Positions 1 through 64,000 of a stretch of DNA of 64,000 nt are shown here, one piece after another (within the stretch, counting starts at the first letter, position 1; each line of letters begins with the position of its first letter). The position numbers were made by a program, and so were the translations under genes. Under the pieces are notes generated by a model. The model worked only from the letters and a program-made list of their open reading frames with translations. It made no database searches and had not been told where the DNA came from. The DNA lies in assembly GCF_030323145.1 (NCBI RefSeq), contig NZ_CP100470.1, positions 4,505,001 to 4,569,000 of the forward strand, read 5' to 3'. This DNA comes from Mesorhizobium sp. C432A. Lineage in GTDB: Bacteria > Pseudomonadota > Alphaproteobacteria > Rhizobiales > Rhizobiaceae.

Positions 1-202
1 CATGGGTCTGACCAAGCTCCTCATCGAAGAAGGAATCCGTCTGGTCGACCGCGTCACCGCGTCCCCAGCCATAGCCGGCGTTGATGCCGACATAGCCACC
101 CGACCAGACAAACCCTGCCGGTACGGTCTCAATCACGTCGGCGGCGAACGTCGCGCCGCAAGCCGAAATCAGGAAAGTGGATGCGAGAAGCAGACGTTTC
201 AT
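1..202 (-). CDS. Outer-membrane beta-barrel protein, C-terminus beyond window
   Basis: The start codon is at 200-202 on the minus strand, preceded by a good GGGGAG ribosome-binding site. The visible 67 residues begin MKRLLLASTFLISACGATFAAD, cut here to show the signal peptide only, followed by an aromatic, glycine-rich stretch (GGYVGINAGYGWG) typical of the first strands of Omp25/Omp31-type porin-like proteins. The same pattern opens the complete gene at 9301. The rest of the barrel lies outside the window. Family call is by motif and is fairly secure; exact identity is not. Confidence 0.75.
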   Translation of the reverse strand, partial: MKRLLLASTFLISACGATFAADVIETVPAGFVWSGGYVGINAGYGWGRGDAVDQTDSFFDEELGQTH

Positions 203-353
203 GAAACTCCCCAATGCAGTCGGAAAGAGCATAGCACAGACATGCAGTATTCATTAAGCTGCCCAAGCCGGAAAATCGGAAATTGTTGCAGAAAAAACAA
301 CTGTTTAGCCGAGACTTAATTAGCATCGCAACCGCAACGCAGATCTAAGCGAT

Positions 354-932
354 TCAAAGCGAACGCGCCATCTGCAGCAGCGCCAGCACCGACCGCCAGT
401 TGCGCGCGGTGCCTGGCACTTTCAGCACGCGCGGGATCAGCCCGGCGAACACCGATTTGCCGAGCCCGTCTGGCGCCTTGAGGTAGAGCACGTCGCCCTT
501 AACCTCGAAGCTTTCCGGGCCGGTGCATTTTTCGGCAAGCCTGGCGATCTCGTCCGCCGTCGGCTGGCGCTCCAGCGTGTAGGCGTGAAGCTTGGTCGGA
601 TCGCCGGCGACTTCCGGATAAGGATTCTCCTTCACCAACCGTTCGAACCAGGAGAGATCGCGCACCATGATGCGCGAGTGAAAGCCCCATTTTTTCTCGA
701 AGGCCGCCTCTATCTGTTTGGTCAGCGTGGCGGCGTCGCCCTTCTTGGTCCGGAACACGACATTGCCGCTCTGCACATAGCCGGCGACATCGGTGAAGCC
801 GAGCGCCTCGAAAAACGCCCGCAACTCCGCCATCTTGACGATGCGGTTGCCGCCGACATTGATGCCGGAAAACAGCGCGACGAAGACCACCCTTCGCTCT
901 TCGAGCTTCGGGTGGCAGGCTGTACCGCTCAT
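354..932 (-). CDS. DUF1697 family protein
   Basis: A 192-residue protein whose body (FVALFSGINVGG, then a YVQSGNVVF motif near residue 55) matches the DUF1697 family, whose function is unknown. The ATG at 930-932 overlaps the ilvA stop as ATGA, which suggests translational coupling to ilvA. The first 15 residues are encoded by a 35-bp intergenic repeat (886-920) that recurs at 15815-15850, so the ancestral start may be the GTG at 888-890, immediately before the conserved FVALFSG. Both starts remain possible. Confidence 0.82.
   Translation of the reverse strand: MSGTACHPKLEERRVVFVALFSGINVGGNRIVKMAELRAFFEALGFTDVAGYVQSGNVVFRTKKGDAATLTKQIEAAFEKKWGFHSRIMVRDLSWFERLVKENPYPEVAGDPTKLHAYTLERQPTADEIARLAEKCTGPESFEVKGDVLYLKAPDGLGKSVFAGLIPRVLKVPGTARNWRSVLALLQMARSL
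886..920. repeat. Short palindromic repeat, copy A (inside a CDS)
   Basis: Thirty-five bases that match 15815-15850 except for one missing G in a run of Gs. The unit contains CCACCC and GGGTGG arms plus an inner CTTCGAGC/GCTCGAAG-type palindrome, so it can fold into a hairpin. Here it lies inside the 5' end of the DUF1697 gene, and the one-base difference sets the reading frame that joins it to that gene. Confidence 0.7.
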
Positions 933-2185
933 ATGATGAACCCGGCCAGGGTCTCGTTGTCGGTGATGTCCTGATAGTGGACGCCCTCGGCCTCGAAATT
1001 CGCCTTCAGCAGGTCGAAATTGCGCCGGTCCCTGGTTTCGATGCCGATTAGCACAGAGCCGAAATTGCGTGCCGATTTCTTCAGATATTCGAAGCGGGCG
1101 ATATCATCGTCGGGACCGAGCAGTTCGAGGAAGTCGCGCAGCGCGCCCGGCCGCTGCGGAAAGCGGATGATAAAGTATTTCTTCAGCCCCTCGAAGCGCA
1201 GCGCCCGCTCCTTCACGTCGGGCAGCCGCTCGAAGTCGAAATTGCCGCCCGACACCACCGCAACGATGGTCTTGCCGCGGATTTCCTTGCGCGAAAAATC
1301 TTTCAACGCGTCGATCGCCAAGGCGCCGGCCGGCTCCAGCACCACGCCTTCGATGTTGAGCATCTCGATCATGGTGGCGCAGAGCCGGTTCTCCGGGATC
1401 AGCCGCACCGCATCGGCGGCGAACTCCTTGAGGTGGCGCAACGGCTCGCGGCCGATCTCGGCCACCGCCGCGCCGTCGACGAAATTGTCGACATTGGCGA
1501 GCCGGACGCGCTTGCCGCTGGCGAGGCTCTGATACAGGCTCGGCGCACCGGCCGGTTCGCAAAAGACGTACCGCGCGTCACGTTGCTGATCGGCGAAATA
1601 GTGCGTCACCCCCGCGGCCAGGCCACCGCCGCCAACCGGCAGCATGATGATGTCGGGCATGCGCGCGCCCGGCATTTGGTCGGCGATCTCATAGGCGACC
1701 GTCGCCTGCCCCTCGATAATGTCCTTGTGGTCGAAAGGCGGCACCATATGCGCGCCCGAACTTTCGGTGAATTCGAAGGCGGCGCGGTAGCAATCGTCGA
1801 AGAAATCGCCGACCAGCCGGATCTCGACGAACTCGCCGCCGAACAGCCGCGTCTTGTCGATCTTCTGCTGCGGCGTCGTCACCGGCATGAAGACCACGCC
1901 CTTCTTGCCGAAATGGCGGCAGACGAAGGCAAAGCCTTGCGCATGGTTGCCGGCCGAGGCGCAGACGAACAGCTCGGCCTCGTTGCCTGCGGCCAGCGCC
2001 TTGCGGAAAAAGTTGAAGGCGCCGCGGATCTTGTAGGAGCGCACCGGCGAAAGATCCTCGCGCTTCAAGAGCACCCGAGCCCCCGTCTTCTTCGACAAAT
2101 AGTCGTTTTCCTGCAGCGGCGTTTCGGGAAAGATCTCGCGGATCGCGGCTGCGGCGGTGGCGACACGGGAGGAGAAACTGTTCAT
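929..2185 (-). CDS. ilvA: Threonine dehydratase (threonine ammonia-lyase), biosynthetic
   Basis: Deaminates threonine to 2-oxobutanoate, the first step to isoleucine; PLP-dependent and cytosolic. The 418-residue protein has the PLP-lysine motif SYKIRG (Lys52) and the phosphate-binding GGGGL at 185-189. A C-terminal regulatory ACT-like region begins near residue 330 (KKYFIIRFPQRPGAL). One regulatory domain and this length fit the shorter biosynthetic class rather than the 500-residue E. coli form. The start at 2183-2185 has AGAGGTGA upstream; an earlier in-frame ATG at 2254 gives a non-conserved N-terminus. The stop overlaps the next gene by four bases. Confidence 0.93.
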   Translation of the reverse strand: MNSFSSRVATAAAAIREIFPETPLQENDYLSKKTGARVLLKREDLSPVRSYKIRGAFNFFRKALAAGNEAELFVCASAGNHAQGFAFVCRHFGKKGVVFMPVTTPQQKIDKTRLFGGEFVEIRLVGDFFDDCYRAAFEFTESSGAHMVPPFDHKDIIEGQATVAYEIADQMPGARMPDIIMLPVGGGGLAAGVTHYFADQQRDARYVFCEPAGAPSLYQSLASGKRVRLANVDNFVDGAAVAEIGREPLRHLKEFAADAVRLIPENRLCATMIEMLNIEGVVLEPAGALAIDALKDFSRKEIRGKTIVAVVSGGNFDFERLPDVKERALRFEGLKKYFIIRFPQRPGALRDFLELLGPDDDIARFEYLKKSARNFGSVLIGIETRDRRNFDLLKANFEAEGVHYQDITDNETLAGFII

Positions 2186-2311
2186 GGCGCCGTCACCTCT
2201 GGATCGAATGGTTCGAAGGCGAAGCCTATTGCACAAATCGCCGTTTGCGGCCACCGATGCCCGCTGGCCGCCGCTTTGATGCGCCGGATGAAATCCACTG
2301 GAGCCATCCTC

Positions 2312-3715
2312 ATGCCTGTTTCGGCTGTCGCCCTGAAGACCGTAGACCTTCCTGAATTCGGCGAGCCGACCGTGATGCCGCTGCTTAAGCGCCAGACCTA
2401 CGAAGCGCGCATCGATGCTCTACTGGCGCATGGGGTTAAAGCCGGGCTCGATGCCTTCGCCGTCTATGGCGACCGAGAGCACGCGGCCAATGTCGCCTAT
2501 CTCAGTGGCTACGACCCTCGTTTCGAGGAGACCCTGCTGGTCATCGTCCCCGGCAGCCAGCCGAAACTTCTCGTCGGGAATGAAGGCTGGGGCTATGCCG
2601 AAATCTGCGACGGACCCTATGAGCGCGTGCTCTACCAGACCTTCTCGCTACCAGCGCAGCCACGCGACCGCTCCGCTTCCCTTGCCGACACGCTTGCCGC
2701 CTGCGGCCTGAAGACCGGGCAGAAAATCGGCGCCATCGGCTGGAAGCCATTCGGGCCCGGCGATGGCGGCTTTGGCGAGACGACGCTCGACCTGCCGTCC
2801 TTCATCGCCGATACGCTGCGCACACTGGCCGGCGACAGAGGCGCGGTGGTCAACGCCGCCAACCTGTTGATGAACCCATCCGACGGCCTACGCGCCATCA
2901 ACGAGGCAGACCAATTGGCGTCCTTCGAATTCGCCGCGACCTTTTCCTCGCAGGGCCTGCGCAACGTGCTTGGGAATATTCAGCCCGGCATGAGCGAATT
3001 GCAGGCCGCGCGGCTGATGGGGATCAACGGCCTGCCCCTGTGCTGCCACCCGATGCTGTCCGCCGGCAGGCGTGCGCCCTACGGCTTGCCTAGCCCGCGC
3101 CTCGACATCATCAAGCGCGGCGATCCCGTCACCATGGCCTATGGCATCCAGGGCTCGCTCAACGCCCGCGCCGGCTTCCTGGTCGAGAGCGCGGCCGAAC
3201 TGCCGCCCGAGATAAGCGACTATGTCGAACAGCTGGTAGCGCCCTATTTCGCCGCCGTCGTCGACTGGTACGAGACCATCGGCATAGGCGTTGCCGGCGG
3301 AGCGCTTTGGAAAGCCGTGCATGACCGCATAGGCGACCCGTTCTTCGGCGTCTCGCTCAATCCCGGCCATCTCGTCCATATCGACGAATGGATGCATTCG
3401 CCGGTGTTTTCCGGCTCGGACATCAAGCTGCAATCGGGCATGGCGCTGCAGGTCGACATCATTCCGGCGACCGGAACCAGCTATTTCACCACCAACATCG
3501 AAGACGGTATCGCGCTTGCCGATGAGGCGTTGCGCGAGGAGATCGCGGCCCGTTATCCCGAGGCATGGCGCCGCATCGAGGCGCGCCGCGCCTTCATGGG
3601 CGATGTGCTCGGCATCAGGCTCAAGCCCGAGGTATTGCCCTTCTCCAACATCCCTGCGTTCCTGCCGCCATTCTGGCTTTCGCGCAACAGTGCGATGGCT
3701 GTGACCCGACGCTGA
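2312..3715 (+). CDS. M24 (aminopeptidase P/creatinase)-like protein, metal site altered
   Basis: A 467-residue protein with the two-domain layout of M24 proteins: an N-terminal creatinase-like domain and a C-terminal pita-bread fold. The start is chosen because GGAG lies eight bases upstream; the frame runs open much further upstream but without homology. In active M24 enzymes two Asp, one His and two Glu bind metal. Here the region expected to hold the first Asp reads VTMAYGIQG, the Glu of the EP motif is Asp in LQVDIIP, while a GHLVHIDE His region and NIEDG remain. It may be an inactive peptidase or another enzyme. Divergent from ilvA. Confidence 0.8.
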   Translation: MPVSAVALKTVDLPEFGEPTVMPLLKRQTYEARIDALLAHGVKAGLDAFAVYGDREHAANVAYLSGYDPRFEETLLVIVPGSQPKLLVGNEGWGYAEICDGPYERVLYQTFSLPAQPRDRSASLADTLAACGLKTGQKIGAIGWKPFGPGDGGFGETTLDLPSFIADTLRTLAGDRGAVVNAANLLMNPSDGLRAINEADQLASFEFAATFSSQGLRNVLGNIQPGMSELQAARLMGINGLPLCCHPMLSAGRRAPYGLPSPRLDIIKRGDPVTMAYGIQGSLNARAGFLVESAAELPPEISDYVEQLVAPYFAAVVDWYETIGIGVAGGALWKAVHDRIGDPFFGVSLNPGHLVHIDEWMHSPVFSGSDIKLQSGMALQVDIIPATGTSYFTTNIEDGIALADEALREEIAARYPEAWRRIEARRAFMGDVLGIRLKPEVLPFSNIPAFLPPFWLSRNSAMAVTRR

Positions 3716-3860
3716 CCACATTTCGGCTGGACACGACTTACTTCTGCCGCACTCTCACTGTCCGGGAGGTGTCGCGGAGGGTAGACGGGCCGAGGGTAGA
3801 CAGGCCTTTGGGCCTCAAAGTGAATTCTAAGTGAATTCATCTTTCGATTGGAATTTTGAC

Positions 3861-4934
3861 GTGCGTTTGAAGACGATTTGCATTCTTGCACTTGCCCTGT
3901 TGATCGCCGGCTGCGGCGGCCGCAAAACCGAGGAACTGCTCGGCAGCGCCGTCATGTCCACGCCGGTGACCGAAATCTCGGGCAATCACTCGATCTTCAT
4001 TGCCACCACACGCAAGAAATCCGACGATCCCAACAAAGTTTTCGACGGCGAACGCTCGGCGACGCTGAACTACGCCCGCGTCACCGTCACCGTTCCCGGC
4101 ATCCACCAGACCGGCCAGATCGAGCGCCGCTCGCGCGGCAGGTCCAACGACCCGGCGAAGTACTTCATGGCTTCCGAGGTCGTCGGCTACGATGCGCAGC
4201 CGAAATTCTCCAGTGCGCTCAATGCCGACATCGCCGCGCGCGGCGGCCGCGTCATGGTCTTCGTGCATGGCTACAACACCGGCTTCGACGACGCGGTCTA
4301 CCGCCTGACCCAGATCGTCCACGATTCCGGCTATCCCGGCACGCCGGTGCTGTTTTCCTGGGCATCGGGCGCCAGAACCACCGACTATGTCTATGACAAG
4401 GAAAGCGCCAGCGCCGCCCGCGATCAGCTGGAGGTGACATTGCGCATGCTGCAGCAGTCCGGCGCGCGGCGCATCGACATCGTCGCCCACTCGCTCGGAA
4501 CCTGGGTGACCATGGAAACGCTGCGCCAGATGGCCATCACCGGCGACCGCGATCTCGGCGGCAAGCTCGGCGATGTCGTGCTGGCCTCTCCCGACATCGA
4601 CGTCGACGTCTTCAAGAGCCAGATGCGCCGCTACGGCAAGCCGGACAAGCCGTTCATCCTGCTGCTCTCCGACGACGACCGTGCGCTGCGGCTCTCAGGC
4701 CTGATTGCCGGATCGCGGCCACGCGTCGGCGACTACAAGGATGCCGCCGACCTCGCCGCTTATGGCGTCACCGTGGTCGACCTCTCCAAGGTCAAGGGAG
4801 GCGACAGCTTCAACCACACCAAGTTCGCCGACAATCCCGAACTGGTGAAGATGATCGGCCAGCGGCTGCGCGAGGATGACGGCTTTGCCAGCGACCAGAC
4901 GGTGACCGACCGCATCAGCGCGCTCGGACAATAA
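3861..4934 (+). CDS. DUF900 alpha/beta-hydrolase lipoprotein, copy 1
   Basis: From the GTG at 3861 the protein starts with a compact lipoprotein signal ending in the lipobox LIAGC, so it should be anchored to a membrane facing the periplasm. It carries the DUF900 alpha/beta-hydrolase core: an oxyanion segment VFVHGYN, a nucleophile elbow AHSLGTW, Asp in LLLSDDDRAL and a late His in FNHTKF. The substrate is unknown. An alternative GTG at 3831 would add ten residues before the signal peptide, which is less likely. It is roughly two-thirds identical by eye to the next gene, so the pair is a tandem duplication. Confidence 0.82.
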   Translation: MRLKTICILALALLIAGCGGRKTEELLGSAVMSTPVTEISGNHSIFIATTRKKSDDPNKVFDGERSATLNYARVTVTVPGIHQTGQIERRSRGRSNDPAKYFMASEVVGYDAQPKFSSALNADIAARGGRVMVFVHGYNTGFDDAVYRLTQIVHDSGYPGTPVLFSWASGARTTDYVYDKESASAARDQLEVTLRMLQQSGARRIDIVAHSLGTWVTMETLRQMAITGDRDLGGKLGDVVLASPDIDVDVFKSQMRRYGKPDKPFILLLSDDDRALRLSGLIAGSRPRVGDYKDAADLAAYGVTVVDLSKVKGGDSFNHTKFADNPELVKMIGQRLREDDGFASDQTVTDRISALGQ

Positions 4935-5066
4935 GGCTGTTGCCTTGCGGCCACCGTCGCCGCGTGAGGTCGCGAATGCCGCTCGGCCGATCACTTTCAA
5001 CTGGACCGGGCCGGTCTCTGCCTCTACGACATTGAAATCGGCGCCAATGCGCCAGCGGGAGCCCGC

Positions 5067-6230
5067 GTGAACGAGCGTTGGAAGACTGTCCTGGTCCTTG
5101 CGTTCGCGCTCGCTGCCGCCGGCTGCGCCGGCCCGAACACCCATGACCTGTTGAACAAGACGACGGTTTCGGTGCCTGCCTCCGACATCGCGGGCACCCA
5201 CGAAATCTTCGTCGCCACCACCCGCAAGCAGGCGACCAAGGACCCACGCCAGGTGTTCGATGGCGATCGCTCGCTGACCACCAGCTACGCCCGCGTCGAC
5301 GTCACCGTGCCGAAGGTCCACCAGGTCGGCGCCATCGAGCGCGCCAAGGGCTCGGCCAATTCGAACCCGGCCAAGCAATTCACCGCCACGGATGTCGTCC
5401 ACTATGGCGACGCCTCGCAATTCGCCAAGGCCGTCGGCGCCAACATCGCCATGAATGGCGACCGCGCGCTTGTCTTCGTCCACGGCTTCAACAACGGCTT
5501 CGACGATGGGGTCTACCGGCTGACGCAGATCGCCCACGACACCGAATATCCGGGTACGCCGATCTTGTTTTCGTGGGCTTCGAGCGGCAAGACCACGGGC
5601 TATATCTACGACAAGGACAGCGCCAACGCCGCGCGCGACGACCTCGAGGCGACGCTCAGGATGCTCGCCAAGACAAACGTCAAGAGCATCGACATCATCG
5701 CGCATTCGATGGGAACCTGGGTGACGATGGAAGCGCTGCGCCAGCTCGCCATCACCGGCGACCGCGATCTCGACGGCAAGCTCGGCCGTGTCGTCCTGGC
5801 ATCGCCCGATATCGATGTCGACGTCTTCAAGAAGCAGATGATCCGCTACGGCAAGCCCGACAGGCCGTTCGTCATCCTGCTTTCCGCCGACGACCGTGCT
5901 CTGCGATTGTCCAGCCTGATATCCGGTGACAAGCCGCGCGTCGGCGACTACGGCAACGCCGCCGACATTGCCAGCTACGGCGTGGTCGTGGCCGACCTCA
6001 GCCAGATCAAGGGCGGCGACCGCCTGAACCACGCCAAATTCGCCGACAACCCGTTCCTGGTGCAATTGCTCGGCGACCGTCTGCGCGCTCCAGCCGGCCT
6101 GGCATCGGACGAACCCACGCAGGGCCAGATCGACAATCTCGGCCAAGGCATCGGCAAGGCCGTCGGCTCCGTCGCCGAGATCATCATCACCACGCCATTC
6201 AAGGTGCTGACCATCGCCACCGGCGGATGA
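5067..6230 (+). CDS. DUF900 alpha/beta-hydrolase lipoprotein, copy 2
   Basis: A 387-residue paralogue of the preceding gene. The GTG start has GGGAG six bases upstream. The signal peptide ends in a lipobox-like AAAGC. The same hydrolase landmarks are present: VFVHGFN, AHSMGTW, Asp in LLSADDRAL and His in LNHAKF. The C-terminus is about 25 residues longer than copy 1 and ends in a mildly hydrophobic segment. The 132-bp spacer between copies has no clear terminator, so they may share a transcript. Physiological role unknown. Confidence 0.85.
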   Translation: MNERWKTVLVLAFALAAAGCAGPNTHDLLNKTTVSVPASDIAGTHEIFVATTRKQATKDPRQVFDGDRSLTTSYARVDVTVPKVHQVGAIERAKGSANSNPAKQFTATDVVHYGDASQFAKAVGANIAMNGDRALVFVHGFNNGFDDGVYRLTQIAHDTEYPGTPILFSWASSGKTTGYIYDKDSANAARDDLEATLRMLAKTNVKSIDIIAHSMGTWVTMEALRQLAITGDRDLDGKLGRVVLASPDIDVDVFKKQMIRYGKPDRPFVILLSADDRALRLSSLISGDKPRVGDYGNAADIASYGVVVADLSQIKGGDRLNHAKFADNPFLVQLLGDRLRAPAGLASDEPTQGQIDNLGQGIGKAVGSVAEIIITTPFKVLTIATGG

Positions 6231-6251
6231 GAGCCAAGCACCGGGCTGATC

Positions 6252-8063
6252 TCAGATAAAAAGATCGACCTTCTGGAACGTCGTCACGTCGATCAGGCCG
6301 ACATCGGAAATCCTGAGCTCCGGAATGACGACCAGCGCCAGCAGCGAGTGCTGCATGTAGGCGTTGTTGAGCGAGCAGCCCATCTTGCGCATCGCCTCGG
6401 TCAGTTTCTCCGCCTTGGCCGCCACGATTTCCGCCCGCTCGTCCGACATCAGCCCGGCGATCGGCATTTCGACCAGCGCAAGCTCCTTGCCCTTCGAAAA
6501 CAGCACCACGCCCCCGCCGACCTCGCCCAGCCGGTTGACGGCCAGCGCCATGTCTTCCTTGTTGGTGCCGACGCAGATGATGTGGTGGGCATCATGTGCG
6601 ACGCTCGACGCCATGGCGCAGTCGCCCATATAGCCGAAGCCTGAGACGAAGGCATTGGTGACGCCGCCGGTGCCGCGGTGGCGCTCGACCAGCGCGATCT
6701 GGCAGATGTCGTTGCGGCGGTCCATGGCGACCAGCCCGTCCTCGACCGCCAGGTCGGCCTCCAGCGCCCGCGTCGGCGCCTGGTTTTCGATCACGCCGAT
6801 GACCCGCACCCGCACCTCGTTGGCGCCCTTGGGCGCCGCAATGTCGAAGTCGCCTGGCTTCAGCTTCTTGCCGAGCTTGACGGTGTTCTTCGCCGATTTG
6901 GGGTAATCATAGGCCGGAATGTCGATCTCGAGCTTGCCGCCCTTGGCCAGCCTGATACCGCGGCCATAGACCTCGTCGATGGTCATGGCGGCAAGATCGG
7001 AGACGATCAGCAGATCGGCCAGCCGTCCCGGCGCGATCGAGCCCAGTTCGCGCTCCAGCTTGAAATGCTGGGCGGTATTCAGCGTCGCCATCTGGATCGC
7101 CGTCACCGGCTTCAATCCCTGTTGGATGGCGTGGCGCACCACCCGGTCCATATGGCCTTCATGCACCAGCGTGCCGGAATGGCTGTCGTCGGTGCACAGG
7201 ATGAAGTTGCGCGGGTCGAGACCGCTCTCGGTCACCGCCTTGATCTGCGAGGCAACATCGTACCAGGCCGAGCCCAGCCGCAGCATTGCCTTCATACCCT
7301 GGCGCACACGGGCGATCGCGTCCTCGGCGCGCGTGCCTTCATGGTCGTCCTCCGGCCCGCCGGCGACATAGCCATGGAACGGCAGGCCGAGATCGCGCGA
7401 CGCATAGTGGCCGCCGACCGTCTTGCCCGCTCGCACCGTGGCGGCGATCTCGCCCGACATCACCGGATCGTTGGCCACGACACCGGGAAAATTCATCACT
7501 TCGCCGAGCCCGATGATGTTTTCCCAGGTCATCGCTTCCGCGACATCGGCGACCGTCAGTTCGGCCCCGGCATGCTCCAGCCCCGGCGCGGATGGCACGC
7601 AGGACGGCATCTGGACATGGACGTTGATCGGCATGGCGACGGCCTCGTCATGCATCAGCCGCACGCCGGGCAGACCCAGCACATTGGCGATCTCGTGCGG
7701 ATCGATGAACATCGAGGTGGTGCCGTGCGGGATGACGGCGCGGCAGAACTCGGTCACCGTCACCATGCCGCTCTCGACATGCATGTGCGCGTCGCACAGG
7801 CCGGGCACCAGATAGCGGCCGCCGGCATCGACCACCTTGGTGCCCTGGCCGATGGCATGGCTGGCATTCGGCCCGCAATAGGCGAAGCGGCCGCCGGCAA
7901 CGGCGATGTCGGTGCCGGCTATGATCTCGCCGGAGTGCACGTTCACCCAGCGGCCGTTGCGAATGACGAGATCGGCAGGCTTGCGCCCCGTCGCGACGTC
8001 GACCAGATGCGTCGCCATCTCGGTCCAGGGCTTGGGTTTCGTCGCCGACGGCTGCTTGGCCAT
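6252..8063 (-). CDS. ade: Adenine deaminase
   Basis: Converts adenine to hypoxanthine and ammonia in purine salvage; a metal-dependent amidohydrolase of the cytosol. The 603-residue protein has the amidohydrolase metal motif DAHMHVE at residues 91-97, a later CTDDSH motif near residue 290, and the C-terminal adenine-deaminase domain ending in a TTFQKVDLF strand. AGGAGT lies six bases before the ATG at 8061-8063, which favours this start over an in-frame ATG 19 codons upstream. It converges with the DUF900 pair. Confidence 0.92.
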   Translation of the reverse strand: MAKQPSATKPKPWTEMATHLVDVATGRKPADLVIRNGRWVNVHSGEIIAGTDIAVAGGRFAYCGPNASHAIGQGTKVVDAGGRYLVPGLCDAHMHVESGMVTVTEFCRAVIPHGTTSMFIDPHEIANVLGLPGVRLMHDEAVAMPINVHVQMPSCVPSAPGLEHAGAELTVADVAEAMTWENIIGLGEVMNFPGVVANDPVMSGEIAATVRAGKTVGGHYASRDLGLPFHGYVAGGPEDDHEGTRAEDAIARVRQGMKAMLRLGSAWYDVASQIKAVTESGLDPRNFILCTDDSHSGTLVHEGHMDRVVRHAIQQGLKPVTAIQMATLNTAQHFKLERELGSIAPGRLADLLIVSDLAAMTIDEVYGRGIRLAKGGKLEIDIPAYDYPKSAKNTVKLGKKLKPGDFDIAAPKGANEVRVRVIGVIENQAPTRALEADLAVEDGLVAMDRRNDICQIALVERHRGTGGVTNAFVSGFGYMGDCAMASSVAHDAHHIICVGTNKEDMALAVNRLGEVGGGVVLFSKGKELALVEMPIAGLMSDERAEIVAAKAEKLTEAMRKMGCSLNNAYMQHSLLALVVIPELRISDVGLIDVTTFQKVDLFI

Positions 8064-8204
8064 GAAAGACTCCTGTTTGCCAGACTGTGCCAAGCCGGCA
8101 AGGTTTTGGCCAGCGATCACGGACGAAATCCGCTCGATGAGAACTCGCCCTGGCGGATGCGCCGCACCTGTTCACACCGGCGAGCGTCACGGCGGTCATT
8201 CAGT

Positions 8205-8233
8205 TTGGCCTGTGCCGGCACTTATGCTACTAT
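8205..8233 (+). promoter_or_regulatory. Candidate sigma-70 promoter for short leader/hydrolase
   Basis: TTGGCC at 8205-8210 and TACTAT at 8228-8233 are separated by 17 bases, a good housekeeping promoter. Transcription would start near 8240, only about 25 bases before an intrinsic terminator, so it should produce mostly a short RNA with read-through into the hydrolase gene. Confidence 0.45.
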
Positions 8234-8263
8234 TCTGCCGACGGTGCTGATTTGCGCCGACGA

Positions 8264-8287
8264 CCCGCCGCGAGGCGGGTTTTTGTT
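8264..8287 (+). terminator. Intrinsic terminator upstream of hydrolase gene (possible attenuator)
   Basis: A perfect six-base-pair stem CCCGCC/GGCGGG with a GCGA tetraloop is followed by TTTTTGTT. It lies 32 bases upstream of the hydrolase start and points the same way, so it either ends a short independent RNA or attenuates the hydrolase transcript. Confidence 0.75.
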
Positions 8288-8319
8288 GTGATGAGGCCGA
8301 AACCTCCTGAGGTGAAGTC

Positions 8320-9171
8320 ATGACCCGGTTCCTGAAAGCACTCGCCTTCGTCACCCTGTTCCTGATCTCGGCCGGCTTTGCATCCGCCGAGGAACGTTGG
8401 CAGACCTTGCCCGAACCGGCGGCCATGCCCAAGCCTGAACAGAGCGGATATGCGCCGGTCAACGGCATTCAGATGTACTACGCCGTTTTCGGCGCCGGTG
8501 ATCCGATTCTCCTGATCCATGGCGGCCTTGGCCATGGCGACATCTGGGCAAGCCAGGTGGCGACCATGTCCAAGACGCACAAGGTTATTATCGCCGACAG
8601 CCGCGGCCATGGCCGCTCTACCCGCACCGAGCAGGCTTACGGCTATGACCTCATGGCGTCGGACTATCTTGCGCTGCTCGACTATCTCAAGATCGACAAG
8701 ACCGCTCTTGTCGGCTGGAGCGACGGCGGCATTATCGGCATCGACATCGCGCTGCATCATCCGGAGCGGCTGACACGGCTCTTTGCGCAGGCCGCCAACG
8801 TCACCACCGATGGCGTCGATCCGGGTGTGCTGACCAACAAGACCTTTGCCGCCTATATCGACCGCTCGGGCCGCGACTACAAGAAACTGTCGAAGACTCC
8901 CGACCAGTACGATGCCTTCGTGGCGCAGATCAGCCACATGTGGGAGTCGGAGCCGGCCTGGACCAAGGAGCAGCTCGGCAAGATAACCACGCCGACCGCG
9001 ATCGTTGCCGGCGACCATGACGAGGCGATCAAGCGCGAACACACCGAATACATGGCCTCCGTCATTCCGGGCGCCAAGCTCATCATCCTGCCCAACGCCA
9101 GTCATTTCGCCATGCTGCAGGCGCCGGACGAATATAGCCAGGCGGCGCTGGACTTCATCGACGCCAAATAG
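8320..9171 (+). CDS. Secreted alpha/beta-fold hydrolase
   Basis: A 283-residue protein with a clear Sec signal peptide (cleavage after FASA) and a canonical alpha/beta-hydrolase core. The oxyanion turn is LLIHGGLG, the nucleophile elbow GWSDGG, the acid Asp lies in AGDHDEAI and the His in NASHFAML. It should be periplasmic. Substrate cannot be told from sequence. The ribosome-binding site GAGGTGA is well placed. A terminator just upstream hints at attenuated expression. Confidence 0.87.
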   Translation: MTRFLKALAFVTLFLISAGFASAEERWQTLPEPAAMPKPEQSGYAPVNGIQMYYAVFGAGDPILLIHGGLGHGDIWASQVATMSKTHKVIIADSRGHGRSTRTEQAYGYDLMASDYLALLDYLKIDKTALVGWSDGGIIGIDIALHHPERLTRLFAQAANVTTDGVDPGVLTNKTFAAYIDRSGRDYKKLSKTPDQYDAFVAQISHMWESEPAWTKEQLGKITTPTAIVAGDHDEAIKREHTEYMASVIPGAKLIILPNASHFAMLQAPDEYSQAALDFIDAK

Positions 9172-9300
9172 CGCCCCCAGCTAGAGCACCCCAGCGCAGC
9201 AACGGGTGCATTCCGATTGTTGAACAATGGGTTCCGTTTTGCGGCGAATAGGATTACCTTCCGGCAAGGCGCCTTCTGAACCGCCTTTTCGGAGAACTCG

Positions 9301-9963
9301 ATGCGGTGTCTGACGATTGCCAGTGCCGGATTTCTGATCGCTCTGGCCGCGCCGGCATTCGCCGCCGACCCGATGGCGGTGCCGATGACCGAACCAGGCT
9401 TCGACTGGACCGGCTACTATGCCGGCCTGCAGGCCGGCTACGGCTGGGGCCAGTCCGACATATCAGTGACGGAAGGCGCGCCGTTTTCCATCTCGCCCGA
9501 CATTGACGGCGGTTTCGTCGGCGGCCATGTCGCCGGCCTGTGGCAGTTCGATCAGGCGGTGCTCGGCGCCGAGGCGGAGCTCAATTATTCCGCCGTCGAC
9601 GGTACGGCGGTATCAGGCCTTGGAAGCACATTCCGCACGGACATCAAGTGGTTCGGATCTGTAAACGCCAAAGCGGGCTTCGCCATGGACCGCGTGCTGG
9701 TCTACGGCGTCGGCGGCGTCGCCTTTGCCGGCATCGAAACTTCGCAAGTCGCGGGCGCGTCGTTCGCCGGCACACGCACGAATATCGGCTGGACCTTGGG
9801 CGCCGGCGTTGACTATGCGCTGACCGACAAATTCATCGTCGGCGCGCAATATCGCTATTACGATTTCGGCTCCGAGCACTATGACGTGGCGGAACCCTTC
9901 AACGATCGCGATCAGGATGTGAAGATGAACGCGGTCGGTATCAATCTCAGCTACAAATTCTGA
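9301..9963 (+). CDS. Outer-membrane beta-barrel protein, Omp25/Omp31 type
   Basis: A 220-residue protein with a Sec signal peptide ending AFAAD, the barrel-start motif DWTGYYAGLQAGYGWG, alternating polar and hydrophobic strands, and a terminal aromatic residue (NLSYKF) as needed for outer-membrane assembly. Length and motifs fit the Omp25/Omp31 group of small Rhizobiales barrel proteins. GGAG lies seven bases before the start. It resembles the partial gene at the left edge of the window. Confidence 0.88.
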   Translation: MRCLTIASAGFLIALAAPAFAADPMAVPMTEPGFDWTGYYAGLQAGYGWGQSDISVTEGAPFSISPDIDGGFVGGHVAGLWQFDQAVLGAEAELNYSAVDGTAVSGLGSTFRTDIKWFGSVNAKAGFAMDRVLVYGVGGVAFAGIETSQVAGASFAGTRTNIGWTLGAGVDYALTDKFIVGAQYRYYDFGSEHYDVAEPFNDRDQDVKMNAVGINLSYKF

Positions 9964-10053
9964 GCCTTCTCGGCGACTGAGATTTTGGCAACAACCAACT
10001 GTTTTGCCATCACGAACCACCTTTCATGAGTCCGACACTCGGCAAAAGATGGC

Positions 10054-10081
10054 TTGACGGGTTTTCGCTGGCGTCTGAAAA
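10054..10081 (+). promoter_or_regulatory. Candidate promoter of the disrupted tRNA-Leu
   Basis: TTGACG at 10054-10059 and TGAAAA at 10076-10081 are 16 bases apart and lie 11 bases upstream of the tRNA 5' half. If active, it now drives transcription into the inserted element. Confidence 0.45.
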
Positions 10082-10091
10082 GGGCTGGCCT

Positions 10092-10130
10092 GCGGACGTG
10101 GCGGAATTGGTAGACGCAAGGGACTTAAAA
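10092..10130 (+). pseudogene. tRNA-Leu(UAA), 5' half, interrupted
   Basis: This is the 5' half of a leucine tRNA: acceptor strand GCGGACG, D-arm, and the anticodon arm as far as the loop CTTAAAA. The bases that follow do not pair with the anticodon stem. The missing half starts at 11371, where TCCCT completes the AGGGA stem and CGTCCGC pairs perfectly with the acceptor strand. Joined together, the halves make a perfect class II tRNA with anticodon UAA, so the break is an insertion and not decay. Confidence 0.9.
10117..10130 (+). repeat. Left attachment-site repeat (14 bp)
   Basis: CAAGGGACTTAAAA, covering the 5' anticodon stem and loop of tRNA-Leu. The identical 14 bases occur at 11357-11370, exactly 1240 bases away. 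The position in an anticodon arm is a usual crossover site for tyrosine recombinases. Confidence 0.85.
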
Positions 10131-10347
10131 AGGGATTTGTCACGTCCCGAGCATTTTCAAAGGCTTAGCAGTACGCAGGAAACGCCGACATGCGTTCCGA
10201 TTGTGTTCAAGAGTTTCAACCGTTTAAGTTGAATAAACTAAGTGACTGTTTCCCTTGTGGATTGCGCTGCCACATGTGCAATGATCCCATTGGAGTGACC
10301 GTTGCAATCGCGAGTGCATGATGTGGGGAATTTTGTGGGAAAAAAAC

Positions 10348-11088
10348 TTAACCGGCAGCACTATCCGGGTCGACTTTGGCGGCAATTTTGGCATTCTTTT
10401 GTTGCGTTCTCTTGCCGTCCAAGAGCGCCTTTAGCTGCGAACTATGTTCTTTGCGACGATCCCGCTCGATATACCAGACTTTGAAAAGCTCCTCGATCAG
10501 ACCAATCAAGAGCGCCGCCTCGTTTGGATCGACGTCGATGATGACATCAACGTTTTTGTCCATGTGAGCCCCTATGTCCCCGACCCCACGAACCGCTTGA
10601 ATGTCGTCCCAGACCTGGCTGTTAATCTTGTCTTTTACGAAAGACAATTCTGCACCTAGGTCGCCTCGCCTGTTTTGCGGGATTTCGAAATAATCTCTCA
10701 CAATGCCCTGCAAACAGCGTCGCGACAAAGCTGCGGACGCGGCTCCACTGACAGGAAGCACCAAGACTGCCTCTCGATACGTTTTTTGTATCGCTTCTGG
10801 AATTGAAACCGGGAGGGGCATGACCTTGCCTTCCGGCCAAAGCCGATGCTGGTGGACGATACTGCCCCATTGCATCTGTCTTTGTGCGGGATGGGAAAAA
10901 TTTCGAATTACAAGATCAATCGACAACTCGCGACAGTTTGGGTTCGGACATGAAACAGAGAACACGCGCAGTTTGACTGCCCCGTGTTTTGATCGAAGAT
11001 TTAACATCGCATGGTCGTCGGTGCTGTCGCCATCGCTGATTGTGGTGAAGGTTCCACAATACGAGCACTCCCAATTCATTGCAGCCAT
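10348..11088 (-). CDS. Zinc-ribbon/DUF4145-like protein carried by the inserted element
   Basis: A 246-residue protein. The N-terminus has paired cysteines (CSYC at residues 8-11 and CPNPNC about 35 residues on) that suggest a zinc ribbon. The rest contains an ALSRRCLQGIVRDYF helix and an IGAHMDKNVDV segment as in DUF4145 proteins, which are often found near defence or restriction genes. The start at 11088 is chosen because GGAAGA lies seven bases upstream; longer starts would overlap the tRNA. Codon use is less GC-rich than the core genes around it, which fits transfer. Function unknown. Confidence 0.75.
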   Translation of the reverse strand: MAAMNWECSYCGTFTTISDGDSTDDHAMLNLRSKHGAVKLRVFSVSCPNPNCRELSIDLVIRNFSHPAQRQMQWGSIVHQHRLWPEGKVMPLPVSIPEAIQKTYREAVLVLPVSGAASAALSRRCLQGIVRDYFEIPQNRRGDLGAELSFVKDKINSQVWDDIQAVRGVGDIGAHMDKNVDVIIDVDPNEAALLIGLIEELFKVWYIERDRRKEHSSQLKALLDGKRTQQKNAKIAAKVDPDSAAG

Positions 11089-11115
11089 GCCGTTTCTTCC
11101 CATTACGCTCTGGTA

Positions 11116-11201
11116 TGGTGCGGGCGGCGGGACTTGAACCCGCACGGCCTAGGGCCTCCGGATTTTAAGTCCGGTGTGTATACCAATTTCACCACGCCCG
11201 C
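11116..11201 (-). tRNA. tRNA-Leu(UAA), intact, inside the inserted element
   Basis: An 86-base class II tRNA including an encoded CCA. Acceptor strands GCGGGCG and CGCCCGC pair fully, the anticodon arm is CCGGA-CTTAAAA-TCCGG giving anticodon UAA, there is a long variable arm, and the T-arm is GCGGG-TTCAAGT-CCCGC. It differs in sequence from the split host gene and lies on the opposite strand. Inference: it supplies the UUA-reading tRNA lost by insertion. Confidence 0.95.
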
Positions 11202-11356
11202 AGTCCTCGCAGATTTAGTTGGACCCGCCCTGTTTGGAAAGCGAAAAAGGCGGTTCCCATATGTGGGAAATCAGTGGGAAATCCCCACAATTTTTGGCAA
11301 TTTGTGGGAGACGTTGAATGCGCAAACCCTTGACTTGCAACGAACGTTCAGAAGCC

Positions 11357-11370
11357 CAAGGGACTTAAAA
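11357..11370 (+). repeat. Right attachment-site repeat (14 bp)
   Basis: Second copy of CAAGGGACTTAAAA. It joins directly to the 3' half of the split tRNA-Leu. Confidence 0.85.
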
Positions 11371-11417
11371 TCCCTCGATCTCTGATCGTACGGGTTCGAT
11401 TCCCGTCGTCCGCACCA
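11371..11417 (+). pseudogene. tRNA-Leu(UAA), 3' half, interrupted
   Basis: Contains the 3' anticodon stem TCCCT, a variable arm CGATC-TCT-GATCG, the T-arm ACGGG-TTCGATT-CCCGT, the acceptor strand CGTCCGC and an encoded CCA ending at 11417. It complements the half at 10092-10130 exactly. No promoter or 5' half precedes it, so it cannot make a tRNA where it is. Confidence 0.9.
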
Positions 11418-11576
11418 TTTGAAATGCTTAGGATTTGTTCTGTAAGAACTCACTGGCTACCATAGAAAAGGCTGACGCGGGTAGCAACTGAAGAGTTTTT
11501 AACACTCTTGCTGGAATACCTGCTGCAACACTCCTGTCCGTAGCAACCGACCGCGCGGCCAGGTCAAGGCACTCCC

Positions 11577-11789
11577 TTAGGAGCCGGCTGGGGCCGCAGC
11601 GGCCTCAACCCGGTGGGCATGCTCCGTCGCGATTTTAAGAAGAGTTGCAGCCGTTTCCTGTGGCGTCCAACCTTGCGCTTCTGACGCAGTCACCAAGGCC
11701 GCAAACGCGGCTTCTAATGCGACTTCACAGTTCACCCCACGGTCTGGGCTATCCTCTGGCAATATCGGGGGTTCGACGGATTGGGACAT
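11577..11789 (-). CDS. Small hypothetical protein
   Basis: Seventy residues from the ATG at 11787-11789, with a weak GAAAG ribosome-binding site. The N-terminal third is proline- and acid-rich; the remainder is a predicted helix pair (EVALEAAFAALVTASEAQG, then TPQETAATLLKIATEHAHRV). The style resembles small rhizobial proteins of unknown role. No family recognised. Confidence 0.5.
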   Translation of the reverse strand: MSQSVEPPILPEDSPDRGVNCEVALEAAFAALVTASEAQGWTPQETAATLLKIATEHAHRVEAAAAPAGS

Positions 11790-11847
11790 GGTGAGTTCTT
11801 TCAAAGGGGAAAAACCCGCCGCCCCAGCCTTTTGCCACTTGAAAATT

Positions 11848-11967
11848 TCAGCAAAGGATCATTCCAGCTATCAGCAGCGTGATTAGAACTGACAACGGCA
11901 CGGCCAGAAGACCGACCAACTCAACATTTCTTGTGTTTTGTCGCTTGTCCATCTTCGTCGCCCGCAT
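11848..11967 (-). CDS. Possible 39-residue single-pass membrane protein
   Basis: An open frame of 39 codons (or 34 from the ATG at 11952) that gives a basic N-terminus (KMDKRQNTRNVE) and one 20-residue hydrophobic helix ending MILC. The topology pattern looks natural, but there is no strong ribosome-binding site and no known family, so the call is tentative. Confidence 0.28.
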   Translation of the reverse strand: MRATKMDKRQNTRNVELVGLLAVPLSVLITLLIAGMILC

Positions 11968-12166
11968 GTCGTTGGCTTTGGCATCTTGCCGTCAACGTGC
12001 AGCTGTTGGAACCAACCACAAGTGCCGCTGATCGGAGATTCAGTCGGTGCTGCATATTAGCAACACATTGTGGAACGATCGGGCGGCATCAGCCAATTGC
12101 TTTTGAATGCGCTTGCACTTGCTTCGTACGATTCCGTACAGTTTTCCCCATTGGGGGAGGCGGCCG

Positions 12167-12358
12167 ATGGACCATGACGAGGAAGGCTACAGCATTGACG
12201 CCTTCGATTTCGATGTGGTGTGCGAGACCTTCAGGAGATCCGTTCGGGAGCTGAACCTGGCTGAAGAGCATTGGGTAGACCACGCGAAGGCGCTCCTACG
12301 GGAATTCACCGACAGCGCACCTGACGACGACATGATTAGCCGGATCGTCGGGCGCTAG
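12167..12358 (+). CDS. Small acidic hypothetical protein
   Basis: Sixty-three residues beginning MDHDEEGYSIDAFDFDVV, strongly acidic, with a helix-rich C-terminus. The start is set by an excellent GGGGGAGG ribosome-binding site eight bases upstream, which argues for real translation. No family recognised. The 360 bases to its left hold only the tentative membrane ORF. Confidence 0.55.
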   Translation: MDHDEEGYSIDAFDFDVVCETFRRSVRELNLAEEHWVDHAKALLREFTDSAPDDDMISRIVGR

Positions 12359-12690
12359 TGGCCTATACAGCCCTAGTTGGTTAGAATCGTACCCCGGTCC
12401 TGCCACGGAAACCTTTTCCAAGGTTTGCCGCGTCATAGAGGCATCACAGAAGCTCTCGGAACAGATTGCCCAGCGCGGAGGCCTATTAACTAAAAAAGCT
12501 CGCCACCTTGAGGCAACGGGCATCGCCAATGCCCTCAGAGAGCCCTGCCTGGACGTGTGGCGTCCTGTCCGGCCCTCGCCATTGATTTCGTCGGCAAGCT
12601 TGTCTTTGGCCTCGTGATAAGTCTTGAAGTTGGCATCGGGATGGCAATCGCCGGCTGCCAAGGATGCCGGGCCGCTGGCCGACCTATCAG

Positions 12691-12807
12691 TCAGGCGTCC
12701 GTAGCCAGAGCGTTATAAAGCAGCAAACACGCCAGGATAGAAACGGCGCTGCCTAGCAGCTGGTCTGCCGTCAGGCCGGAAAAATAGACAAGATGAAACG
12801 TCACCAT
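12691..12807 (-). CDS. Possible 38-residue membrane protein
   Basis: Thirty-eight codons that encode a short polar N-terminus followed by a hydrophobic helix (LLGSAVSILACLLLYNALA). GGTAGAG precedes the ATG. No family known. Apart from this frame, the interval 12359-12858 has only broken frames, which may be remnants of older inserts. Confidence 0.33.
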   Translation of the reverse strand: MVTFHLVYFSGLTADQLLGSAVSILACLLLYNALATDA

Positions 12808-12858
12808 CGCTCTACCAATCACGGTTCGGAACACTGCCGAATTAACCGTTAGCCGACG

Positions 12859-13005
12859 CTAATGTTCCGCTCTGGACTCACTACCGCTTTGGAAGAATCC
12901 TGCCGCAGCGATCAGCGCCCCGCCGACCTTGATCTCAACGTCGGTGCCACAAGGCTTCCTTCGTTCGCATGGTTCGCAGAGATTAGCACGATCGCATACT
13001 CTCAT
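12859..13005 (-). CDS. Possible small cysteine-rich protein
   Basis: Forty-eight codons starting MRVCDRANLCEPCERRKPCG. The four cysteines in the first 19 residues could bind metal, and a hydrophobic helix follows. The ribosome-binding site is poor (GGATGAG too close) and an opposite-strand frame covers the same bases, so this is uncertain. Confidence 0.3.
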   Translation of the reverse strand: MRVCDRANLCEPCERRKPCGTDVEIKVGGALIAAAGFFQSGSESRAEH

Positions 13006-13256
13006 CTCATCCGGCGTCGTCTCCCTCACAAAGCAGCGCCGGTAAGGCTCGGCGACCTTCTTGTTTGTCCCGTGTGCCAAAGGAGGTCGCCGGGCCTGCC
13101 GTTGCTCATCTTTGCTGGTGGCTGCTCCTGATGGCTGCGCTTGGCGCCGTCGCCCTACTGCTACCTGCGGGGTAAGGCCGGCGAGCCCTCTTGTCAGGCA
13201 GTCCGGCATGTAGGATTATAGTCCTCGTTGCGGCGACCCCTCAATGGAGAGCGCCA

Positions 13257-13505
13257 ATGGCCAGAACCAAACCTTCGGAACAACTTTCCCGGGCTGAAAT
13301 CGAGCGCTTCCTGGCGGCAGCCGAAGCGCTGCACAAGAGCATCGTCGGGCCGCTCCTGGCGTACCACGGCGAGCACTACCAAGCTCTACGTAAGGTCCAT
13401 GGACCCCTGTTGAAGTCGATCGAGACCATCACCGGCCAGAGGGCGAAGTTCATCCAGTGGAACGGGACAGGACCGGCACAGCCCCGGGACAAGCCTCCGG
13501 GCTAA
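13257..13505 (+). CDS. Small conserved-looking hypothetical protein
   Basis: Eighty-two residues from an ATG with GGAG seven bases upstream. The sequence is rich in helix formers (SRAEIERFLAAAEALHKSI) and ends IQWNGTGPAQPRDKPPG. It converges with the DNA ligase gene, and the two stop codons overlap. No family recognised. Confidence 0.55.
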   Translation: MARTKPSEQLSRAEIERFLAAAEALHKSIVGPLLAYHGEHYQALRKVHGPLLKSIETITGQRAKFIQWNGTGPAQPRDKPPG

Positions 13506-14365
13506 GTCTCCTCCCGGAAATCCAGCAGCTTGGCATGGCGAAGCTTCTCCTCGCCCTTCAGGAACCGCACGCGGCCGACCAGGCCCGGCTTTAGCCATTC
13601 GGCCTTGTCACTCTTGAGCCCTTTCGGCGCCGGCCCGCCCATCTTGCCTTGCACGCGGTCCCATAGGCGCTGGCGCTTGTCCGCCTTGAACGTGACGAAG
13701 GCGCCGCCGGCATAGTGGCCTTTGTCGGCCATCAGCACCATGGCAGGCTTGCCGGCCTCGCGCTGCACGCCGATGATGTCCATCTCCTTTTCGGCATAGC
13801 ACTTGATCTTGCGCCAGTTCGTCGTCGGACCCGACCGATACTTACTGCCCTTCCGCTTTGAAACGATACCTTCAAGCCCAGCCTGGTCGACCAGATGAAA
13901 GACGGCGTCGCCAGTGCCCGGCATCGCTTCGCTGAACTGGATTCGGCCACCGTCCGGGATCAACGCCCGGAGGATCTCGCGACGGTCTTCCACCGGCGTG
14001 TTCCGCAAGTCATGCCCGTTCAGATGCAAGAGGTCGAATGCTGGCAGATACAGATCGCGCGACGGCTTGCGGCTGGTCGCGGCTGATTGATGCGCATGGA
14101 AGTCGGATAGGCCAGCCTCATTGATCGTAATGGTCTCGCCGTCGATGATGAAGTCTTTCGCCTCGATCGCTTCCGCCTCACCGGCAAGTTGGATGTAGCG
14201 GCCCGTCCAATCATAACCGTTCTTGGTGATCAGCCGAATCCCGTCATCATCCTTGATGACCTGGGTGCGGTAGCCATCGAATTTGATCTCATGAATCCAA
14301 TCATCGCCCATCGGCGGCGTGTCGACCAGTTCGGGTTCCATGGGCTTGATGAATTTCAGACGCAT
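13502..14365 (-). CDS. ATP-dependent DNA ligase, short stand-alone form
   Basis: Seals DNA nicks using ATP. The adenylation lysine is Lys28 in EIKFDGYR (motif I); later ligase motifs include DGE near residue 76, GLEGIVSKRKG near residue 165 and NWRKIKC (motif V). A short OB-fold follows. At 287 residues it matches only the ligase core of LigD or LigC-type enzymes, without polymerase or phosphoesterase domains, and no Ku gene is nearby. Such stand-alone ligases usually act in accessory end-joining or repair. It sits in a gene-poor accessory region. Confidence 0.88.
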   Translation of the reverse strand: MRLKFIKPMEPELVDTPPMGDDWIHEIKFDGYRTQVIKDDDGIRLITKNGYDWTGRYIQLAGEAEAIEAKDFIIDGETITINEAGLSDFHAHQSAATSRKPSRDLYLPAFDLLHLNGHDLRNTPVEDRREILRALIPDGGRIQFSEAMPGTGDAVFHLVDQAGLEGIVSKRKGSKYRSGPTTNWRKIKCYAEKEMDIIGVQREAGKPAMVLMADKGHYAGGAFVTFKADKRQRLWDRVQGKMGGPAPKGLKSDKAEWLKPGLVGRVRFLKGEEKLRHAKLLDFREET

Positions 14366-14451
14366 GCACTGACTCGCAGAACCGCGACTTCAATTATCTA
14401 TCACTAAATTAGTTCCGGAACATTTTAGACGAATTGGATGTTTGAAGGGCT

Positions 14452-14673
14452 ATGAAGATCGAAGCCGACCAATGCCGGGCAGCGCTGACGCTCATCCGGC
14501 GCACAATGGAAGAGCACTGTCCTCCTGGCGTGCTGCCGAGCGAAGAGATGGTCAATGGGCTCTATGGTCCGGAACTGATCCATGAGGCGGAAGCCATTGC
14601 CGCCGGCATCGTCGCAACCATTGACCAGCTGCAATTGCCCGTGATGAAACCGCCGTCCCCTAGTATCAAATAG
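14452..14673 (+). CDS. Small hypothetical protein
   Basis: Seventy-three residues, divergent from the ligase gene, with AAGGG before the ATG. The sequence has a central EEMVNGLYGPELIHEAEAIAAG helix region, shown here in part only, and a proline-rich tail. It is probably expressed, but no family or function is recognised. Confidence 0.5.
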   Translation: MKIEADQCRAALTLIRRTMEEHCPPGVLPSEEMVNGLYGPELIHEAEAIAAGIVATIDQLQLPVMKPPSPSIK

Positions 14674-14892
14674 AGACCGACACAGGGAAGGTCGCTTGGC
14701 CGCCCGATCGTGGGCTCGCAACGACCGGCGAGGCGATGCCGGCCTCACCAAGGGTTACAGCCCCTCGACCAGCAGCGAAGGCGGCTCGCGGCAGTGCAAC
14801 GCCCGAAGTGTTTCGAGACGACGATGGCCACCGAGCGTAGCCAGCGCGCGTTGTGCTGCACAAGGACTGAGGCAGCGGCACGACCGCCCGGG

Positions 14893-15138
14893 CTACTCCA
14901 AAGGCGGCTCTTCGCTCTGTGGAGCCAAAACGGTGATATCCATCCTGGCGATTGTCGATGCGGCGCGCCCCTGGGCGCCAGAATCCGTGTCGCCACTTTC
15001 TGCCGCCATTGCCTTGGCGCGATGTCCTACGCTGTCTGCGCTTTTGCCTGGCGCAAATCCTTCGCCCGGTTCTGTCTTTGCGGGTTTCGGTCGAGTTTCA
15101 GCTGCCTGCCGATGTTGGTTTCCAATCGCCGAGACCAT
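14893..15138 (-). CDS. Small disordered hypothetical protein
   Basis: Eighty-one residues rich in Ala, Glu, Pro, Gly and Lys with no clear hydrophobic core, so probably disordered. The start is supported by a strong GGGGAGG ribosome-binding site six bases upstream of the ATG at 15136-15138. No family recognised. The flanks 14674-14892 and 15139-15397 show no gene that I can support. Confidence 0.45.
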   Translation of the reverse strand: MVSAIGNQHRQAAETRPKPAKTEPGEGFAPGKSADSVGHRAKAMAAESGDTDSGAQGRAASTIARMDITVLAPQSEEPPLE

Positions 15139-15397
15139 TGATACCTCCCCTTGATGAGGCCGCGACTGTACCGGTCAAGGCTGTAGCGAGGCTGATCACT
15201 TAAGTGGTCGGGTTGCGCCCGCTCGTCGTGGCCCTCCGATCACTGGGCTCTCGATGCCTTGGCGCTCGCGGACGTCTGGCCGGGTGGGAAGTTCAAACTC
15301 AGCCGCCCTTTGCGGCACCGGCTTCGCCCGACAATCAGGAACGATTTCGCCCGCCATGTGTTACGCAAACATGAATCTCGCGGATCCCGGATCAACA

Positions 15398-15586
15398 ATG
15401 GCAACCGATCTTTTCACGATGCAACTCGCTGATGCTCAGCAGCGCATCAAACAGACCGAGTTCGCGCTGGTACTCAGCGAGAAAATGGTGGCTGAGAACC
15501 TCGCTTTATCCAGCAGGATACGATCGGCGAGGCGGCGTGTCCTGAAGGCCGGAAGGCCTCTGGCGACAGCCGACTCAACAAGCTGA
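15398..15586 (+). CDS. Small helical hypothetical protein
   Basis: Sixty-two residues beginning MATDLFTMQLADAQQRIKQ, with a long amphipathic helix (TEFALVLSEKMVAENLALSSRI) and a basic tail. A GGA lies six bases upstream, so the ribosome-binding site is weak. A longer start nine codons upstream is possible. An opposite-strand frame overlaps it. Confidence 0.35.
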   Translation: MATDLFTMQLADAQQRIKQTEFALVLSEKMVAENLALSSRIRSARRRVLKAGRPLATADSTS

Positions 15587-15814
15587 AAGAGTTCTTCAAA
15601 TGATCTCGACCCAGTCGGGACGTGGGAGAGCTTGCCGGTAACCTTAGCGGTAATCGGCCGAGTCGCAGCAGGAAGCGCGCCGAAAACTTGCTCGATGAAG
15701 ACTGCGGCGTCGCTATGACCGCTACGGCTCAGTTGAGGCAGCACTTCGAAATCACGGCTATTGACCTGCTGAGCTATCAGTTTCCCTCGATCTCTAATGG
15801 TATGGGTTCTCCGC

Positions 15815-15850
15815 ACCACCCTTCGCTCTTCGAGCTTCGGGGTGGCAGGC
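15815..15850. repeat. Short palindromic repeat, copy B
   Basis: Thirty-six bases matching 886-920 with one extra G. It lies just downstream of the ATP-grasp gene, where such hairpin repeats commonly sit. A diverged relative may occur near 16885-16925, between the ATP-grasp and NUDIX genes. Confidence 0.7.
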
Positions 15851-15863
15851 CACCGAGTAGCCG

Positions 15864-16835
15864 TCAAACGTCGAGATAGCCGGCGGCGACGAGCATTGCC
15901 TTGTATCGCCGGGCAAATCGGCTGGGCAAACGGCTGAGGTAAGCTGACGCGCCAATATCCCAATGCGCGCCCAGTTCGCGGTCGAAGGCAGCCGGGTCGA
16001 ATTGCAGCAAGCCGCTGCGTGGGTAGACCGTGAATTCTCCGAAGATCGGCTCCCCCTCCTCCTCGTAGAAATCGACACGCACCATGTCGAACTCGCTGCC
16101 GAGCGCCTCGGCTGCCTCGATCATCCGCGCCAGGCTCTTGGGAGGGGGAATTTCCAGGCTCGAGTCGATCGCGCCCTGGGCAATGTTCAGCGGGCGCCAA
16201 TCGCGATCCAGGTGGGCGGTATTCTTGACCGTGGAACGGAAGGCGACGACGACGATGTAGGCGACGCGGCCAGCCAGCACACAGAATTTGTAGTCGACCG
16301 GGTCATAGCCCTGGTCCTTGCCCACAAGTGCTTCGACGAAAACCCGCCGCTCTATGTGCGCATAGCTGCGCTCCAGCTTGCGGGCGCCATAGGTTTGGCC
16401 AAGGTATTCCGTCATCTCGGCAATGATCGCCTCCCGGTCGGCGTTGGCCGGATCGCGAACGATGACATTCATGGCGCAACCGTGGTTGCATTTGACGGCG
16501 TAGGGGATTTTCAGGTCATCGAAGGGGATCTGGCGCGGATCGTCGCCCTGCCACAGCACCTCAGGGATGGCGAGCCCGGGAAGCCGCTCCCTGACGATTT
16601 CCTTGGACTTGAGCTTGTCGAGAAGACCGGCAAAGCGAGGATCGTCATCGAAAATCTTGCGCCAGTGGATCTTTTCCGTGAACGTCACCGGGGCTGCAAA
16701 ATTCGGCAGATGCCGCATCCGCTCCAGGAAACGCTGGGTCAACCGGCGGTAGCGGACAAGCAGCGCGGCGTTCAGCAACAGGAGAGATGCCCGCGCGCTG
16801 TTTCGCTTCAGCCATGCCTTTGCGCCACGCGCCAT
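15864..16835 (-). CDS. TupA-like ATP-grasp family protein
   Basis: A 323-residue protein of the TupA-like ATP-grasp family, thought to act in synthesis or modification of polysaccharide or polyamino-acid cell-surface polymers. Visible features are the entry motif FTEKIHWRKI near residue 55, a KCNHGCAMN nucleotide-binding segment near residue 115, VDYKFCVLAGRV near residue 185 and the metal-binding pattern VRVDFYEE with FGEFTVYPRSG near the C-terminus. An N-terminal hydrophobic patch may tether it to the membrane. Substrate unknown. Confidence 0.82.
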   Translation of the reverse strand: MARGAKAWLKRNSARASLLLLNAALLVRYRRLTQRFLERMRHLPNFAAPVTFTEKIHWRKIFDDDPRFAGLLDKLKSKEIVRERLPGLAIPEVLWQGDDPRQIPFDDLKIPYAVKCNHGCAMNVIVRDPANADREAIIAEMTEYLGQTYGARKLERSYAHIERRVFVEALVGKDQGYDPVDYKFCVLAGRVAYIVVVAFRSTVKNTAHLDRDWRPLNIAQGAIDSSLEIPPPKSLARMIEAAEALGSEFDMVRVDFYEEEGEPIFGEFTVYPRSGLLQFDPAAFDRELGAHWDIGASAYLSRLPSRFARRYKAMLVAAGYLDV

Positions 16836-16924
16836 TCCGGTGTCCTTGCAACCTGCGCAACTTCATCCGCGAAGTGGACGTGCCACCCTGCCCGCAGCAG
16901 TGAGGCACGTCGAGCTTCGCCGAG

Positions 16925-17503
16925 CTAGCCCTTCATCGGGTACAGTTTCAAATGCTGGATCAGGATGATCGTCTTGGCGTCGATGATGCGGCCGTCTGAA
17001 ATGCCGGCCAGCGCTTCATCAAGAGGCATTTCCAGAACCTCGATGTCCTCGCCCTCGTCGGCCGCGCCGCCGCCGGCCGAGATGCGGTCGGCGGGTGAAT
17101 AGCGCGCCACGAAGAACCACAGCCGTTCGGTGACGCTGCCCGGGCTCATATAGGGGGAAAACAGCCGCTCGATGTTCTGTAGGCGATAGCCGAGCTCTTC
17201 CTCGGCCTCCTTGAGGATGGCGGTTTCGGGATCGTTTTTGTCGAGCAGGCCGGCGCAGGCCTCGATCAGCGGTTCGCGGTGGCCGGTGACGTAGGCGGGG
17301 TAGCGGAACTGCCGCACCAGAAGCACCGTCTGACGCTCGGGATCGAAAGGCAGGATCACCGCGCCGTCGCCACGATCGTAGGTCTGGCGAATCTGCGTCT
17401 CCCACTGCCCGTCGCGCCGACGGTAATCGAGAACGGTCTTCTTCAGGACCGCCCAGTCGTCGGACAGGACTTCCTCCGAGCGGATGCGGATACGATCTTC
17501 CAT
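16925..17503 (-). CDS. nudK: NUDIX hydrolase, NudK-like (GDP-mannose hydrolase group)
   Basis: A 192-residue protein of the ADP-ribose/GDP-mannose pyrophosphatase group. The Nudix box is CAGLLDKNDPETAILKEAEE followed by ELGY, with the small insertion typical of NudK. The start at 17501-17503 has GGAG seven bases upstream and yields a normal-length protein; the open frame extends 35 codons further without similarity. It is divergent from the flavin reductase gene. The exact substrate (GDP-mannose or ADP-ribose) is inferred from family. Confidence 0.82.
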   Translation of the reverse strand: MEDRIRIRSEEVLSDDWAVLKKTVLDYRRRDGQWETQIRQTYDRGDGAVILPFDPERQTVLLVRQFRYPAYVTGHREPLIEACAGLLDKNDPETAILKEAEEELGYRLQNIERLFSPYMSPGSVTERLWFFVARYSPADRISAGGGAADEGEDIEVLEMPLDEALAGISDGRIIDAKTIILIQHLKLYPMKG

Positions 17504-17645
17504 GATGAGCTCCAAGTGTCGGCGCCATGGCGTAACCGCGAACGGTTTTGCGCGCAACCGAAACGGCGAAGCTTTCACCGCCTCGTGTCTGGTGCCGGCA
17601 ACTGCCATCGCCTAAATAGCTGCAGCCCTCTCCGGAGTTTTTTTG

Positions 17646-18743
17646 ATGACCGCAGCGCTTTTCCAGCCGATCGCCCTCGATGGCCTGACCTTTCCGAATC
17701 GTATCGCGGTGGCGCCGATGTGCCAGTATTCCGCCGAAGATGGCTCGGCCAGCGACTGGCATCTCTATCACTGGATGAACCTGGCGATGTCGGGCGCCGG
17801 CATGGTCACCGTCGAGATGACCGACGTCGAACGGCGCGGCCGCATCACCCATGGCTGCCTCGGCCTCTATTCCGACGACAACGAGGCGGCCGCCCGGCGC
17901 ACGCTGGATGCAGCAAGGCGCGTCGCCGCGCCGGAAACGAAATTCGGCATTCAGCTTGCCCATGCCGGCCGCAAGGCCTCCAACCGAAAGCCCTGGGAAG
18001 GCGGCGGCCCATTGCAGCCGGGCGAGGATCCCTGGCAGACCGTCTCGGCCTCGGCCATCGCCTATGACACCGGCTGGAATGTGCCGCATGCGCTGGAGGA
18101 GGATGAAATCCTGCAGCTTATCGAGCGCTTCACTCAAGCCGCGAGGCGGGCCGAGCGCGCCGGCTTCGACTTCCTCGAGTTGCACGCCGCGCACGGCTAT
18201 CTGATCTTTCAGTTCCTGTCGCCGCTTTCCAACCAGCGCACCGACCGCTGGGGCGGCTCGCTGGAAAAACGCATGCGTTTCCTCATCGAGATCGCCAAAT
18301 CGGTGAGGAAGGCAGTTCCAAACCTGATGCTTGGCGCCCGCCTGTCGGTAAAGGACTGGGTCGATGGCGGCTTCGAGGTCGACGAGGCGATCGAGGTGGC
18401 CAAAGCCTTGAAGGCGCTTGATGTTGCCTATCTCTGCTGTTCGAGCGGCGGCAATTCGCCGTTGCAGAAGCTGCCGACCGGCCCCGGCTATCAGGTGCAT
18501 CTGGCCGAAGCGGTGCGCAAGGGCGCCGGCATCCCGACCCGGGCTGTCGGCCTGATCGACGATCCCGCGCAGGCAGAGGCGATCGTCGCCGACGGCCGCG
18601 CCGACATGGTGGCGCTGGCCCGCGCCTTCCTCGCCGATCCGCGCTGGGGCTGGCGCGCCGCCGCCACCTTCGGCGAGAAAATCCATCCCGCGCCACAGCT
18701 CGCCCGCTCGGTGACGACGATGCAGCATTGGACGAAGGGCTGA
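17646..18743 (+). CDS. NADH:flavin oxidoreductase, Old Yellow Enzyme family
   Basis: A 365-residue FMN-dependent ene-reductase of the YqjM/NamA class, reducing activated C=C bonds with NAD(P)H. Class marks are Cys26 and Tyr28 in PMCQYS, which tune the flavin and bind substrate, the HAAHGYLIFQFLSP segment that binds ligand, and DRWGGS followed by R in the flavin site. The native substrate is unknown. GGAG lies about nine bases before the ATG. Confidence 0.9.
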   Translation: MTAALFQPIALDGLTFPNRIAVAPMCQYSAEDGSASDWHLYHWMNLAMSGAGMVTVEMTDVERRGRITHGCLGLYSDDNEAAARRTLDAARRVAAPETKFGIQLAHAGRKASNRKPWEGGGPLQPGEDPWQTVSASAIAYDTGWNVPHALEEDEILQLIERFTQAARRAERAGFDFLELHAAHGYLIFQFLSPLSNQRTDRWGGSLEKRMRFLIEIAKSVRKAVPNLMLGARLSVKDWVDGGFEVDEAIEVAKALKALDVAYLCCSSGGNSPLQKLPTGPGYQVHLAEAVRKGAGIPTRAVGLIDDPAQAEAIVADGRADMVALARAFLADPRWGWRAAATFGEKIHPAPQLARSVTTMQHWTKG

Positions 18744-18867
18744 ACAGGCAGCGCCGACGGATGCGCCAAACGCATCTGCTGGACAGATTGCCGCAGCTTC
18801 GCTTTAATCCGCCCGCTATAGTCCCTGGGGGCAGGCCGCCTTGGCGGCCGGATTGGGAGCAAAGTCC

Positions 18868-19182
18868 ATGGCATCAAGGGCAATCTATCCGGCGGCAGCC
18901 GCTCTGGTGGTCGCACTGTCGTTCGCCGCGTCGTCTCCGGTCGGCGCGCAATATTGCGAAGGCACGGTGCACGGCCTGTCCAGGCACTACGATCTCGATA
19001 CTGGCAGCGGGTTTCTCGCCGTGCGCGCACGGCCGAACTTGTCGTCGCGCATGATCGGGCAATTGTTCAATGGCGACCACACCGAGATTTTCGACCGCCG
19101 CGGCAACTGGTACCAGGTCGAAATCGGCGGACGGACCGGCTGGGCCAACGCCCGCTGGCTGCGCAACGACTGCGGTTACTGA
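18868..19182 (+). CDS. Secreted SH3b-domain protein
   Basis: A 104-residue protein with a signal peptide (cleaved after VGAQ) and a single bacterial SH3 domain: LAVRARPNLSSRMIGQL, then WYQVEIGGRTGWANARWL. Such domains bind peptidoglycan or proteins in the periplasm. Two cysteines flank the domain and may form a disulfide. GGGAG is well placed before the ATG. Confidence 0.82.
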   Translation: MASRAIYPAAAALVVALSFAASSPVGAQYCEGTVHGLSRHYDLDTGSGFLAVRARPNLSSRMIGQLFNGDHTEIFDRRGNWYQVEIGGRTGWANARWLRNDCGY

Positions 19183-19269
19183 GACCAACGATTGCTGTTG
19201 GTGAGACGTTTGGGCGCAGGCTGACGGCCATTTTTGCAACCATATTGGCTGCTTTGCGTTGCGGCCATC

Positions 19270-19545
19270 ATGGATAACAAACCTTTTGAAACCCCGGTCG
19301 TGGTCGGACTCGGCCATGTCGGCAAATATCGCCAGATCCGCAGCACCCAGGAAGCGGCGGAGTGTCTGATCACGGTGTGGCCGCTCAACCGCGGCCCGCG
19401 CCATCGTGATGCTCTCGACACTTGCCTCAAAGTGCTGGAAGGTTATCGTTCGACGGCCGATGCACGCAGGGCTTTGATCGAAGCGGCCAAGGAATCGGAA
19501 GTGCTGGTTCCCGAAGACCGGCTGCCAGACGCCAAGTTGCATTGA
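19270..19545 (+). CDS. DUF982 family protein
   Basis: Ninety-one residues with the DUF982 pattern (VVVGLGHVGKYRQIRSTQEA, then WPLNRGPRHRDAL and a C-terminal helix). The family is almost confined to Rhizobiales, often in many copies, and its function is unknown. The start is the first ATG before the conserved region; its ribosome-binding site is weak. Confidence 0.82.
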   Translation: MDNKPFETPVVVGLGHVGKYRQIRSTQEAAECLITVWPLNRGPRHRDALDTCLKVLEGYRSTADARRALIEAAKESEVLVPEDRLPDAKLH

Positions 19546-19604
19546 AGCCCAAATTGCAATGAAAAACGGGCCGCATTGAGCGGACGGACGAACCGGAGGA
19601 TTTC

Positions 19605-19844
19605 ATGGCGAAGCTGACTTACAAGATCGTCGAGCATGACGGGGGCTGGGCCTACAAGGTCGGTTCGACATTCTCGGAGACATTCCCGACCCATCAGGAT
19701 GCGCTGCGCGCCGCCGAGATCGCCTCGGCCGAACAGCAGATCGCCGGCGCCACGGACGGCATCCAGTATGAGGATGCCGAAGGCAAGTGGCACGACGAAC
19801 TGGCCGACGGCCGCGACCGGCCGCAGACCGAAGTTTCCGACTGA
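19605..19844 (+). CDS. DUF2188 family protein
   Basis: Seventy-nine residues with the DUF2188 layout: YKIVEHDGGWAYKVG, then a helix that starts at FPTHQDALRAA. GGAGG stands before the ATG. The domain is a small fold of unknown role. The gene may be co-transcribed with the DUF982 gene 59 bases upstream. Confidence 0.8.
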   Translation: MAKLTYKIVEHDGGWAYKVGSTFSETFPTHQDALRAAEIASAEQQIAGATDGIQYEDAEGKWHDELADGRDRPQTEVSD

Positions 19845-19889
19845 TCCTTGCCCCTCAGCTTTCGCTGCCGGCCGTGGATGCTCGCCTAA

Positions 19890-19909
19890 GCAATTCCCTT
19901 GGGAATTGC
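19890..19909. repeat. Perfect palindrome between convergent genes
   Basis: GCAATTCCC and GGGAATTGC form a nine-base-pair stem with a two-base centre. It lies between the ends of two convergent genes and lacks a clear T-tract, so it may be a weak bidirectional terminator or a truncated copy of the palindromic repeat family seen at 57350. Confidence 0.5.
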
Positions 19910-19961
19910 GTCAAAACAAACAGGCGGGACATCCTGCCGGTCAGTCGAAGCCGCGGCTTGA

Positions 19962-20234
19962 TCACTTGCCGCAATATTGATCGTTCACGTTGGGCCTCAC
20001 ATTTCCGTAGGGTCCTGACGGGTCGGAGGCGCACGGCCCCGTAGCGCCGCCATAGCCTTTGCTGCCGTCGGCATTGATGCTGCCGGTGGTGCTCTGGTCG
20101 ACGGTCGATGACTGCTCGTTCCCGAACGGCCACCAGCTGTGATGGTTGGAATACGTGCCGTCCGATGACTGCGCCATCGCCGATGTGGCAAGACCGATCG
20201 TCAGGACGGATGCTGCAAAAACTTTCCTGTACAT
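19962..20234 (-). CDS. Small secreted protein of unknown function
   Basis: Ninety residues with a clear signal peptide (MYRKVFAASVLTIGLATSAMA) cut here to 21 residues at the cleavage point; the mature part is rich in Ser, Gly and Asn with two cysteines (GPCASDP and DQYCGK). GGAG lies eight bases before the ATG at 20232-20234. It is probably periplasmic. No family recognised. Confidence 0.68.
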   Translation of the reverse strand: MYRKVFAASVLTIGLATSAMAQSSDGTYSNHHSWWPFGNEQSSTVDQSTTGSINADGSKGYGGATGPCASDPSGPYGNVRPNVNDQYCGK

Positions 20235-20238
20235 TGAA

Positions 20239-21300
20239 TTACTCCGTATCTGCCGCCTTGGGTGCGACACGGGGTAAACCGGATATCAGCCGAATGGTTC
20301 GGTGAAATTGTTGTGAGGCTGTGGTGAGGTCTTGGCCAGCGAATGCCCGCTCGGCAATGCGCTTGATGAAGGCGATGACGCGGTCCGGCTCGACGAATTG
20401 CGGCATGTGGCCGAGGCCTTCGACCGTCTCGAAATCCAGCCCTTCGATCCTGTCCTTCATCGGCTCCCCATGTATGCGCATGGCGATGACGCGATCGGCT
20501 GTCCCGAAGAAAATGCCGGCCGGCATGGCGATCTCTCCATAGCGCTCTTCGATGCGGCCAAGATCCTGTTCGACCGCTACGAAATCGGTGGAGGTTGCAT
20601 GGAAATGGCTTGGCCTCAGCCCGAGCCATCCGCCGCCATCGATCATGTAGTCGGCGGGAACGGCCTGCGGCGAGAAGATGAACTCCAATGTCTGCCGCGC
20701 ATATCTGAGGCTTGTCGGTATCGCGACGGTGTAGGCCATGATCCAGCGCCAAAGCCGCGAACGGATATAGAGCAGGCCCGCTTTCTCGCGGACGCCGGCT
20801 TCCAGATGCGTCAGCGGCGCCAGCAAAGCGATGCCGGAAATCGCGCCGGGATGTTCCACGGCCAGGGTCAGCGCGACGGCGCCGCCCAGGGAATGCCCGA
20901 CCACAAGCGGCCTTTCCAGCGCGAGCGTTTCGATGAAGCGCCTTATGATCTCGGCCTGCTCAGGCAAGCGGCCGGTGGCTCCTTTGGCCCGCACCGAATA
21001 GCCCGATCCCGGCCGGTCGAGCGCGATCAGCCGGCAACCGGGGCCGAAGCGGTTGAACAGCGTGTGCTGGAACTGATGAAGCTGGGCGCCAAGTCCGTGC
21101 ACGAACAGGATCGGCCGTCCCTCGCCCGTTTCGACATAATGGATGCGGCTGCCGTCGATCTCGACGAAGTTTCCGCTGGCCGGCACCAGCCTTTCGGCCT
21201 TGGCGGCAATCCAGAGCGTAGCGGCCACCAGACAGGCTACGATGACGAGAGCCAGCACGGACAGGCCGGCAACAAGCCACAGCAGAATCGATACCAGCAT
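20239..21300 (-). CDS. Membrane-anchored alpha/beta hydrolase
   Basis: A 353-residue protein with an N-terminal transmembrane helix (residues 3-30) and an alpha/beta-hydrolase domain. The oxyanion segment is ILFVHGLG, the nucleophile elbow GHSLGG, the acid Asp lies in FGTADRV and the His in GLGHMPQF. Substrate unknown; esterase, epoxide hydrolase and haloalkane dehalogenase relatives share this layout. The downstream secreted protein gene starts four bases after its stop, so the two likely form an operon. Confidence 0.84.
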   Translation of the reverse strand: MLVSILLWLVAGLSVLALVIVACLVAATLWIAAKAERLVPASGNFVEIDGSRIHYVETGEGRPILFVHGLGAQLHQFQHTLFNRFGPGCRLIALDRPGSGYSVRAKGATGRLPEQAEIIRRFIETLALERPLVVGHSLGGAVALTLAVEHPGAISGIALLAPLTHLEAGVREKAGLLYIRSRLWRWIMAYTVAIPTSLRYARQTLEFIFSPQAVPADYMIDGGGWLGLRPSHFHATSTDFVAVEQDLGRIEERYGEIAMPAGIFFGTADRVIAMRIHGEPMKDRIEGLDFETVEGLGHMPQFVEPDRVIAFIKRIAERAFAGQDLTTASQQFHRTIRLISGLPRVAPKAADTE

Positions 21301-21473
21301 GTTTCACCCGGGAGCGGACCGGCGCGCACCATCACCCACTGACGAACGCTCGGCAAGGCAGATGGCGGCTTGTGTCGGCATTGCCGCCAGTTCGATGTCG
21401 CGCTATCTCAGGCGACCTTCTTTCTGCCTCAGGCGACCTTGTCTGCCAACGGGCCTGTTTGCCGGAGCCTTCC

Positions 21474-22214
21474 ATGCCTGAAATCGTCACTGCCGCCATG
21501 CTTGTCATCGGCGACGAGATTCTGTCCGGCCGCACCAAGGATAAAAATATCGGCCACCTCGCCGACATCATGACGGCCATCGGCATCGACCTGAAGGAAG
21601 TGCGCATCGTTCCCGACGAGGAGGACGAGATTGTCGCTGCGGTGAATGCCGTACGCGCCCGCTACACCTATGTCTTTACCACCGGCGGCATCGGCCCGAC
21701 GCATGACGACATCACCGCCGATTCCGTTTCCAAGGCTTTTGGGGTGCCGTGCGAATACGACGCCAAGGCCTATGCCATGCTGGGCGAGAGCTATGCCGCG
21801 CGCGGCATCGAATACACCGAGGCCCGCAAGCGCATGGCGCGCATGCCGCGCGGTGCCGACCATATCGACAATCCGGTCTCCGTCGCGCCCGGCTTTCGCA
21901 TCGGCAACGTCCATGTCATGGCCGGCGTGCCGGCGATTTTCCAGGCCATGCTCGACAATGTCGTGCCGACGCTGAAGGCCGGCACCAAGATGCTGTCGGC
22001 TACCGTCCATTGCCCGTTCGGCGAAGGCCTGATCGGCGGTCCCCTGGGCGACATCCAGAAGGCGCATCCCGACACCATCATCGGCTCCTATCCGAAATAT
22101 GGCGACGGCAAATTCTGGACGGAGCTGGTGGTCCGCGCCCGCAGCCAGGAGGCGCTGGATTCGGCACGCAAGGACGTCGAGGCGATGGTGGCCGGCTTCA
22201 CCGCCGCCAATTGA
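21474..22214 (+). CDS. CinA-like molybdopterin-binding domain protein
   Basis: A 246-residue protein corresponding to the N-terminal domain of CinA (competence/damage-inducible protein A), related to MoaB/Mog. Landmarks are AAMLVIGDEILSGRTKDKN near the start, FTTGGIGPTHDD near residue 65 and HVMAGVPAIFQAM near residue 145. The nicotinamide-nucleotide amidase domain of full CinA is absent, as in many alphaproteobacteria. GGAG lies seven bases before the ATG, and the open frame upstream is not conserved. Confidence 0.87.
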   Translation: MPEIVTAAMLVIGDEILSGRTKDKNIGHLADIMTAIGIDLKEVRIVPDEEDEIVAAVNAVRARYTYVFTTGGIGPTHDDITADSVSKAFGVPCEYDAKAYAMLGESYAARGIEYTEARKRMARMPRGADHIDNPVSVAPGFRIGNVHVMAGVPAIFQAMLDNVVPTLKAGTKMLSATVHCPFGEGLIGGPLGDIQKAHPDTIIGSYPKYGDGKFWTELVVRARSQEALDSARKDVEAMVAGFTAAN

Positions 22215-22312
22215 CCCTGGGTTCGCGGACCATCGCCGGGCCGGAACCAAGCACCGCACTCCCACGTTTTCCCTCGGGCGCAGCACGCGCTGGCAGATTT
22301 GAGGGATTTCGC

Positions 22313-23146
22313 ATGCGCTTCAAGACCATGGTCGCCATATTGCAGAACGAACAGGACGCCGAACGCGTGCTCGACTGCGCCATCCCGCTTGCCGACCGGT
22401 TCGAGAGCCATCTCATCGGCATCCATGCCGAAGCGCTGCCCGTTCCCTACACCTCGGCAACCGGCTTCCCCGACACTGAGTTCCTGCAGGTCTCCGCCGA
22501 CATGAACCGCGAGCGCGCCGAGAAATTGCAGACGCTTTTCGTTCGGCGGATCGAGAATTCCGGCCTTTCCTTCGAATGGCGCAGCCTCGAGAGCTTTTCC
22601 GGCGACAGCGCGCTGACGGGTATTTCCAGCGTGCGCGCCGCCGATCTGATTATCGCCGCGCAGCGCGAGACCGGGGGCGACACGAGCGCCGATGTCGACA
22701 CGCTGGTTTACGATGCCGGCCGGCCAGTGCTGGTGGTGCCGCATGAGGGGCCGTTGGTCACCACATTCAAACATGTGCTGCTGGCCTGGAACGGCAGCAA
22801 GGAGGCGGCGCGTGCCGCCTTCGACGCGCTGCCCTTCATCATCGAGGCCGAAAAGACCGACATTCTGGTCATCGATCCGCCGGATACGCTGGATGACAAC
22901 CCGGAAGCCGCCGGCGCCGAGATCGCCGCGGCAATCTCCAGGCATGGCGCAACGGTCAGCGTGTCGGTGCAGAAATCGGGTAATGCTTCGGTCGATGACG
23001 TCATCCAGACCCGGATCGCCGAGACCGGAGCCGACCTTCTGGTGCTCGGCGCCTACAGCCATTCCTGGCTGCGTCAGCTTTTGTTCGGCGGCGTCACGCG
23101 CACCGTGTTGCGCAGCGTGCCGGTTGCGGCCTTTTTGTCGCGGTAA
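22313..23146 (+). CDS. Universal stress protein family, two-domain
   Basis: A 277-residue cytosolic protein of two Usp-like halves. The C-terminal half has HVLLAWNGSKEAARA near residue 150 and the ATP-binding type end GAYSHSWLRQLLFGG with TVLRSVPVA; the N-terminal half is more diverged. Such proteins bind ATP or act in stress tolerance. GAGGG precedes the ATG by seven bases. The role in this organism is unknown. Confidence 0.85.
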   Translation: MRFKTMVAILQNEQDAERVLDCAIPLADRFESHLIGIHAEALPVPYTSATGFPDTEFLQVSADMNRERAEKLQTLFVRRIENSGLSFEWRSLESFSGDSALTGISSVRAADLIIAAQRETGGDTSADVDTLVYDAGRPVLVVPHEGPLVTTFKHVLLAWNGSKEAARAAFDALPFIIEAEKTDILVIDPPDTLDDNPEAAGAEIAAAISRHGATVSVSVQKSGNASVDDVIQTRIAETGADLLVLGAYSHSWLRQLLFGGVTRTVLRSVPVAAFLSR

Positions 23147-23196
23147 CTCCACAGACTGGCCCCGCCCTTGCCAATGCCCTGGCTTTCCAGTTAATT

Positions 23197-23225
23197 CCGC
23201 GCGCATTCCACAATGGTGCGCGCGG
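23197..23225 (+). promoter_or_regulatory. GC-rich hairpin overlapping the gpt ribosome-binding site
   Basis: CCGCGCGCA at 23197-23205 and TGCGCGCGG at 23217-23225 form a perfect nine-base-pair stem with an 11-base loop. The last bases of the stem run into CGGAG, the gpt ribosome-binding site. If both arms are transcribed, folding would block translation. It could instead be a terminator for the Usp gene, but no T-tract follows. Confidence 0.5.
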
Positions 23226-23233
23226 AGTGCAGA

Positions 23234-23734
23234 ATGTCCCTTCCCGAAAAAGCCTTTCCGGTCTCCTGGGACCAGTTCCACCGCGATGCCCGGGCGCTCG
23301 CCTGGCGGCTTGCCGGCGCCAACAAGGGACAGTGGAAGGCCATCGTCTGCATCACCCGTGGCGGCCTGGTTCCCGCCGCCATCATCTCGCGCGAACTCGG
23401 CATACGCGTCATCGAGACGGTCTGCGTCGCCTCTTATCACGACTACACCAGCCAGGGGCAGTTGCAGGTGCTGAAGGAGATCACCCCGGCGCTGCTCGCC
23501 GATGATGGCGCGGGCGTGCTGATCATCGACGACCTCACAGACACCGGCAAGACGGCAGGCATCGTGCGCGCCATGATGCCCAAGGCGCATTTCGCCACCG
23601 TCTACGCCAAGCCGAAAGGCCGGCCGCTGGTCGACACCTTCATCACCGAAGTCAGCCAGGACACCTGGATCTACTTTCCCTGGGACATGGGTTTCACCTA
23701 CCAGAAGCCGATCGCCGACGATCACGCCGGCTGA
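23234..23734 (+). CDS. gpt: Xanthine-guanine phosphoribosyltransferase
   Basis: Salvages xanthine and guanine to XMP and GMP with PRPP. The 166-residue protein has the type I PRTase motif [13 protein letters not shown] at residues 95-107, an ITRGGLVPA phosphate loop near residue 41 and the XGPRT-type C-terminus IYFPWDMGF. Length fits the family. The ribosome-binding site CGGAG lies in a hairpin described separately. Confidence 0.92.
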
Positions 23735-23941
23735 TTCGCGCCAGCCCCATTTCTGCCCAGACGGCCAAACCCGCCCCGTCTGCTATGAAAACAGACACTG
23801 GAAGGGACAATGTTCTGTCGAATCGACAGGTGTTGGCGGATTTGACGGGTCGGTGTGATGTTTTTTACTTTTAAGACTTACACTTGTCGGTAAGATTCAT
23901 ACGGCGGCTAACGATTCTGAGGGCTGGGGTAGCTTTCACTG

Positions 23942-24439
23942 ATGCTGACGACACCGGCGACACACGACCATCTGGCTGAAAGGGTCCGCAAGCTCTTCGG
24001 CACTTCGCCTTGTCGCCTGCAGGTTGCCGCTTTGCCATGGCGCAATAACGAAGACGGCGTCGAGATCATGCTGATCACCAGCCGAGACACCGGGCGTTGG
24101 GTGCTGCCGAAGGGCTGGCCCGAGGCCAGGGAGCCGCTCTGCGAGGCAGCGGCCCGCGAGGCGGGCGAGGAAGCCGGATTGCGTGGCAAGATTTCGCTTT
24201 TCGAGGCCGGTCGTTACTTCTACGCCAAGGCCCTAGCGTCCGGCGAGGAAGTGCCTTGCGAAGTGCTGGTGTTTCCGCTGCAGGTCGAGCACGTTGCCGA
24301 CCGCTGGAAGGAAAAGCGCGCGCGCACCCGGAAATGGGTCAATGGGGCCGAGGCCGTACGCATGGTCAACGAACCGGACCTCTGCCAGATCATCGCCCAT
24401 TTCTGCGCCGATCCCCACAAGTTCGTCGTTAGAGCCTAG
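23942..24439 (+). CDS. NUDIX hydrolase, diphosphoinositol-polyphosphate type
   Basis: A 165-residue NUDIX protein. The Nudix box runs from GWPEAREPLCEAAAREAGEE to AGL, with all catalytic Glu and Arg positions present. The lead-in TGRWVLPKGWPE resembles the diphosphoinositol polyphosphate phosphohydrolase-like group common in rhizobia. Substrate unknown. The 207 bases upstream hold no gene. Confidence 0.82.
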   Translation: MLTTPATHDHLAERVRKLFGTSPCRLQVAALPWRNNEDGVEIMLITSRDTGRWVLPKGWPEAREPLCEAAAREAGEEAGLRGKISLFEAGRYFYAKALASGEEVPCEVLVFPLQVEHVADRWKEKRARTRKWVNGAEAVRMVNEPDLCQIIAHFCADPHKFVVRA

Positions 24440-24572
24440 CTCACAGCCACCGCTGCATAGTCCTGCGCGCCCGCACCGGTTCTTGCCCCGATTCCGGGCT
24501 CGGTGCTTCGCTCCGCGCGCCAGCAATCCGACACTATAAATCCCTCCCCTTCAGGCCAAGCTTAGCCACAGC

Positions 24573-24602
24573 TTGACATGCAGGCATTTACCTGCATATT
24601 GT
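24573..24602 (+). promoter_or_regulatory. Promoter with ArsR-type operator palindrome
   Basis: TTGACA (24573-24578) and TATTGT (24597-24602) are 18 bases apart. Within the spacer, ATGCAGG at 24578-24584 and CCTGCAT at 24591-24597 form a perfect inverted repeat with a six-base centre, touching both promoter elements. The layout suggests that the ArsR protein encoded 23 bases downstream represses its own operon here. Confidence 0.65.
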
Positions 24603-24624
24603 GTCTTCAAGATGAGTGAGACCG

Positions 24625-24945
24625 ATGGACGCCGACAAGGTTTTCAAAGCGCTGGGCGACCCGACCCGCAGAATGCTGCTCGATCTTCTGTGTGAGAAGA
24701 ACGGCCAGACGCTCGGCGAGCTTTGCGAAAATCTCGACATGGCGAGGCAATCCGCCACGCAGCACATCGATCTGCTGGAAGCGGCCAATCTGATCAGCAC
24801 GGTCAAGCGTGGCCGAGAGAAGCTGCATTTCATCAACCCCGTGCCGCTGCACGAAGTCTACGAGCGGTGGGTGCGAAAATTCGAACGGCAGCGGCTGAGC
24901 CTGCTGCACGACCTGAAACAAGAACTCGAAGGAGACGACCAATGA
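24625..24945 (+). CDS. ArsR-family transcriptional regulator
   Basis: A 106-residue winged-helix repressor beginning MDADKVFKALGDPTRRMLL, the usual ArsR opening; the recognition helix region is MARQSATQHIDLLEAANLI. No metal-binding cysteine pair typical of ArsR metal sensors is visible. It overlaps the next gene by four bases (ATGA) and probably controls the operon through the palindrome in the promoter. A GTG three codons upstream is a possible alternative start. Confidence 0.87.
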   Translation: MDADKVFKALGDPTRRMLLDLLCEKNGQTLGELCENLDMARQSATQHIDLLEAANLISTVKRGREKLHFINPVPLHEVYERWVRKFERQRLSLLHDLKQELEGDDQ

Positions 24946-25406
24946 CCCGGGAAACCACCAGTTTTGTCTACGTGACCTACATCAGATCGACGCCACAAAA
25001 GGTGTTCGAAGCCATCACCAGGCCCGATATCGCCAAGCGCTACTGGGGCCACGAGAACGTCTCCGACTGGAAGCCCGGCTCGAAATGGGAACATATTCGC
25101 GCCAATGAGGAGCGCTCTGTCGAACTCGTCGGCAAGGTGGTCGAAATCTCGCCGCCGACCCGCCTGGTCATGAGCTGGGCCAACGCCTCGCAGGCCGACG
25201 ATCCCACCAAGCACAGCCGGGTGACGTTCGCCATCGAGGAATACGACACCATGGTCAAGCTGACCGTCAGCCATGACGAGCTCGAAGCCGGCAGCGGCAT
25301 GGCCAAAGGCGTCAGCCAAGGCTGGCCGGCCGTGCTGTCCAGTATGAAATCCTTCCTCGAAACCGGCACGGGCATCGACCTGTTCGCCAAGCCGAAATCG
25401 GCCTGA
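24942..25406 (+). CDS. SRPBCC (AHSA1-type) domain protein
   Basis: A 154-residue START-like protein of the activator of Hsp90 ATPase homologue group. The typical opening is YIRSTPQKVFEAITRPDIAKRYWG; a mid-region GSKWEH and the C-terminal helix GWPAVLSSMKSFLETG complete the fold. These proteins bind hydrophobic ligands in a deep cavity and are very often paired with ArsR regulators, as here. Translationally coupled to the regulator. Ligand unknown. Confidence 0.88.
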   Translation: MTRETTSFVYVTYIRSTPQKVFEAITRPDIAKRYWGHENVSDWKPGSKWEHIRANEERSVELVGKVVEISPPTRLVMSWANASQADDPTKHSRVTFAIEEYDTMVKLTVSHDELEAGSGMAKGVSQGWPAVLSSMKSFLETGTGIDLFAKPKSA

Positions 25407-25432
25407 AGCAATCTGACAGCGGGAGAACGACA

Positions 25433-25846
25433 ATGACCAGGCACTATACCGGCGGCTGCGCCTGCGGCGCGATCCGCTATGAGGCCAGCGGCGAGCCGAT
25501 CTTTCAGAACCACTGCCAATGCCTCGATTGCCAAAAGCGCAGCGGTACTGGCCATTGTTCCTATGTGACCTTCGGCCGGCGCGCTGACGTAAAGATCACC
25601 GGCGAGCCGAGCACATGGCGGATGATCGCCGACAGCGGCAATGAAAAAGCCCAGGCCTTTTGCCCGACCTGCGGCACGCCGGTCTACGTAACGTTCGTCG
25701 CCATGCCGGAGGTGACGGCGATCCAGGCCACGAGCCTCGACGATCCCGGCCAGTTCGATCCGCAGGCGGTCACCTACACCGTGCGCGGCCACGTCTGGGA
25801 CACGATCGACCCAGCGCTTCAGCCATTCGAGCGAATGCCTGGATGA
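25433..25846 (+). CDS. GFA/CENP-V family zinc protein
   Basis: A 137-residue protein of the glutathione-dependent formaldehyde-activating (GFA) fold. Zinc-binding cysteines are seen in GGCACGAIRY, NHCQCLDCQKRSG and FCPTCGTPV. Role is uncertain; some members are lyases for glutathione adducts. It follows the ArsR-SRPBCC pair by 26 bases on the same strand, so it belongs to that operon, and a second member of the family is at 33525. Confidence 0.86.
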   Translation: MTRHYTGGCACGAIRYEASGEPIFQNHCQCLDCQKRSGTGHCSYVTFGRRADVKITGEPSTWRMIADSGNEKAQAFCPTCGTPVYVTFVAMPEVTAIQATSLDDPGQFDPQAVTYTVRGHVWDTIDPALQPFERMPG

Positions 25847-25889
25847 ACCAGGCAGAGCCCTGTCCCTCGGATAGGGCTCTGCGTTCAGC

Positions 25890-27695
25890 TCAGATCACCA
25901 GGCCCTTGGTCAGTTCCAGCGCCTGCCGCTCGAACAGGCGGCGGTAGATGCCGCCCTTCAGCCGGATCAGCTCGTCATGCGAGCCTTCCTCGACGATCTT
26001 GCCACGGTCGAACACGAGCAGCCTGTCCAGCGCCCGCACCGTCGACAGACGGTGCGCGATGACCAGCGTCGTGCGGCCGACCATCAGCCGCTCCATCGCC
26101 TGCTGGATCAGCACTTCCGATTCCGAATCGAGGCTCGATGTCGCCTCGTCCAGGATCAGGATGCGCGCATCCGCCAGGAAGGCGCGTGCGACCGCCACCC
26201 GCTGGCGCTCGCCGCCCGACAGTTTCACGCCGCGTTCACCGACCAGCGTGCCGTAGCCCTTCGGCAGGCCGGTGATGAAGTCGTGCGCGCTGGCGAGCTT
26301 GGCGGCATGCTCGATCTCGGCCTGCGTGGCGTCCGGACGGGCATAGGCGATGTTTTCCGCCAGCGAGCGGTGGAACAGGATGGGCTCCTGCTGGACGATG
26401 GCAATCTGCGCGCGCAGCGACGCCTGTGCAACCTGGGAGATGTCTTGGCCATCGATCAGGATCCTGCCGCCGCTGACATCATAGAGACGCTGGATCAGCT
26501 TCACGAAGGTCGTCTTGCCCGAGCCGGAATGACCGACCAGTCCGACCCGCTCGCCCGCCGCTATCTCCACCGAAAAGCCGCGGTAGAGCGGCAGGCGATG
26601 GCTGCCATAGTGGAAGGTGACGTTATCGAAGGCGATGTGGCCATGAGTGATCCGGATCGGCTTGGCGCCGGGCCGGTCCTCGATGCCGAGCGGTTGCGAC
26701 TGGAAATCGACCAGTTCCTCCATATCGTTGACCGAACGCTGCAAATTGCGGATATGCGTGCCGATGTCCCTGAGGTAGCCCTGCAGCACGAAGAACGAGG
26801 TCAGCACGAAGGCGACATCGCCCGCACTTGCCTGGCCCCAGGCCCACAGCATCAGCGACAGGCCGATCACTGCCGTCCGCAGCACCAGCAGCATGGCGCC
26901 TTGCGTCGTGCCGTTGATGGTGCCGCGCACCCAAGTGCGGCTGGTCCGCGCGCGCCATTTGGCGACGACCTTGGCAAGACGCGTTTCCTCGCGCGTCTCG
27001 GCGCCGAAACCCTTGACCACGGCATTGCAGCTCACCGCATCGGCAAGCGAGCCGCCAAGCCGCGTATCCCAGCTGTTGGCGAGCCGTGCCGCGGGCGCGA
27101 CATAGCCGAGCGACAGCAGCGCCGTCACCGTGATGAACAGCACCGAGCCGACTGCCACGACCAGCCCCATCAGCGGCCAGAACCAGCCGAGCAGCAACGT
27201 CGAGCCGACCAGCATGGCGACCGATGGCAACAACGCAATCAGGATGGTGTCATTGAGCAGGTCGAGAGCCCACATGCCGCGCGTGACCTTGCGCACCGTC
27301 GATCCGGCAAAGCTGTTGGCGTGCCAGTCGGTTGAGAAGCGCTGCACGCGATAGAACGAGTCGGCGGCGATGTCGGCCATCATCTTCAGCGTCAGCTCGA
27401 CAATGCCCATGAAAGCCAGGTTGCGCAGCACCACGCCGGTCAGCGCCAAAGCGATGAGCGCGAAGAACGCCGCCATTGCCGCATTCCACGCGACATCGTC
27501 AGCCAACGCACTGCTGGCGACGGCGTCGACCAGCCGGCCGGAATAGAGCGGCGTCAAGACGTCGGCCAGGGTCGACAGCAGGAAGCTGCCCATGATCAGC
27601 GAAAGCCGCCACGGCTGGCGCCGCCAGTGGCTGAGCGTGAAGCCAAGAACGCTGCGAAAGGCGCTTGCACGCAGATCGATTCGAAAACGAGTCAT
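25890..27695 (-). CDS. ABC exporter, fused membrane and ATPase domains
   Basis: A 601-residue half-transporter. Six transmembrane helices occupy residues 30-330. The ATPase domain follows with Walker A GHSGSGKT, signature LSGGERQRVAVARA, Walker B ILILDEATSS and the H-loop IAHRLST. It should act as a dimer exporting lipids, drugs or peptides. The start at 27695 has GGATGA upstream; the open frame continues 59 codons further without membrane features. A structured leader with a small ORF and its own promoter lies 200-300 bases upstream. Confidence 0.88.
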   Translation of the reverse strand: MTRFRIDLRASAFRSVLGFTLSHWRRQPWRLSLIMGSFLLSTLADVLTPLYSGRLVDAVASSALADDVAWNAAMAAFFALIALALTGVVLRNLAFMGIVELTLKMMADIAADSFYRVQRFSTDWHANSFAGSTVRKVTRGMWALDLLNDTILIALLPSVAMLVGSTLLLGWFWPLMGLVVAVGSVLFITVTALLSLGYVAPAARLANSWDTRLGGSLADAVSCNAVVKGFGAETREETRLAKVVAKWRARTSRTWVRGTINGTTQGAMLLVLRTAVIGLSLMLWAWGQASAGDVAFVLTSFFVLQGYLRDIGTHIRNLQRSVNDMEELVDFQSQPLGIEDRPGAKPIRITHGHIAFDNVTFHYGSHRLPLYRGFSVEIAAGERVGLVGHSGSGKTTFVKLIQRLYDVSGGRILIDGQDISQVAQASLRAQIAIVQQEPILFHRSLAENIAYARPDATQAEIEHAAKLASAHDFITGLPKGYGTLVGERGVKLSGGERQRVAVARAFLADARILILDEATSSLDSESEVLIQQAMERLMVGRTTLVIAHRLSTVRALDRLLVFDRGKIVEEGSHDELIRLKGGIYRRLFERQALELTKGLVI

Positions 27696-27822
27696 GATGT
27701 CATCCGGGCGCAAATCTGCCCGGTCCCGGTAAGGTCTGAAAATTGAAAACCGCGCTGGGCAATTCGCCCGGCTGCGGAGGTTCGGCATAGGTGGCGGCGC
27801 GCCCCGGGTTGTCGGGTGGCGA

Positions 27823-27880
27823 CCGGCATCGGCAGAAGCCTGTACTCGACCCGGCATCGGTGCGAAGGGCAAACCTTCGC
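27823..27880 (-). promoter_or_regulatory. Leader region with hairpin and duplicated 10-mer
   Basis: Downstream of the leader ORF, GCGAAGG (27862-27868) and CCTTCGC (27874-27880) form a perfect seven-base-pair hairpin. The ten bases CCGGCATCGG occur twice, at 27823-27832 and 27851-27860. This could support alternative folds coupled to ribosome position on the leader ORF. The rest of 27696-28084 holds no other gene. Confidence 0.4.
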
Positions 27881-27897
27881 CGGACGCCAGGTGAGAC

Positions 27898-27939
27898 CTA
27901 GGCTTCGCGGCCTCGCATTACCATGTGAAATACTGCCAT
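27898..27939 (-). CDS. Candidate 13-residue leader peptide upstream of the ABC exporter
   Basis: ATG at 27937-27939 to TAG at 27898-27900 encodes MAVFHMVMRGREA. It has an excellent ribosome-binding site, GGGAGG, five or six bases upstream, stronger than that of the exporter. It lies about 200 bases before the exporter start, directly after a promoter and inside a structured leader. The strong start signal in such a short frame suggests a regulatory leader peptide. Translation itself is not proven. Confidence 0.5.
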   Translation of the reverse strand: MAVFHMVMRGREA

Positions 27940-27942
27940 TCA

Positions 27943-27972
27943 GACCTCCCGCAAGACACTTGCGGAGAGGTC
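27943..27972 (-). promoter_or_regulatory. Hairpin that sequesters the leader ribosome-binding site
   Basis: GACCTCCCGCAAG (27943-27955) pairs with CTTGCGGAGAGGTC (27959-27972) across a three-base loop with one bulge. On the minus strand the second arm contains the GGGAGG of the leader ORF. The predicted transcription start falls inside the first arm, so part of the stem would lie at the very 5' end of the RNA. As DNA it could also be a repressor operator. Confidence 0.55.
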
Positions 27973-28001
27973 CTTATAGAGACGCCATGAAGGATCGCCA
28001 A
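27973..28001 (-). promoter_or_regulatory. Candidate sigma-70 promoter of the ABC exporter
   Basis: Read on the minus strand, TTGGCG (28001-27996) and TATAAG (27978-27973) are separated by exactly 17 bases. The predicted start is near 27966, about 30 bases before the leader ORF. Confidence 0.55.
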
Positions 28002-28084
28002 GGCCGGGCACGTGGCAAAGCGTAACTGGTCCAACCAGTGAGGTTATTTTGCAACAACAGCCGGTCAACCCCCCTCGCTATGCC

Positions 28085-28495
28085 TCATTCCGGGTTGCGA
28101 TCGAGGCGCATGTAGCGGCCGTCGGTTGATGCCTTGAAGCCCAGCTTCTCATAAAGGCCATGCGCGTCACTGGTCGACAGGCTCCAGTGCGAGACCGTGC
28201 TGAGTTCAGGGTGGTCGATGAGCGCCTGCACCAGTTGCAAGCCAATGCCTTGGCCGCGATGCTGCGGCCAGATGATGATGTCGGCGAGATAGGCAAACAC
28301 CGTACGGTCGGTGATGGCCCGGCCAAAACCGACTTGGTTCCCGTCGATATAGGCCGCGGTGCAGAACGAGTTGGCAAAGGCGCGGCGATGAAACTCATCG
28401 CTGCGGCCGGCGCCCCAATAACTCGCCATCAACAGATCGGAGGTCGCCCGGAAATCGATCCGTGACATGTCGAAGCTGATTTCACAGTCGGGCAT
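28085..28495 (-). CDS. GNAT-family N-acetyltransferase
   Basis: A 136-residue acetyl-CoA-dependent transferase. The acetyl-CoA loop is WPQHRGQGIGLQLVQAL near residue 77, with a beta-bulge strand FAYLADIII before it and a C-terminal YEKLGFKA motif. Substrate unknown. The start at 28493-28495 has GAGG five bases upstream. Confidence 0.87.
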   Translation of the reverse strand: MPDCEISFDMSRIDFRATSDLLMASYWGAGRSDEFHRRAFANSFCTAAYIDGNQVGFGRAITDRTVFAYLADIIIWPQHRGQGIGLQLVQALIDHPELSTVSHWSLSTSDAHGLYEKLGFKASTDGRYMRLDRNPE

Positions 28496-28573
28496 GGTGC
28501 CTCGCAAAGAATGGAGGGCGGCCGAATTTCGGTCCGGCCCGTGGTTTGGTTACCGACCTGACGCGCTTACGGC

Positions 28574-28667
28574 ACCACGAAATGCCGCGCCCCTGCTCCC
28601 TGATCTTGCCGTTCTTGAAGCGCAGGATGTGATACTCAGGCGTTCCCTTGAAATAGCTGATAAACAT
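28574..28667 (-). pseudogene. 5' remnant of an SPFH/band-7-like gene
   Basis: The first 31 codons from the ATG at 28667 read MFISYFKGTPEYHILRFKNG and then KIREQGRGISW, the conserved opening of SPFH-domain (band 7/stomatin-like) proteins, with a GGGGG ribosome-binding site. After the Trp the sequence loses all similarity and ends within 30 codons. The rest of the gene has been deleted, leaving the stub between nadE and the acetyltransferase gene. Confidence 0.5.
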
Positions 28668-28700
28668 GCGCCCCCAAGGTTCATTGATTTAATCAGATGT

Positions 28701-30416
28701 TTAGCCGCGATCCCTGAAACGGTTGGTGATGGGATAGCGGCGGTCGCGGCCAAAATTCTTACGGGTGATCTTCACACCCGGCGCCGCTTGCCGGCGTTTG
28801 TACTCGGCAATGTAGAGCAAATGTTCGACGCGCGTCACCGTCGCCCGGTCGTGGCCGCGCGTGACGATGTCGTCGACGCCCATTTCGTTCTCGACCAGGC
28901 ATTCCAGAATGTCGTCCAGCACCGGATAGGGCGGCAGCGAATCCTGGTCGGTCTGGTTCTCGCGCAATTCCGCCGACGGCGCCTTGTCGATGATATTCCT
29001 GGGGATCACCTCGCCTGAGGGACCGAGCGCGCCCGGCGGCACATGGCTGTTGCGCCAGCGCGACAGCGCATAGACCTGCATCTTGTAGAGGTCTTTTATC
29101 GGGTTGAAGCCGCCATTCATGTCGCCATAAAGCGTGGCGTAGCCCACCGACATCTCGCTCTTGTTGCCCGTGGTGACGACCATCGAGCCGAACTTGTTGG
29201 AGATCGCCATCAGGATCGTGCCGCGCGCGCGGCTCTGCAAATTTTCCTCGGTAATGCCTTCCTTGGTGCCCTCGAAAAGCTGCGTCAGCGTATGCAGAAA
29301 ACCCTCGACCGGTTCGAAGATCGGCACGATGTCATAGCGGCAGCCAAGCGCACGGGCGCAATCCTCGGCATCCTTCAGCGAATCCTCCGAGGTATAGCGG
29401 TAGGGCATCATCACCGCCCGCAGCCGCTCCTCGCCGAGCGCATCGACGGCCAATGCGGCGCAGATCGCCGAATCGATGCCGCCGGAGAGACCCAGCACGA
29501 CGTTCTTGAAGCCGTTCTTGTTGACGTAGTCGCGCAGGCCGAGCATGCAGGCGCGGTAGTCCGCCTCCTCGCGCTCGGGGATTTTCGACATCGGCCCTTC
29601 CGAGCAGACCCAGCCGTCAGAGTTTTCTGCATCTTGCGCGCCTGCGGCGACGCGGTTGCGCTTCCAGGTGGTGACATCGACAGTTTCCTCGAACTGGCTC
29701 ATCTGGAAGGCGAGCGTCTTGTCGGCGCCGATGGCAAAAGAGGCGCCGTCGAAGATCAGCTCATCCTGGCCGCCAATCTGATTGGCATAGATCATCGGCA
29801 AACCGGTCTCGATGACCTGGCGGATAACGACCTGATGGCGCACGTCCATCTTGGCGCGGTAGTAGGGCGAGCCGTTCGGCACTAGCAGGATTTCCGCGCC
29901 GCTCTCGGCCAGGGTTTCACAGATGCCAACGTCGCCCCAGATGTCCTCGCAGATCGGAATTCCGATGCGCACACCGCGGAAATTGACGGGTCCCTGAGCC
30001 TCGGGCCCGGCCTGGAAGACGCGCTTCTCGTCGAACTCGCCATAGTTTGGCAAATCGAGCTTGTAGCGCTCGGCGAGGATCTTGCCGCCATCGGCGACGA
30101 TGATCGAATTGTGGGTGCCGCTCTTGCGCTTCAGCGGCGTGCCGATGATGACGCCCGGCCCGCCATCGGAGGTATCCGCGGCGAAATCCTGAGCGGCCTT
30201 CTCGCAAACCTTGAGGAAGGCCGGCTTCAGCACCAGATCCTCCGGCGGATAACCGGCAAGGAAAAGCTCGGTGTAGAGCACGATGTCGGCGCCCTGGCGG
30301 GCGGCATCCGCCCTCGCCTCGCGCGCCTTGGCAAGATTGCCGGCGACATCGCCGACCGTCGGGTTGAGCTGGGCAACGGCGATGCGCAGAATATCGGGTG
30401 CGGTCTTCTGGGTCAT
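28701..30416 (-). CDS. nadE: Glutamine-dependent NAD+ synthase
   Basis: Makes NAD+ from deamido-NAD+, ATP and glutamine. The 571-residue protein has an N-terminal carbon-nitrogen hydrolase (glutaminase) domain with the nucleophile Cys in PICEDIWGD near residue 155, and a C-terminal synthetase domain with the ATP-pyrophosphatase motif GLSGGIDSA near residue 305. The bacterial two-domain length is normal. The frame is clean and the start is the only good ATG before the conserved IAVAQLNPTVGD. Confidence 0.95.
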   Translation of the reverse strand: MTQKTAPDILRIAVAQLNPTVGDVAGNLAKAREARADAARQGADIVLYTELFLAGYPPEDLVLKPAFLKVCEKAAQDFAADTSDGGPGVIIGTPLKRKSGTHNSIIVADGGKILAERYKLDLPNYGEFDEKRVFQAGPEAQGPVNFRGVRIGIPICEDIWGDVGICETLAESGAEILLVPNGSPYYRAKMDVRHQVVIRQVIETGLPMIYANQIGGQDELIFDGASFAIGADKTLAFQMSQFEETVDVTTWKRNRVAAGAQDAENSDGWVCSEGPMSKIPEREEADYRACMLGLRDYVNKNGFKNVVLGLSGGIDSAICAALAVDALGEERLRAVMMPYRYTSEDSLKDAEDCARALGCRYDIVPIFEPVEGFLHTLTQLFEGTKEGITEENLQSRARGTILMAISNKFGSMVVTTGNKSEMSVGYATLYGDMNGGFNPIKDLYKMQVYALSRWRNSHVPPGALGPSGEVIPRNIIDKAPSAELRENQTDQDSLPPYPVLDDILECLVENEMGVDDIVTRGHDRATVTRVEHLLYIAEYKRRQAAPGVKITRKNFGRDRRYPITNRFRDRG

Positions 30417-30478
30417 CTGTGCGGTTTAGCGCGGCAAATTTGCCCGAGCAATGGCGTTCGTTTGGACCAATTCGGTGA

Positions 30479-31195
30479 TCAGTCGTCGCCCATATATTCG
30501 CGCGGCGATTGCGGCGAATGGTTCTCTCCGATCGACATCGCCAGAATGCGCGAAATGTGCCGGCGCGGCAGGCCGGTTTCCTGCGCCCATTTGTTGATCT
30601 GCGCCTGAATCCTGTCGAGATCCCTCTTCGACGTCGGACTTTCGGCGATGTCGAGGCCGGCGTCACGCAAAGCCGCGACCATATCGGCCGAGATGACGAA
30701 GGCGTCCCATTGCAGCCAGCGCAGGAAATACTGGCCGGTGTTGCCGCCAAGCCGGCTGCCATGCTTGCCGAGATACGCCATCAGCCCGACCTGGTCGTCG
30801 TCAGGCCACTCCGCGAGGAATTTGCCGAAACCGCCATGTTCCTTCGACACACGCTCAACGAAGGCGGCGTTGTCGCGGACGGATTTGATCTTCTGCGGGT
30901 TGCGCACAATGCGTTGATCAGCCGTCAGGTCGTGCCAGAAGTCATCAGGTTGAAACAACAGCCGTTTCGGCTCGAAATGGAGAAAGGCTTCCTCGAAGCC
31001 CGGCCATTTCTGTTCGATGACGCGCCAGACGAAGCCGGCGGCAAACACCCGCTCGGCCATCGTCGACAGGATACGATCGTCCGTAATTTCGGCAATCGCA
31101 GCATTGTCAGGCGCCGGCCCGAGCAGCGAGGTCAGCACCGCGTCGCCGCCTTTGCGTTTTGCAGCACGGGCGCGAATCTTCGCGAAATCGGGCAT
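30479..31195 (-). CDS. DNA-3-methyladenine glycosylase I-like protein
   Basis: A 238-residue protein of the Tag-type helix-hairpin-helix glycosylases, which remove 3-methyladenine from alkylated DNA. Landmarks are FAAGFVWRVIEQKWPGFEEAF near residue 50, shown in part, RNPQKIKSVRDNA near residue 100 and a C-terminal DLDRIQAQINKWAQETG segment that is longer than in E. coli Tag. The start at 31193-31195 agrees with family length; the frame is open well upstream without similarity. Confidence 0.75.
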   Translation of the reverse strand: MPDFAKIRARAAKRKGGDAVLTSLLGPAPDNAAIAEITDDRILSTMAERVFAAGFVWRVIEQKWPGFEEAFLHFEPKRLLFQPDDFWHDLTADQRIVRNPQKIKSVRDNAAFVERVSKEHGGFGKFLAEWPDDDQVGLMAYLGKHGSRLGGNTGQYFLRWLQWDAFVISADMVAALRDAGLDIAESPTSKRDLDRIQAQINKWAQETGLPRRHISRILAMSIGENHSPQSPREYMGDD

Positions 31196-31286
31196 CCTGC
31201 ATCCTCGCGCCGCGCTTTTGACGAAACGCCATCTTCCTATATGCAAACAAGGCTGCCAAGCCGACGCTTTTCCTATGGAGACATCC

Positions 31287-31850
31287 ATGCACAAGACCGT
31301 GCCAGAACTTGCCAACCGCTGGTTGAGGCGAACGCCTGAAACCCTCAGCGAGCTCGAGCGGCGGGTGTTGCAGAGCACTGTCGACCGCAAGCCCATCTCG
31401 CAGGATATCAACGACAGCCTCACCGGCCTTCAGGGCGCCGGCGACCGGATCGCCGATGCCATTGCCCGCATCGGCGGCTCGTGGACGTTCATCCTGTCAT
31501 TCATTGCTTTCCTGGTGCTGTGGATCGGCGCCAATTGGTGGCTGCTCGGGCGAGACTCGTTCGACCCCTACCCCTTCATCTTCCTCAACCTGGTGCTGTC
31601 GATGATCGCCGCCTTGCAGGCGCCGGTGATCATGATGTCGCAGAACCGACAGGCCGCGCGCGACCGCATCGACGCCGCGCATGACTATGAGGTCAACCTC
31701 AAGGCCGAGATCGAGATCATGGCTCTGCATGAAAAGCTGGACGAACTGCGCCACAGCCAGATCATCGGCGTGCGCGAGGACATCGCGCGCCTGGCCGAAC
31801 AGGTGAACCGCATAGACGAAAAACTGTCGGGCCGGCAAACCTCTCAATGA
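31287..31850 (+). CDS. DUF1003 membrane protein
   Basis: A 187-residue protein with two transmembrane helices (FILSFIAFLVLWIGANWW and the PFIFLNLVLSMIAALQAPVI segment) followed by the DUF1003 signature MMSQNRQAARDR and a cytosolic coiled-coil tail. GGAG stands seven bases before this ATG, which decides it over an ATG four codons upstream. It overlaps the DedA gene by four bases (ATGA). Confidence 0.88.
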   Translation: MHKTVPELANRWLRRTPETLSELERRVLQSTVDRKPISQDINDSLTGLQGAGDRIADAIARIGGSWTFILSFIAFLVLWIGANWWLLGRDSFDPYPFIFLNLVLSMIAALQAPVIMMSQNRQAARDRIDAAHDYEVNLKAEIEIMALHEKLDELRHSQIIGVREDIARLAEQVNRIDEKLSGRQTSQ

Positions 31851-32455
31851 CCGGGATCGTCCATCACCTCATCGAGCAATATGGGTTGATCGCGGTTTTC
31901 ATGGGCTGTGTCGCCGAAGGCGAAAGTGCGGCCATCCTCGGCGGCTTCTTCGCCCATCAGCATGTCTTCATCCTCTGGAAGGCTTTCCTCACGGCCGCCA
32001 TTGGCGCCTTCGTCGGCGACACGTTTTTCTTCGTTCTCGGCCGCAGCTTTGCCGACCATCCCAGGGTGCTGAAACTGAAGGCGAGGCCCGGCTTCAACCA
32101 CGCCTACCGTCTCGTCTCGTCCCATCCCAACATATTCGTCCTGTCCAACCGCTACATCTATGGCCTGCGCCTGGTCGGCGGCATCGCGGCCGGTTTCGCC
32201 AGCATTTCGGTAGCGCGCTTCGTTATCCTCAACGCGGTGTCGTCGCTGGTCTGGGCGGCTTTGTTCTGCGGCATCGGCTACGTCTTCGGCCTCGGCGCCG
32301 AGCAGATGATAGGCAAGGCACTGCTCCATCACGAACGGCTGCTGATCGCGCTTGCCATAGGTCTGGGTGTCGCCATCCTTGCCTGGCTCATCGCCCGCAC
32401 CGTCGCCGGCAAGGAGCGCGCCAAGGACGCCCGCGACAGCGAAACCACATCGTAA
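31847..32455 (+). CDS. DedA family membrane protein
   Basis: A 202-residue inner-membrane protein of the DedA/SNARE-associated family. It has the family motifs GDTFFFVLGR and NRYIYGLRLVGGIAAG, the latter with the conserved Arg residues, and about five hydrophobic helices. DedA proteins are proposed lipid flippases needed for envelope integrity. Translationally coupled to the DUF1003 gene. Confidence 0.88.
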   Translation: MTGIVHHLIEQYGLIAVFMGCVAEGESAAILGGFFAHQHVFILWKAFLTAAIGAFVGDTFFFVLGRSFADHPRVLKLKARPGFNHAYRLVSSHPNIFVLSNRYIYGLRLVGGIAAGFASISVARFVILNAVSSLVWAALFCGIGYVFGLGAEQMIGKALLHHERLLIALAIGLGVAILAWLIARTVAGKERAKDARDSETTS

Positions 32456-32458
32456 GGT

Positions 32459-33046
32459 TCAGTCGTCGTCCTCGACCAGAGCCCGGTCGCCGCGATCGAG
32501 GATCAGCGGGATGATGAGATCTTCCTCGTCGGCCAGATGCCGCTTCAGCATGGCAATCAGCCGGCTGTTCTCGTCCGCATAGGCGTCGGCGGCGAAGCGC
32601 TGCCTGTCCTCGCTCTCCTCGAGCGTGCGGATGAAGGCGTTCGCCGTCTCGGCGTTGCGCTCCAGCCCCTCATGAATGGTGTGATGGTCGGCATCGAGGA
32701 TTTCGAAGCCGCGCTTCAGGCGCGGCTCCGCCTTGGCGAAAGCCGGGAAATATTGGTAGTCCTCGACATTGTGGTGGCCGTCGAGATTGCCGAGAAAGTG
32801 GTTCAGCCGCGGCGCGAACCAGCGCGCGAAATCCGGCGCCGTCAGCCTGCCTTCGCGATAGTCGCCAATGCCGTTGGTGAGCATGCCGCCCAGCTCTCGG
32901 AACATGTCGTGCCGCTGCAGCCACATGTTTGCCATGCCGTGGATGTTGGCGTGGCCCCGCCATGTCTCGCGCGGATATTTTTCCGCCAGCCAGCGCAGGT
33001 CTTCCGGCAGGCCGGCTCTTTCAAGCAGCAGAAAATTGGCTTCCAC
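32459..33046 (-). CDS. Hemerythrin HHE-domain protein
   Basis: A 195-residue four-helix protein expected to bind a di-iron centre. Candidate ligands are in GHANIHGM near residue 32, GNLDGHHNVEDYQYFP near residue 90, DADHHTIHEG near residue 118 and the late RHLADEEDLIIPL. Such proteins sense or store oxygen or respond to nitric oxide. Start is a GTG with GGAG about nine bases upstream. It converges with the DedA gene, leaving only three bases between their stops. Confidence 0.84.
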   Translation of the reverse strand: MEANFLLLERAGLPEDLRWLAEKYPRETWRGHANIHGMANMWLQRHDMFRELGGMLTNGIGDYREGRLTAPDFARWFAPRLNHFLGNLDGHHNVEDYQYFPAFAKAEPRLKRGFEILDADHHTIHEGLERNAETANAFIRTLEESEDRQRFAADAYADENSRLIAMLKRHLADEEDLIIPLILDRGDRALVEDDD

Positions 33047-33089
33047 GACGTCAGTCTCCTTTGGTGACTAACATATGGGAGCGTTCAGA

Positions 33090-33449
33090 TCAGATCGGTA
33101 GTCCCGTGATGCGCTCGATGAGGGCGATTCCCCAGACGCCGGCGACGATAATAACCGAAATCAGCACCGCCAGCGAGCCGCAGTCCTTGGCGAGCTGGAT
33201 GTCGACGTTGAACTCGCGACTGAAGGCATCGCAGGCTGCCTCGATGCCGGTGTTGAGCACTTCGACCATGATGAGCAGCAGCACCGCGCCGATCAACAGC
33301 GCGTAGCCGCGCCACGAGACCGAGACGAACCAGCCGAGCGGCAGCGCCAGCACCAGCAGCATCAGTTCCTGCTGAAATGCCCTTTCGCTGGCGGCGAGCT
33401 TGCGAAAGGCTCGCACAGAATTGAAGTAAGCACCGATCAGCCGCTGCAT
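33090..33449 (-). CDS. dgkA: Diacylglycerol kinase
   Basis: Phosphorylates diacylglycerol to phosphatidic acid in the inner membrane. The 119-residue protein has three hydrophobic helices and the family signature VEVLNTGIEAACD near residue 75 with the catalytic Glu and Asn. The start at 33447-33449 has GGGG about eight bases upstream and gives the normal family length. Confidence 0.9.
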   Translation of the reverse strand: MQRLIGAYFNSVRAFRKLAASERAFQQELMLLVLALPLGWFVSVSWRGYALLIGAVLLLIMVEVLNTGIEAACDAFSREFNVDIQLAKDCGSLAVLISVIIVAGVWGIALIERITGLPI

Positions 33450-33524
33450 GCCGCATCCCCTTCGAATCACCGGCAGGGGATATCGCAATGGCTGGATCAA
33501 GGGAATAAGGCAGCCGCCGCAAAA

Positions 33525-33944
33525 TCACTCCTCCGCAACCTTGATCGTCGGCGTCGACTTCTCGAACTGCGGCAGTCCATCGTCGATCGTATAGTAGTCG
33601 CCCTTGTCGCCGACAAAGATGTGGCATTGGCCTTCGAGCCCGGTCGGGTTGTCGAACGATCCGGCCAGAACTGAGACATAGGCATCCTGACCCGGCTTCC
33701 AGAACAGCACCGAGCCGCAGATCTTGCAAAAGCCGCGCTTGGCAAAGGAAGACGATTCGTACCAGCTGATGTTGTCGGCGCCGGTTATCGTGATGTCGCC
33801 GTCGGCGACGTTGGTCGCGGCGTAAAAATGCCCGCTCTGCTTGCGGCACTGCGAACAGTGGCAATAAATGACGCCGCGCAACGGCCCTCGCGTCTGGAAA
33901 CGCACGGCTCCACACAGGCAAGATCCGCTGTGGTTGTTGCTCAT
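33525..33944 (-). CDS. GFA/CENP-V family zinc protein
   Basis: A 139-residue second member of the GFA family. Cysteine motifs are SGSCLCGAVRF, IYCHCSQCRKQSG and FCKICGSVLFW. The start at 33942-33944 follows GGAGG closely. It differs clearly from the member at 25433, so the two are not a recent duplication. Function unknown. The 338 bases from 33945 to 34282 hold no gene that I can support. Confidence 0.86.
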   Translation of the reverse strand: MSNNHSGSCLCGAVRFQTRGPLRGVIYCHCSQCRKQSGHFYAATNVADGDITITGADNISWYESSSFAKRGFCKICGSVLFWKPGQDAYVSVLAGSFDNPTGLEGQCHIFVGDKGDYYTIDDGLPQFEKSTPTIKVAEE

Positions 33945-34282
33945 CCCTACCTCCACCAGCCATCGTCCACGGCTTCGCCGCTGGCCGAGAGGATTTCAGT
34001 TTTGCCGCAGCCGGGCACCGGCAAATGCGACATGGGGTGGGCGTGTTCGGACCTGACCTCAGGATCTTTGCAAACCATTTCTGCAGCCTGCGGTAGAACG
34101 GACGCGTTACCTGGCGGCACATTAAGGAAACTTTAGCGCCGGCGCATCTATGGTCGTTGCCAAGCGAATGTCGCGATTGGGGACGTGTCTTTCGCAGGAT
34201 GATCCGAAATACGGCTGGCACTCTCCGGTCGGCGGCATCTCGCACGGTCTGCGATGGTTCCCAGAGGCAGAGTGAACAGAAC

Positions 34283-35353
34283 ATGCAGCCGGCAGCCGTC
34301 CAGACCGACCGAAACAGCGACATTGCAACAGCCGTTGTGGCGACCATGCGTCAGCTCGGCGTGCTTGGCCTGCCGCGCAATTACGAAATCTTCTACGAAG
34401 CACTGAAAGGCACCAATCGCGAACTCGGCCTGGCCGTCGTCGCGCTCGGCAACCAGCCGACGCAGGACGATCTCGACCGCATCGGCCGCGCTTTCTTTGC
34501 CCAGCATCACGGTCCCGGCATTGTCGAGCAGGCGCGCGACGTGCTGGCCAGGGAACTCGAGGACATCGCCTTGCTGCTGCGCAGCGAACGTAGCCATATC
34601 GAGAAATACGGCAAGATCCTCGATGAGACATCGAGTGGCCTCGCCAACCGCAGCCTGCTTTCGCAGGATCTGCTGCAGAAGGTCGCCAGCGCCATGGCGG
34701 CGGCCACCAACTCGACCCTCGACCACGGCAAGCAGGTTGCAACCACGCTGAGCGACAAGACGGCGGAACTGGAGAGCGTCAAGTCGAAGCTTGAGGAGTA
34801 CAAGCGGCTCGCCGACACCGACCCCTTGACCCATATCTGGAACCGCCGCGCCTTCGACAAGCAAATCACGGCGATTTACACCTCCAACAAGGGGATCCTG
34901 TTCAACGCCCTGATCCTTGCCGACATCGACCATTTCAAGGGTGTCAACGATCGCTACGGCCACCCGGTCGGCGACAAGATCATCCAGATCGTCGCTGAAA
35001 TCTTCCAGACCAGCATCCGTGAAGACATGTTCGTTGCCCGCACCGGCGGGGAGGAATTCGCGCTGATCGTCGAGGGCGCCAGCGAGGATACCACTTACGA
35101 GATCGCCGAACGCATCCGCGTGCTGATCGAACAGACGCCGTTCACCAGCAGCCAGACCGGCGCCAATTACGGCACGGTGACCGTTTCCATGGGCATCTGC
35201 ATGGCTTCCGAAGCGGAAAGCCCGGAGGATCTTTACACCAAGGCGGACCGGGCGCTCTACCGCTCCAAGGTTGGCGGGCGCAACCGCGTCACCCGGCACT
35301 CGACAATGGCCGGCCGCACGGGCAAGAACTGGCTGCTATACAAGAAAGACTGA
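34283..35353 (+). CDS. Diguanylate cyclase (GGDEF domain)
   Basis: A 356-residue soluble protein. Residues 1-150 form a helical sensory-like region without transmembrane segments, residues 150-176 a coiled coil, and 177-345 the GGDEF domain. The active-site motif is intact (GGEEF at 255-259; DPLTHIWNRRAF near 180), so it should make c-di-GMP. The inhibitory RxxD site is degenerate: Arg is present but Met replaces the Asp. Start is uncertain; an ATG at 34199 is also in frame. Confidence 0.87.
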   Translation: MQPAAVQTDRNSDIATAVVATMRQLGVLGLPRNYEIFYEALKGTNRELGLAVVALGNQPTQDDLDRIGRAFFAQHHGPGIVEQARDVLARELEDIALLLRSERSHIEKYGKILDETSSGLANRSLLSQDLLQKVASAMAAATNSTLDHGKQVATTLSDKTAELESVKSKLEEYKRLADTDPLTHIWNRRAFDKQITAIYTSNKGILFNALILADIDHFKGVNDRYGHPVGDKIIQIVAEIFQTSIREDMFVARTGGEEFALIVEGASEDTTYEIAERIRVLIEQTPFTSSQTGANYGTVTVSMGICMASEAESPEDLYTKADRALYRSKVGGRNRVTRHSTMAGRTGKNWLLYKKD

Positions 35354-35408
35354 CACTTCGGCGTGCAGCCAATTCCCGGGCACAGGCAAATTTATCGGAT
35401 CCCGCCTC

Positions 35409-35448
35409 TTTCCATATGAATTTCAGTGGACTATATTTTCCATGGAAA
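35409..35448 (+). promoter_or_regulatory. Toxin-antitoxin promoter with paired operator boxes
   Basis: TTTCCATATGAA at 35409-35420 and the perfect palindrome TTTCCATGGAAA at 35437-35448 are two similar boxes 28 bases apart. TTTCCA (35409) and TATATT (35432-35437), 17 bases apart, form a plausible promoter, so the boxes overlap its -35 and -10/start regions. This is the expected layout for autorepression by the Xre-type antitoxin. Confidence 0.55.
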
Positions 35449-35458
35449 GAGAGAGGCC

Positions 35459-35854
35459 ATGTCTGTTACACAACCCAATGCCGCCCCTGATCTCACCGCG
35501 ACGGCGGCCGAAAACGCGGTTCTGACCAAGGCCACGCTGCGCGCCGCCGAACTCTTGGATATAACCGCCAGGGTGCTTGCGTCGATCATCGGCGTCTCGG
35601 AAGCCACGGTTTCACGCATGCGCAGGCAGGAATTCCTGCTGGAGCGCGGCACCAAGCCGTTCGAACTCGCGGTGCTGTTCGTGCGGCTGTTCCGTTCGCT
35701 CGATGCCATTGTCGGCGGTGACGAGACGATAGCCCGGGCATGGCTGAAGAACGCCAACACGGCTTTCGATGGCAGCCCGCTTGAAAAGATCCTCACCATT
35801 ACCGGGCTTGTCGATGTCATTGCCTATCTGGACTCCCGACGCGCTCTCGTCTGA
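35459..35854 (+). CDS. Xre/MbcA/ParS-type antitoxin (DUF2384)
   Basis: A 131-residue protein with an N-terminal helix-turn-helix (ARVLASIIGVSEATVSRMRR) and a C-terminal DUF2384 toxin-binding domain that contains WLKNANTAFDGSPLEKI. It pairs with the RES toxin gene, which starts 41 bases before its stop. It should neutralise the toxin and repress the operon through the palindromic boxes upstream. Confidence 0.9.
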   Translation: MSVTQPNAAPDLTATAAENAVLTKATLRAAELLDITARVLASIIGVSEATVSRMRRQEFLLERGTKPFELAVLFVRLFRSLDAIVGGDETIARAWLKNANTAFDGSPLEKILTITGLVDVIAYLDSRRALV

Positions 35855-36584
35855 AGCCGTCCGGCTCGACGGCAAATACTGGCGCATGGTCGAGGCGCAG
35901 CACCGCGTCTCGACGCTGAAGATCGTCGACACGCTGGACGAACAGGCGCTGCTCGAGGATCTGATCGAGGAGACCAAGCCGCAGATCCCCATGGAATGCC
36001 GGCATCTCCACTATCTCCTGGCGACGCCCTTCCGCTACGGCTCGATCTATCCCTACGGCTCGCGCTTCCGCCGCGCTGGCCGCACCCTGGGTGTCTACTA
36101 TGCCGCGGAGACGATCATGACGGCGGTCGCCGAAATGGCCTTCTACCGCTTGTTGTTCTTCGCCGATTCGCCCGACACGCCATGGCCGCACGACGCCGCC
36201 GAATACACCGCCTTCGCCGCCGCGATCCGCACCGACAAGGCTGTCGACCTCACGCGGCCGCCACTCGACCGCGATCAGGCTGAGTGGACGCATCCGACCG
36301 ACTACGCCGCCAGCCAGGCGATTGCCGATGTCGCGCGTGAGGCTGGGCTGGAGGCGATCCGTTACCGTTCGGCGCGCGACCCGACGGGCGTCAATGTGGC
36401 GTTGCTGACATGCCGCGGCTTTACCAAGGCCAAGCCGCTGGAGCCGCATACCTGGCGCATCCGGCTCGGCGCGTTCGGCGTCCAGGCCATCTCAGAATTT
36501 CCGGAGAAGCGGATCGAGTTTTCCAGAACCGCCTTTGCCAACGATCCCCGGCTCAACGGATTGCGCTGGGAACGCGGGCGTTGA
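35814..36584 (+). CDS. RES-domain toxin
   Basis: A 256-residue RES-domain protein, the toxin of RES-Xre modules; studied members degrade cellular NAD+. Visible features are FRYGSIYPYGSRFRRAG with the conserved Arg, VYYAAETIMTAVAEMAFYR with the Tyr and Glu region, and the late GVNVALL strand. The family length is usually 150-230, so this is slightly long. It overlaps the antitoxin gene by 41 bases, giving tight coupling. Ribosome-binding site weak, as expected for a coupled toxin. Confidence 0.88.
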   Translation: MSLPIWTPDALSSEAVRLDGKYWRMVEAQHRVSTLKIVDTLDEQALLEDLIEETKPQIPMECRHLHYLLATPFRYGSIYPYGSRFRRAGRTLGVYYAAETIMTAVAEMAFYRLLFFADSPDTPWPHDAAEYTAFAAAIRTDKAVDLTRPPLDRDQAEWTHPTDYAASQAIADVAREAGLEAIRYRSARDPTGVNVALLTCRGFTKAKPLEPHTWRIRLGAFGVQAISEFPEKRIEFSRTAFANDPRLNGLRWERGR

Positions 36585-36590
36585 TCTAAA

Positions 36591-36619
36591 CGAAAAAGCG
36601 CCGGATTTCTCCGGCGCTT
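36591..36619 (-). terminator. Intrinsic terminator after aroG (leftward)
   Basis: AAGCGCCGGA (36596-36605) and TCCGGCGCTT (36610-36619) form a perfect ten-base-pair stem with a four-base loop. On the minus strand it is followed by a T-run, so it ends transcripts of the DAHP synthase gene. It may also help stop the toxin transcript from the other side. Confidence 0.8.
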
Positions 36620-36646
36620 ATCATTTCAGTTTCTGAAAACAGGCTC

Positions 36647-38020
36647 TCAGCCGTTCACGGCCTGCTTGTGCCGGATCGGATGGGTCTTCTTCAAGAGGTC
36701 GGACACCAGGAACGCCAGCTCGATCGCCTGGTCAGCGTTGAGGCGCGGGTCGCAATGGGTGTGGTAGCGATCCTGCAGTTCCTCTGCGGTGATGGCGCGG
36801 GCGCCGCCGGTGCATTCGGTGACGTTCTTGCCGGTCATCTCGACATGGATGCCGCCCGGGTGCGTGCCCTCAGCGCGATGCACTTCGAAGAAGGTCTGTA
36901 CTTCCTTGAGGATGCGGTCGAACGGCCGCGTCTTGTAGCCGGCTGCCTCGATGGTGTTGCCGTGCATCGGGTCGGATGACCACACGACGCTGCGGCCTTC
37001 CTTCTGCACCGCGCGCACCAGCTTCGGCAGATGGTCGGCGACCTTGTCGGAGCCGAAGCGGGCAATCAGCGTCAGCCGGCCCGGCTCGTTCTCCGGATTG
37101 AGCAGGTCGATCAGCTCCAGCAAACCATCCGGCGTCAGCGACGGACCGCATTTGAGGCCGAGCGGGTTCTTGATGCCACGGCAATATTCGACATGGGCAT
37201 GGTCGGGCTGGCGGGTTCGGTCGCCGATCCAGATCATGTGGCCGGAGGTTGCATACCAGTCGCCCGACGTCGAATCGACGCGGGTCAGCGCCTCTTCATA
37301 GCCCAGCAACAGCGCTTCGTGGCTGGTGTAGAAATCGGTCTCGCGCAAGGCGTAGTTGGTCTCCGAGGTGATGCCGACGGCCTTCATGAAGTCCATCGTC
37401 TCGGTGATGCGGTTGGCGAGCATGCCATACTTCTCGCCTTGCGGGCTGTCGGAGACGAAGCCCAGCATCCAGCGATGCACATTCTCCAGGCTGGCGTAGC
37501 CGCCTTGGGCGAAGGCACGCAGCAGGTTAAGCGTCGCCGCCGACTGGCGGTAGGCCATTTCCTGGCGGGCCGGGTCGGGAATACGCGACTTGGGGTCGAA
37601 CTCGATGCCGTTGATGATGTCGCCACGGTAGCTCGGCAGCGTCACCTCGCCCTTGGTCTCATTGTCGGACGAGCGCGGCTTGGCGAACTGGCCGGCGACA
37701 CGGCCGACCTTCACCACCGGCTGCGCGCCGGCAAAGGTCAGCACCACCGACATCTGCAGGAAGACGCGGAAGAAGTCGCGGATGTTGTCGGCGCCATGTT
37801 CGGCGAAACTCTCGGCGCAATCACCGCCCTGCAGAAGGAATGCGTCGCCGGCAGCGACAGCCGCAAGCTGCTTCTTCAGCTTGCGCGCCTCACCGGCAAA
37901 AACCAGCGGCGGAAAGGTGGCGAGCTGGGCTTCCGTGTTCTTCAGCGCGGCGAGGTCCGGATAGGCAGGAACCTGCTTGATCGGCTTTGCTCTCCAAGAA
38001 TTCGGCGACCATTTCGTCAT
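36647..38020 (-). CDS. aroG: 3-deoxy-7-phosphoheptulonate synthase, class II
   Basis: Condenses phosphoenolpyruvate and erythrose-4-phosphate, the first step of the shikimate pathway. The 457-residue protein is the plant-like class II type. Landmarks are [11 protein letters not shown] near residue 62 with the metal-binding Cys, [13 protein letters not shown] near residue 270, [11 protein letters not shown] near residue 350 and the late [12 protein letters not shown]. The start before KWSPNSWR is the family start; the open frame upstream is not conserved. Confidence 0.93.
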
Positions 38021-38285
38021 CGCTGCACCCAAACGCTCTTTCCAGCAGGCTTTTGCCCGCCATTCCCGCCCCATATGGGGATGGCGGCTCCATACACGAA
38101 GCCGATTTCCTATTCTAGACCGGAATTCAAGCGCTGGCGAATGATGGGGAGCGCCATGCCGCGACCCACTTTGGCTTCTTATCTTCGCGACGGCTGTGCA
38201 ATATCGCTTGGTGCCAGAATCGATCCTCACCGATCTAGTCGCGCCGGTCATCGTCCGCCGCGCAACAATTCTCCATGGAGTCCCT

Positions 38286-38896
38286 ATGTCCGTGTCCGCC
38301 TACCTTGACCGCGTGCGCCGCGAGCAAGGCCTGTTTACGATCGAAGAGGTGGTTGGCCTGTCCGAGCGCGGCAACGTGATCTACGACCCCTACTCCACGC
38401 TGATTTCCGCAGGCGCCGTCATCGGGCGAGGCAACGTCTTCTTCCCCGGCGTCTACCTGTTGTGCACCGACGGTGGCGCGCTGGAGATCGGCGACGCCAA
38501 CATTTTCCACGCCAACACACTGTTCGAAGCATCCGCCGGCGCAATCCGCGTCGGCTCACGCAACCAGTTTGGCGAAGGCGGTTTTACTGCAAAGGCCAAC
38601 AGGCCGGGAGCCTCGATCGTGATCGGCGATCGAGGCCGCTATCTCAACGGCGCGGCGGTCTTCGGCGAAACGGTGCTGGGTTCAGGCAGCCAGCTTCTCG
38701 GTGCAATCACGGTCGACAGTTGCCGGCTGGAACCGGGCGGCAGTTTTCGTGAGCCCGACCCCGACCGCCGGGCCGGATTGCTGAAAGGCGCCGGCGCCGC
38801 GCGCGGCTTCACCGTGCCTGCCGGGCACGTCATCGTCGGCGCCGGCACGTTCTCGGCATCCGACCTGCAGTTGCAGTCGAATTTCCATCCGAAAGT

Positions 38897-38900
<4 letters not shown>
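38286..38900 (+). CDS. Left-handed beta-helix (hexapeptide-like) protein
   Basis: A 204-residue protein whose centre has repeated turns such as [19 protein letters not shown] and [19 protein letters not shown], as in left-handed beta-helix acyltransferases. No catalytic His of a known acyltransferase can be named. GGAG lies five bases before the ATG. Its stop overlaps the mfd stop on the other strand. Function unknown; relatives may be structural or sugar-acyl modifying. Confidence 0.7.
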
Positions 38901-42388
<3,488 letters not shown>

Positions 42389-42398
42389 GGTTGCACGT

Positions 42399-42686
42399 TT
42401 AAAATGTCATGGTCCGGCGCGATGCCAGGATCTTTTGCAGGACGGCACAGTCGATATTCCCGGGAACCGGGCGTTCGCCGGTGACCATGGGCAGGAATTC
42501 GGTGTCGGGGATGTCGAGGAGCCTTTCATATTGGTCGATTTCATCGCCGGTCAAGGCGCCGATCTCGTTGTCGGCAAACGTACCGAGGATAAGGTCCATC
42601 TCGCGCATCCCGCGATGCCAGGAGCGGAACAACAGCTTGCGGCACCTGATATCCAGCCCCTCGCTTGATCGTTTCGTCCCGGTCAT
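42399..42686 (-). CDS. sdhE: Succinate dehydrogenase flavinylation factor SdhE
   Basis: Ninety-five residues of the SdhE/YgfY (DUF339) family, which helps attach FAD to succinate dehydrogenase. The hallmark RGMREMD motif is near residue 26, and FADNEIGALTGDEIDQYERL follows. The start before TGTKRSSEGLD has AGGA about nine bases upstream. It sits 10 bases upstream of mfd on the same strand and is probably co-transcribed with it. Confidence 0.9.
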   Translation of the reverse strand: MTGTKRSSEGLDIRCRKLLFRSWHRGMREMDLILGTFADNEIGALTGDEIDQYERLLDIPDTEFLPMVTGERPVPGNIDCAVLQKILASRRTMTF

Positions 42687-42828
42687 CGTGCCGCATCCTT
42701 CCTTGGTGCGGCGCATATAGCGTGGATAGAGGGCGGTGTCAGCCTTGCAACGCACGGGTGGGCGGCTAAACATCCCAGGTGTGAAGAACACTCCTGACAA
42801 CGCTGGTGCCGGATACCGCCCGCACTTC

Positions 42829-42986
42829 ACCCTCCTTGTGGGGAGGGTCGGCGAGCACGCATCGCAAAGCGAAGCGGGTGAGACGGGGTGCTGCGCTGGT
42901 GCGCCGCCTTCTTCTGAAGTTAGACGCGCACCTACCCCCACCCCGCTCCGCTTCGCGGATCGACCCTCCCCACAGGGGGGAGGGTA
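42829..42986. repeat. Rhizobial intergenic repeat with terminal hairpins
   Basis: A 158-bp element. The left end ACCCTCC...GGGAGGGT (42829-42848) and the right end GACCCTCCCC...GGGGGAGGGT (42962-42986) are each hairpins, and between them lie short repeats around GCGAAGCGG and CCGCTTCGCGG. This matches the form of RIME-like elements common in rhizobial intergenic DNA. It fills most of the sdhE-recG gap and contains the recG ribosome-binding site. A related fragment lies near 59205-59260. Confidence 0.7.
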
Positions 42987-42991
42987 AAGCC

Positions 42992-45100
42992 ATGCGCCCC
43001 TCCCTCCTCGACCCTCTCTTCGTGCCCATCACTTCGCTTGCCGGCGTCGGCCCCAAGGTTGGCGCTCTGATCGAGAAGGTGGTGGCGGCCGATCTCGGCG
43101 AACGGCCGGCGCGCGCCGGCGACCTGTTGTTCGTGCTGCCGCACACCGTCATCGACCGCCGCAATCGTCCCGGCATCGCGCTTGCGCCGGCCGGCTCCAT
43201 CGTCACGCTCGACGTGCGCATCGACCGCCACCAGCCGCCGCCGCGCGGCAACCGGTCGGTGCCTTACCGCGTCTATGCCCATGACGACACCGGCGAGATC
43301 GGCCTGACCTTCTTCCACGCCCATGCCGCCTATCTCGAAAAAGCGATGCCGGTGGGCGAGCATGTCGTCGTCTCCGGCCGTATGGAATGGTTCAACGGCC
43401 GCCCGACCATGGTCCATCCCGACCATATCGCCCTGGTGAGCGAGGCGGAAACACTGCCGCTGGTCGAACCGGTCTATCCGCTGACCGCCGGCCTGTCGGG
43501 CAAGGTGCTGCGCCGCGCCATCGGCCAGGCGCTCGGCCGGCTGCCGGAATTGTCGGAATGGCAGGACGGCGCCTTCATGCGCAAGCAGACTTTCCCCGCC
43601 TTCGCCGACGCGCTCGCCCGCATCCACTATCCCGCGGACCCGATCGATGTCGCCATCGAGGGGGTGGCATGGCGCCGCCTTGCCTATGACGAGCTTCTCG
43701 CCGGCCAGGTCTCGCTGGCATTGGTGCGGGCAAAAGTGCGCCGCCTGTCGGGCCGGCCGCTCATCGGCGACGGTCGCATCGTCGAGAAACTGCGCGCAGC
43801 CCTGCCCTATTCATTGACCGGCAGCCAGGAATTCGCGCTTGCCGAAATCAATGCCGATCTGGCCGACCCCGAGCGCATGCTGCGCCTGCTGCAAGGCGAT
43901 GTCGGCTCCGGCAAGACGGTGGTGGCGCTGCTGGCCATGGGGCGCGCAGTCGAGGCCGGCGGCCAGGCGGCCTTGATGGCGCCGACCGAAATCCTGGCGC
44001 GCCAGCATCTGGCGACAATCACGCCGCTGGCCGAACAGGCCGGCCTGCGCGTCGCTATCCTGACCGGCCGCGAAAAGGGCCGCGAACGCACTGAAACGCT
44101 ATCAGGTCTCGCCAGCGGCGAGATCGACATCGTCGTCGGCACCCATGCGCTGTTCCAGGAAACGGTGACCTATCACGACCTCGTCTTTGCCGTGGTCGAC
44201 GAGCAACACCGCTTCGGCGTCCACCAGCGGCTTGCCATCACCGCCAAGGGCGACGCCCCCGACATGCTGGTGATGACGGCGACGCCGATCCCGCGCACTC
44301 TGGTGCTGACCGCCTTCGGCGACATGGACGTCTCCAAGCTGACGGAAAAACCGATCGGCCGCCAGCCGATCCGCACCGTCACGCTGCCGCTGGAACGGCT
44401 TGACGAGCTGGTCGGTCGCATGCTGGACGCGGTTGCCGACGGTCAGAAGATCTACTGGATCTGCCCGCTGGTCGAGGAATCCGAAGAGATCAAGCTTATG
44501 TCGGCCGAGGACCGTTTTGCCTCGCTGCAGCCCTTGTTCGGCGATCGCATCGGCCTCGTGCACGGCCGCATGAAGGGCGCCGAAAAGAACGAGGCGATGC
44601 GCGCCTTCAAGGCCGGCGAAACCCGCATCCTTATCGCCACCACCGTTATTGAGGTCGGCGTCGACGTGCCGGACGCCACGATCATGGTCATCGAACACGC
44701 CGAGCGTTTTGGCCTGGCGCAACTGCACCAGCTGCGCGGCCGCGTCGGGCGCGGCGACAAGCCTTCTTCCTGCGTGCTGCTCTACAAGGACCCGCTCGGC
44801 GAGACGGCAAAGCGCCGGCTGTCGGTGATGCGCGAGACCGAGGACGGGTTCCTGATCGCCGAAGAGGATCTGAAGCTGCGCGGCGAAGGCGAATTGCTCG
44901 GCACCCGCCAGTCCGGCACGCCGGGCTTCCAGGTGGCGCGCATCGAGGTGCACGCCGACTTGCTCGAAGCAGCCCGCGACGATGCAAGGCTGATCCTGTC
45001 GCGCGACCCGGAACTACAGTCTGAGCGCGGCGAGGCGCTGCGCCTGCTGCTCTATTTGTTCGGCCGCGACGAGGCCGTACGGCTCTTGCGCGCCGGCTGA
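42992..45100 (+). CDS. recG: ATP-dependent DNA helicase RecG
   Basis: Reverses stalled replication forks and processes Holliday junctions. The 702-residue protein has the N-terminal wedge OB domain, Walker A LLQGDVGSGKT near residue 300, the DEQHRFG box near residue 400, and QLRGRVGRG near the C-terminal helicase lobe. The ribosome-binding site GGAGGG, seven bases before the ATG, belongs to the upstream intergenic repeat. Its end overlaps the opposite DUF502 gene by 49 bases. Confidence 0.95.
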   Translation: MRPSLLDPLFVPITSLAGVGPKVGALIEKVVAADLGERPARAGDLLFVLPHTVIDRRNRPGIALAPAGSIVTLDVRIDRHQPPPRGNRSVPYRVYAHDDTGEIGLTFFHAHAAYLEKAMPVGEHVVVSGRMEWFNGRPTMVHPDHIALVSEAETLPLVEPVYPLTAGLSGKVLRRAIGQALGRLPELSEWQDGAFMRKQTFPAFADALARIHYPADPIDVAIEGVAWRRLAYDELLAGQVSLALVRAKVRRLSGRPLIGDGRIVEKLRAALPYSLTGSQEFALAEINADLADPERMLRLLQGDVGSGKTVVALLAMGRAVEAGGQAALMAPTEILARQHLATITPLAEQAGLRVAILTGREKGRERTETLSGLASGEIDIVVGTHALFQETVTYHDLVFAVVDEQHRFGVHQRLAITAKGDAPDMLVMTATPIPRTLVLTAFGDMDVSKLTEKPIGRQPIRTVTLPLERLDELVGRMLDAVADGQKIYWICPLVEESEEIKLMSAEDRFASLQPLFGDRIGLVHGRMKGAEKNEAMRAFKAGETRILIATTVIEVGVDVPDATIMVIEHAERFGLAQLHQLRGRVGRGDKPSSCVLLYKDPLGETAKRRLSVMRETEDGFLIAEEDLKLRGEGELLGTRQSGTPGFQVARIEVHADLLEAARDDARLILSRDPELQSERGEALRLLLYLFGRDEAVRLLRAG

Positions 45101-45822
45101 GCGCCCTCGGCGATCAGCCCGCCAAGCGGCGGGTTGGCGAGATCTCCGTCGATCGGCTGGCCGTTCATCGTCACCATTTTCGGCTTGACTTCGGGCGCCA
45201 CCAGCCCGGCCGAGACGATCAGCCTGGCGCCGTCCTCGATCGTCATGTCGAGCAGCACGATGTCGGATTTCGGCACGTACATCAGGAAACCGGTGGTAGG
45301 GTTCGGCGTGCACGGCATGAACACGGCGATCATCGGGTCGCCTGCATGGTCGAGCTTCTGGTTGATCTCGGTTTCCTTCTCGCTGGCGACGAAGACCAGC
45401 GACCAGACGCCTTTTCGCGGATATTCGACCAGCCCGACCTGGCGGAACATATCGCCCTTGTTCGACAGCACCGTCTGGAAAATCTGCTTCAGCGAACCGT
45501 AGATGCCGCGCACCAGCGGCATACGGCCAAGCAGCCGTTCGCCGAAATTGACGATGGCGCGACCGACGATGTTGGCGGTCATGAAGCCGATCAGCGTGAT
45601 CAGCACGAGCGCCACGATCAGGCCGAAGCCGGGCACCGGAAACGGCAAATAGGTGTCGGGGCTGTAGCGCGCCGGAATGTACGGCTTCACCCAGGAATCG
45701 ACCCAGCCGACGAACGACCAGGCGATATAGGCGGTGATCGCCAGCGGCGCGCAGACGATAAAGCCTGTGAGGAAATAGTTCCTCAGCCGGGTCATGCCTG
45801 AAGTTCTGGGAGCATCGGACAT
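45052..45822 (-). CDS. DUF502 membrane protein
   Basis: A 256-residue inner-membrane protein with two transmembrane helices (FLTGFIVCAPLAITAYIAW and FGLIVALVLITLIGFMTANI regions) and a soluble C-terminal domain with PLVRGIYGSLKQI and FMPCTPNPTTGF. DUF502 is widespread; plant relatives are LIKE-COV proteins. Function unknown. It runs into the recG 3' end from the other side. Confidence 0.86.
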   Translation of the reverse strand: MSDAPRTSGMTRLRNYFLTGFIVCAPLAITAYIAWSFVGWVDSWVKPYIPARYSPDTYLPFPVPGFGLIVALVLITLIGFMTANIVGRAIVNFGERLLGRMPLVRGIYGSLKQIFQTVLSNKGDMFRQVGLVEYPRKGVWSLVFVASEKETEINQKLDHAGDPMIAVFMPCTPNPTTGFLMYVPKSDIVLLDMTIEDGARLIVSAGLVAPEVKPKMVTMNGQPIDGDLANPPLGGLIAEGAQPARKSRTASSRPNK

Positions 45823-45914
45823 GGTTCACCGGGGACGCGGGTTGCAGCGCCACACTAGTGAAGCGGACGGCGCTTTGGAACTGCGAAGTTTTTTAGACCC
45901 CCGATGAGCGCCGA

Positions 45915-47738
45915 CTACTCCACCGTCACCGATTTCGCCAGGTTGCGCGGCTGGTCGACGTCCGTCCCCATGAACACGGCGGCGTAGTAGGCCAGCATCT
46001 GGATCGGCAGCGCATAGATGATCGGCGAGATGATTTCCGGCACGTCGGGCAGGATGATCGTCTCCATCGTCTTGACGCTGACCTGCGCCGCGCCCTTGGC
46101 GTCGGTGATCAGGATGATCTTGCCGCCGCGCGCCGCCACTTCCTGCATGTTCGACACGGTTTTTTCGAAGATGCGATCATGCGGCGCGATGACGATGACC
46201 GGCATGTTCTCGTCGATCAGCGCGATCGGCCCGTGCTTCAGTTCGCCCGCGGCATAACCCTCGGCATGGATGTAGGAGATTTCCTTGAGTTTCAGCGCGC
46301 CTTCCATGGCCAGCGGGAAATTGGTGTCGCGTCCGAGATAGAGCACGTCCTTGTAGCGCGAGATTTCGCGCGCGATGCGCTCGATCTGCTCTTCGAGCTT
46401 CAGTACCTGGTTGGCGTAGCGAGGCGCCTCCGAAAGAGCGCGCACCAGCGTCTTTTCCTCATCCTTCGAGATCGTGCCGCGCGCCACACCCGCACGCACC
46501 GCCAGCGAGGCCAGCACCGAAAGCTGGCAGGTGAAAGCCTTGGTCGAGGCGACGCCGATCTCCGGCCCGGCCAACGTCGGCAGCACGACGTCGGATTCGC
46601 GCGCCATGGTCGATTCGCGCACATTGACGATGGCGCCGATCTTCATGCCCGCCTTGCGGCAATAGCGCAGCGACGCCAGCGTGTCGGCGGTTTCGCCCGA
46701 CTGCGAGATGAAGAAGGCCGCGTCATCAGCCGATAGCGGCATTTCGCGGTAGCGGAACTCCGAGGCGACATCGATGTCGACCGGCAGCCGCGCATAGCGC
46801 TCGAACCAGTATTTGCTGATCAACCCCGCGAGATAGGCGGTGCCGCAGGCCGAGATCGCCAGCCGGCAGATCTTGGCAAAGTCGAACGGCAGTTCCAGCG
46901 GCTTCGACACGCCAGAGACGAAATCGACATAGTGCGCCAGCGTATGCGAGATCACCTCGGGCTGTTCATGGATTTCCTTTTCCATGAAATGGCGGCGGTT
47001 GCCCTTATCGACCATGAAACTGGTCGATAGTGATTGCTGGCGCTTGCGGGCAACCTCTTTGCCGTCGATGTCGAAGATGGTGACGCCATCGCGGCGCACC
47101 ACCGCCCAGTCGCCGTCTTCAAGGTAGGTGATGGAATTGGTGAAGGGCGCCAGCGCGATGGCGTCGGAGCCCAGAAACATCTCGCCATCGCCATGGCCGA
47201 CGGCCAGCGGAGGGCCATTGCGGGCGCCGACGATGAGGTCCTCGTCGCCGGTGAACATGATGGCCAGAGCAAAGGCGCCTTCCAGTCGCTTCAGCGCCTG
47301 ATGCGCCGCCTCGATCGGCTTCAACCCTTTGGCGAGTTCGCGCGCCACCAGGTGCGCCACGACCTCGGTGTCGGTCTGTGACGAGAAGGAATAGCCGTCG
47401 CGGATCAGTTCGTCGCGCAGTTCGGCGAAATTCTCGATGATGCCGTTGTGTACGATGGCGACGCCGTCGGAAAAATGCGGATGGGCGTTGGTCTCGTTGG
47501 GCACGCCATGCGTGGCCCAGCGCGTGTGGCCGATGCCGATCGTGCCATTGAGCGGCTCGTCCTTCAGCCGGCGTTCGAGGTTGATCAGCTTGCCTTCGGC
47601 GCGGCGGCGGCCAAGCCGGCCATGCTCGACCGTGGCGACACCGGCCGAGTCATAGCCGCGATATTCCAGCCGCTTCAGCGCATCGACGATGAGCGGCGCG
47701 ACCTGGCTCTGGCCGACAATTCCGACGATACCGCACAT
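45915..47738 (-). CDS. glmS: Glutamine-fructose-6-phosphate aminotransferase
   Basis: Makes glucosamine-6-phosphate for peptidoglycan and lipid A. The 607-residue protein starts MCGIVGIVG, so Cys2 becomes the N-terminal nucleophile of the glutaminase domain. Two SIS isomerase domains follow (FISQSGETADTLASL near residue 345), and the normal C-terminal LAKSVTVE ends it. No glmS ribozyme is expected in alphaproteobacteria and none is seen. It follows glmU on the same strand after 195 bases. Confidence 0.96.
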   Translation of the reverse strand: MCGIVGIVGQSQVAPLIVDALKRLEYRGYDSAGVATVEHGRLGRRRAEGKLINLERRLKDEPLNGTIGIGHTRWATHGVPNETNAHPHFSDGVAIVHNGIIENFAELRDELIRDGYSFSSQTDTEVVAHLVARELAKGLKPIEAAHQALKRLEGAFALAIMFTGDEDLIVGARNGPPLAVGHGDGEMFLGSDAIALAPFTNSITYLEDGDWAVVRRDGVTIFDIDGKEVARKRQQSLSTSFMVDKGNRRHFMEKEIHEQPEVISHTLAHYVDFVSGVSKPLELPFDFAKICRLAISACGTAYLAGLISKYWFERYARLPVDIDVASEFRYREMPLSADDAAFFISQSGETADTLASLRYCRKAGMKIGAIVNVRESTMARESDVVLPTLAGPEIGVASTKAFTCQLSVLASLAVRAGVARGTISKDEEKTLVRALSEAPRYANQVLKLEEQIERIAREISRYKDVLYLGRDTNFPLAMEGALKLKEISYIHAEGYAAGELKHGPIALIDENMPVIVIAPHDRIFEKTVSNMQEVAARGGKIILITDAKGAAQVSVKTMETIILPDVPEIISPIIYALPIQMLAYYAAVFMGTDVDQPRNLAKSVTVE

Positions 47739-47933
47739 ATGCCTGCCCCCAATTCCCGCTGGAAAACCAGTCCCGATGGAAAACCAGCGCTATCTAGGGA
47801 TTGCCGGCCCGCCGCGAAAGTCACTTTGCGTTTCGTCTGCTGTAACGGAACGCTTCTCAACCCGATGCACTATGACACACCGCTCTTGCAATCCGGTTAC
47901 CGCAATTCCTCGGTTGTTCAATTGCTTCGGCGG

Positions 47934-49307
47934 TTAATGGTCGGTGCCGGCCTTTTTCTTCGCCGCTGCGGCAGACGCGAAGCGCTCGCGCAATTCCTTG
48001 CCCTTGCCGGGAATGGTCTTCTGGCGGGCGCGGCCGAAGGCCAGCGCATCGTCCGGCACGCTTTCGGTTATGACGCTACCCGAGGCGATGTAGCCGCCCT
48101 TGCCGATCGTAACCGGCGCCACCAGCGACGAGTTCGAACCGATGAAGGCGCCCTCGCCGATGTCGGTGAAAAACTTCGAGTAGCCGTCATAGTTGCAGGT
48201 AATGGTGCCGGCGCCGATATTGGCCCCCGCGCCCACACGGGCATCGCCGATATAAGTCAGATGATTGACCTTGGCGCCTTCCTCGATGACCGCCTGCTTG
48301 ACCTCGCAGAAATTGCCGACCTTCGCCTTGTTGCGAAGATCGGCACCCGGCCGCAGCCGCGCGAACGGCCCGACAACGCAGTTGGAGGCAATGGTGGCGC
48401 CTTCGATGTGGCTGAAAGCGTGGATCTTGGCGCCGGTTGCAATTTTCACGCCCGGTCCGAACCAGACATTGGGCTCGACGATCGTATCGGCGCCGATTTC
48501 GGTGTCATGCGAGAAATACACGGTTTCCGGCGCGATCAGCGTTACGCCCGACCGCATGGCCTCGTAGCGCCGGCGCACCTGCCAGATGCCTTCGGCCTGC
48601 GCCAGTTCGGCTCGGTTGTTGATGCCGAGCGCACTCTCGAAGCTGGTTTCGGTGGCAACGACATCGAGCCCTTTCGCACTGGCGATCTCGACGATGTCGG
48701 TGAGATAGAACTCGCCCTTGGCGTTCTTGTTGCCAACCAGGTCGAGCAGGTCGAGCGCATGCTTGCCCGCCACCGCCATCATGCCGGCATTACAGAAGCC
48801 GATCTTCTTTTCCTCGGCGGAGCAGTCCTTCTCCTCGCGGATGGCGGTGAGCTTGCCGCCCTTTTCGATCAGCCGGCCATAGCCGGTCTGGCTGGGCGGG
48901 CGGAAGCCGATCACCACAACAGCCGCGCCATCGGCAAGCTTTTGCCGCGCGGTCACCAGGGCTTCAGCGTCGATCAGCGGCGTGTCGCCGAACATCACGA
49001 GAATATCGTCATAACCCTTTGATATCGCATCGCGCGCAGCCAGCACGGCATGCGCAGTGCCGAGCCGCTTCTCCTGCACGAAGGTCTCGGCCTTGGGCGC
49101 GAATTTCGCCGCCGCCTTGCGCATATCATCGGCGCCATGGCCGATCACCAGCGCCTGGCTGCGGGCGCCGGCGGCCTCGGCCGCTTTCACCACATGGGCG
49201 ACCATCGGCAGTCCGGCGATCTGGTGCAGCACCTTCGGCATCGCGCTCTTCATGCGCGTGCCTTCGCCGGCGGCGAGAATGACGGACAAGCAGGATCTCT
49301 GGCTCAT
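47934..49307 (-). CDS. glmU: Bifunctional UDP-GlcNAc pyrophosphorylase/GlcN-1-P acetyltransferase
   Basis: Catalyses the last two steps to UDP-N-acetylglucosamine. The 457-residue protein has the N-terminal nucleotidyltransferase motif [18 protein letters not shown] near residue 11 and a C-terminal left-handed beta helix ([15 protein letters not shown] and [11 protein letters not shown]) with the acetyltransferase site. It is clustered with glmS, so both ends of the amino-sugar route lie together. Confidence 0.95.
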
Positions 49308-49429
49308 GGAAGGACAACCGTATGAATGGGATCAGGAATCGCAGAGTGGTAGCATCTGGCGCCATGCTGCACCAATGGGGTTAAATTCCGGTGAGGTGAT
49401 GAGGCAGTTCACTCTCGATCAGCGGATCT

Positions 49430-50179
49430 CTACCCCAGCCGGCCCAGCACCGGAACATTCTCCAGCAGCCAGTAGGACACCGTCTGCACGCCGCCGGTGA
49501 GGAAGAACACGCCGGCGACGACCAGCAGCGCGCCGATGGCTTTTTCGACGCGGCCGAGATGGACGCGGAACCTGCCGAGGAAGCGCATGAAGGCGCCGGA
49601 GAACAGGGCAGCGATCAGGAACGGAATGCCGAGGCCAAGCGAATAGGCGGCGAGCAGCAGCGCCCCCTCGCCCACCGTCTCGCGGCCGCCGGCCAAGGTC
49701 AGGATCGGCCCCAGCACCGGGCCGATGCACGGCGTCCAGCCAAAGGCGAAGGCCAGCCCCATGACATAGGCGGCGACCATGCTGGCAGGCTTGCCCTGCG
49801 ACTGAAAGCGCGCCTCGCGCGACAGAAGTGGTATGCGCAGGATGCCGAGGAAATTCAGCCCCATCAGGATGATCAGCACCCCGGCCGCCATCGCCAGCGG
49901 CTCCTGCCAGACGCGCAGCCAGTGGCCGATGGTCGAGGCGCCGGCGCCAAGCGCCACGAACACGGTGGAGAAACCGAGTACGAAGGCGAGCGAGGAATAG
50001 ATGAGCGCGCCGCGGGCGCCGGCCTTGGCCGTGACGCCGGCATCGTCACCGCGAAAATCGTCGACCGACACGCCGGCCATGTAGCAGAGATAGGGAGGCA
50101 CCAGCGGCAGCACGCAAGGCGACAGGAACGAGATCGCCCCCGCTCCGACCGCGCTGACATAGCCGATGTCCAATGGCAT
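49430..50179 (-). CDS. ccdA: Cytochrome c biogenesis protein CcdA
   Basis: Carries reducing power across the inner membrane to periplasmic thioredoxin-like proteins. The 249-residue protein has six hydrophobic helices and the two redox cysteines in LSPCVLPLVP near residue 20 and WTPCIGPVLG near residue 148. The start at 50177-50179 has GGAG eight bases upstream; the frame is open further up without membrane features. Confidence 0.9.
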   Translation of the reverse strand: MPLDIGYVSAVGAGAISFLSPCVLPLVPPYLCYMAGVSVDDFRGDDAGVTAKAGARGALIYSSLAFVLGFSTVFVALGAGASTIGHWLRVWQEPLAMAAGVLIILMGLNFLGILRIPLLSREARFQSQGKPASMVAAYVMGLAFAFGWTPCIGPVLGPILTLAGGRETVGEGALLLAAYSLGLGIPFLIAALFSGAFMRFLGRFRVHLGRVEKAIGALLVVAGVFFLTGGVQTVSYWLLENVPVLGRLG

Positions 50180-50397
50180 TCCAGAACTCCAGATTCCTTG
50201 GCGCCGGTATAGCGGTGGAAAACCGTGTTCGCCAATCACCATCGTGTGGCATTTGGCTACACATACGGTCCGGCCGGACGAATTGTTACCGACCAATCCC
50301 AAGTTGACCAAGTCGGGGAAGAAATGCCCCTCGCCGAGCGTTCACACAGCGAAGCCGCGATTTCTGCGCGCTTCGTCGGATCACCAGGGAGATTTCC

Positions 50398-50775
50398 ATG
50401 AAAAGCATCACTGTCGGCCTGGCCGCCCTTCTGCTCAGCACCGCCGCATCCTTCGCCGCCGAAGCGTGGAAGGAAGCCGATGTCGGTGGCACCAAGATCT
50501 ACACCGATGCCAATGGCATGACGCTCTATACCTATGACAAGGACGAGAAGGGCAAGACCAACTGCTACGACAAATGCGCCACCAACTGGCCGCCGCTGAA
50601 GGCCGAGGACGGCGCCAAGGCGGACGACGAATGGACCATCGTCGACCGCACCGACGGCACCAAGATGTGGGCCTATGACGGCAAGCCGGTCTACACCTTC
50701 ATCAAGGACAAGAAGGCCGGTGACATCACCGGCGACGGCGTCGGCGAAGTCTGGCACATCGTCAAGGCCGACTGA
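50398..50775 (+). CDS. Secreted COG4315-type repeat protein
   Basis: A 125-residue protein with a signal peptide (cleaved after SFAAEA) and two copies of the secreted-repeat motif of the COG4315 family: MTLYTYDKDEKGKTNCYDKC with NWPPL, and PVYTFIKDKKAGDITGDG. Function unknown; the protein is exported, and its two cysteines may form a disulfide. GGGAG is well placed. The 316 bases to topA hold a palindrome but no gene. Confidence 0.84.
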   Translation: MKSITVGLAALLLSTAASFAAEAWKEADVGGTKIYTDANGMTLYTYDKDEKGKTNCYDKCATNWPPLKAEDGAKADDEWTIVDRTDGTKMWAYDGKPVYTFIKDKKAGDITGDGVGEVWHIVKAD

Positions 50776-50943
50776 TCGTCCGAACCTCTATCCCGCACCC
50801 CATCGGCGGGACTCGGCTGGCCGCCGGCTCCAAGCGACCCGGCGACCAGTTCGGCATTTACGCGCAGCACGAACTAGTCGCGGCGCCTTTCCCGGTGGCT
50901 CGAAACACGAACCGTCCCAGACAGAAATTTTGTGATCTTCTCC

Positions 50944-50962
50944 ATACACTCTAAGAGTGTAT
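50944..50962. promoter_or_regulatory. Perfect palindrome upstream of topA (possible operator)
   Basis: ATACACTCT and AGAGTGTAT form a perfect nine-base inverted repeat around one central base. It stands 130 bases before topA in an otherwise gene-free gap. The form suits a dimeric repressor site; which regulator binds cannot be told. Confidence 0.4.
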
Positions 50963-51091
50963 TGCGGCACACGCCTCCGCATTTTGGCCGCTTGCCCTTG
51001 ACCGATCGCAAAAGCGCGGCCATGTGAGCGACCAATTGAATGCGTCACGCAGCGGAATTCTTCTGCCGCCCCACAGCTGATATGAGACCTC

Positions 51092-53758
51092 ATGGACGTC
51101 GTCGTCGTCGAATCGCCGGCCAAGGCAAAGACAATCAACAAGTATCTCGGCAAGAACTTCAAGGTTCTGGCCTCGTTCGGCCATGTCCGCGATCTGCCGG
51201 CCAAGGATGGTTCGGTGCGTCCCGACGAGGATTTCGCCATGTCCTGGGCGGTCGACACCGCGTCCGGAAAGCGTCTCACCGACATCGCCAACGCGGTCAA
51301 GGATGCCGATGGCTTGATCCTCGCCACGGATCCGGATCGCGAGGGCGAAGCCATTTCCTGGCACGTGCTGGAGGTGCTCAAGCAGAAGCGCGTGTTGAAG
51401 GACAAGCCGGTCAGCCGCGTCGTCTTCAATGCCATAACCAAGTCGTCGGTGCTGGAAGCGATGGCCAATCCGCGCCAGATCGATGCACCATTGGTCGATG
51501 CCTATCTGGCTCGCCGCGCACTCGATTATCTCGTCGGCTTCACGCTGTCGCCGGTGCTGTGGCGCAAATTGCCGGGCGCCCGTTCGGCCGGCCGCGTCCA
51601 GTCGGTGGCGCTGCGCCTGGTCTGCGACCGCGAATCCGAGATCGAGCGCTTCATCCGCGAGGAATACTGGCAGATCGCTGCCCTCCTCGGCACGCCACGT
51701 AACGACAGCTTCGAGGCGCGGCTGACCGCGTTCGAGCGCAAGAAGCTGCAGAAGCTCGACATCGCCAGCAAGGCGCAGGCCGACGATATCAAGGGCATGC
51801 TCGAAGGCGCGACCTTCAAGGCTCTGTCGGTGGAAGCCAAACCGACAAGGCGCAATCCTGGCCCGCCCTTCACCACTTCGACGCTGCAGCAGGCGGCATC
51901 GTCGGGCCTCGGCTTTTCGGCGACGCGCACCATGCAGGTGGCGCAGCGCCTCTATGAAGGCATGGAGATCGGCGGCGAGACCACCGGCCTGATCACCTAT
52001 ATGCGAACCGACGGCGTGCAGATGGCGCCGGAGGCGATCGACGCCGCCCGCGACACCATCGCCAAGGAATTCGGCCCACGATACCTCCCGGAAAAGCCGC
52101 GCCAGTACACAGCCAAGGCTAAGAATGCCCAGGAAGCGCACGAGGCGGTCCGCCCGACCGATTTCATGCGCACGCCGGCTTCGGTCAGGCAGTATCTCGA
52201 TTCCGACCAGCTGCGGCTTTACGAATTGATCTGGAAGCGCGCCATCGCCAGCCAGATGCAGTCGGCCGAGATCGAGCGTACCACGGTCGAAATCGAGGCG
52301 GTCAATGGCGCTCGCACCGCGGAGCTTCGCGCCGTCGGTTCCGTCGTTCGCTTCGACGGCTTCATCGCCGCCTACACCGACCAGAAGGACGACGACGCCG
52401 AAGACGAGGAAAACCGTCGTCTGCCCGAGATCCGTGCCGGCGAGCAGCTGGCCCGTCAGGCGATCAATGCCACCCAGCACACCACCGAGCCGCCGCCGCG
52501 CTACTCCGAGGCGTCGCTGATCAAGAAGCTGGAAGAGCTCGGCATCGGCCGTCCGTCGACCTACACCGCGATCCTGAAGACGTTGGAAGACCGCGACTAC
52601 GTCACCATCGACAAGCGCCGGCTGGTGCCGCAGGCCAAGGGCCGGCTGCTGTCGGCTTTCCTCGAAAGCTTCTTCGAGCGCTATGTCGAATACGACTTTA
52701 CGGCCTCACTCGAGGAAAAGCTTGACGAGATTTCCGACGGCAAGCTCGCCTGGAAGGACGTGCTGCGCGACTTCTGGAAAGACTTTTCCGGCGCCGTCGC
52801 CGACATCAAGGAACTGCGCGTCACCGACGTGCTCGATGCGCTGAACGAGGAACTGGCGCCGCTGGTGTTCCCCGCGCGGGAGGATGGCTCGAATCCCCGC
52901 ATCTGCCCAAAATGCGGCTCCGGCAATCTGTCGCTGAAACTCGGCAAGTTCGGCGCCTTCGTCGGCTGCTCCAATTATCCGGAATGTTCCTTTACCCGCC
53001 AACTCGGCGATGCCGCCAACCCGAATGGCGAGAATGGCGGCGGCGAGGACGCCACCAAGGTGCTCGGCAACGATCCCTACACAGCAGAGGAAATCACGCT
53101 GCGCTCAGGCCGCTTCGGTCCTTATATCCAGCGCGGCGACGGCAAGGAAGCCAAGCGCTCCAGCCTGCCCAAGGGCTGGACGCCCGACTCGATCGACCAT
53201 GAAAAGGCCTTGGCGCTGCTGTCGCTGCCGCGCGATATCGGCAAGCATCCTGAATCCGGCAAGATGATCTCCGCCGGGCTTGGCCGCTATGGTCCGTTCG
53301 TTTTGCATGATGGCACCTATGCCAATGTCGACAGCATAGAGGATGTGTTCTCGATCGGCCTCAACCGCGCTGTCACCGTGATCGCCGAGAAGCAGCTGAA
53401 GGGCAAGGGCGGCCGCAATGGCGGCACTGCTGCCGCGCTGAAGGAACTCGGCGACCATCCCGATGGCGGCGGCAAGATCGTCGTGCGCGATGGCAAATAC
53501 GGGCCCTATGTCAACTACGGCAAGGTCAACGCGACACTGCCCAAGGGCAAGGATCCGCAGTCGGTGACCGTCGAGGACGCGGTGGCGCTGATTGCCGAGA
53601 AGGAAGCCAAGGGCGGCGGCGGCAAGAAGCCGTTCCGCAAGGCGGCAGCCGCCAAGGCCCCCGCAGCCAAGACAACCACTGGCAAGACAACCACTGGCAA
53701 GAAAACCACAGCCAAGAAATCGGCGACCAAGAAGCCGGCGGCGAAGAAAAAGGGATAG
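51092..53758 (+). CDS. topA: DNA topoisomerase I
   Basis: Relaxes negative supercoils. The 888-residue type IA enzyme starts with the TOPRIM motif VVVESPAKAKTI, has the acidic DPDREGE triad near residue 72 and the catalytic Tyr in TYMRTDGV near residue 305. One four-cysteine zinc finger (CPKCG...CSNYPEC) follows near residue 607, then several zinc-less repeat domains. The C-terminal tail from residue 850 is Lys/Ala-rich, as in many alphaproteobacteria. It heads an operon with rnr three bases downstream. Confidence 0.96.
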   Translation: MDVVVVESPAKAKTINKYLGKNFKVLASFGHVRDLPAKDGSVRPDEDFAMSWAVDTASGKRLTDIANAVKDADGLILATDPDREGEAISWHVLEVLKQKRVLKDKPVSRVVFNAITKSSVLEAMANPRQIDAPLVDAYLARRALDYLVGFTLSPVLWRKLPGARSAGRVQSVALRLVCDRESEIERFIREEYWQIAALLGTPRNDSFEARLTAFERKKLQKLDIASKAQADDIKGMLEGATFKALSVEAKPTRRNPGPPFTTSTLQQAASSGLGFSATRTMQVAQRLYEGMEIGGETTGLITYMRTDGVQMAPEAIDAARDTIAKEFGPRYLPEKPRQYTAKAKNAQEAHEAVRPTDFMRTPASVRQYLDSDQLRLYELIWKRAIASQMQSAEIERTTVEIEAVNGARTAELRAVGSVVRFDGFIAAYTDQKDDDAEDEENRRLPEIRAGEQLARQAINATQHTTEPPPRYSEASLIKKLEELGIGRPSTYTAILKTLEDRDYVTIDKRRLVPQAKGRLLSAFLESFFERYVEYDFTASLEEKLDEISDGKLAWKDVLRDFWKDFSGAVADIKELRVTDVLDALNEELAPLVFPAREDGSNPRICPKCGSGNLSLKLGKFGAFVGCSNYPECSFTRQLGDAANPNGENGGGEDATKVLGNDPYTAEEITLRSGRFGPYIQRGDGKEAKRSSLPKGWTPDSIDHEKALALLSLPRDIGKHPESGKMISAGLGRYGPFVLHDGTYANVDSIEDVFSIGLNRAVTVIAEKQLKGKGGRNGGTAAALKELGDHPDGGGKIVVRDGKYGPYVNYGKVNATLPKGKDPQSVTVEDAVALIAEKEAKGGGGKKPFRKAAAAKAPAAKTTTGKTTTGKKTTAKKSATKKPAAKKKG

Positions 53759-53762
53759 CAGC

Positions 53763-56069
53763 GTGGCGCGCAGGATCACCGGTAGAAGCCACGGCGATCC
53801 GCGCACCGCCGATACCCGCGCCAAGGTCAAGGACGACTATCGCCCGTCGCGTGACGAAATCCTGCGCTACATCGCCGAGAACCCCGACCGCGCGGGAAAA
53901 CGCGACATCGCCAAGGCGTTTGCCTTGCGCGGCGACGACCGCATTTGGCTGAAGGACATCCTGCGCGACCTGCAGGACGAAGGCATCCTGACCAAGGAGC
54001 GCAAACGGCTGGCCCGTGTCGGCGCCTTGTCGCATGTCGCCGTACTCGACATTTTTGGCCGCGATGGCGACGGCATCCTGCTGGCGCATCCTGCCGAGCC
54101 CGTAGGCACCGGCGAACCGCCCGTCGTCTCGATCCGCGTCTCGCGCGGCGGCAATGGCCCGCAGCCGGGCATTGGCGATCGTGTGCTGGCCAAGACCTTC
54201 CCGACCGACGAGGCGACCGGGCCTGCCTATACGGGCCGCGTAATGAAGATTTTCGAGAAGCGGACAGATGCCGTGCTGGGCGTCTTCCGTATCCTGAGGG
54301 ACGGCACCTTCCGAATCGAGCCGGTCGAACGTCGCCAGCCCGAACTGATCGTCGACAAGGAATTCCAGAACGGCGCCAGGAACGGCGACCTTGTCGAGGT
54401 CGAGCCGGCGCGGGCCTCCCGGTATGGTTTGCCGCGCGCAAAAGTGCTGGCGGTGCTGGGCTCGCTGACCAGCGAAAAGGCGGTCTCGATGATCGCCATC
54501 CACGCGCACGACATTCCGCATATCTTCCCGGCCGACGTCATCGCCGAATCCGAGGCTGTAAAGCCGGCGACGCTTGCTCACCGCGAGGACTGGCGCGACC
54601 TGCCGCTGGTGACCATCGACCCGGCCGACGCCAAGGACCATGACGACGCCGTCTTCGCCACGCCCGACCTCGATGAGAAGAACCCCGGCGGCGTGATCGC
54701 CACAGTGGCGATCGCCGATGTTGCGACCTATGTCCGCTATGGCACCGCACTCGATCGCGAGGCGCTGAAACGCGGCAATTCTGTCTATTTCCCCGACCGC
54801 GTCGTGCCGATGCTGCCAGAGCGCATCTCCAACGACCTGTGCTCGCTGCGCGAAGGCCAGGACCGTCCCGCGCTTGCCGTGCGCATGATTTTTGCCGCCG
54901 ATGGCCGCAAGCTGCGTCACACCTTCCACCGCGTCATGATGAAATCGGCGGCAAAGCTCGCCTATCCGCAGGCCCAGGCCGCGATAGACGGCCTTCCTGA
55001 CGACAAGACCGGCCCGATCCTCGATACGGTGCTGAAGCCGCTGTGGGACGCCTACGCCATCCTGAAGCGCGGCCGCGATGGCCGCCAGCCGCTCGAGCTT
55101 GATCTGCCGGAGCGCAAGATCCTGCTCAAGCCGGACGGCACCGTCGACCGCGTCATCGTCCCGGAGCGGCTCGACGCCCACAAGCTGATCGAAGAATTCA
55201 TGATCCAGGCCAATGTCGCCGCCGCCGAAACGCTGGAAGCGAAGAAGCAGGCGCTGGTCTACCGGGTCCACGATGCGCCGTCGCTGGCCAAGCAGGAATC
55301 GCTGCGCGAGTTCCTGCAGACGCTCGGCCTGTCGCTGGCGCGTGGCGCGCAGATGCGACCCGCCCAGTTCAACGGCATTCTCGAGCGCGTGCGTGGCGCC
55401 GACAATGAGGGGCTGGTCAACGAAGTGGTGCTGCGCTCGCAGAGTCAGGCCGAATATTCGCCCAAGAACATCGGCCATTTCGGCCTCAACCTGAAGCGCT
55501 ACGCGCATTTCACCTCGCCGATCCGCCGCTATGCCGATCTGATCGTGCATCGCGGGCTGATTGCCGCACTTGGGCTCGGCCCTGGCGGGCTGACGCAGGA
55601 CGAAGAGACGCGGCTGGAAGACGTCGCGGTGCTGATCTCCGGCACCGAGCGCCGCGCCATGGCGGCCGAGCGCGACACCGTCGACCGGCTGATCGCTGCC
55701 TACCTCGCCGAGCGCATCGACGACCGCTTCGACGCCCGCATTTCGGGCGTCACCAAATCGGGACTATTTGTCCAATTGCCGCAGTTTGGCGCAGATGGCT
55801 TCATCCCGGTGTCAAGTCTGGATGGCGATTACTATATATATGACGAAACCGCGCGATCGCTGTTCGGAGAACGCACCGGCAAGGGCTATCAGCTTGCCGA
55901 CCGCGTCGAGGTTCGCCTGATCGAGGTGGCGCCTATGGCCGGCGCGATGCGTTTCGAGATGCTGACCGACCCGAAGCCCCTGCCCGGCTCCAAACGGTCG
56001 TTTCACAAGGCAAAAGGCCGCGCCCGCGCGTCGCAATCGCGCCCGGGGTCGCGCGGCAGGAGACGATAA
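53763..56069 (+). CDS. rnr: Ribonuclease R
   Basis: A 3'-to-5' exoribonuclease that degrades structured RNA. The 768-residue protein has an N-terminal winged helix, cold-shock domains, the RNB catalytic motif DPADAKDHDDAVF near residue 285, HFTSPIRRYADL near residue 580, a C-terminal S1 domain (GVTKSGLFVQL) and a basic tail. Start is a GTG four bases after topA, with AAAGGGA upstream; the open frame inside topA is a shadow. Confidence 0.95.
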   Translation: MARRITGRSHGDPRTADTRAKVKDDYRPSRDEILRYIAENPDRAGKRDIAKAFALRGDDRIWLKDILRDLQDEGILTKERKRLARVGALSHVAVLDIFGRDGDGILLAHPAEPVGTGEPPVVSIRVSRGGNGPQPGIGDRVLAKTFPTDEATGPAYTGRVMKIFEKRTDAVLGVFRILRDGTFRIEPVERRQPELIVDKEFQNGARNGDLVEVEPARASRYGLPRAKVLAVLGSLTSEKAVSMIAIHAHDIPHIFPADVIAESEAVKPATLAHREDWRDLPLVTIDPADAKDHDDAVFATPDLDEKNPGGVIATVAIADVATYVRYGTALDREALKRGNSVYFPDRVVPMLPERISNDLCSLREGQDRPALAVRMIFAADGRKLRHTFHRVMMKSAAKLAYPQAQAAIDGLPDDKTGPILDTVLKPLWDAYAILKRGRDGRQPLELDLPERKILLKPDGTVDRVIVPERLDAHKLIEEFMIQANVAAAETLEAKKQALVYRVHDAPSLAKQESLREFLQTLGLSLARGAQMRPAQFNGILERVRGADNEGLVNEVVLRSQSQAEYSPKNIGHFGLNLKRYAHFTSPIRRYADLIVHRGLIAALGLGPGGLTQDEETRLEDVAVLISGTERRAMAAERDTVDRLIAAYLAERIDDRFDARISGVTKSGLFVQLPQFGADGFIPVSSLDGDYYIYDETARSLFGERTGKGYQLADRVEVRLIEVAPMAGAMRFEMLTDPKPLPGSKRSFHKAKGRARASQSRPGSRGRRR

Positions 56070-56521
56070 TGGCAAGCGAAATGGGAATCCAGAAGCAGGT
56101 TTTCGGCGGCGAACATCATTCGGGCCGAGTCGCCCGCCCGCTGTGGACGGCGATGAAGCGCGGCGCCCTTGGCCGCTGCCCGTATTGCGGCGAAGGCAGG
56201 TTATTCGCCGGCTTCACCAAAAGCGTCGACAAATGCGCCGCGTGCGGTGAGGAGTTCCACCACCACCGCGCCGACGACCTGCCCGCTTATCTCGTCATCG
56301 TCATCGTCGGCCACATCGTTCTCGGCGCCTTCATGGGCGTCGAGGCGACGTCGACGCTCTCCATGTGGCAGCACATCGCCATTTGGGTGCCGTTGACCAT
56401 CGTGCTGTCGGTCGCTCTGCTGCAACCGGTCAAGGGCGCCGTCATCGGACTGCAATGGGCGCTCTATATGCACGGCTTCGGCGGCGAAAAAGACGGCACC
56501 GAGCCGCATCCCGGAACCTAG
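56069..56521 (+). CDS. DUF983 membrane protein
   Basis: A 150-residue protein with a zinc-ribbon-like motif (CPYCG and CAACG, residues 36-62) and two transmembrane helices (AYLVIVIVGHIVLGAFM and AIWVPLTIVLSVALL). The family is known from alphaproteobacteria and some members sit near cytochrome oxidase genes; role unknown. Its ATG shares one base with the rnr stop and has AGGAG upstream, so it is coupled to rnr. Confidence 0.87.
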   Translation: MASEMGIQKQVFGGEHHSGRVARPLWTAMKRGALGRCPYCGEGRLFAGFTKSVDKCAACGEEFHHHRADDLPAYLVIVIVGHIVLGAFMGVEATSTLSMWQHIAIWVPLTIVLSVALLQPVKGAVIGLQWALYMHGFGGEKDGTEPHPGT

Positions 56522-56608
56522 TTTGCGTCAGGGCAATGTCGCCTGGCGCAACATGCCGACCGTGAAAGGCCACTTTCGTTTGCCAGAAGTTTCCGCTAGG
56601 TCCTGCGC

Positions 56609-57349
56609 ATGGAAGGTATGACCAAGGCGGAAGTCAGCAGGATGGACCGTGGCGCAGCCGCCCACAGCGGCCTGCCCATACGCCCGCGCGATGCCGCCAC
56701 CCTGATCCTGCTCGACCGCGAGGGCGACGAGATTCTGGTGCTGATGGGCCGGCGCCATGCAGGCCACGCCTTCATGCCCGGCAAGTTCGTCTTTCCCGGC
56801 GGCCGCACCGATTCGGCCGACAGCCGCATTGCCGTTGCCACCCCATTGCTTCCGGAGGAAGAAGCCAGGCTGACCGCCGGCGTCGGCCGCATCAGCCCGT
56901 CGCGGGCCCGTGCCATCGCGCTCTCGGCCATCCGCGAGACTTATGAGGAAGCCGGCCTGCTCATCGGCCACAAAGGCTCGTTCGCAACCGACAAACGCGA
57001 CTGGCAGGGCTTTGTCGAGCACGGCGTCCAGCCTTCGCTGGCGCCGCTGCGCTTCATTGCCCGCGCCATCACCCCGCCCAATCGCGTGCGTCGTTTCGAC
57101 ACCCGCTTCTTCAGCGCCTGGCGCAGCGATGTCGCCGTGGAACTGCCGGGTGGCGGCCCGACCAATGAGCTGGAAGAACTGGTCTGGCTGCCGCTCGCCA
57201 AGGCTAGAGAGGCCGATATCCCCGACATCACCCGAACGATCTTGCAGGAGCTGGAGACGCGGCTTGCCGGCGATCCGCGCCTGCGACCCGGTGGGTCCGT
57301 GCCGTTCTACCGGCTTGTCCGCAACCGCTTCGTTCGCGAAATTCTTTAG
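56609..57349 (+). CDS. NUDIX hydrolase (CoA-diphosphatase-like group)
   Basis: A 246-residue NUDIX protein. The lead motif is GKFVFPGGRTDSAD near residue 58; an insertion of about 25 residues separates it from the helix AIRETYEEAGLLIG, which carries the catalytic Glu residues. This insertion is typical of the NUDT19-type branch. Substrate unknown. It follows the topA-rnr-DUF983 block as in other Rhizobiales. Confidence 0.82.
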   Translation: MEGMTKAEVSRMDRGAAAHSGLPIRPRDAATLILLDREGDEILVLMGRRHAGHAFMPGKFVFPGGRTDSADSRIAVATPLLPEEEARLTAGVGRISPSRARAIALSAIRETYEEAGLLIGHKGSFATDKRDWQGFVEHGVQPSLAPLRFIARAITPPNRVRRFDTRFFSAWRSDVAVELPGGGPTNELEELVWLPLAKAREADIPDITRTILQELETRLAGDPRLRPGGSVPFYRLVRNRFVREIL

Positions 57350-57404
57350 AGCAATTCCAGGAAAAGTGTGACGCGGTTTTCCGTCCGGAATTACGCAATA
57401 TCAA
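57350..57404. repeat. Rhizobial palindromic repeat
   Basis: The bases after the NUDIX stop form nested inverted arms: an outer GCAATTCC with GGAATTACG and an inner GGAAAA with TTTTCC. I recognise this form as a very common Rhizobiales intergenic palindrome. The hairpin at 19890-19909 looks like a shortened relative. Confidence 0.65.
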
Positions 57405-57428
57405 ACAGACAGAGTATTCAGGCATCAC

Positions 57429-58604
57429 ATGACGGTCGATACCCAGCAAGAGGGCGACGAGCGCGTACATTGGCTACCGATGATCGCCGCGATCTCGTCG
57501 ATCAGCGTCGTCGGCATCGCCATAGGCCTCGGCATGCCGCTGCTCAGCGTTATTCTCGAGAGCCGCGGCCACTCGGCATCGATGATCGGCCTCAACACCG
57601 CGGTCGCCGGCCTCGCCTCGATCGCCGGCGCCCCGCTGGCCACGCCGCTGGCGATGCGCTTCGGCGTCGCCTGGACGATGATCGCCATGATCGCCGCCGG
57701 CGCGCTCGCCTTTGTCGGCTTCCACTTCGCGCCGGACTTCTGGATGTGGTTCCCACTACGCATCGTGCTGCACATCGCGCTGACGGTGCTGTTCATCCTG
57801 TCGGAATTCTGGATCAGCACCTCGGCGCCGCCGCGACGGCGCGGCCTGGTGCTCGGCATCTACGCCACCGTGCTGTCGCTCGGCTTCGCCGCCGGGCCAT
57901 GGATCTTCGCCTATATCGGCAGCACCGGCTTCTTGCCGTTCGGCGTCATCATCGTCCTGGTCGCGCTGGCCGCAATCCCGGTGCTGGCCGCACGGAATGA
58001 AAGTCCCACAATCGTGGTTGACGGCGAAACCAGCAACTTCCTGCGCTATATCTGGCTGGTGCCGACAGCTACCGCCGCCGTGCTGGTGTTCGGCGCTGTC
58101 GAGACCGGCGGCTTTGCGCTGTTCCCCGTCTATGGCAACCGCATCGGCTATTCCGAGGCGGATGCAGCCCTCCTGCTCACCATGATCGGCCTCGGCAACG
58201 TGCTGTTGCAGATCCCTATCGGTATGATCAGCGACCGCGTCTCAGACCGCCGCTATCTGCTTTTGGCCTGCGCCACGGTCGGACTTGCCGGCACCATCTT
58301 CATGCCGTTCTTCGCCGGCAATTGGCACCTGATGGCGGCGCTTCTGTTCGTCTGGGGCGGCGTGGTGGCCGCCATGTACACGATCGGCCTTGCCCATCTG
58401 GGCTCGCAGCTCTCCGGCCATGAACTGGCCTCGGCCAACGCCGCCTTCGTGCTCTGCTACGGCGTCGGCATGGTGCTTGGCCCGCAGGCGATCGGCATCG
58501 GCATGGATGCCTTCGGGCCCTCCGGCTTCGGCTGGTCGCTCGGCCTGTTCTTTGCCGCCTATATCGCCTTGGTCAGCGCCAGGCTGATCCGCAAGATCTG
58601 GTAG
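57429..58604 (+). CDS. Major facilitator superfamily transporter
   Basis: A 391-residue inner-membrane protein with about 12 hydrophobic helices in two sixes. An MFS loop motif is seen between helices 8 and 9 (GMISDRVSDRRYLLL), and a shortened form between helices 2 and 3 (PLAMRFG). Such drug or sugar-analogue exporters cannot be given a substrate from sequence. It is inserted between the NUDIX gene and rpmG, a position usually closer together in relatives. Confidence 0.87.
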   Translation: MTVDTQQEGDERVHWLPMIAAISSISVVGIAIGLGMPLLSVILESRGHSASMIGLNTAVAGLASIAGAPLATPLAMRFGVAWTMIAMIAAGALAFVGFHFAPDFWMWFPLRIVLHIALTVLFILSEFWISTSAPPRRRGLVLGIYATVLSLGFAAGPWIFAYIGSTGFLPFGVIIVLVALAAIPVLAARNESPTIVVDGETSNFLRYIWLVPTATAAVLVFGAVETGGFALFPVYGNRIGYSEADAALLLTMIGLGNVLLQIPIGMISDRVSDRRYLLLACATVGLAGTIFMPFFAGNWHLMAALLFVWGGVVAAMYTIGLAHLGSQLSGHELASANAAFVLCYGVGMVLGPQAIGIGMDAFGPSGFGWSLGLFFAAYIALVSARLIRKIW

Positions 58605-58719
58605 CCTGTCCGCCGCAGCCTGCGCAATCCTGACCGGATGTCGCCCCTGCTGACAGAACCGTGTCAGGAGACCTCAGCTAAAAGGGTGTCCCAAAAAACC
58701 CGAGTTTGAGGATACGGCG

Positions 58720-59175
58720 ATGATCGACAGCGGCTTTGAAACCACATCTCTGCGCATGACGCTTCTGCTGCTTGTCAGCTTCCAGGCCCCGGCAGCCGAT
58801 GTCGACCGCATCATGGACGCCGTGGTCGCGATCGCGCCGCTGGCAATGGGCAAATACGACCGCAACGCCTATCAAACGGCGCACGGCATCGAACGCTACC
58901 GACCGCTGGAAGGTGCAGCCGCCGGGGTCGAAACCGAACTGCGCCGCCGCCCCGGCACCGTCGAGGTCTCGTTCGAGTTGCCCGACGACCAGGTGCTCGC
59001 CGCCCGCGTCGTCGAGGCAATTTTCCAGGCGCATTCCTACCAGGAGCCGGTGATCCGCATCCAGCCAATCCTCGCCAGCCGCTCCAAGGGCCTGGACGAC
59101 CGCGCCAATCCGAATCGCTGGTGGAACACGACCGGGGACTGGAAGAAAGCGCTTCCAGTTAAGGAAGAAGCCTAG
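58720..59175 (+). CDS. Small protein related to the Nif3/YqfO insert domain
   Basis: A 151-residue protein with two regions: YRPLEGAAAGVETELRRRPG and FELPDDQVLAARVVEAIFQA, followed by HSYQEPVIRI. This resembles the PII/CutA-like insert found in Nif3-type dinuclear metal proteins, without the metal-binding domain. Function unknown. The first ten residues are poorly supported, so an ATG further in (residue 13) could be the start. The 323 bases to rpmG hold repeat debris and a promoter only. Confidence 0.6.
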   Translation: MIDSGFETTSLRMTLLLLVSFQAPAADVDRIMDAVVAIAPLAMGKYDRNAYQTAHGIERYRPLEGAAAGVETELRRRPGTVEVSFELPDDQVLAARVVEAIFQAHSYQEPVIRIQPILASRSKGLDDRANPNRWWNTTGDWKKALPVKEEA

Positions 59176-59392
59176 AAATCCGGCCCCGCTGAGGGCGAGC
59201 AACAGCGACCTTACCTTCTCTCCTTGTGGGGTGAGAAGCGGCCTCGTAGCGGACGAAAAGCCAATTGCTTGGCTTTTCAAGATTCGAACGCCCTGAGCCT
59301 CAGCCTCCATCGAGCCGGTGATAAAACCGGACAACCATGTGCTACCTAATCCGGACAACTCATGTGCTTACGACACAGGCAAGGCGTTGGGC

Positions 59393-59420
59393 TTGACTTT
59401 CCGGGCACGTTCTTTATGTG
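59393..59420 (+). promoter_or_regulatory. Candidate rpmG promoter
   Basis: TTGACT (59393-59398) and TATGTG (59415-59420) are 16 bases apart, about 80 bases before rpmG. It is a near-consensus alphaproteobacterial housekeeping promoter, as suits a ribosomal gene. Confidence 0.55.
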
Positions 59421-59498
59421 TCGCGCCAAGTTTCCCGCGTCCGGGTGTTTTCCCCCGCTCCAGCGGCCAAAACCCCACGAACATAACGGACTGATACA

Positions 59499-59666
59499 AT
59501 GGCCAAAGCCGCAAACATCAAGATCAAGCTTCTGTCGACCGCCGACACCGGTTTCTTCTACGTGACCAGCAAGAACAGCCGTACCAAGACCGACAAGCTG
59601 TCGTTCCGCAAATACGACCCGGTCGCCAAGAAGCATGTCGAGTTCAAGGAAACCAAGATCAAGTAA
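59499..59666 (+). CDS. rpmG: 50S ribosomal protein L33
   Basis: Fifty-five residues starting [20 protein letters not shown], then [14 protein letters not shown] and a [12 protein letters not shown] end, the typical L33 sequence. The form lacks the CxxC zinc motifs, as expected for the alphaproteobacterial type. A promoter lies upstream and an intrinsic terminator follows within 30 bases, so it is a one-gene transcript. Confidence 0.95.
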
Positions 59667-59693
59667 TCTGGTTTTCATACGCTCTGTCAAAAG

Positions 59694-59718
59694 CGCCGCC
59701 CCTTCGGGCGGCGTTTTT
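59694..59718 (+). terminator. Intrinsic terminator after rpmG
   Basis: CGCCGCCC (59694-59701) and GGGCGGCG (59706-59713) form a perfect eight-base-pair stem with a CTTC loop, followed by TTTTT. Confidence 0.9.
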
Positions 59719-59832
59719 GATTCAAGGCCCCGAAAAGCCAGAACCCTCCGCTGTTTGGCGCGAAGTGCTCATCTCATTTTTTGGCAAAAAAGGGGGCCGG
59801 TCGGCGTATGGCAGCGGTACGAGGAGGCCACT

Positions 59833-59982
59833 ATGTGCCAGCGCCGGCCGGCCGACCCCACGGACCCAGGAGATGCGGCGGACCTGAGCATCATGGGGTA
59901 TTCGGCGAAGCGATGCGGCTGTCTACCCTCGTGCCCGCATCGCCCTTGTTCTTGCACCGCACATTTGCGCAACAATGTTTGA
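59833..59982 (+). CDS. Possible small cysteine-rich protein
   Basis: Forty-nine codons starting MCQRRPADPTDPGDAADLS, with a C-terminal KRCGCLPSCPHRPCSC cluster; six of its seven cysteines are in that half or at its edge. A very good GAGGAGG ribosome-binding site lies six bases before the ATG. It could be a small metal-binding protein. No family recognised, and opposite-strand frames overlap it. Confidence 0.4.
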   Translation: MCQRRPADPTDPGDAADLSIMGYSAKRCGCLPSCPHRPCSCTAHLRNNV

Positions 59983-60075
59983 AAATCAATAGTTTCTTAA
60001 CCAAGCCTGCCGAATCGCTTGGATTAAGGTAAATTCCTAACCCTGTCCGATTGACTGCATAATCGGTGGCCTAGC

Positions 60076-61449
60076 CTACGCTGCCTTGGCGACGACCCGG
60101 TTGCGGCCGCCACTTTTGGCTTCGTAGAGCGCCACGTCGGCACGTTTCATCAACGCCGCGACCGTGTCCGCGCCCTTCAGAACCGATGACACGCCGACGC
60201 TGACCGTGACTTCGATCGCCTTGCCTTCAGGGCCGATGGCAAAGGGCAGCTGGGCGATTTCGGCGCGAATGCGCTCGGCAACCTTCTCCGCCACCGCGCC
60301 GTCCGTGTCCGGCATCACAACGACGAATTCCTCGCCGCCGAAGCGGCAGGCAAGGTCGATGCCCCTGACGTTCTTGCGCAGCCGCCTTGCGAACTCGCGC
60401 AACACATCGTCGCCGCCATCATGGCCATGCGAGTCATTGACGGTCTTGAAGCGGTCCAGATCGGTGATCATCACAGACAGAGGCCGCCGCCGCGCCACGG
60501 CGCGGTCGAACAGCGTCTGCAAATGGCTGTCGAGGTAGCGGCGGTTGTGCAGCCCGGTCAATGCGTCGGTCACCGCCATCTCTATGGTCTGGGTGACGCT
60601 GGCGCGCAGCTGGTCATTGTAGCGCTTGCGGCGCACCTGCGTGCGCAGCCGCGCCGTCAGCTCCTGCTGGTCGATCGGCCGCATCAGATAGTCGTTGATG
60701 CCGAGTTCGAGGCCTCTGATGATGCGGCCCTCCTCGCCTTCGTCGGCAATCAGGATGATCGGCAGGAAGCGGGTGCGGTCGAGCGAACGCAATTGCGAAC
60801 ACAACCGCAGCGGATCGAAATCGGTAAAACCGGTCGAGATCAGCACGCACTCATAGGGCGCCTCGGCGGCCTGGAAGAAGCCGGCATGCGGATCGGTGGC
60901 AATGTCGAGCTCGGCGCTGCCGCGCAGCATGTTCTGGATGCGCTCAACCGACGATTTGCGCTCGTCGATCAACAGCACCTTCGGCGTGGCGTCCTCCGAC
61001 GCGAAGCTGCGGCTCAACAGCGCCTCGATGCCGATGTTGCGGGTGGTCGATGCGCGCAGCCGCAGCTCGTCGGTCAGCGACTTCAGCCTGACCAGGCTCT
61101 TCACCCGCGTCATCAGTTGCAGATCGTTGACCGGCTTGGTGAGAAAGTCGTCGGCGCCTGCCTCGAGGCCGCGCACCCGGTCGGCAACATGGCCCAGCGC
61201 GGTCACCATGACCACCGGTATATGCGCGGTCGCCGGATCGCTTTTCAGCCGCTTGCAGACCTCGAACCCGTCCATGCCGGGCATCATCACGTCGAGCAGC
61301 ACGACATCGACCTTGCCGTTTTCGCAGGCCTCGATCGCGTCCGGCCCGTTGGAGGCCGTCAACACCTCGAAATATTCGGCCAGCAGCCGAACCTCGAGAA
61401 GTTTGACATTGGCAGGGATGTCGTCGACGACGAGGATCCGCGCGGTCAT
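60076..61449 (-). CDS. pleD: Response regulator diguanylate cyclase PleD
   Basis: Makes c-di-GMP to control the motile-to-sessile cell switch. The 457-residue protein has a receiver domain with phosphoacceptor Asp53 (LLDVMMPG), a second degenerate receiver (160-280) and a GGDEF domain. The active site GGEEF is at 371-375, and the inhibitory site is intact as RGID at 362-365. It lies 31 bases downstream of divK, the standard alphaproteobacterial operon. Confidence 0.95.
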   Translation of the reverse strand: MTARILVVDDIPANVKLLEVRLLAEYFEVLTASNGPDAIEACENGKVDVVLLDVMMPGMDGFEVCKRLKSDPATAHIPVVMVTALGHVADRVRGLEAGADDFLTKPVNDLQLMTRVKSLVRLKSLTDELRLRASTTRNIGIEALLSRSFASEDATPKVLLIDERKSSVERIQNMLRGSAELDIATDPHAGFFQAAEAPYECVLISTGFTDFDPLRLCSQLRSLDRTRFLPIILIADEGEEGRIIRGLELGINDYLMRPIDQQELTARLRTQVRRKRYNDQLRASVTQTIEMAVTDALTGLHNRRYLDSHLQTLFDRAVARRRPLSVMITDLDRFKTVNDSHGHDGGDDVLREFARRLRKNVRGIDLACRFGGEEFVVVMPDTDGAVAEKVAERIRAEIAQLPFAIGPEGKAIEVTVSVGVSSVLKGADTVAALMKRADVALYEAKSGGRNRVVAKAA

Positions 61450-61480
61450 GTCACAAGGCTCCGGCTGAAGGCATCAGGCA

Positions 61481-61852
61481 TCAGGCATCACCGAGATAGG
61501 ATTTGATGGTCTCGATGAAACGCGGCACCGAGATCGGCTTGGAGATGTAGGCCTCGCAACCGCCCTGGCGAATGCGTTCCTCGTCGCCCTTCATGGCGAA
61601 GGCGGTGACGGCGATGACCGGAATGGAATGGAGGTCGTCGTCCTCCTTCAGCCATTTCGTCACTTCCAGCCCCGACACTTCGGGCAGCTGGATGTCCATC
61701 AGGATCAGGTCGGGCCTGTGCTGGCGCGCCAGATCGAGCGCCTCGAGCCCGTTGCGCGTGCGCACCGTTTCATAACCGCTGGCTTCGATGAGGTCGCGAA
61801 AGAGCTTCATATTGAGCTCGTTGTCCTCGACGATCATGACCTTCTTAGGCAT
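61481..61852 (-). CDS. divK: Single-domain response regulator DivK
   Basis: A 123-residue receiver protein of the cell-cycle network that controls CtrA. Acidic Glu9/Asp10, phosphoacceptor Asp53 (LILMDIQLP) and the late Lys in YISKPISV are all present. There is no output domain. It acts with DivJ/PleC-type kinases, which are not in this window, and is co-transcribed with pleD. Confidence 0.95.
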
Positions 61853-62091
61853 CGATTTCCCGTCCCGGCCAGGCTTCTGCCCGAAGCCCTGCCGCTATGC
61901 GCCTTTGTCGAAGCACACCAAACCCTCGCTCACTCTTAAGGCAATATGATTGACGAAATGCAAACCCGAAGCGGCAAAAGCCATTCGGATTCCACCTCGA
62001 AAACCACATTGGATCGGGGCTGTGGCTTGCCGCAGGCGACGCTTGCGATTACTGCGGAAAAGAGACTCATTTCCGCAACGAGAAAGTAGTG

Positions 62092-62391
62092 ATGGCAAAC
62101 GCAGCGTCAATGCGCGAGGAAGCGGAAACCATTGCCGTGAAGGCACTGGGCTTCGTCGCCGCCGACCCCGAACTCCTGCCGCGCTTCCTGGCCATCACCG
62201 GCATCGAGGCGTCCGCCATCCGCCGCGCCGCGGCCGAACCGGGATTCCTTGCCGGCGTGCTGCAGTTCATCCTCGCCCACGAGCCGACCTTGCTGCGCTT
62301 TGCTGAGGAAACCGACACTCCGCCGGCCTCAGTCGGCAAGGCGTTGCGCGCGCTGCCTCTTGGCGGCGACGACCATGAGCATTCGATATGA
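62092..62391 (+). CDS. DUF3572 family protein
   Basis: Ninety-nine residues, helix-rich, with EEAETIAVKALGFVAADPEL and LPRFLAITGI; this is the DUF3572 family, found next to divK in Rhizobiales. Function unknown. It overlaps the following gene by four bases (ATGA) and is divergent from divK. A GTG one codon upstream is an alternative start. Confidence 0.85.
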   Translation: MANAASMREEAETIAVKALGFVAADPELLPRFLAITGIEASAIRRAAAEPGFLAGVLQFILAHEPTLLRFAEETDTPPASVGKALRALPLGGDDHEHSI

Positions 62392-63041
62392 GCGACGATC
62401 CCGAGACGGCACGCCAGATCGCCGAACTTGCAGCCGACGACCGGCCTCTGCTGATCCTCGATGTCGACGATGTTGTGCTCGAATTCATCCGGCCGTTTCC
62501 GCATTTCCTGAAATCGCGCGGCTTCGGCCTGACGCTGGCCTCCTTCCGCCTCACCGGCAACATTGCCGAAACGGCGAGCGGCCGGCTGATCGAACAGCCG
62601 GAGGTGACGGCACTTCTCGGAGATTTCTTCGATACGCAGGCCGACTGGCAGAGCGTTACCGACGGTGCCGAACAAGCGCTTGCCAGCCTCAGCGACCGCG
62701 TCGAGATCGTCCTTTTGACCGCCATGCCGCACCGGCATCGCGCCGCCCGCCGCGCCCATCTCGATGCGCTCGGTCTGCCCTATCCGCTATTGACCACCGA
62801 AATGGCCAAGGGACCAGCGGTGGCCAAATTGCGTGGTAGCAGAGGCCGGCCGGTAGCCTTTGTCGACGACCAGCCCGCCAACCTCATCTCGGCACGCAAC
62901 TCGGTTGCCGACGCCCATCTCTTCCACCTGATGGCCGACAATTCGCTGCGCGCCTTCCTGCCGCCGGTGCCGGACGACATCATCTCCGTCGAGGACTGGC
63001 ACGAGGCCGCGCCAAAGATTGCTAGCGCGCTGGGACTCTGA
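62388..63041 (+). CDS. HAD-like hydrolase
   Basis: A 217-residue haloacid dehalogenase-like phosphatase. Motif I is ILDVDDVVLEF near residue 25, with the nucleophile Asp; motif II Thr is in VLLTAMPH near residue 108, a Lys lies in TEMAKG near residue 140, and motif IV is AFVDDQPANL near residue 158. Substrate unknown. It is translationally coupled to the DUF3572 gene. Confidence 0.84.
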   Translation: MSDDPETARQIAELAADDRPLLILDVDDVVLEFIRPFPHFLKSRGFGLTLASFRLTGNIAETASGRLIEQPEVTALLGDFFDTQADWQSVTDGAEQALASLSDRVEIVLLTAMPHRHRAARRAHLDALGLPYPLLTTEMAKGPAVAKLRGSRGRPVAFVDDQPANLISARNSVADAHLFHLMADNSLRAFLPPVPDDIISVEDWHEAAPKIASALGL

Positions 63042-63065
63042 GTTAGCCGCCCCCGAGGTCAGTGC

Positions 63066-64000
63066 TCAAGGCTTCGTTGCTGTCCCAGGGATCGCATCCG
63101 GATCGGCGTTGTCTTCCCCGACCGGATCAGGCCCCTTCAGCATCGCGCCGTTGACCGTCACCGACCCATCATGCCTGGCGTTGATCACCCATTCGATACG
63201 GCCGTCCGGCAGCGTCTTGGCGAATCCCTTAATCGCAAGCGCCCCTGTGAAAGCCTGCGAGGCCTCCGGGTCAGATTTAGCCGCCGCCTGCAAGGTTTCA
63301 ACGATCTTGTCGTAGCCGGTTACGTTGACGGTCACGCTCGCATCCGGCTTCTTGCCGGGGAACGTCATTTCGCCCTCCATGGCGACCTCGATGTCGCCGT
63401 TCTTCACCGTGCTGTGCCCGAGAACGAATTTTGGTATCTTGGCCAGGAAATTGGCGGAAATCTCGTCGCCGAAATCTGGCGGCAGCGGTGGATCCTTGCT
63501 GAAATCGAGGGTGTCGATGGTTTTCCTGGCCATACTGTCGAGATCGATGTTGGCGCCGCCGAAATTCAGGTCGAGATCCGTCGGCAGCAACGCAACGGTC
63601 CAACTGGGCAGCATCTGCTGCGGTATTGTCAGGCCGGAAACCTTGAATGCGTAGCTGATCTTGCCGTCCTTGCTGATGCCGTCCATGCCGACAACGGTGT
63701 TCAGCTGCGCCGCGCCGAAATTGCCGGCATATGTTTCAATGGCAAGGTTTTTGAATGCGTAGGTCCCATCGATCCGTTCCCATAGCGGCAGCGCACCGAG
63801 CAGAAGCGTTTTGAACTCTGCTTGATCGGCCTTCAGCCGGGCCTCGTCCTCATGGGCGACGGCGAACGCCAAAAGATCCAGAAGCGGCTTGGTCTGAATG
63901 GCCTTAGCGGTCACGTTCACAGCGAGCTCCGGTGCCCGGAGCGCTGCGATTGACCGGTCATCGATTTTGACCGTTTCGACGAAGTCCGCCATCGCCTGTG
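63066..64000 (-). CDS. Conserved protein, N-terminus beyond window (possibly DUF2125-like)
   Basis: The frame is open to the right edge, so the visible 311 or so residues are the C-terminal part of a larger protein; an internal Met at 63992 is unlikely to be the start. The sequence alternates beta strands (TIPQQMLPSWTVALLPTDL, then VTVNVTGYDKIVETLQAA) and looks like a periplasmic, AsmA/DUF2125-like beta-rich protein. Family is inferred from style and is not certain. Confidence 0.55.
   Translation of the reverse strand, partial: QAMADFVETVKIDDRSIAALRAPELAVNVTAKAIQTKPLLDLLAFAVAHEDEARLKADQAEFKTLLLGALPLWERIDGTYAFKNLAIETYAGNFGAAQLNTVVGMDGISKDGKISYAFKVSGLTIPQQMLPSWTVALLPTDLDLNFGGANIDLDSMARKTIDTLDFSKDPPLPPDFGDEISANFLAKIPKFVLGHSTVKNGDIEVAMEGEMTFPGKKPDASVTVNVTGYDKIVETLQAAAKSDPEASQAFTGALAIKGFAKTLPDGRIEWVINARHDGSVTVNGAMLKGPDPVGEDNADPDAIPGTATKP

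Follow-up and report, generated by a model that had tools for sequence, protein, structure and literature searches.

At the locus described here, which lies in Mesorhizobium sp. C432A (single-contig genome of 6.02 Mb, contig NZ_CP100470.1) within a 64-kb stretch of DNA that was analysed as a whole and is called the window, a tRNA-Leu(UAA) gene is interrupted by an insert of 1240 bp, one copy of the flanking repeat being counted in (Table 1). When positions 10092-10130 are joined to 11371-11417, ARAGORN recognizes an 86-nt tRNA-Leu(UAA), and the same 86-mer occurs uninterrupted in 23 congeneric genomes, at 26 loci retrieved from them. The first-pass annotation had proposed both this split, by an insert of ~1.24 kb between identical 14-bp repeats (CAAGGGACTTAAAA), and a left junction that is not restored; the rejoined halves bear out the first, and in keeping with the second neither ARAGORN nor Rfam calls a tRNA at either insert junction, their sole call being an intact tRNA inside the insert. 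Chance as an explanation of the repeat was judged by whether the arrangement recurs elsewhere among genomes. The interior of the insert has a GC content of 0.51 versus 0.60-0.63 in the flanks. The target locus has conserved neighbours on both sides, of which the NUDIX-type gene lies ~5.5 kb from the split tRNA in C432A. A prophage-like island at the same site in another genome (G020) restores the target tRNA, as does a classical tRNA-gene genomic island, whereas the C432A insert does not.

Table 1. Features of the tRNA-Leu(UAA) locus of Mesorhizobium sp. C432A (positions in the window)
Feature	Position	Strand	Basis or remark
Adenine-deaminase-type gene, conserved left neighbour of target locus	within 6252..9963	-	By reading of sequence
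Beta-barrel OMP gene, conserved left neighbour of target locus	9301..9963	+	
Native tRNA-Leu(UAA), 5' half	10092..10130	+	0 mismatches/39 vs intact gene of relatives
14-bp direct repeat CAAGGGACTTAAAA, left copy	10117..10130	+	Recombination core, anticodon stem-loop
Left end, attP arm-like	10131..10347	+	Box and direct pair placed as in other elements
Cargo gene, zinc ribbon + DUF4145 (HEPN-type) protein, ~246 aa	10348..11088	-	Pfam, PADLOC, homologues
Element-borne tRNA-Leu(UAA), intact	11116..11201	-	ARAGORN; Rfam 65.8 bits
Right end, attP arm-like, with inner-tRNA upstream region	11202..11356	+	GTGGGA repeats
14-bp direct repeat CAAGGGACTTAAAA, right copy	11357..11370	+	Exact match to left copy
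Native tRNA-Leu(UAA), 3' half, encoded CCA included	11371..11417	+	0 mismatches/47
NUDIX-type gene, conserved right neighbour of target locus	16931..17503	-	By reading of sequence

The inner tRNA as sole reader of UUA

A whole-genome tRNA scan and a pattern search agree that the inner tRNA-Leu(UAA), on the opposite strand, is the sole UUA reader of the genome, as had been conjectured: among the 46 tRNAs found with Rfam, ARAGORN types the inner tRNA alone as UAA (the remaining leucine anticodons are CAA, CAG, UAG and GAG), and the pattern for intact tRNA-Leu(UAA) matches the genome once, at the inner tRNA. Across the genus 141 of 146 genomes match this pattern, 139 of them exactly once; in the two-match genomes (G029 and G102) one match each is the left junction, matched by chance. 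The inner tRNA is presumably expressed and would be essential for the integrant. Demand for UUA may be low, because none of the 7 host genes counted in the window contains a UUA codon.

That the inner tRNA is cargo of the element, another suggestion of the first-pass annotation, is upheld by its distribution: its class occurs in 10 of the 146 genus genomes, in 10 of 10 inside inserts that split tRNA-Leu(UAA), the C432A genome has no further intact tRNA-Leu(UAA), and within the genus no inner tRNA of this class was found at a non-inserted locus. Resembling tRNAs of other genera (L116, L117, L120-L132, L134, L135, L137 and L138) show no split halves within the fetched stretches and are uncounted here.

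Recurrence in Mesorhizobium

In 19 of the 146 genomes, which amounts to 13% of the species sampled in Mesorhizobium, the one intact tRNA-Leu(UAA) present is foreign and lies at the same locus. Both split halves are kept in 16 of the 19, around inserts of 581-2866 bp (most of them 0.6-1.7 kb long and two reaching up to 2.9 kb; the G100 insert is measured to the outer, decayed half), and the left half is missing in G089 and G116, the right half in G149. G089 and G116 were also considered as large elements, a reading rejected since the deaminase gene lies close upstream, which makes them relics. In the 14 genus elements whose split halves were measured, there are 0 mismatches over 86 nt in 10 and 1 mismatch in one more; the halves of G100, G022 and G025 are decayed. 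No intact integrase is found in the inserts, the longest open frame of which has 305 aa (an LRR gene in G025) versus 336-359 aa for the phage integrases compared.

Signs of horizontal spread are seen in sequence comparisons of element pairs. The right arms of G025 and G029 are 96.7% identical versus 82.3 and 86.6% for the host flanks, and those of G007 and G066 are 91.3% identical versus 82.1% upstream. Cargo and arms are moreover mosaic, one cargo family (C2, see below) being 91% identical in G094 and G100 and the right arms of the same two elements 47%. Spread at this one fixed locus could also proceed via homologous recombination of the flanks.

Cargo genes

The C432A cargo gene begins ~28 bp past the 3' end of the inner tRNA, and because this tRNA lies just upstream on the same strand the cargo probably rides on its transcription. 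The ATG start at 11088 is chosen from homologues, with alternative starts at 11145, 11103 and 11079. The product matches PF13643 (4.1e-5, 24.0 bits, cut-off 23.1) and, over residues 3-172 of 243, the PADLOC model PD-T7-4 (E 1.3e-7); it has 276 homologues, 30 of which were aligned and display a conserved motif, RxVGDIGAHM. The match to the anti-phage system PD-T7-4 suggests a function in defence.

Cargo varies among elements and includes the zinc-ribbon/DUF4145 gene of C432A, two families (C1 and C2) that are rare in homologue searches reaching only relatives with short exact words in common, a MarR regulator of T7-phage type and an integrase fragment. For C2 dN/dS is 0.12 in three pairs, and for C1 it is 0.10-0.14 against G236, where dS is 1.4-2.0; some C1 pairs, at 0.3-0.6, show weak constraint. 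C1 has no phage or plasmid match and C2 no phage match, and these genes therefore do not derive from known phages. A resemblance of C2 to RusA amounts to no more than a hint (0.22-0.28 in Pfam, 0.23 in PHROGs). Solved structures compared with the C2 and C1 profiles gave nothing convincing (best E 0.75 and 0.085, respectively), and structure models were too poor for use (mean pLDDT 43.7 and 42.7).

Element ends and links to T7-like phages

The ends of the insert resemble a phage attachment site. At the left end a CAAAGGCTTA box lies at 10158-10167 and a direct pair, TGTGGGGAATTTTGTGGGA, at 10322-10340, starting 191 bp past the core. In the 7 elements having the pair, the positions of box and pair agree within 1-2 bp, and for the left arms themselves 19 of 21 pairwise comparisons give 43.5-59.5% identity. 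The left-arm motif TGTGGGRNATNNTGTGGGA occurs in 7 of 146 genus genomes, with a single match each, always in inserts and 189-191 bp past the core; outside elements it was found neither in the 146 genus genomes nor in 13 chosen genomes. By the pattern used, the left pair is absent from G025, G029, G066, G100, G182, G236 and all type B elements but G124. At the right end, GTGGGA repeats at 11263, 11274 and 11304 stand 100, 89 and 59 bp before the ACTTAAAA of the core, and all 10 type A elements found in the genus have a GTG repeat 99-102 bp ahead of the core.

This geometry has a partial counterpart in T7-like phages that bear an integrase. In Rhizobium phage Pasto a tyrosine integrase, tRNA-Leu(UAA), arm repeats and core follow in the same order, and Mesorhizobium phage Lo5R7ANS likewise has a tRNA-Leu (UAG) beside its integrase and arm repeats. 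The right-arm phase agrees in part between Pasto and the C432A element: repeat distances are 102/90/81/70 bp in Pasto, 100/89/79/67 in an insert of Shinella sp. PSBB067 and 100/89/59 in C432A, so that two of the three C432A sites fall within 1-2 bp of Pasto's and the third (59) has no Pasto counterpart. The left pair has a 12-bp spacing equal to Pasto's, yet it lies 18 bp further out, and left-arm spacing is 173 bp in Pasto and Shinella versus 189-191 bp in the mini-elements. Both phages are of ~40 kb and have integrase, RNA polymerase and virion genes, unlike the mini-elements; in the 1240-bp insert of C432A no T7-type RNA polymerase, virion gene or tyrosine integrase is found.

Likely chromosomal traces of such phages are also seen. 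In Shinella sp. PSBB067 the same tRNA is split by an 8.8-kb insert, a T7-like prophage remnant whose own tRNA-Leu(UAA) again lies on the opposite strand; the insert proteins (T7-type RNA polymerase, peptidase, HTH, integrase and SPFH) are 35-66% identical to those of Pasto. The G102 insert contains a tyrosine-integrase fragment (PF00589, 3.9e-10) that is 48% identical to Pasto's integrase over 52 aa and has 14 phage-record matches, Pasto and Lo5R7ANS among them; it is not uniquely phage-like, having 28 matches in the plasmid collection and 39% identity over 56 aa to a genus-wide resident recombinase. In G124 the cargo encodes a MarR regulator that shares 46.5% identity with the gene directly upstream of the Lo5R7ANS integrase, and one of the regulator's two matches in plasmid records is the Shinella element.

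Search for a helper

IMG/VR scans revealed no integrase, helper phage or circular form for the GTGGGA-armed elements: the core-to-box pattern gave 2 stretches, both unrelated, the arm-pair pattern gave 10, none with a tRNA-Leu, and nothing related emerged with two inner-tRNA patterns, the Pasto integrase or C1. No phage or plasmid record covers 80% of the C432A element, and among the matches listed (the best 20 of 99 and 20 of 79 records) all are tRNA-sized. The genome-contig scan returned 15 stretches, three of them already-known elements (L162 is G007, L161 is G128 and L154 is the same as G236); a further match, L163, proved unrelated on reading. Close relatives of the Shinella and Pasto integrases occur in 2 of 384 family genomes (G460 and G344), with no adjoining tRNA-Leu in the stretches taken.

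Discussion

These comparisons are best accounted for by a non-autonomous, integrase-less mini-element that probably originated from T7-like (Autographiviridae) phages using tRNA-dependent integration and would be mobilised in trans. Such an element would combine a phage-type attachment site with a rescue tRNA and a single gene of cargo. Its tyrosine integrase would come from outside, most likely from a T7-like phage infecting the cell, and would recombine the element core with the anticodon stem-loop of the one tRNA-Leu(UAA) gene that the host has. The host gene would be split with no rebuilding, and the cell would survive on the tRNA-Leu(UAA) of the element. Exact excision would give back the host tRNA; decay of the ends would lock the host to the foreign tRNA, which would explain why the only tRNA-Leu(UAA) is foreign in 19 of the 146 genomes. 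A bolder version, which we put forward tentatively and think somewhat doubtful, is that these ~1-kb combinations of tRNA and gene are phage satellites that borrow a T7-like integrase, make up for their entry into a single-copy gene by supplying a tRNA, express genes against those T7-like phages (a PD-T7-4-like protein and a T7-phage MarR regulator) off the tRNA promoter and swap the essential tRNA genus-wide. To our knowledge, such cassettes, if satellites, would be the smallest phage satellites known.

The alternative with the most weight, which we nevertheless consider rather unlikely, is that the inserts are immobile last remnants of T7-like prophages, from which everything has been deleted but the tRNA that the host cannot lose. 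The partial prophage of Shinella, the integrase fragment of G102, the decayed or lost halves in six genomes and the failure to find a helper, whether by the left-arm motif in 146 genomes or in IMG/VR, are all as this reading expects. It fits less well with left-arm sites that stay in phase in 7 elements despite the low identity of the arms, with cargo genes (C1 and C2) that are rare, constrained and mosaic with the arms, and with a left-arm motif found in no full-size prophage of the 146 genomes; most measured elements, moreover, keep intact split halves, and elements are more alike than their hosts in the pairs compared.

The first-pass annotation had regarded the tRNA as an addiction device that makes loss of the element lethal unless excision is exact. 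A selected device of this kind, in which the tRNA mainly punishes loss, would suit a sole UUA reader that is single-copy in 139 of 141 matching genus genomes, and it holds good that the tRNA cannot be lost alone. However, exact excision would restore the host gene, so that loss of the element is not necessarily lethal, the lack of UUA in the window host genes counted also speaks against such a device, and the need for a tRNA at entry, when integration breaks the gene, suffices as explanation; we regard selection for addiction as very unlikely. Still less probable is movement by a resident chromosomal recombinase, for example the conserved Pasto-like tyrosine recombinase near tRNA-Ser(GCU): a relative with 38-40% identity to the Pasto integrase is present in 9 of 11 element-bearing Mesorhizobium genomes searched, and its likeness to the G102 fragment is noted above, but it occurs in 120 of 146 genus genomes, mostly element-free, and was not found at E <= 1e-40 in the carriers G029, G140 and G144. 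Being common without elements and not found at that threshold in some carriers, it was also rejected as a diagnostic helper. That the native halves, both intact in sequence, still yield a tRNA by way of an intron or trans-joining is scarcely credible, given that no intron family (group I included) reaches the Rfam gathering score in the window, that the 14-bp direct repeat is a mark of recombination, that a complete second tRNA is present and that most relatives have the native gene in one piece.

The mini-element reading, with mobilisation in trans by a helper that would be a T7-like phage, has parallels in known systems. In tRNA-dependent lysogeny, described for actinobacteriophages with the Lj965 prophage named as a further possible case, phages leave the host tRNA unrestored as a known strategy (Guerrero-Bustamante & Hatfull, 2024; PMC10865867). 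Several traits of such integration are present here, namely a short core in a host tRNA gene, no rebuilding, an intact tRNA of the same isotype and a host otherwise without it; however, the account in PMC10865867 concerns complete temperate phages with an integrase, whereas the mini-elements have neither intact integrase nor structural genes. T7-like cyanophages are described as integrating in tRNA-Leu, but no stable lysogens are reported for them (PMC8776855). Among rhizobia, a foreign tRNA likewise replaces the host tRNA gene in Sinorhizobium meliloti prophages, where the phage-related sequences given measure 3.24-88.98 kb, in contrast to the integrase-less ~1-kb elements here (PMC11476347), and phiLM21-like prophages, some at tRNA-Leu(UAA), are described as reconstructing the host tRNA (PMC12429752). 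Tycheposons are likewise tRNA-associated, cargo-carrying mobile elements, but as described they span 4-200 kb and have their own tyrosine recombinase (PMC10872708), whereas the C432A element has no recombinase and disrupts its target gene. Helper-dependent genomic islands and phage satellites, some of which carry phage defence, need a helper for transfer (PMC12595487, PMC11389934); the islands of PMC12595487 are described as encoding their own integrase, and no satellite packaging or replication genes are seen in the mini-elements. In mostly non-subscription literature no title or abstract was found that describes integrase-less mini-elements of this sort.

If the proposal is true, tRNA-dependent integration, otherwise a trait of complete phages, exists here in the reduced form of a portable cassette that holds an attachment site, a rescue tRNA and a single gene. 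This would offer a concrete route for the foreign replacement of a single-copy tRNA gene and would tie integrase-bearing T7-like rhizobial phages to chromosomal traces. It would also make testable the movement of non-autonomous elements by such phages. A tRNA gene broken by an insert of 1 kb is easily missed in annotation.

The split tRNA-Leu(UAA) gene and its insert

In the Mesorhizobium strain of the window, whose genome is a single contig of 6.02 Mb, the tRNA-Leu(UAA) gene has a beta-barrel OMP gene on one side and a NUDIX-type gene on the other, and it is broken in its anticodon stem-loop by an insert of 1240 bp; both junctions carry the 14-bp repeat CAAGGGACTTAAAA (the core). The insert has phased repeats in its left end and repeats in its right end, and between the ends lie one minus-strand gene and an intact minus-strand tRNA-Leu(UAA); the GC content of its interior is 0.51, versus 0.60-0.63 in the flanks. 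The first-pass annotation had considered that the inner tRNA might be the only UUA reader, and among the 46 tRNAs of the genome it is the only one with anticodon UAA. No UUA occurs in 2,300 codons of 7 host genes of the window, and tRNA-Leu(UAA) may therefore be an unusually tolerant target for insertion. The tRNA is separated from the NUDIX gene by ~5.5 kb in the window versus ~2.4 kb in G018, a relative with an empty site; this region, which includes LigD-like and TupA-like genes, is possibly a second variable spot.

Positions of features in the window, in fetched stretches (L numbers) and in element right arms
Feature	Sequence	Position	Remark
Split tRNA-Leu(UAA)	Window	10092-10130 and 11371-11417	
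Inner tRNA-Leu(UAA)	Window	11116-11201, minus strand	
Region between tRNA and NUDIX gene	Window	11420-16930	
tRNA-Arg	Window	58874-58962	Called by ARAGORN, absent from Rfam list; likely a false call
EcpR1 (Atu_C6) small RNA	Window	59790-59901	Rfam RF02500, 108 bits
Tyrosine recombinase near tRNA-Ser(GCU)	L189	8503-9306	Window genome about 5386502-5387305
Prophage-like island, G020	L082	970-17767	
Integrase and tRNA-Leu(UAG), phage Lo5R7ANS	KM199771.1, L188	6073-8654	
Shinella insert	L213	8581-17494	NZ_CP069303.1 about 1220580-1229493; partial T7-like prophage
Pasto-like integrase, G460	L216	7307-8341	
Pasto-like integrase with peptidase and HTH genes, G344	L217	9723-17290	
Right-arm sites, bp before core	Pasto	102/90/81/70	
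Right-arm sites, bp before core	Shinella element	100/89/79/67	
Right-arm sites, bp before core	Window	100/89/59	
Right-arm sites, bp before core	G007 and G066	101/90/60	
Right-arm sites, bp before core	G074 and G128	112/100/81	
Right-arm sites, bp before core	G182	79/68	

Distribution and spread of the elements

A pattern for intact tRNA-Leu(UAA) was matched in 141 of 146 genus genomes (none in five), once in 139 and twice in G029 and G102, where the second match is a left junction that by chance is followed by TC. The sole copy is foreign in 19 of the 146. Ten of these carry type A, defined as the tRNA class of the window in opposite orientation to the split gene, a type also present in two genomes assigned to other genera of the same family (G182, G236); in the other nine (type B and relics) the foreign tRNAs are different ones and share the strand of the host gene. 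At least one of three usual neighbour genes was found in the fetched stretch of all 19. Both halves of the split gene are kept in 16, around inserts of 581-2866 bp (the largest, in G100, measured out to the outer, decayed half), while the left half is lost in G089 and G116 and the right half in G149; in these three, each without one half, the host gene has therefore been replaced outright. In G022 the element-borne tRNA has itself apparently been split by a second element, and decayed fragments remain. In G124 and G140 (L111, L115) the split tRNA and its element stand in inverted orientation to the OMP and NUDIX neighbours. A 16.7-kb prophage-like island occupies the same tRNA-Leu(UAA) in G020; unlike the element of the window, it restores the tRNA by bringing a new 5' part.

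The right arms of the G025 and G029 elements are 96.7% identical, with flanks at 82.3 and 86.6%, and those of G007 and G066 are 91.3% identical, with the upstream flank at 82.1%; the elements of G022 and G027 share 88% identity over ~950 bp, yet they lie in different tRNA sequences. Cargo and arms recombine. Among 14 genus elements measured, the split halves show no mismatch in 86 nt in 10 and a single mismatch in one, and are decayed in G025, G100 and G022. The arm and flank identities, mosaic cargo and undecayed halves fit recent, repeated, horizontal arrival without proving current mobility; homologous recombination of the flanks could also have spread the elements.

Cargo genes

In each of the 12 type A elements examined, the inner tRNA is followed downstream by a cargo gene in the same orientation. 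A simple scan, weak evidence either way, found no sigma-70-like promoter (1.2 expected) and no terminator-like site between inner tRNA and cargo. The cargo of the window encodes a zinc ribbon plus DUF4145 protein that matches PADLOC PD-T7-4 (1.3e-7) and has 276 homologues, with the motif RxVGDIGAHM conserved in 30 aligned; DUF4145, according to PMC3710099, belongs to the HEPN families, occurs fused to zinc ribbons and has links to defence. Two further cargo families are rare, with five (C1) and four (C2) homologous clusters in a word-based search of a 5.8-billion-protein database. C1 is carried by G025, G066, G128, G140 and G236, with a fragment in G029, and its dN/dS is 0.10-0.14 against G236 and 0.27-0.61 within the genus; C2 is carried by G074, G094, G100 and G182, with dN/dS of 0.12 in three pairs, the value against G182 being not computable.

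Element ends and links to T7-like phages

The ends of the elements look like a phage attachment site. Seven elements have in their left arms both a CAAWG-type box and a TGTGGG pair (12-bp spacing), which stand at fixed places after the core, the pair at 189-191 bp; 7 of the 146 genomes contain this pair motif, each of them a single time and always within these elements. Left-arm identity among the seven is 43.5-59.5% in 19 of 21 pairs, 72.7% for G074/G094 and 93.1% for G128/G140, compared with 38-43% in five shuffles of one pair. In the right arm, every one of the 10 type A elements of the genus has a GTG repeat 99-102 bp ahead of the core. Arm sequences are of three kinds: GTGGGA, GTGCC (G182, G236) and GTGACA (G065, G102, G149).

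The best match of the window element among phage records is the tRNA-Leu of the T7-like Rhizobium phage Pasto, which is 86% identical to the tRNA of the window and 90.6% to that of G182. Pasto has the order tyrosine integrase, SPFH protein, tRNA-Leu(UAA) (minus), GTGCCA repeats, core with ACTTAAAA and RNA polymerase. The tRNA-Leu(UAA) of Shinella sp. PSBB067 is split by an insert of 8.8 kb whose inner tRNA-Leu(UAA) lies on the other strand; the gene order of the insert is that of Pasto opened at attP, and its proteins are 54% (T7-type RNA polymerase), 61% (peptidase), 35% (HTH), 58% (integrase) and 66% (SPFH) identical to those of Pasto. A T7-like phage seems to have integrated here in a tRNA-dependent manner. 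The left-arm pair lies at 173 bp in both Pasto and Shinella, a real difference from the mini-elements. The T7-like Mesorhizobium phage Lo5R7ANS, whose integrase adjoins a tRNA-Leu(UAG) with GTGACA repeats, possibly carries a module of tRNA-dependent integration that serves a different Leu tRNA.

Phage-type genes are present in two mini-elements. G102 carries a fragment from the C-terminal part of an integrase, with 48% identity to the Pasto integrase over 52 aa, 46% to that of Shinella and 39% to the resident chromosomal recombinase near tRNA-Ser(GCU). It matches 14 phage records, including Pasto and Lo5R7ANS, and 28 plasmid-collection records, through which the Shinella element was located. 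Most of the other phages matched are, judging by their names, presumably T7-like. The MarR regulator of G124 has 36 phage-record matches; among the 15 listed, Lo5R7ANS is first (46.5%), and pelagiphages and LUZ100 are included.

Pasto-like integrases also occur in two genomes of other genera, G460 (77% identical) and G344 (53%), with TGTG pairs nearby; G344, like Pasto, also has peptidase and HTH genes there, and the stretches around the two integrases hold no tRNA-Leu. The resident tyrosine recombinase encoded near tRNA-Ser(GCU) is conserved, being present in 120 of 146 genus genomes, and is a distant relative of the Pasto integrase.

Proposed mechanism

The inserts are most likely mini-elements that use tRNA-dependent integration with an integrase from a T7-like phage. 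The main rival explanation is that they are inert prophage relics, and the Shinella insert and G102 do show that such prophages decay; however, mini-elements are preferred because the arms remain in register, the cargo is both mosaic and under constraint, and none of the 146 genomes yielded a full-size prophage bearing the left-arm motif. The same principle, tRNA-dependent lysogeny, is described for actinobacteriophages in PMC10865867; for S. meliloti, tRNA substitution is noted in PMC11476347, and reconstruction of the tRNA by phiLM21-like prophages in PMC12429752. For the mini-elements, a T7-like phage would supply the integrase, the element would insert into the single tRNA-Leu(UAA) of the host, its own tRNA would rescue the host, and the cargo gene would travel along, in some cases at least with anti-phage potential.
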